A stretch of DNA of 20,804 bases, taken from the IMG/VR virus record IMGVR_UViG_3300044985_000020, positions 1 to 20,804 of that record; one strand, written 5' to 3'. Of this stretch, positions 1-20,804 are shown one piece after another. Position 1 is the first letter of the stretch. Each line of letters starts with the position of its first letter. The notes beneath the pieces were generated by a model. It was given only the letters and a program-made list of their open reading frames with translations. It was not told the DNA's origin and ran no database searches. This stretch comes from a virus. Both the position numbers and the translations under genes were made by a program.

Positions 1-74
1 GGCTACCTACGCCCGACCAACCTCACCTGAGTCACTACCGACTTAAACTGAGACCTAACAGTCCCGTATACCAG

Positions 75-98
75 CAAAACAACTCACTATATTACGGG
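75..98. promoter_or_regulatory. T7-promoter-like element within a hairpin
   Basis: On the plus strand, 75-91 reads CAAAACAACTCACTATA. This matches the T7 class III promoter from -17 to -1 at 14 of 17 positions, but is followed by TTACGGG rather than GGGAGA. The element lies between the arms CCCGTA (63-68) and TACGGG (93-98). A related sequence with the same CCAGCAA...ACTATATT order lies at 3007-3036, on the other side of the RNA polymerase gene. All genes here run on the minus strand, where the core reads AATATAGTGAGT, loosely like the yeast mitochondrial promoter ATATAAGTA. Orientation is therefore unresolved. It may be a promoter for the phage's own single-subunit polymerase. Confidence 0.4.
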
Positions 99-263
99 AT
101 ACCTACCCATAACGACCAATTCACCCCAGCTATACCCAGAGTTCTACCCTTAACCTATAAGGGCTACAGGCTATTAGGTCTACCCAGCAAGTCCTAGCAC
201 CTATACAGTACTAGACCTATCTCACAAATTATCCCTATTACTGGAATTATGCACTAGACATAC

Positions 264-355
264 ATACTCTACCTAGAAAATATGTATTAAAGAACTACAA
301 GCTACATATTAATAATTGCTTGCAACTCTCTGCTAATACCCTACCTAGAAGATAT
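264..355. repeat. Pair of 20-bp direct repeats, 18/20 identical
   Basis: The sequences at 264-283 and 336-355 differ only at positions 5 and 16, and their starts are 72 bp apart. The shared core is CTACCTAGAA; on the minus strand it reads TTCTAGGTAG. Short relatives of the core (CTAGGTAG at 2999-3006 and CTAGCTAGG at 3037-3045) occur in the other large gap. Possible roles are protein-binding sites or promoter parts; this is inferred from repetition alone. Confidence 0.55.
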
Positions 356-431
356 TCACTGAGGGCTTGACCTGCGAGCTTGCGAGCCATCCCTTTTTAC
401 CATGATAGTTACTTGCTCTTTCCTAAGACGG

Positions 432-444
432 AACGCACTATATT
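432..444. promoter_or_regulatory. Further ACTATATT-containing motif copy
   Basis: The sequence AACGCACTATATT here matches AACTCACTATATT at 81-93 except for one base, and resembles TACTAACTATATT at 3024-3036. It lies in the non-coding gap beyond the polymerase gene, as expected for a phage promoter family. Unlike the other two copies it has no upstream CCAGCAA and no obvious hairpin, so it is the weakest member. Confidence 0.3.
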
Positions 445-552
445 CATGGTATACATACTTTGTTGTTGCTAACGGACTAGTGTATAGCTAGTTTACTAAC
501 AAGCTCTACAATAGGCTCAATCAAGAACCTACTAACAGCTTACTAATCAGTT

Positions 553-568
553 CTACTTAGCGAAGTAG
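553..568 (-). terminator. Small hairpin over the RNA polymerase stop codon
   Basis: CTACTT (553-558) and AAGTAG (563-568) form a perfect 6-bp stem with a 4-base loop and include the stop codon of the polymerase gene. No T-run follows on the minus strand, so this is a weak terminator candidate at best. It could instead stabilise the mRNA 3' end. Confidence 0.25.
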
Positions 569-2514
569 TATGATGTACCAAGTGCTTCAATTAGCTCAGG
601 TACAGGTACATTGTTAATCTTAGTCATCTTACGTATGCTTCTACCATGTAAGTCTAAGAATTGATTCATTGGTATTACTTTAGCTTCTGGGTTAGTTACC
701 TTAGCTTGCATACCTTTGAAGAACAAATTAAGTATATCAGTACCAAGAGGCATATCCTCTGTCTTTATATTAGTACGTGAACCAAACAAGTCCATGTATG
801 CATTCTTAATAGCTTGCTCTAGTAAGTGCATTTCAGTCACATTGACTCGGAAACAATCATGTACTGCTATAATATGTTGAGCACCTAAACGTGATAAGTG
901 AACTATTATCAATCGTGCAATCAATGCATCAGTAGCTTGTATCATGTTAACGAATGCAGTACGTATGAAGTCACTAGTGTTAACCTCTAACGTATTAAGT
1001 GCTAACTTGATGAACTTGTAAGTGTACTCACCTGTTGTAACATATACATCAGGACATACCACATCATGCTCAATAGCTTGGTCTAGTATGTTATGTTTAA
1101 CTTTGTAGTTCATTTGTACTTTAGAACTGTCAGGCATCATATGACCTGTACGTCCTTCTATGTTAGCATCATTGTACTCAGCAATACGTTGACGTAGTGA
1201 TACCATCTTCTTACCAAATGACCTAGTTACTGCTTTATGGAAACGCTTAGCTATGTCATCAGATACTACACCATCTGGGTATAATACAGATATTACTTCA
1301 AACTGTTCATCCTTAGTTAGTTGCTTAACATCAGTAAATGCAGCCCAACCTTGACCATAGAACACACCCATGAATGACTTCTTAATGCCACCTCTAGTGA
1401 AGCCCATGAAGCCATCTTTCTCTAACTCTTCAATACAACGTTGATATGCATCTTGTAGTTTCTTAAGAGACATGCCACAAGCAGCAGCAATCTCTTCATC
1501 GCCTACCATCAAAGCACCCAACTGAGGCCCTGAACATTTAGCATCCAACCCAACAGCCATACCTATGTACGGACGATTACCTTTGTTAAGCTCTGACCAT
1601 ATCATAGCTGCCTTAGTAAATGACCAAGGCTTAGTAGCTAGTCTATCTTTCTTAGCTTTACCTAACTCTTCTATGATGAAGTCAATAGGATTATCTATTG
1701 CCTTTCTCATCAACTTACCAACTTGGTTCTCTGGAATACTGACCATATCCATTACTTCTGCCTTGATAACTCTCTTGACAGTAGGAACATCATAATCAGT
1801 AGTAACACCAGCTAAGTCCATAAGAGCACGACTTCTATCACTAGCTTGACCATTCGGCCCATGACATGATGCTAGGTAAGTACGTATACGTCTATCTGCT
1901 TTGAACTCACTAGTATATGCATTCTCTGCACTCATAGCATTACAACCAGCTAGTACATACGCTTCATCATCTTGTTCAGCGCCTCCCATGATAGTTTGTA
2001 CTCTATTAGCTATGTCAACCATTTGCTGACTGATAGTGTACTGGCTAGCCTCTTGAGCGTGTATTGCTTCTATTGCTAGCTTACCAAGTTGGCCTTTCTC
2101 TACTCCATAGTTAGGAAAGCGTCTAGTGAATGTAGTACCAACCTTGATAGGTGCATAAGCCTCAGTACGTTGCTCCATCATTTCTATCATGCGGTCGCCC
2201 ATAGTGCCATCTTCCTTGGCTAGTTGAGCTTCCATTAGGGCAAGATGTACATGCTCTTCTGGCAAAGTTATGTTATGTTCTGTTACCACTTTTGAGCCAT
2301 CACCAGATACACTTGTTTGTAACTTGGCAGTTGATAGTGAGTGCTTTACTAAGTCTACGAAAGCCTCTGGCATGTCTAAGTCACCGACTAGCTTAGTAGC
2401 ATCCACTACAGCACAAGCCAGTAGTACTGATACTCTAGCATTCTTTATTTGATGGAATAGGTGAGCAGCAACAGTTGATGATAGGGCATTAGTGTTCATT
2501 TGTGTAGTATCCAT
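553..2514 (-). CDS. T7-like single-subunit DNA-dependent RNA polymerase
   Basis: Phage RNA polymerase of the T7/mitochondrial family, which transcribes phage genes from its own promoters. Numbered from the start chosen here (653 aa), the family landmarks are present: a DRRIRTY segment (207-213, T7 equivalent DWRGRVY), motif A with catalytic Asp324 in LDAKCSGPQ, motif B RGGIKKSFMGVFYG with Arg374, Lys378, Tyr386 and Gly387 (T7 R627, K631, Y639, G640), and motif C VHDCF with His552-Asp553 (T7 H811-D812). The C-terminus ends aromatic, YYFAK, recalling the FAFA foot of T7. The protein is shorter than T7 RNAP (883 aa); most of the loss is before DRRIRTY, about 206 residues against about 420, so the promoter-binding N-terminal domain is reduced. 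I chose the Met at 2514 because AGGAG stands 7 bases upstream. An in-frame ATG at 2577 has a weaker site, and one at 2625 lies inside the preceding small ORF. Confidence 0.95.
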   Translation of the reverse strand: MDTTQMNTNALSSTVAAHLFHQIKNARVSVLLACAVVDATKLVGDLDMPEAFVDLVKHSLSTAKLQTSVSGDGSKVVTEHNITLPEEHVHLALMEAQLAKEDGTMGDRMIEMMEQRTEAYAPIKVGTTFTRRFPNYGVEKGQLGKLAIEAIHAQEASQYTISQQMVDIANRVQTIMGGAEQDDEAYVLAGCNAMSAENAYTSEFKADRRIRTYLASCHGPNGQASDRSRALMDLAGVTTDYDVPTVKRVIKAEVMDMVSIPENQVGKLMRKAIDNPIDFIIEELGKAKKDRLATKPWSFTKAAMIWSELNKGNRPYIGMAVGLDAKCSGPQLGALMVGDEEIAAACGMSLKKLQDAYQRCIEELEKDGFMGFTRGGIKKSFMGVFYGQGWAAFTDVKQLTKDEQFEVISVLYPDGVVSDDIAKRFHKAVTRSFGKKMVSLRQRIAEYNDANIEGRTGHMMPDSSKVQMNYKVKHNILDQAIEHDVVCPDVYVTTGEYTYKFIKLALNTLEVNTSDFIRTAFVNMIQATDALIARLIIVHLSRLGAQHIIAVHDCFRVNVTEMHLLEQAIKNAYMDLFGSRTNIKTEDMPLGTDILNLFFKGMQAKVTNPEAKVIPMNQFLDLHGRSIRKMTKINNVPVPELIEALGTSYYFAK

Positions 2515-2530
2515 GGTATTCTCCTGAGTA

Positions 2531-2562
2531 GTATTAGTAGTTGTATTAGTAGTTGTATTAGT
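2531..2562. repeat. 12-bp tandem repeat just before the RNA polymerase start
   Basis: The unit GTATTAGTAGTT (plus strand) occurs 2.7 times in a row. It lies between the alternative polymerase starts at 2577 and 2514. If translation began at 2577 it would add an Asn/Thr-only stretch; if at 2514, it is leader sequence. The unit length is a multiple of three, so copy-number change would keep the frame. Confidence 0.7.
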
Positions 2563-2605
2563 GTTTAAGTTATTCATGATAAGTTTCTCTTTAGTTAAGT
2601 TAGGT

Positions 2606-2764
2606 TTATGCTTCATAAAGTTCATTACAAACTTCTTTCAGGTGTTGAACGTAATCAGTGTCTTGGCAAGTCTCGCCATGCTTCTTGAGGTTGTTAAACA
2701 GACATTTGTGAATGAATGCTGCTTCTCTATCTGTGCATTGTACTTTACTTATAAGTTGAACCAT
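2606..2764 (-). CDS. Hypothetical protein, 52 aa, four cysteines
   Basis: A small ORF starting MVQLISKVQC and ending NELYEA, with AGGAG 7 bases before its ATG. It is soluble-looking and charged, with cysteines at 10, 21, 33 and 46. The spacing does not match a zinc-finger pattern I know, and I do not recognise the family. It follows the 26-aa membrane ORF by 15 bases and ends 91 bases before the chosen polymerase start, so it probably shares a transcript with both. Its good ribosome site, position in a leftward cassette, and overlap with the longest possible polymerase frame argue that the polymerase starts further downstream. Function unknown. Confidence 0.65.
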   Translation of the reverse strand: MVQLISKVQCTDREAAFIHKCLFNNLKKHGETCQDTDYVQHLKEVCNELYEA

Positions 2765-2779
2765 GTTGTTTCTCCTAAG

Positions 2780-2860
2780 TTAGATGAACACTACTGCAAG
2801 TGCTGTTAGTAATAAAGAACCGTAAACAGTTCCACGAATGATATTAGATACGTTAATCAT
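2780..2860 (-). CDS. Very small hydrophobic protein, 26 aa
   Basis: The ORF reads MINVSNIIRGTVYGSLLLTA and continues LAVVFI. Residues 6-26 form one likely membrane segment after a short polar start. GGAG stands 6 bases before the ATG. It overlaps the stop of the upstream 20-codon ORF in an ATGA arrangement and precedes the 52-aa ORF with its own good ribosome site. Small membrane proteins beside early or lysis genes are common in phages, but nothing identifies this one. Existence is supported by the ribosome site and packing only. Confidence 0.5.
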   Translation of the reverse strand: MINVSNIIRGTVYGSLLLTALAVVFI

Positions 2861-2919
2861 ATTAATCTCCATAGTAAATAAACATATACGAAAAGAAGCA
2901 AAGAGACTCCTTTATACAT
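2857..2919 (-). CDS. Possible 20-aa membrane peptide
   Basis: The ORF MYKGVSLLLFVYVYLLWRLI is almost wholly hydrophobic and would span a membrane once. GGGAG lies 4-5 bases upstream of the ATG, and its TGA stop overlaps the next ORF's start as ATGA, typical of coupled phage genes. It is so short that chance cannot be excluded. An in-frame upstream ATG at 2955 would extend it by 12 residues but has no ribosome site. Confidence 0.35.
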   Translation of the reverse strand: MYKGVSLLLFVYVYLLWRLI

Positions 2920-3006
2920 CTGACTCCCTAAGCTCCGCAAGCAGATACAGCACATATATATTATATTTTATAGATTCTAACTAGCACCTAACCTTAACCT
3001 AGGTAG

Positions 3007-3046
3007 CCCGTAGACCAGCAACATACTAACTATATTCTAGCTAGGT
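3007..3046. promoter_or_regulatory. CCAGCAA...ACTATATT motif in a hairpin loop
   Basis: CCCGTAGACCAGCAA followed by ACTATATT (to 3036) repeats the arrangement at 63-93 (CCCGTATACCAGCAA...ACTATATT). Here it fills exactly the loop between ACCTAGGTAG (2997-3006) and CTAGCTAGGT (3037-3046). It lies upstream of the leftward cassette that includes the RNA polymerase. On the minus strand the core reads AATATAGTTAGT. A promoter or regulatory element used by the phage polymerase is likely but not shown. Confidence 0.4.
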
Positions 3047-3382
3047 ACAACATAAAACCTAACTAGCTTCTTCATATATTATATTATGTTAGCCTCATAT
3101 TCATATGTAAGTAGCCACTAACTTTGGTGCATGTTAGAGCTGATGAGGCTAGGTATTCCGTAGTATTGCATCAAATAATGAGTATAAAACAGGCTAAAAT
3201 AGCGCCTTAATGGTGCAATACTGACGTTTAAAATTCAATCCCAAGCCAATATATTATTTAAAATTTGGGCTTAAAATAGGCCGTTTTAGGGCTTATTCTG
3301 TTAATATATTGGTCTGGATAGTGTGGGTTCTATCAGTTAAAGGACGCGTTTAAGCCCCAAAAACGAAAGGAACAGGCTCTTA

Positions 3383-3436
3383 AAAGCACTTTCTCTATAA
3401 AGTCAGGCCAATGTAAGGCAAAACTGAAAGTGCTTT
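3383..3436. repeat. 11-bp perfect inverted repeat past the fibre operon terminator
   Basis: AAAGCACTTTC (3383-3393) pairs perfectly with GAAAGTGCTTT (3426-3436) across a 32-base loop. On the minus strand the second arm is followed by a short T-run (TTTTAAG), so it could be a back-up terminator or part of a structured read-through RNA. Confidence 0.55.
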
Positions 3437-3474
3437 AAAAAGCCCACTCAAGGCCATTTCTAGCTTGAGTGAGT
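3437..3474 (-). terminator. Intrinsic terminator after the tail fibre genes
   Basis: On the minus strand CACTCAAG (3471-3464) pairs with CTTGAGTG (3452-3445), extendable to 10 bp with one G-T pair, across an 11-base loop. GGC and a run of five T follow. It begins 12 bases after the stop of the S74 fibre gene, where a Rho-independent terminator for the late operon is expected. Confidence 0.85.
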
Positions 3475-3485
3475 TTTACTCTAAG

Positions 3486-5204
3486 TTATTGTAATTTTAT
3501 GTAGATGTCATTCAAAGATTCGCTAACTAGGTTGTCCATATCTTTTACTTTTCTTTCAAGATCTTCTATGCGAACTAAAGCCTCTCTCAAGGCTCCTAAA
3601 GCTTTCATATAAAGTACCGAGGTCTTGACAGTTAACGTACCATCAGTATCTTCTGATACTAACTTACCTAAACCATCCTCTTGAAGTTCTTGAGCTATCA
3701 CACCTAAGTGAGTAATAGCCTTATCTCCTTCTTCTTTAACTTGGTCTTTCATCCTATAGTTATGTAACTTAACTAACTTGATGTCATTCCATTGAGACTT
3801 AGCATCTACTATATCTTGCTTCTTGCGTCTATCAGAAATACTACCATAACTATTGTTAGTGTTAGTTACATTTCCTGTCCCAACAACTCGGAATGTAGTA
3901 GTGCCAGATTTATTCTCTCCTTCATATATTGAGATTGAATCACTTGCGGCCAATACTCCAACTCCTGAATAAATACCACCAATGTTATTACCACTGACAT
4001 CAAGAGCTCCTCTTGTACCTGAAATATTAGTTATTATTCTAGTAGCTGTATTAAACCGAACTTCTTCTTTAACAAAATAAGCTGTTTCTCTTCCATTACT
4101 CGCAATTCCTACACCTCTGCTCAAGTCAATAGTGTTATCAGGGTCGAAGTATTCATATATTCCTCCTGTCTTTGTTGAAGAGCTAAATCTTATACTAGGT
4201 GCCTCACTACTTCCCGCACCATATCTAGTAGCACTTAAGTAATTAAGTCCACTTTGGACAAATTCATTACTTCCAACTTTGAGGGTTTTAGATATTTCTA
4301 CTTTAGAGGTACTTATACTTATAGCAACACCTCCACCTACACTAAATCCCATAGTGTTTGTGGAACCAGAGAATATACCAGTCCCACTCTGACTACTAAA
4401 TCTATAAGTAGGGGCATCTTTAGTGCTAGATGATTTTGCAGTAACATAACCAGTAGCAGTAACATTGCTATCACTAACTATTCCACTACTACTTACATAA
4501 GCCCTTCTAACACCACCAGTAGAAAACCCAATTGTATTAGAGTTTACTTTATAAATACCTGTATCTGGATCACTACTAAAGTACATAGCAGGAGAGGCAG
4601 CAGTACCATCACTAACAAGTAGCTTACCTGTAGTTTTAAGAGTGGCTGCTGTTACTGTTCCAGAGGAATTAATAGTTTTGGCAGTATAAGTACCTGTAGT
4701 AGTTAAGTTTGTAGAGGATAAAGTATTAGCAGATAAAGTGCCAGAGACATTAACTCCAGAACTATTAGTCTCTAACTTCATAGAGCCACTATTTAACAAC
4801 CTAACTTTAGGAGAACTTAAATCTAAGTTGCCTGTACCATTCACAAACAACATGTTACTTCCAGTATGCTTTAGATATGCATCACTGTCAGTGCCAAATA
4901 AAGCACTTATATTATCTTTGTAAAGAGTATTAGCACTACGAGTATCTAACTCATTATTCCTTGTGGCATTTAGTCTATACTCAGACTCTGCTAAAGCTCT
5001 AGGAGTTATAAACTTTTCAGAGCTTGTACCTTCATTTACTTCTACTTCACTGGCTGCTCCATACGTATAAGGAGCAACTACTTGCCAAAACCCACTTGCA
5101 CCTGAACCATTTGTAGCCTTCCAAGTATATCTAATTCCTTGGAAGTCATAGTTTTGTCCATTGGTGGGTGAGTTAGGAAAGTTAATCGGGTTTTCTACGC
5201 TCAT
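3486..5204 (-). CDS. Tail fibre with C-terminal S74 intramolecular chaperone
   Basis: A 572-aa fibre or spike. The N-terminus (about 1-75) has the FPNSPTNGQ...W and EGTSSEKFITPRAL patterns of phage fibre stalks. The middle has three similar segments, each with a Phe-Ser-Ser core (near 205-245, 266-305 and 336-370), suggesting repeated trimeric shaft units. Residues 452-556 match the S74/endosialidase chaperone domain: SISDRRKKQDI, then LGVIAQELQEDG, a conserved Tyr/Leu stretch, and a coiled coil (about 536-566). In this family the domain trimerises the fibre and then cuts itself off next to the Ser of the SD-R-K motif, here near Ser457. AGGA precedes the ATG by 7 bases. It is the last gene of the operon. 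The receptor is unknown. Confidence 0.9.
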   Translation of the reverse strand: MSVENPINFPNSPTNGQNYDFQGIRYTWKATNGSGASGFWQVVAPYTYGAASEVEVNEGTSSEKFITPRALAESEYRLNATRNNELDTRSANTLYKDNISALFGTDSDAYLKHTGSNMLFVNGTGNLDLSSPKVRLLNSGSMKLETNSSGVNVSGTLSANTLSSTNLTTTGTYTAKTINSSGTVTAATLKTTGKLLVSDGTAASPAMYFSSDPDTGIYKVNSNTIGFSTGGVRRAYVSSSGIVSDSNVTATGYVTAKSSSTKDAPTYRFSSQSGTGIFSGSTNTMGFSVGGGVAISISTSKVEISKTLKVGSNEFVQSGLNYLSATRYGAGSSEAPSIRFSSSTKTGGIYEYFDPDNTIDLSRGVGIASNGRETAYFVKEEVRFNTATRIITNISGTRGALDVSGNNIGGIYSGVGVLAASDSISIYEGENKSGTTTFRVVGTGNVTNTNNSYGSISDRRKKQDIVDAKSQWNDIKLVKLHNYRMKDQVKEEGDKAITHLGVIAQELQEDGLGKLVSEDTDGTLTVKTSVLYMKALGALREALVRIEDLERKVKDMDNLVSESLNDIYIKLQ

Positions 5205-5221
5205 AATTTATCCTATTAATA

Positions 5222-7627
5222 TTAATTTAATTCTATCCAGTTGCCCTCTACGAAATCAACAGCTAGTGCTGAATCACCTCCATCACGCTCTTCTAAGTTC
5301 GGGTTGTTAGAAAATCCGTCATTTATAGGATAGAAAGCTTCACCATTTATATCTATATCATACACCTGCATTTTACTATAAGTAGCACTTGTAGTATTTT
5401 CTCTTGTGCTGAAACTAGCCCCAAATGTACAAGCTCTTATACTTTTATTAGCTTTGACGACTAATCTTAAAGAATGCTCTAACCCATCACTAGGGCAAGG
5501 TGTTACACCTTGTTCAATAGGAAGTCCATCAAGATAGGCGGTTACAGTTTCATCGTTAAATCCAAAATTACCTAACTTATCTCCACTAGACCATATGAAA
5601 AAATAAGGTCTTCCATCATTGCCCGCTATATCACTATCTACGAAATAAACAACTTCAGAAGGGTCAGGTATAACTACCTTGAACTCAACATATCCACCTT
5701 CATTAATTTCCCTATATGGCACATAAATAGCATTACTTGTACCGTTTAGCATATATCTCCAATTAGTTTGACTAGGCACATTGCCCCAAACAGTAACATT
5801 GCCCAAATTCATTTGTACCATATGAAGTACCCCATTTTCGTCAGATAACATTACGCCAACAACATCTTTGCCATCTATTTGTAATTTGTTACTTCCAACA
5901 GGGTAAGGTGGTGGCGCAACATTCTGACCAAACAATGGTAAGAAAGCAGGTACATTTTCTATAGGAGTACCCTGTGCAAAGTTAGAGTAAGTAGTAGTTT
6001 CTCTTACATCCCAATATATTAAGTTTTGACTGAAAGATTCAGCTTGGCTAAAAGTTCTAGTCATATCTCTAACTGAACTTGTATCCCACATACCTATGTC
6101 TATATTGAAACTTTCGGCATTGTAGAAAGTATTATTCATACTTGTAACTTTACTTACATTCCAATTACTTAAATCTTGGTTGAAAGCCTTAGCATCAGCA
6201 AATGTTCTTTGTAAGTTCTTGTTTTCTCCAACTTCCCAACTGCTTATATCTTGGTTGAAATCTCTAGCACTTGCAAACATGAAAGATAGGTTTATTACTG
6301 AGGATGTATCCCAGTCCCTTATAACACCATTAAATCTAAAGCAACTGGCAAACAAGTTCTGCATATACTTAGCTGAACTAGTGTTCCAACTATTTAAGTC
6401 TTGATTAAACTCAAGACAGCCTGAAAACATATTACTAAAGTTTGTAATATTACTTACATCCCAAGAGTTAAAAGGTTGGTTGAGTACACTACATCTCTTA
6501 AACATATTAGTTAAGTCAGTTAAACTGTTACCTAAAACCCAGTTACTAATATCTTGATTGAACTTGTTACAATCTTCAAACATACCTGTAACGTTTATGG
6601 CATTAGTGATATTCCACTTATCTAAAGGCTGGTTAAACTCTTTACAATCTTCAAACATATCTTTAAAGTTTGTTGCATTATTAACATTCCAATCATTAAT
6701 GTTTTGATTAAAAGTATCTTGCACTCCTGCTGCCTTAAATAATCCAGAGAAGTCAGTTATTTCTGATACATCAGCATCAGTAACATCATCACCATTAGCT
6801 AGTTTTGCTATAAGCTCTTCTCTAGTTAAAGCTACACTAGGTAAAGGTAGAGGTGGTAAGTTCTGACCAAAGTAAGGGAAGTTGTCAGGGTTTTCACCTG
6901 CTGGGGTATACTTGAAAAAGTCAGCATATGCAGTTACTTTTCTAACATCCCAATACGCTAAGTTCTGGTCAAAGGCAGAATTATCTGGGTAAGAAGCATC
7001 AAAAGTATTTCCCATCATTTCAACGTTACTAGTGTTCCATCTACTAAGGTCTTGGTTAAATGAAGATGCACCTTCAAATGTTCCATTCAAGTTTGTTACT
7101 GAGCTAACATCCCAATCACCTACGTCTTGAGTAAAGCTGATTGCAGCATAAAATGTCCCATGCATTGCTTCTACAGAAGAAACATCCCAACCAGAAATAT
7201 CTTGGTTGAATTCTGAACATACCCAAAACATTCTTGCTATGTCTGTAACTTTACTCACATCCCATGTAGTAACATCACCATTAAAGTCACCACAATACAT
7301 AAACATACTATTCATAGTTAATGCACTGCTAGTATTCCAATCTGTGAAGTCATGGTTGTAACTATCACAACCTTTAAACATGTAATTAAAGTTTGTTACA
7401 TTACTTACATTCCAACTGTTAATACTGTAATTAAATGCCTTAGCGTAGTAAAACATATTTTCCATGTTTTCAGCACTGCTTACATTCCAACCACTAATAT
7501 CTTGATTGAAATCAGGCATGTTATAAAATAATCTACTGAAATCTGTTATTTCTGAAACATCTGCATTAGTTATATCTGCACCTTCTGCTATTAATGCATC
7601 AAGTTCTGCTCTGGTTAACGCTGCCAT
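5222..7627 (-). CDS. DUF285/BspA-type repeat adhesin (tail fibre or receptor-binding protein)
   Basis: An 801-aa protein with 18 copies of a roughly 25-residue repeat of the form FNQDISGWNVSSVTNMxxMF, the DUF285/BspA-like leucine-rich repeat known from surface proteins of mycoplasmas and other microbes. The copies fall into two blocks: residues 3-265 (8 copies) and 266-578 (10 copies). Each block opens with ALTR-EL...DADVSEITDFS and closes with a Phe-Gly-Gln-Asn, proline-rich segment. Residues 580-801 have a different, beta-rich pattern resembling a concanavalin/laminin-G-like domain, ending WIELN. No signal peptide or lipobox is present, as expected for a virion protein. The ATG directly abuts the previous gene's stop, with AAGGA upstream. 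Position between two fibres makes it a host-binding protein; the ligand is unknown. Confidence 0.85.
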   Translation of the reverse strand: MAALTRAELDALIAEGADITNADVSEITDFSRLFYNMPDFNQDISGWNVSSAENMENMFYYAKAFNYSINSWNVSNVTNFNYMFKGCDSYNHDFTDWNTSSALTMNSMFMYCGDFNGDVTTWDVSKVTDIARMFWVCSEFNQDISGWDVSSVEAMHGTFYAAISFTQDVGDWDVSSVTNLNGTFEGASSFNQDLSRWNTSNVEMMGNTFDASYPDNSAFDQNLAYWDVRKVTAYADFFKYTPAGENPDNFPYFGQNLPPLPLPSVALTREELIAKLANGDDVTDADVSEITDFSGLFKAAGVQDTFNQNINDWNVNNATNFKDMFEDCKEFNQPLDKWNITNAINVTGMFEDCNKFNQDISNWVLGNSLTDLTNMFKRCSVLNQPFNSWDVSNITNFSNMFSGCLEFNQDLNSWNTSSAKYMQNLFASCFRFNGVIRDWDTSSVINLSFMFASARDFNQDISSWEVGENKNLQRTFADAKAFNQDLSNWNVSKVTSMNNTFYNAESFNIDIGMWDTSSVRDMTRTFSQAESFSQNLIYWDVRETTTYSNFAQGTPIENVPAFLPLFGQNVAPPPYPVGSNKLQIDGKDVVGVMLSDENGVLHMVQMNLGNVTVWGNVPSQTNWRYMLNGTSNAIYVPYREINEGGYVEFKVVIPDPSEVVYFVDSDIAGNDGRPYFFIWSSGDKLGNFGFNDETVTAYLDGLPIEQGVTPCPSDGLEHSLRLVVKANKSIRACTFGASFSTRENTTSATYSKMQVYDIDINGEAFYPINDGFSNNPNLEERDGGDSALAVDFVEGNWIELN
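5894..6832 (-). repeat. Second DUF285 repeat block (10 units)
   Basis: Encodes residues 266-578 of the adhesin: an ALTREEL header, ten 24-32-residue units with a conserved FNQ...W pattern, and a proline-rich closing segment. It is homologous to the neighbouring block, pointing to duplication of the whole module followed by gain or loss of units. Confidence 0.85.
6833..7621 (-). repeat. First DUF285 repeat block (8 units)
   Basis: Encodes residues 3-265 of the adhesin: an ALTRAEL header, eight repeat units and a closing segment ending in FGQNLPPLPLPSV. The header and closing segments match those of the second block. Confidence 0.85.
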
Positions 7628-10276
7628 TTAAATATCCTTCTTTATATATAAGGTATTAGGTTCAGGTGTCTCAGGGAATTCTGTGACTACCACTGTTGCA
7701 ACTGACGGTTTAGGTGTTTCCCAATCCGTTTCACTGCTGGATTTTGCTACAAGTACTTGTCCTTCCTCGGGCGAGTCCATAGGTAAGTCATAAGTGTCAG
7801 TACCTAGTATTGTAGAAATAAGAGTACTAAAACTAGCATCCCCTCCTTCGACTGTTGTGTTTTCAAGATTAAGTTCAGGAGATATTACTTGTATTACATC
7901 ATGCTTTAAATTAATGTAACTATTTGCAGTACCTCCACCAGCTATATGTACTTCTCCACTAAGAGACTCATCAGTAGTATTTACGCCAGCTTGTAAATAT
8001 AGAGTACCTGCTTTAGCTGTGCTAGAGGTGTTACTACCACCTTTTAAGAAAGCAGGGCCACCATTACCTTCGATAGCTCGACCTGCTTCAAATGATATAC
8101 TTCCACCATCAGTAGTTGTCTCAGTACCTCTACCACCTTCTACACGTACACTACCACCACCAGACCTACCAAAAGGTGAAGATGGACTTCCAGTGTTTAC
8201 TACACTACATGAACCACCTTCTATAAGTACATTACCTGCATCATCATAATCAGAGCTACCTGCTCTTAATGATATACTACCTGCGGAGTTCTGTCCTTGT
8301 GCAGTATCAGCATCACCTGCTACCATAATATAAGAACCACCAACACCTAAGTAGGAGCTAAAGTGTCCTGCCTTACTTGTAGCTAGGTTCAAGTTAGTAG
8401 CATTTATAGATAGTTGTCCAGTTTCATTTAATACTACTGAACCTCCACCATTTACTATCTGAGTTGGTGTAGTTGGGCTAGTATTAATTTGAGTTGGTAG
8501 GAACTTTTCTCTAGTTGAGTCATACTGCCATACGTCTCCATCTTGTAGAGGTTGTGATACCGTATTAACTGTTTCAATCCTAAATCCCCCAGAAACTAAA
8601 CTAACATCATTAAAGTAAAACTTTATAGTGTTGGTTTGTACTGTAGTAGTTACCACCTCAGTTGCACTAGGTGTTATAGAACTCCCGTAGTAGATATTAC
8701 ATAATTGATTATTAAATACCTCTGCATCTACAGTTACCCCGTTTGAGTCTACCTTACTACAAACCATTGGGCCTGGAGTTACGGGTTGGTAGTATCTACC
8801 ATCACCAGACTGCGGACTACTTGATATGGTGTTAAAACTTACATCTATATTGGTAAGTATGTTTAACTCCGCATCTGTAGCATCTTCCATTTTGCCTTTA
8901 GGTAAAGATGATAATTGAGTAGGCTTGAACTTACCATCAGCTTCATTGTACACCCAAGCATCACCACCTATTAATGGGAGTTCACCAAGATGAAATATTT
9001 TAAACTCCCACCCTGGTACCATTGTCATACCTGGCCATGAGAGTGTCACGGTGTTCTCATCATTGTTTGTTACAGATAAAACCTTATCGTAGTCAAACGT
9101 ACCTCCGTTTACTACTACCCTTACAATAGTCCCATTTAAGGCTAGGGGCAACTCATTACCTTCAGCATCGTATTTCCAGCACAGCAACGAACTACCTGCT
9201 GGCCCCGCGTCTCCGTTGCCTGTAGGTACTGCATTTTCGTAAGTGTAAGTACTTGTAACTAGGTCTATATTAAGCTCGGCATCGGTAGCATCTTGCATTT
9301 TAAATGAAGACATACCCCCACTTTCTGCTTCTACCCAATTAGCATCTTTACGCGCATACTGCTTACCATCTTCGGGAGCTTCTTCTACATAACCTTCTGG
9401 AGCTTCCCCACTAAGAATAACTTGTGGTGGATTAGCAGGCACCCACTGAGAGCTGTCACCATCTTCAATATCAATATATAGGTGACCATCTGCCAAGTTA
9501 AACCAACCTTGACCTGAGCCTAAGAGAGCTGGCGGTAACTCGTTTGATACAGTAGTAGACGTTACCTGTAACCATGTCTTATTCTTTCTTGCATAGTACT
9601 TGCCATCATTAGGAGCTTCTTCAACTCCACCAGTTACATCACCTATTACAGGCTTGTTACCTTCATGGTAAACTCTATGAACATTTGCATTATTAGGTAG
9701 TACACTTCTGCCATCAGGAGAGGTTGTTTGGCCAGCATTAAACACTACTAACTCACCGCGAGAGTTACCTAGTACTAAGTTGTCAGACTCAGCTACTTTG
9801 TTATATAAACCTATAAAAGCAGAAGAGTTGCTAATAGTTAAGTCATTAGTAGTCCAAGTGTCCGAGGCAGAAGACAAGCCCATATTCTCTAGTAAGAATC
9901 CATGTTCTTGCTCAGGTGTTAATTTAGCAACACCATCATCAGATACACCAGCACTTATAAAGTCACCAGTTATCCAATAGTTATTTATTTCATCTGTTGT
10001 GGGGTCATTACCTATGTTACCTTCAATACAAGTATAGTAAGTGCCATCACTGCCAAGTACTCTAGCTCCACTTACATAAGATATTGAGTTTTCCCAATTA
10101 TGATGACGTTGCTCTGCACCTACTAATATGTTACGTGAATTATTATTCAGTACAAAGTTAAAGTTCTGAAAGCTAGGTATTTCTACTTCCCAACCAAGTG
10201 TGTACTTAGCATCAGATGGGTCAGAAGTACCTCCATTAGAAGCCCAAACAAGATTTAGATTTCTTTGTGTAGTCAT
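7628..10276 (-). CDS. Large modular tail fibre with chitin-binding-like module
   Basis: An 882-aa fibre. The N-terminus (about 1-45: WASNGG...GWEVEIPSFQNFN) has the look of a baseplate-attachment segment. Residues 61-105 (W-SYVSGARVLGSDGTYYTC...W) resemble small carbohydrate-binding modules of the CBM5/12 chitin-binding type. Two module types are each duplicated: EEAP-DGK-YARK...W near 219-236 and 298-315, and KM-DATDAELNI near 326-337 and 462-473. Residues 645-780 are a glycine-rich run of short beta-strand repeats, probably a beta-helical or triple-stranded shaft. The end (FPETPEPNTLYIKKDI) is a common fibre terminus. It follows the DUF2612-like baseplate gene by 10 bases with AGGA before its start. 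It is probably the fibre closest to the baseplate; receptor unknown. Confidence 0.85.
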   Translation of the reverse strand: MTTQRNLNLVWASNGGTSDPSDAKYTLGWEVEIPSFQNFNFVLNNNSRNILVGAEQRHHNWENSISYVSGARVLGSDGTYYTCIEGNIGNDPTTDEINNYWITGDFISAGVSDDGVAKLTPEQEHGFLLENMGLSSASDTWTTNDLTISNSSAFIGLYNKVAESDNLVLGNSRGELVVFNAGQTTSPDGRSVLPNNANVHRVYHEGNKPVIGDVTGGVEEAPNDGKYYARKNKTWLQVTSTTVSNELPPALLGSGQGWFNLADGHLYIDIEDGDSSQWVPANPPQVILSGEAPEGYVEEAPEDGKQYARKDANWVEAESGGMSSFKMQDATDAELNIDLVTSTYTYENAVPTGNGDAGPAGSSLLCWKYDAEGNELPLALNGTIVRVVVNGGTFDYDKVLSVTNNDENTVTLSWPGMTMVPGWEFKIFHLGELPLIGGDAWVYNEADGKFKPTQLSSLPKGKMEDATDAELNILTNIDVSFNTISSSPQSGDGRYYQPVTPGPMVCSKVDSNGVTVDAEVFNNQLCNIYYGSSITPSATEVVTTTVQTNTIKFYFNDVSLVSGGFRIETVNTVSQPLQDGDVWQYDSTREKFLPTQINTSPTTPTQIVNGGGSVVLNETGQLSINATNLNLATSKAGHFSSYLGVGGSYIMVAGDADTAQGQNSAGSISLRAGSSDYDDAGNVLIEGGSCSVVNTGSPSSPFGRSGGGSVRVEGGRGTETTTDGGSISFEAGRAIEGNGGPAFLKGGSNTSSTAKAGTLYLQAGVNTTDESLSGEVHIAGGGTANSYINLKHDVIQVISPELNLENTTVEGGDASFSTLISTILGTDTYDLPMDSPEEGQVLVAKSSSETDWETPKPSVATVVVTEFPETPEPNTLYIKKDI

Positions 10277-10286
10277 TTTTTAATTC

Positions 10287-10889
10287 CTATATTCTTACTA
10301 TAGTAAAAGTAATGCCTGTAGGCACAAAGTATTTTACCATATAGTTTATTAATTGAATTTCTCTGTCTGTTTCTTTAGTACTTAAAGTTAACTTGACAGG
10401 CTTACTACCTTCTATTTTAAACAGGTTAGGAACTCTCCCAAGTAATGTAGATACAACTTCATAGGCTAGGTTTATATCACAACTATCTTTATTTAAAACT
10501 AAGGCTTTTGCTAGTAGAACTCTTTTATATGTAGCATCGTCAAGAGGAATCTTTTCTAATTCATTTAAGTTCTCATCTTTAAATAACCCACCATATTCAG
10601 GATTATTATCATCACCAAAACCATCTGCATTAGGTGCTCCCTCAAAGCCAAACCATATGTCTGGCAATTCAACAGCTCTGTTCTGTTGTAGTATAATACC
10701 TATAATATCTAGTTGTTCTCCTTCTGCATCTTTAATAAGTCTACCATAGTAAACCTTATCAATTTCTTCAAACAGTTCATTCATTTCTTCTATGAACGCA
10801 CCCATATATTCTTTTAAATTAGGACTATTCTGGTATTGTTCTAGAAGAAGACTGTTAAAAATATCAGTACCTTTAGTTGAATCACTCAT
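10287..10889 (-). CDS. Baseplate protein, DUF2612-like (tail protein I role)
   Basis: A 200-aa protein resembling DUF2612 baseplate proteins. The N-terminal half is helical (LLEQYQNSPNLKEYMGAF onward) with an AEGEQLDIIGIILQQ segment. The middle has FGFEGAPNADGFGDD, then LDDATYKRVLLAKALVLN and a C-terminal beta-rich part (IQLINYMVKYFVPTGITF). Proteins in this position, straight after the J-like protein and before the fibres, form the outer wedge that attaches fibres (the gpI/gp48 role of P2 and Mu). Its start overlaps the stop of the J-like gene by one base (TAATG), implying translational coupling. The family assignment is from memory of the pattern; the role is supported by order. Confidence 0.75.
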   Translation of the reverse strand: MSDSTKGTDIFNSLLLEQYQNSPNLKEYMGAFIEEMNELFEEIDKVYYGRLIKDAEGEQLDIIGIILQQNRAVELPDIWFGFEGAPNADGFGDDNNPEYGGLFKDENLNELEKIPLDDATYKRVLLAKALVLNKDSCDINLAYEVVSTLLGRVPNLFKIEGSKPVKLTLSTKETDREIQLINYMVKYFVPTGITFTIVRI

Positions 10890-12037
10890 TATGTCTCCGT
10901 AATACTTATTAAACCTATTTCAGTTTGAGCATACTCTGTTGCAGATATAGAAACATTAGCAGCGGCTTGGTCAGACAAGTCAGCTTTTCTGCCTATTGTC
11001 AAACTGTTTACTTGAGCCTTAGCATAAGGTGTAATAACTCCAAATAATCTAGACCATACCACATCTTCTCCCGATAGTAGTCCGTTTATATGAGTGCTTA
11101 AATCATTTCTTATACCTTCTATAGCGCCAGCTACATCGGTATCTAGGAAAGTTACATCAAGTATTACAAATATAGCTACTCCATCTGCCTTACTAAATTT
11201 TACCTCATGAGTATGGCCTAATCTATCATTAACAGTTACAGTAGTGTTCCCAAAAGTAGGACAGCCTAAACCTTTAGTGTCTAAGATTACTTGACCTATT
11301 TGTTCATCTGTAATATCTCCAACTTCACCAACAGTAACATGAATAGTATTAGGTGGAGTACCATCAGCAAGAGCATCAGTAGGACTATCATTGTTTTGAA
11401 TATCAGCTTGTTCTATCCCTAACTCAAACAATCTTGACTGTATAACTTCACTAACACTAGTAAAGTTTCTTAATACAGTTCTATTACGTTCGTTCTTATA
11501 AGCTACTTCTGATTGAGCTGGCTTGCCTTTAGAACCAATAGTAGGCTGGCTAACATTTGTCCATCCCTCAATAGGAGATTTAATAGTATTTATAGTACCT
11601 ATATCAACCACTATCGGGCCTGATACATCAGCAACAACTGAAACAGTTGTAGGTATGATTGCATCTATAACAGTTCTAAACTCATTACCATCATCATCTG
11701 TAACAACACTACCTTTAGGTACTACTGTATCTGCTACACCTTCTAAGTTTACAAAGGCTTGACTTCTAGTTGCAGCACCTCTAGGTAAGCCAGTAATAAG
11801 TCCTAAGTTTCTAAGTCCTGCACCTATAGCTTCATTAGGGTTATAAGACTTGTAAACTAACGATAGTTCACTCCAAGCTAAAGATAGCTCTAAAGACATA
11901 ATATCTATTAGTTGTCCATCTGGTGAAGTAGGTGAGAAGTCAAAGCCTTCATTAAATACTTCAAGCCTAGCTTTTATGCTAGTTTGTATTTCTTCATATG
12001 TTTTGGGCAAGAACCCGTCTCTAGTTAATCCAGCCAT
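10889..12037 (-). CDS. Baseplate J-like protein (gp47/gpJ family)
   Basis: A 382-aa baseplate wedge protein. The N-terminus (MAGLTRDGFLPKTYEEI, then FSPTSPDGQLIDIMSLELS and LRNLGLITGLPRGAATRSQA) and the following VPKGSVVTDDDGNEFRT are typical of the baseplate J family, which joins the sheath to the baseplate and with its partners triggers contraction. The rest is beta-rich with GEVGDITDEQIGQVI near the centre. A TTG at 12049 would add four residues. I chose the ATG at 12037 because GGGAG lies 5 bases upstream and the ATG overlaps the gp25-like stop as TAATG. The gene sits between gp25-like and gpI-like genes, the usual contractile-tail order. Confidence 0.9.
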   Translation of the reverse strand: MAGLTRDGFLPKTYEEIQTSIKARLEVFNEGFDFSPTSPDGQLIDIMSLELSLAWSELSLVYKSYNPNEAIGAGLRNLGLITGLPRGAATRSQAFVNLEGVADTVVPKGSVVTDDDGNEFRTVIDAIIPTTVSVVADVSGPIVVDIGTINTIKSPIEGWTNVSQPTIGSKGKPAQSEVAYKNERNRTVLRNFTSVSEVIQSRLFELGIEQADIQNNDSPTDALADGTPPNTIHVTVGEVGDITDEQIGQVILDTKGLGCPTFGNTTVTVNDRLGHTHEVKFSKADGVAIFVILDVTFLDTDVAGAIEGIRNDLSTHINGLLSGEDVVWSRLFGVITPYAKAQVNSLTIGRKADLSDQAAANVSISATEYAQTEIGLISITET

Positions 12038-12387
12038 TATAGCTCCCAAGGTACTGTTAAATCTATGTTTCCATAAGTTGTAGTTGCTTTAAAGCTTAAG
12101 TAAAGTACTCTCTTAGTTAATTCTAAATCAATAGAATCTAAAGATAACACTCCCTCAGTCTCTAGTATTATTTGTTGTGCCCTAATCTCTATATTATATA
12201 AGTTAGGGTTCTTAATGAACTCTTCTAAGTTAATCCAGCCTAAGCTAGGGTCTAGCAGCCATTCATTAAGACTGGTTTTAAGTTTCGATTGAAGAGATTG
12301 TACTACATACCTACCTTTATCAACTCTAAGTATGCCTCCATTTTCTCCTTTAATTATATCTCCACTTTTATCTAAAGCTATTTGCAT
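12037..12387 (-). CDS. gp25-like baseplate wedge protein
   Basis: A 116-aa protein (LQSKLKTSLNEWLLDPSLGW, EIRAQQIILETEGVLSLDSI, ending TVPWEL) fitting the gp25/gpW baseplate wedge family of contractile tails. Members are sometimes labelled lysozymes from old T4 work, but the fold is structural and I see no catalytic motif. It starts 8 bases after the spike gene ends and shares one base with the J-like gene. Length and order (spike, gp25, J, I) are as expected. Confidence 0.85.
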   Translation of the reverse strand: MQIALDKSGDIIKGENGGILRVDKGRYVVQSLQSKLKTSLNEWLLDPSLGWINLEEFIKNPNLYNIEIRAQQIILETEGVLSLDSIDLELTKRVLYLSFKATTTYGNIDLTVPWEL

Positions 12388-12395
12388 GTTACTTC

Positions 12396-13160
12396 CTATA
12401 CTGGTATACCTGTTGGAGAAATTGGCCCAACTGGTGCAGTAGGTGAACCTATGTGATTATGTCCTTTAAGTGACTTACCACCGCCTATACAATCTGTTGT
12501 ACCTGTTACTGTCTTGCCACAATCAACATTGCCACTGACTTTCAAATCTCCTGACATTTCTACTAACGGTGTACTCATAACAACTTTAGTTTCTGCTATG
12601 ACCTCTACCTCTGGAGCAGTTACAGTTACTTTAGTTTCTGCAACAATATTAGCTTCATCACATTCTACATTAATAACTTTGTCAGTCTTGATATTTATAT
12701 CGCCACTCTCATCCAAAGATATTACTTGTGTCCTGTCTTCATTTCTAAGCTCTAGATTGTTTGCACTATACTCTTTTATAACTCTAGTAAGAGGATTAAA
12801 GCCTACAAAACAGAAACCATCATCCTCACTAAACTTACGTCTAAGGTGAGGTTTAGGTACAGCAGCCAATAAGCCAGCCGTATCTTTATCTTTGTAAAAC
12901 CAATGGTCATACCCTACTTGACTGAAACATATCATACAAGTATCTCCTGCCTTAACAGGTGTAGTCAAAGACCAACCTCCACCTTGAGGCATATGTACAG
13001 GTACTTCTTCTATTGGTTTTCTTCCTATTACTTTGTTAGTCTCGTCAGCATCCTGTATACACCTTTCAGCACAAATAAGAACATTGGCTGTACAGGTTTC
13101 AGGAAAGAATTCTACGATTCTAGCAGGGAACATAATAGAATACATTTCAGTGTTTATCAT
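12396..13160 (-). CDS. Baseplate central spike (gpV/gp138-like)
   Basis: A 254-aa cell-puncturing spike. Residues 1-100 resemble the OB-fold collar of gp138-type spikes (FPARIVEFFPETCTANVLIC, then PQGGGWSLTTPVKAGDTCMI). Residues about 108-230 are alternating short strands (INIKTDKVINVECDEANIVA and similar), the pattern of a trimeric beta-helix. The tip LKGHNHIG (231-238) carries the His-X-His that in P2 gpV-type spikes binds an iron ion at the apex. Conserved Gly-Pro-rich residues follow. No lysozyme domain is attached. Its ATG overlaps the stop of the preceding gene (TAATG), with GGGAG upstream. Confidence 0.88.
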   Translation of the reverse strand: MINTEMYSIMFPARIVEFFPETCTANVLICAERCIQDADETNKVIGRKPIEEVPVHMPQGGGWSLTTPVKAGDTCMICFSQVGYDHWFYKDKDTAGLLAAVPKPHLRRKFSEDDGFCFVGFNPLTRVIKEYSANNLELRNEDRTQVISLDESGDINIKTDKVINVECDEANIVAETKVTVTAPEVEVIAETKVVMSTPLVEMSGDLKVSGNVDCGKTVTGTTDCIGGGKSLKGHNHIGSPTAPVGPISPTGIPV

Positions 13161-14350
13161 TATATTAAATCTCCCAAGAAAGTGGTCTCATTAGTACCAC
13201 TAGATATTTTAGTAAGTGTAGTAGGAGCTAATCTATCTAGGCTACCAGTGATAGCTCCATCACCTAAAGAAGCAGCTTGACGTACTGCATCATCTATAGT
13301 AATTAAATCATTATCATTAAAGTCATCTGCATCAACTAAGGTAGGGTCAACTGCTCCTATAGCACCAGCTACACAACAGTCTACAGCAAGTCCAATAAGA
13401 AGTTCTCCAAACTCACTCCCACTAGTAAATCCAAAGTTATCCTCTATTGCACCATAAATAGATTCTGTCAACTCACCCATAGCAGTATTGATTGTATCTT
13501 CAACTAAGTCATTCACTAGTCCTTCTAGGCCATCTACTAAACAAGCAGAGGCAGTACTAGCTCCAGCTACTAAGTCTACACCACCTAATAACTCATTAGC
13601 TTCTTCTATCAATACACTAATCATGCTTAAACTATTGGCATCAGAACTTTCTACTACTTCTGTATCTGTTGTATGTACTGTGTAGTTATGCTTACCTGTT
13701 GCTGCATCGAAGCTTCTGAATTCATAAGTAACTTGTATAGGCTTACCATTAGTAGCAAAAGTATCTACTACAAAACTCTCGCCTATGTTAACTTTAGCTA
13801 CTGATATTTCTTGATAGTCTTTAACTATAATACTATTAGCTAAAAGTTTATCTACCTCAGCTTTTCTCTCTTCTGGTGAGATAGGTGTAAAGATAAGTGG
13901 TACAGGAGAAGTATCGTTATCTCCTTCACTTACTTGTACTTCCTCACCTAAGATAGTAAACATTAAAGCATCAGTCATGCCTTCTGCTTGCTTAGTTTTG
14001 ATTCTATTAAAGATTACTGGATTGTACGTACCTAAGTTGGTCAGTACCTCACATGGAATAGCTCTATTTACTAATGTCCTTAAAACATCAAACATCCATC
14101 TAGCATTGTTAGTGCTATATTGATAGTTTTCTAGGGCTGTTTCTATTACGGTATTAGTTACTATCCCACTTATAGTAATCTTTCTGTTTTTCTTTATTGC
14201 TGTATTACTTACTACAAAGCCAGCTTGTGTAGGAAACTGTGTAATACTAGTAGATGCTTCGTGTTCCTCAGAGATAACTGAGTGGAAGCGTAGTACAGAC
14301 TTCTGCCCATCTACATCAAAAGATATTTGAGCTTTGTCAGGTTTAGCCAT
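13160..14350 (-). CDS. Dit-like baseplate hub/adaptor protein
   Basis: A 396-aa protein. Residues 1-140 (SVISEEHEASTSITQFPTQA, KKNRKITISGIVTN, ARWMFDVLRTLVNRAIPCEV) resemble the Dit-like N-terminal domain found in myovirus hub or tube-end proteins that connect tube and baseplate. Residues about 165-235 form a second beta-rich part (ISVAKVNIGESFVVDTF...YTVHTTDTEVVE). Residues 240-396 are Ala/Gly/acid-rich with a hydrophobic stretch containing Cys-Cys (LLIGLAVDCCVAGAIGAV, near 317-334) whose role I do not recognise. The gene lies between the hub and spike genes, fitting an adaptor. The name rests on the N-terminal pattern and gene order; exact family uncertain. Confidence 0.7.
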   Translation of the reverse strand: MAKPDKAQISFDVDGQKSVLRFHSVISEEHEASTSITQFPTQAGFVVSNTAIKKNRKITISGIVTNTVIETALENYQYSTNNARWMFDVLRTLVNRAIPCEVLTNLGTYNPVIFNRIKTKQAEGMTDALMFTILGEEVQVSEGDNDTSPVPLIFTPISPEERKAEVDKLLANSIIVKDYQEISVAKVNIGESFVVDTFATNGKPIQVTYEFRSFDAATGKHNYTVHTTDTEVVESSDANSLSMISVLIEEANELLGGVDLVAGASTASACLVDGLEGLVNDLVEDTINTAMGELTESIYGAIEDNFGFTSGSEFGELLIGLAVDCCVAGAIGAVDPTLVDADDFNDNDLITIDDAVRQAASLGDGAITGSLDRLAPTTLTKISSGTNETTFLGDLI

Positions 14351-14358
14351 AATTTTTC

Positions 14359-15315
14359 CTAATTAAACCAATTGGTAGTAGGCATATCAGTTCCACCTGT
14401 AGGGTTTGAAGCAAACAAGTGAGTGCTCCATTCCTTAGTATAGTTAGAACCTTTATGCTGTACTGACAACACTTGGTAAGTGGCTGAACCAGCTACAGAA
14501 TCTTCTAGTAACTTGCTAGCTACTTGTAAAGCTTCTTCATCCACACTGGTTCCAGCAGTTAATAGTTTAGTTATATTTATAATACTACTAGGTCTTATCT
14601 TCTCATCTAGGTTAGAGTGGACTGCAATAGTAGCTGGCCCTAATTTAGGGTTGCCTCTCATGTTCCTAGTATCCAAAGTAATCTCACCAGTACTGGTTCT
14701 TAAATCAGTACCAGCAACATTCTTTGAATCAGGCTTGTAAGCTATTACAATATTATCTCCTTCTGTATAGAAGTTAAATCCATACTGAGTAGCTAATCTC
14801 TCAAGGCAAGTCATAGCTGAACCTGTATGCTTAGATATGTTCTTATCAGGTACATAGTTCAACACTTCATCAGGGAAAGTTTTATAAATAATCTTACCTG
14901 AGAAGTCAACCTCACCTAATATACTTTCTATAACTTTCTTAAGACTTGGTACAGTTACATAAATCTCTATAGGCTTTTGTAAGTACAACTTATAAATCTT
15001 AGAGTAGCAAAACATAGAGAAGACAGTATCAGGTACTTTCTTTTCTTCTAGTGCATTACTAATGTATAACTGGTTAGCTATTACAGTTGGCTCTTTATCA
15101 TGAAGAGAAGTACTTAATGTCACATACTTCTCACCAGAAGAAAGTCTACTCACTGTACTAGGTAATAGGTTATATATACTAAACTTAGCTCTAGAGAAAC
15201 CATTAATATGCCTTACGTCAAAATCTATCCGTAAGTCATTTGCTTCAAACACTTTATTACCTTTCTTGTCAGTAACTCTTAAATTAACATACTGACCGAA
15301 TTTCTTTAGTGCCAT
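14359..15315 (-). CDS. Baseplate hub protein (gp44/gp27-like)
   Basis: A 318-aa protein, beta-rich at the N-terminus (FGQYVNLRVTDKKGN, DLRIDFDVRHINGFSRAKFS, IYNL), typical of hub proteins that cap the tube and hold the spike. The centre has LKKVIESILGEVDFSG and a LERLATQYGFNFYTEGDNIV segment seen in gpD/gp44-like hubs. The C-terminus includes QVLSVQHKGSNYTKEWSTH, a conserved-looking end of hub proteins that report tail-tip geometry. It starts two bases after the tape measure stop, with GGAGG inside the last tape measure codons, so expression is likely coupled. The assignment is by pattern and position. Confidence 0.8.
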   Translation of the reverse strand: MALKKFGQYVNLRVTDKKGNKVFEANDLRIDFDVRHINGFSRAKFSIYNLLPSTVSRLSSGEKYVTLSTSLHDKEPTVIANQLYISNALEEKKVPDTVFSMFCYSKIYKLYLQKPIEIYVTVPSLKKVIESILGEVDFSGKIIYKTFPDEVLNYVPDKNISKHTGSAMTCLERLATQYGFNFYTEGDNIVIAYKPDSKNVAGTDLRTSTGEITLDTRNMRGNPKLGPATIAVHSNLDEKIRPSSIINITKLLTAGTSVDEEALQVASKLLEDSVAGSATYQVLSVQHKGSNYTKEWSTHLFASNPTGGTDMPTTNWFN

Positions 15316-15316
15316 G

Positions 15317-18300
15317 TTAGCCTCCTGTACCTATACCTGTCTCTTCATCAATGTTTAAGTCTCCATCAACATCAACTTCTGTTCTAATTAAATCAGGATT
15401 GACTTCAACATTAACATCAACATTAGTTGTCTTATTAGCTTCTGCTTTATCTATAGTAGAGGCTTTCATTTGCCCTATATCAGTTGGTGGTATTGCATCA
15501 TCAGGTGAGGTAGCCCACTCATATAATTCATTAAGTACACCTACACCAGCACCTATACCAGCACCTACAGCAGTACCCACAACAGGAACAACAGAACCTA
15601 TGGCAGCACCGCCAGCAGCAAACTCAGCTACATCTAATGCACTGTCTACAAAGCCTCCATCATCTTCTACATCACCTATATATCTAGCTCCAGCAGTTAC
15701 AGCAGTAGCAGCAATAGCAGGAGACATAACCTTGGCAGCATTTAATAAACCTTTACCCATGCTCGCAGAAGACTTGGCAGCAGTCACTAGACCACTTCCA
15801 GCTTTACTAGCATTGGCTTTTAGATTACTTAACATAGGAGAAGCTTTCTTACCAGCTAAGTAGGCAGCACCTACTCCAATAGCAGGAGCAGCTATATCAA
15901 CAGCCGCTACTGTAGCACCTAAGTTTTCTCCACCTACTACACCACCTATACCTTCTACTACATCAGCTTTGACATCACGGAAATCATGCATCAAGTCTTT
16001 AACAGCAGAATCTACTTTTCTCATTATAGGTTCATTTACATCACCACTTGCACTAGAAAGAGTCTCACCAGTAGCATCAGAAACAGTAAGTTCTGGTACA
16101 TTCAATATGTTAGCTACTTGTGCTCTATCTCTAGGGTTAAGCCCTTTCATTGCATCTTGAGCTTGAGCAATATAACTTTGAGCATCCATAGTATTACGAT
16201 TATCGTAGAAGCCAGTTAAGTCGATAGCTCTTACATTATCTGAACTTGATGCAGCAATAGCTGTCTGTACTCTAGCTGTTTCTTTAGCAGCAGTTATCTC
16301 GTTCTTATAAACAGATACTTGACTGCCAGCAGCTAAGATAGTTGAAGTAGCTCCTGATTTATCTAAACCAGATTCCATCAAGGCATCGCTTAAACCCCTT
16401 GCTTGGTTAGCTTCAATACCTGCTTTAGCTCCTAACTGTATCGCATCCATTTCTTCATTGACAGTAGCCATAGTTGCTTTAGCTAACTTCTGCAAAGTAC
16501 TTGAAGCAGACTTTACATTCTCAGAGAAGTTCTTTAATGACTCAGAGGCTTCTTCTAAATCTTCATTGTTTCCACCCTTGCTAGGTGGTGGCACCTTCCA
16601 ACCATCTTTAGGTATATGATTGAGTATTCTACCAGAACTTCCTTTTCTGCCGCCTCCATGAAAGTAGTCTGCTTTGGTATTATTTACCTTTACATCTTCT
16701 ACTTTGCCATCAGGTTTGGCATTACTTACTTCTTCTGTACTTCTAGAGTAAGGAGACTTGTTAGCATTACTTTCTCCACCTTTACCGCCACTAGGGTTGA
16801 AAGCTTTCATAGGTTCATCTTTGTCAACTACTTCTTTGAAAGCTTCTGTTTGTCCTTTTCTTTGATTCTTCTTACGCGGCTTTCTTGCACCCTTAACATC
16901 TTCTGCCAAAGCGAATACCCCTCTGTTGTCAAGACCAGCAGCAATCTCTTGAGCCTCCTGACCAGCAGCTAGAATTTCAGCTTGTAGTTCAGGGTTCTCT
17001 TCTACTAACTCGTAGAAAGATTCACCAGTGTATTTATTAAGAGCATAGAAGTGAGTTTGTTTCTCTCCTGTCTCCATCATTTGCATTTGCATTTGTACTT
17101 GAGTATCAGCAAGTGCAGTTTTCATGCCTTTACTATTAAAGTTTTTAATCTCTAATAAGCCAGCACTTTCACCAGTAACTTTGTCAAACAGTCTACCATC
17201 TGGTGAGGCTCCAAAACCTTTATGTTTAGACTCAAAGAAAGCTTCTTCAAAATTAAGATTCTTGCCTTCACCAGCTAAGAAGCTTGCAACAGCTTTATCT
17301 TCTGATTCATTACCTTCTCTGGTAAATGCGTTACCTCTAAAGGGTTCACCAGTACCTAGCCTTTCTCTAGCTAGCTCAACTGCCATGCGCTCTGAACCTC
17401 TGCCCATTGTTAAGGTCTTAGCTATAGAGCCAGTTATATTACCTTTACGTTGAGCAAGCCACTCAGGTGTACCCTGCTCAGGCATAGGTTCTTGAAGTAC
17501 TCTTAGTTGGTATTTTTCTTGGTCAGTAAGCTCTCTACTTCCAGATAGTTCTAATAAAGATTTTAGTTTACTACTTTGTTGACTTTCTAATGATTCATTT
17601 TCTAGGAACTTTTCTACAAACACTTGAGATTCTGACAACTCTTTAGCTCCATACATGCCACCCTTTTGAGAACCTTTGCCATGTTTAGCTATGGCTTCTT
17701 GGGTCATGGGAGTGGCTTCTGAACCGTCTAGGTTTAAGTCTAGTATAGCAGATTCATTACGAGCATTGTCTAGGTTACGTTGTTCTTCTTGGTTGGCATC
17801 AAAGCCACGTGAACGTCCTCTACCTTCTGTCTCATCCCTTAATGTAGGCATCTGCTCTCTAAGTACTTTAGCAGCAAACTCAGCTTTCTCTTGATACAAA
17901 CTCATCTTACGTGTTTGTTCAGCCTTAGCTTTAGCAAACCATTCAGCATTTTCAGGTGTACCAAAACCATAAGGCGATTTACCTATAGGAAATAAAGATT
18001 TAGTAAGGCTTGGCTTTTCATCCCAATACTCTTTAGACCTTTCATCTAGAGGAAGATTCTCATTAGTTAAAGCTACTTCGCTAAAACCAAACTGTAGTCT
18101 ATCTAAAGCTGTACTGCCTTTACCAGCCATAGTAGGTTTAATTCCAGTAATGCCTGTTTCATTAGGTAAAGGTAGCAAGGCTGAACTATGGGCACTCATA
18201 GTGCTATCCATAAACCTTTCAGTTATTGCTTCTTCTAAACCTAACTGTCTTGTACCATGTATAGAAGAACCTATTGTCTCTTCATGTACATATAAGGCAG

Positions 18301-18928
18301 CTAAATCTTTAACATTAGTAAGGGCTAGTTTTAAGTCTTCATCAGCTTGAAACTGTCTTTCTGGGTTCAAAGTATGCCCAGCTAACCTGCTACCAGCACC
18401 CTTATCCATGTACTCGCCAGAAGTATTTCCTAACATACTTATAACTGTGTTAATCTCAGTCTTGTCTCTAGGAAATTGAATACCTCTTGGGAAGTCCTCA
18501 CCTTTCATTTCTCTGGCAAAGTCTGCTCCCTTCATACCTGTGACATCTTCAAACTCTTCAATAGCAGCAGCTATCTTTAAAGGGTCTACACCTTTAGGCT
18601 TGAACTTGCCAGACAGTAATCCACGAATACCAGATTGAATAGTAGGTGACATATGAGACAAACGACCAAGTTGCAAATCTCTTGCAGTCATCATGCCTTC
18701 TTGTTCTTGATTAACTCTGCCTACTACTTCTTCTCTTAAGTCATGGAAGGCATTTTCCATATTGGATAAAGTGCCATATTCTTCTAGTAAGGATTCTTCT
18801 GGTGATAACCCACCATACTCTTTTCCAAACTCTTCTGAACCCATAATTGTTAGACCAGACAACTCTTCATTATCATTATCACCATAGATGTCTCCATCTA
18901 AGTCGTCATCTAAGTAGTTACTAGACAT
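15317..18928 (-). CDS. Tape measure protein with embedded YqaJ-type nuclease domain
   Basis: A 1203-aa protein in the tape measure position, directly after the tail assembly chaperone and before the hub. It is highly acidic at the start (residues 6-22). Residues about 482-640 form a YqaJ/lambda-exonuclease-like domain: GTPEWLAQRKGNITGS (486-501), Gly539 with Glu543, SPDG with Asp577, LLEIKN with Glu593 and Lys595, and QVQMQM with Gln610/Gln612. These match the catalytic set of lambda exonuclease (E85, D119, E129, K131, Q157). A Lys/Arg-rich linker follows (682-692). The helical C-terminal half ends in two Ala/Gly-rich hydrophobic segments (about 1002-1026 and 1102-1132), as in tape measure proteins that enter the host membrane. 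The ATG is preceded by AGGAGGT. Tape measure identity is from length, position and C-terminus. Confidence 0.85.
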   Translation of the reverse strand: MSSNYLDDDLDGDIYGDNDNEELSGLTIMGSEEFGKEYGGLSPEESLLEEYGTLSNMENAFHDLREEVVGRVNQEQEGMMTARDLQLGRLSHMSPTIQSGIRGLLSGKFKPKGVDPLKIAAAIEEFEDVTGMKGADFAREMKGEDFPRGIQFPRDKTEINTVISMLGNTSGEYMDKGAGSRLAGHTLNPERQFQADEDLKLALTNVKDLAALYVHEETIGSSIHGTRQLGLEEAITERFMDSTMSAHSSALLPLPNETGITGIKPTMAGKGSTALDRLQFGFSEVALTNENLPLDERSKEYWDEKPSLTKSLFPIGKSPYGFGTPENAEWFAKAKAEQTRKMSLYQEKAEFAAKVLREQMPTLRDETEGRGRSRGFDANQEEQRNLDNARNESAILDLNLDGSEATPMTQEAIAKHGKGSQKGGMYGAKELSESQVFVEKFLENESLESQQSSKLKSLLELSGSRELTDQEKYQLRVLQEPMPEQGTPEWLAQRKGNITGSIAKTLTMGRGSERMAVELARERLGTGEPFRGNAFTREGNESEDKAVASFLAGEGKNLNFEEAFFESKHKGFGASPDGRLFDKVTGESAGLLEIKNFNSKGMKTALADTQVQMQMQMMETGEKQTHFYALNKYTGESFYELVEENPELQAEILAAGQEAQEIAAGLDNRGVFALAEDVKGARKPRKKNQRKGQTEAFKEVVDKDEPMKAFNPSGGKGGESNANKSPYSRSTEEVSNAKPDGKVEDVKVNNTKADYFHGGGRKGSSGRILNHIPKDGWKVPPPSKGGNNEDLEEASESLKNFSENVKSASSTLQKLAKATMATVNEEMDAIQLGAKAGIEANQARGLSDALMESGLDKSGATSTILAAGSQVSVYKNEITAAKETARVQTAIAASSSDNVRAIDLTGFYDNRNTMDAQSYIAQAQDAMKGLNPRDRAQVANILNVPELTVSDATGETLSSASGDVNEPIMRKVDSAVKDLMHDFRDVKADVVEGIGGVVGGENLGATVAAVDIAAPAIGVGAAYLAGKKASPMLSNLKANASKAGSGLVTAAKSSASMGKGLLNAAKVMSPAIAATAVTAGARYIGDVEDDGGFVDSALDVAEFAAGGAAIGSVVPVVGTAVGAGIGAGVGVLNELYEWATSPDDAIPPTDIGQMKASTIDKAEANKTTNVDVNVEVNPDLIRTEVDVDGDLNIDEETGIGTGG
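17009..17485 (-). other. YqaJ/lambda-exonuclease-like nuclease domain within the tape measure gene
   Basis: This segment encodes residues 482-640. The order of motifs is W-R-G-GS, Gly-x3-Glu, Ser-Pro-Asp-Gly, Leu-Leu-Glu-Ile-Lys, and Gln-Val-Gln-x-Gln-Met. That is the full order of YqaJ viral recombinase nucleases, with the PD-(D/E)XK residues Asp577, Glu593 and Lys595 all present. The domain is flanked by low-complexity linkers, consistent with an inserted module. Confidence 0.85.
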
Positions 18929-18937
18929 AGCTACCTC

Positions 18938-19506
18938 CTATTTCATATGTTGTTTAATTTCAATTATCTGGTGCATCATTTCTAAATCATAGATAGTATA
19001 TGTACCGTCTTTTAATTCTTTCAAAGAACACATAGGCGGATTTACTAGCAAAGGTCTGATAAAGTACCCATTAAGTTCAGGGTATATTGAACTATAATCT
19101 ACAGGTAACTTGTCAGCCTCCCCTCTGGCTATTTGTCGGGGGAGGGTTCCTTTGCTAAGCCTAAGGCGAAAAAAGAAGAGTACTGAGCATGTATTACATG
19201 AGTAAACAATTCTGCTATCTCACCTAAGTTGCTTTCAAACATACTATCTATAGTATCTTCTGTAATCTTCTTACCATCAATACGTACCTGACATACAAAA
19301 TGTTTGATTAGCTGTGCTACGATTGCTGGCTCTTTAGCATCCATAATAGCTACAATAGTAGAAGCTAAATTTAGTTCTGCTATGTTTATTATATTCTCTG
19401 AGCCTAAGTACTTACCTGCCTTAGTTAGGTTTTCTAAAGCTACACCAACATCCCATGAAGGTATAAATATTTCTTTACCACTTTTAATTGTTGCATTATA
19501 TGACAT
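18938..19506 (-). CDS. Tail assembly chaperone frameshift product (about 189 aa)
   Basis: If ribosomes slip back one base at TTTTTTC (19174-19168), reading passes the 125-aa stop and stays open to a TAG at 18938, ten bases before the tape measure ATG. This adds 76 residues (RLRLSKGTLPRQIA, through EADKLPVDYSSIYPEL, to EIKQHMK) after residue 113. The extension has no start codon with a ribosome site. A pair of chaperones, short and frameshift-extended, encoded just before the tape measure gene is a classic feature (lambda G/GT, P2 E/E'). The long form would recruit tail tube protein to the tape measure. Confidence 0.75.
19117..19174 (-). promoter_or_regulatory. Programmed -1 frameshift site with downstream hairpin
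   Basis: T TTT TTC (19174-19168) is in the correct phase for a canonical -1 slippery heptamer (codons 112-113, Phe-Phe). A second possible slip site, five C (19142-19138), lies further on. A GC-rich stem CCTCCCC/GGGGAGG (19145-19139 with 19123-19117, loop 15) follows and encloses the 0-frame stop. Its 22-base spacing from the heptamer is longer than usual. A GC-rich island in an AT-rich genome supports selection for structure. Confidence 0.7.
19129..19506 (-). CDS. Tail assembly chaperone, short form
   Basis: A 125-aa mainly helical protein (SWDVGVALENLTKAGKYLGS, then AELNLASTIVAIM, AIVAQLIKHFVCQV) lying between tail tube and tape measure genes, where contractile-tail phages encode their tail assembly chaperone. 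AGGAG is placed 7 bases before the ATG. The last codons include a canonical slippery heptamer and a hairpin, and the -1 frame continues to the tape measure gene, giving a longer second product. Chaperones of this type coat the tape measure until tube subunits assemble. The call rests on position, size and the frameshift arrangement rather than on a recognised family motif. Confidence 0.8.
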   Translation of the reverse strand: MSYNATIKSGKEIFIPSWDVGVALENLTKAGKYLGSENIINIAELNLASTIVAIMDAKEPAIVAQLIKHFVCQVRIDGKKITEDTIDSMFESNLGEIAELFTHVIHAQYSSFFALGLAKEPSPDK

Positions 19507-19522
19507 TTTATTCTCCTAAAAT

Positions 19523-19551
19523 AAAAAAGCCCCATCCTAGAAGGATAGAGC
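19523..19551 (-). terminator. Intrinsic terminator between tail tube and chaperone genes
   Basis: On the minus strand GCTCTATCCT (19551-19542) pairs with AGGATGGGGC (19538-19529), with two G-T pairs, across a 3-base loop, followed by six T. It lies in the 65-base gap after the tube gene. It probably reduces read-through so that sheath and tube, needed in many copies, outnumber chaperone and tape measure. Confidence 0.9.
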
Positions 19552-19571
19552 AATTTATTGGTTATATTATG

Positions 19572-20069
19572 TTATTGGATTGATTCACCAATATCTTGGT
19601 TATCATTACCAAACTTACGTTCGAACTCAACCTTTTCAAAAGTAAGTACCCATGTAACTGTGTTCATAGTTTGACCACGCGCCATAGCTGGCATAGCTAA
19701 GATAACACCATTTGTCATGGTACATTCATCTTTGCCCATATTATCTTTTAACTTGGCTTGGATAGGCTTAACTAAAGCCCCATCTGCTTCTGCTAAAGAT
19801 TGGAAGTAGTTGGCGTAATCTTGTAGATACTTGTTTTCTTCCGAGTTCATTAGTACTGGGAAAGTTAAATCACCAGCTACTATACGTTGCATGCTTACGA
19901 CCATATCCCCATAAGCACCGAACTGTGTCGTTGCAATAGGTGCTCTACGCATAATGTTAATTAAGTTTTCACCAGTAGAGAAACCTCGTACTGATAATTT
20001 CTTAACACTGCCAGAAGCAGATGGAATCTCTAGGATTAAATCTACATTAGCAAAACTATATTGATACAT
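19572..20069 (-). CDS. Tail tube protein (DUF3277-like)
   Basis: A 165-aa protein (MYQYSFANVDLILEIPSASG; ENLINIMRRAPIATTQFGAYGD; GDLTFPVLMNSEENKYLQDY; VTWVLTFEKVEFERKFGN) fitting tail tube proteins of the Mu-like/DUF3277 type. These stack as hexameric rings to form the inner tail channel. It lies directly after the sheath gene by 10 bases with AAGGA before its ATG, and before a strong terminator, the usual arrangement. The family name is from recalled pattern; the tube role is well supported by length and position. Confidence 0.82.
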   Translation of the reverse strand: MYQYSFANVDLILEIPSASGSVKKLSVRGFSTGENLINIMRRAPIATTQFGAYGDMVVSMQRIVAGDLTFPVLMNSEENKYLQDYANYFQSLAEADGALVKPIQAKLKDNMGKDECTMTNGVILAMPAMARGQTMNTVTWVLTFEKVEFERKFGNDNQDIGESIQ

Positions 20070-20079
20070 TTTTTATTCC

Positions 20080-20804
20080 TTATTCTGAGAATGAGCCTAC
20101 TACAGCTACTTCATGTAAAGCTCCAGAGCCTGCTACTTCAAAAGTCATTCCTGAATAGATACGGTTACCCTTATCACCAGCAGAAACTTCTGCGATTGAA
20201 GGAGCATTGATTCGGAACCCACGTGGTAAGAAAGTGCCATCAGGTAAGTAACCTGCACTTGCTAAGCCATTAGTTACCGCTGCTTGTAAAGACCTGTCTA
20301 ATGTAGCTTCTACAATGTTAATGCCTGTCTGGTTGAAAGGAACCTTGTCAGGTGACTGGTACAACGCATTAAATAAGTCTACTTCGCAACGATTCTCTAG
20401 CCACAATACACCATGAGTAGTATCTAACCAAGTGCCAGAAGACATACGAGAGTCGGTGAAAGCATTAACAGAGTTAACACCAGAACCTATCTTAACAACA
20501 GCATTAGCATTCTTAGCACGTAGATGCGCCAACTCGTTTGGAGATAAATCTTCTGCGGTTACGTTTGCTAACTGTTTAAGGTTTAGTGTAATAGTAGTTC
20601 CAACTCCATTGAAGTTGACACTTGCAGCACGTCCCCAAGCAGCAGAACTAGGATACTCATTAGTTGTTTTAGAGTAACAAGTCATTGCAAAGCTAGAAGT
20701 AATATCTTTAACCTTAAAGGCTACATTGTTCTCACTACTTGTAATAGTCGAAATATCGTTTGTAGTATTAACAAACACTTTCTTGAAGCCTGTAGCTGAT
20801 TGAG
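20080..20804 (-). CDS. Tail sheath protein, C-terminal part (DUF3383-like), cut by window edge
   Basis: About 241 C-terminal residues of a contractile tail sheath. The reading frame continues past the window end, so the Val codon at 20776-20778 is internal and not a start. Residues near the end (KVPFNQTGINIVEATLDRSL, AVTNGLASAGYLPDG, GFRINAPSIAE, NRIYSGMTFEVAGSGALHEV) follow the pattern of DUF3383 sheath proteins, whose C-terminal domain forms the conserved sheath core. Contraction of the sheath drives the tube through the host envelope. The tube gene follows after 10 bases. Confidence 0.88.
   Translation of the reverse strand, partial: QSATGFKKVFVNTTNDISTITSSENNVAFKVKDITSSFAMTCYSKTTNEYPSSAAWGRAASVNFNGVGTTITLNLKQLANVTAEDLSPNELAHLRAKNANAVVKIGSGVNSVNAFTDSRMSSGTWLDTTHGVLWLENRCEVDLFNALYQSPDKVPFNQTGINIVEATLDRSLQAAVTNGLASAGYLPDGTFLPRGFRINAPSIAEVSAGDKGNRIYSGMTFEVAGSGALHEVAVVGSFSE

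Follow-up and report, generated by a model that had tools for sequence, protein, structure and literature searches.

A complete nuclease domain of the YqaJ/lambda-exonuclease type sits within a protein in the tape-measure slot of the contractile-tail module described here, with database matches far beyond chance. The window, by which we mean the whole stretch of 20,804 nucleotides that was analysed (IMG/VR record IMGVR_UViG_3300044985_000020), is 20.8 kb long and is possibly a fragment of a phage genome. The open reading frame list of the window gives 1203 residues for the protein, and the nuclease occupies exactly residues 482-640 (Table 1).

Sequence, fold and active site of the nuclease domain

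Comparison of the protein with Pfam revealed a match of residues 489-621 to the YqaJ family (PF09588), which spans almost the whole profile (positions 1-148 of 150) with an E-value of 1.5e-10 and a score of 41.9 bits, above the curated cut-off of 22 bits. The PHROGs collection yielded a RecE-like exonuclease at 6e-18 and phrog_149, annotated as exonuclease, at 8e-15. Against the PDB, the single protein matched LHK-Exo at 7.6e-6, and a family profile matched LHK-Exo at 8e-31 and lambda exonuclease at 7e-14. Among proteins of solved structure, LHK-Exo and mimivirus R354 are closest in sequence; the latter is called Cas4-like in its PDB entry. The AlphaFold2 model of the domain has a mean pLDDT of 85.4 and a pTM of 0.83. 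Superposition of the model against LHK-Exo (3syy) gave a Z-score of 18.2 and an rmsd of 3.3 over 177 residues with 27% sequence identity, and against lambda exonuclease (1avq, 3slp) a Z-score of 17.5-18 with 20% identity. The model thus displays the PD-(D/E)XK fold of lambda exonuclease, and it shares the catalytic residues of both enzymes. The original prediction of a YqaJ/lambda-exonuclease domain at residues 482-640 is therefore borne out by profile, sequence and structure matches alike. A model of residues 1-485 from three sequences reached a pLDDT of only 44, which is unusable, and this region was left out of the fold searches.

The minus strand of the window encodes a contractile-tail module comprising sheath, tube, tail assembly chaperone, the 1203-residue protein, hub, Dit-like protein, spike, wedge, J-type baseplate genes and fibres. 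As a long single gene between the chaperone and the hub and Dit-like genes, the 1203-residue frame lies in the tape-measure slot, and gene order upstream and downstream agrees with the tape-measure assignment made in the original prediction. No Pfam tape-measure profile matched the protein, and its relative on IMG/VR contig L007 matched phrog_1533 only weakly (E 0.012). Residues 163-440 of the window-type tape measures match no known family. The short frame that overlaps the end of the chaperone gene probably represents a putative frameshift extension of the chaperone, as occurs upstream of many tape measures. In the fibre slot, an 801-residue protein (5222-7627, minus strand) consists largely of DUF285 (BspA-like) repeats, found in six stretches with an E-value of 3.7e-153.

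Table 1. Features of the tape-measure region and related genes in the window
Feature	Position	Strand	Evidence or remark
Tail sheath, running off the window	20080..20802	-	phrog_205 6.7e-59; 48% identity with the VPs20 (Chaseviridae) sheath
Tail tube, KPP10 ORF10 type	19572..20069	-	Pfam 1.3e-7, phrog_280 1e-21; "tube" from gene order and Chaseviridae annotation
Tail assembly chaperone	19129..19506	-	Pfam Phage_TAC_15 4.1e-10
Open frame of 66 codons, overlapping the chaperone end and reaching nearly to the tape-measure start	18938..19138	-	Three-frame translation
Tape-measure-slot protein with nuclease, 1203 aa	15317..18928	-	Open reading frame; slot after tail assembly chaperone and before hub/Dit-like genes; full-length relatives
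Conserved N-terminal region of tape measure, residues 163-440	17609..18442	-	~35% identity in L007
YqaJ/lambda-exonuclease domain, residues 482-640	17009..17485	-	Pfam, AlphaFold2 model, structure matches
Pfam YqaJ match within the domain	17066..17464	-	Residues 489-621
Arg494 codon, first motif W-x3-R	17447..17449	-	Invariant in 20 tape-measure domains
Glu543 codon, catalytic motif	17300..17302	-	Invariant
Asp577 codon, catalytic motif SPDG	17198..17200	-	Invariant
Glu593-Ile-Lys595 codons, catalytic E-x-K motif	17144..17152	-	Glu and Lys invariant
Gln612-Met-Gln614 codons, last motif	17087..17095	-	Both Gln invariant
Hydrophobic segment 1, residues 1007-1025, candidate membrane segment	15854..15910	-	Kyte-Doolittle scan
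Hydrophobic segment 2, residues 1113-1131	15536..15592	-	Kyte-Doolittle scan
Baseplate hub	14359..15315	-	phrog_196 9e-22
Dit-like tail protein	13160..14350	-	Pfam Dit_like 6.8e-18
T7-type single-subunit RNA polymerase, a Chaseviridae trait	553..2625	-	Pfam RNA_pol PF00940 2.8e-6

Alignment of the window domain with those of 19 IMG/VR relatives, many of them only 20-28% identical to it, revealed ten invariant columns: Trp490, Arg494, Gly539, Glu543, Asp577, Glu593, Lys595, Gln612, Gln614 and Met617. These include the motif set of lambda-type exonucleases, with the catalytic Glu, Asp, Glu-x-Lys and Gln in the expected order in 20 of 20 tape-measure domains. The catalytic residues are all retained in the 15 intact proteins compared (15/15), and the set is invariant across three divergent groups. 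All residues named originally, Glu543, Asp577, Glu593, Lys595, Gln610 and Gln612, are present. Gln610 is not a conserved glutamine, being Met in the nearest relative; the conserved ones are Gln612 and Gln614. Trp490 and Arg494, which were missing from the original list, are invariant as well. The 20 aligned domains differ too much from one another to allow a pattern scan. Compared with its counterpart in L002, the nearest relative of the window, the domain shows dN 0.047 and dS 0.41, and the rest of the protein dN 0.19 and dS 0.80. As the key residues are invariant down to 20% identity, the nuclease site is very probably functional.

Distribution among the Chaseviridae and origin of the domain

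The whole 1203-residue protein was found in three IMG/VR contigs (L002-L004) at 76% identity, rising to 90% within the nuclease domain, and the fourth contig (L007) showed 36% identity across residues 163-666. Kinship of the window with the Chaseviridae, lytic myophages with a T7-type RNA polymerase (PMC12842549), is indicated by the sheath (48% identical) and baseplate J (about 34% identical), together with a single-subunit RNA polymerase and a homologous contractile-tail module in Chaseviridae gene order. Every Chaseviridae tape-measure slot that we examined encodes one YqaJ domain. Among the Cleopatravirinae these are the slots of Mangalitsa (1.1e-12), 4HA13 (7.4e-10), GJ1, PP101, Y2, Myduc and MLP1, and among the Nefertitivirinae and relatives those of VPs20, pAh6-C, PVN03, SppYZU05, ZPAH14 and PAGF2. 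Felix O1 and KPP10, with a similar tail-gene layout, have tape measures that carry a TMP_3 domain and no YqaJ. A profile search of the genome contigs with the window-clade profile found no relative.

Similar to the window protein, the Chaseviridae tape measures (phrog_149 "exonuclease" and phrog_19855 "virion structural protein"; for example Mangalitsa gp68, 4HA13 AC4HA13_0067, VPs20 gp24 and ZPAH14 gp34) are about 1200 residues long, lie in the same slot and contain one YqaJ domain, which keeps the invariant residues. Profile comparison over residues 163-680 revealed the nuclease region as the part common to both, whereas the N-terminal region diverges between groups beyond profile alignment and that of the window is unrelated at the profile level. 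The Cleopatravirinae tape measures also carry an SLT transglycosylase, which was undetectable in the tape measures of the window and of VPs20. Therefore, the nuclease is the more constant enzyme of the two, found in every member examined, whereas SLT occurs only in Cleopatravirinae.

Several irregularities were observed among these genes. In pAh6-C (L009:4608-7741) and Spp001 (L044:4877-8569) the tape-measure gene is frameshifted inside or just past the nuclease domain; a programmed frameshift was rejected because the gene is intact in other Chaseviridae, and both are treated as isolated frameshifts or sequencing errors. The nuclease domains of phiEcoM-GJ1 (L015) and MLP1 (L019) are almost identical, with whole tape measures 73% and 60% identical to that of Mangalitsa, which suggests, from these alignments, that the nuclease segment may have been exchanged recently between such phages. 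The recombinase label of the VPs20 gene at L008:1619-3514 looks wrong, as the gene matches PF02867, the barrel domain of ribonucleotide reductase, at 1e-8.

In a tree of the tape-measure domains with ten stand-alone exonucleases, the former fell into three well-supported groups that do not unite. A single origin was marginally rejected (AU p 0.046), and with the long branches of this tree both single and repeated capture are compatible. Several of the stand-alone YqaJ relatives adjoin Erf or RecT genes, unlike the tape-measure form. LHK-Exo and lambda exonuclease likewise stand alone, commonly beside a single-stranded DNA-annealing protein, whereas the window domain is found inside a virion tape measure.

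Location in the virion and possible role at genome entry

In the Figure 7 legend of the 4HA13 virion LC-MS/MS study (PMC9699118), the tail tape measure protein takes second place, following the major capsid protein. The expected presence of the protein in the particle is thereby upheld, as far as that legend goes, for a relative with a YqaJ-bearing tape measure; the published proteome covers 4HA13 and not the window's own phage. Contracted Mu particles have lost both the tape measure and the DNA (PMC11915804), and during injection the inner-membrane protein ManZ labels the tape measure of lambda (PMC13190303). In Thermus phage P23-45, the tape measure bears a virion RNA polymerase that is presumed to work on the DNA as it enters (PMC10770324). 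By analogy with these good precedents, we infer that the nuclease is delivered into the cell with the tape measure. Three folded copies of the domain would hardly fit the lumen of the tail tube, so that the domain must be unfolded, staggered or located at the neck.

A free duplex end is the loading site of lambda-type exonucleases, which then degrade the 5' strand, and RecBCD loads poorly on long 3' tails. Chaseviridae genomes are 52-56 kb in length. They are linear, and direct repeats of about 3 kb lie at their termini (PMC12842549). We propose, at a probability of roughly 0.4, that the tape-measure nuclease acts on the ends of the phage's own linear genome during their passage through the tape-measure channel and resects their 5' strands. 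A nuclease of this type, packed in the tail, would exit together with the tape measure, immediately before the genome, and would meet both ends of the linear DNA in the channel. Digestion of the 5' strands would produce 3' single-stranded tails, which would impede RecBCD and other host enzymes that degrade DNA ends, and the exposed repeats could anneal, resulting in circularisation or concatemer formation. In this proposal we infer the enzyme activity, the ejection of the domain, its substrate and its purpose. The free ends at the entry site are those of the phage genome, and in tails of phage 80alpha the N-termini of the tape measure adjoin the end of the DNA (PMC11661146). In favour of end resection, a search of 50 of 4HA13's 52.4 kb found no YqaJ domain besides that of the tape measure. 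Against it, the FEN-type 5'-3' exonuclease also encoded by 4HA13 could process the ends after expression, and no single-stranded DNA-annealing partner was found among the 4HA13 proteins scanned, which are part of the proteome. In addition, an unregulated processive exonuclease would be dangerous to the phage's own DNA, and the narrow tail lumen makes packing of the folded domain unlikely.

Lambda exonuclease consists of three subunits. It is described as a toroid in the title of PDB entry 1avq. As for the tape measure, it forms a trimer in Mu, and the model for 80alpha contains three copies. By analogy, this shared threefold symmetry suggests that a ring might form at the pore. With three tape-measure copies, three nuclease domains would arrive at the entry pore, assemble round the incoming DNA in the manner of lambda exonuclease and resect its ends during injection. 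We regard this more specific arrangement as rather unlikely.

An equally unlikely alternative places the nuclease at head-tail joining, where it would trim or hold the DNA end protruding from the head into the upper tail. By way of the completion protein, the tape-measure N-termini in 80alpha tails are indeed brought close to the end of the DNA (PMC11661146), and within its protein the nuclease is N-terminal or central; it starts, however, about 390-690 residues from the N-terminus rather than at the very end, and the genome ends have already been made by terminase.

Two intracellular roles are less probable. An injected anti-host nuclease would enter the cytoplasm and degrade the host chromosome, plasmids or competing phage DNA from breaks made by others. 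The conserved active site and the likely entry with the tape measure agree with such a role, but intact circular host DNA offers no free duplex end to an enzyme class that starts there, and few tape-measure copies enter per particle. Of the three roles raised in the original prediction, attack on intact host DNA suits the enzyme class least, since a lambda-type exonuclease requires a free duplex end, and processing of the phage's own genome ends suits it best. It is about as doubtful that part of the protein is released or used late in infection for replication or recombination in the manner of a stand-alone YqaJ exonuclease. Tape-measure genes are late structural genes, which argues against this use, as do the replicative exonuclease that 4HA13 has of its own and, judging from the figure legend, the abundance of the tape-measure protein in 4HA13 virions (PMC9699118). 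The domain's relatives are nevertheless stand-alone recombination exonucleases, and tape measures are often seen fragmented, according to the 80alpha study (PMC11661146).

A DNA-end clamp or structural spacer with unused nuclease activity is very improbable: tape measures tolerate inserted domains and the activity here is predicted, but no catalytic residue varies even at 20% identity, whereas the N-terminal regions of the different groups have drifted too far apart for their profiles to align.

Relation to known systems and significance

The original prediction considered a DNA nuclease in a tape measure unusual. This view is not supported within the Chaseviridae, where every tape-measure gene examined has one and where the domain is already catalogued, in phrog_149 and in RefSeq entry YP_010656754 (ZPAH14 gp34, "exonuclease" with a "yqaJ" feature). 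The tape-measure nuclease is thus real, conserved and ordinary in this family. Among the open-licence literature we found no paper that discusses a nuclease in a tape measure, which is weak evidence of novelty, and one published precedent for a DNA-acting enzyme fused to a tape measure, the P23-45 polymerase (PMC10770324). The activity of that polymerase has been shown, whereas the window enzyme is a nuclease predicted from sequence and model. The SLT-bearing tape measures of Mangalitsa and 4HA13 likewise carry an enzyme domain; the substrate of SLT is the cell wall, that of the nuclease DNA.

Before a virion RNA polymerase turned up in a tape measure (2024), most enzymes carried by such proteins were assumed to be cell-wall hydrolases. 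A nuclease conserved across a whole cultured phage family implies a tail protein that processes DNA, probably at entry, and as Chaseviridae can be cultured, its role is directly testable. The finding would bear on how linear phage genomes survive host end-degrading enzymes in the first moments of infection. If the nuclease domains do form a ring at the pore, end protection and circularisation would be built into the tail itself.
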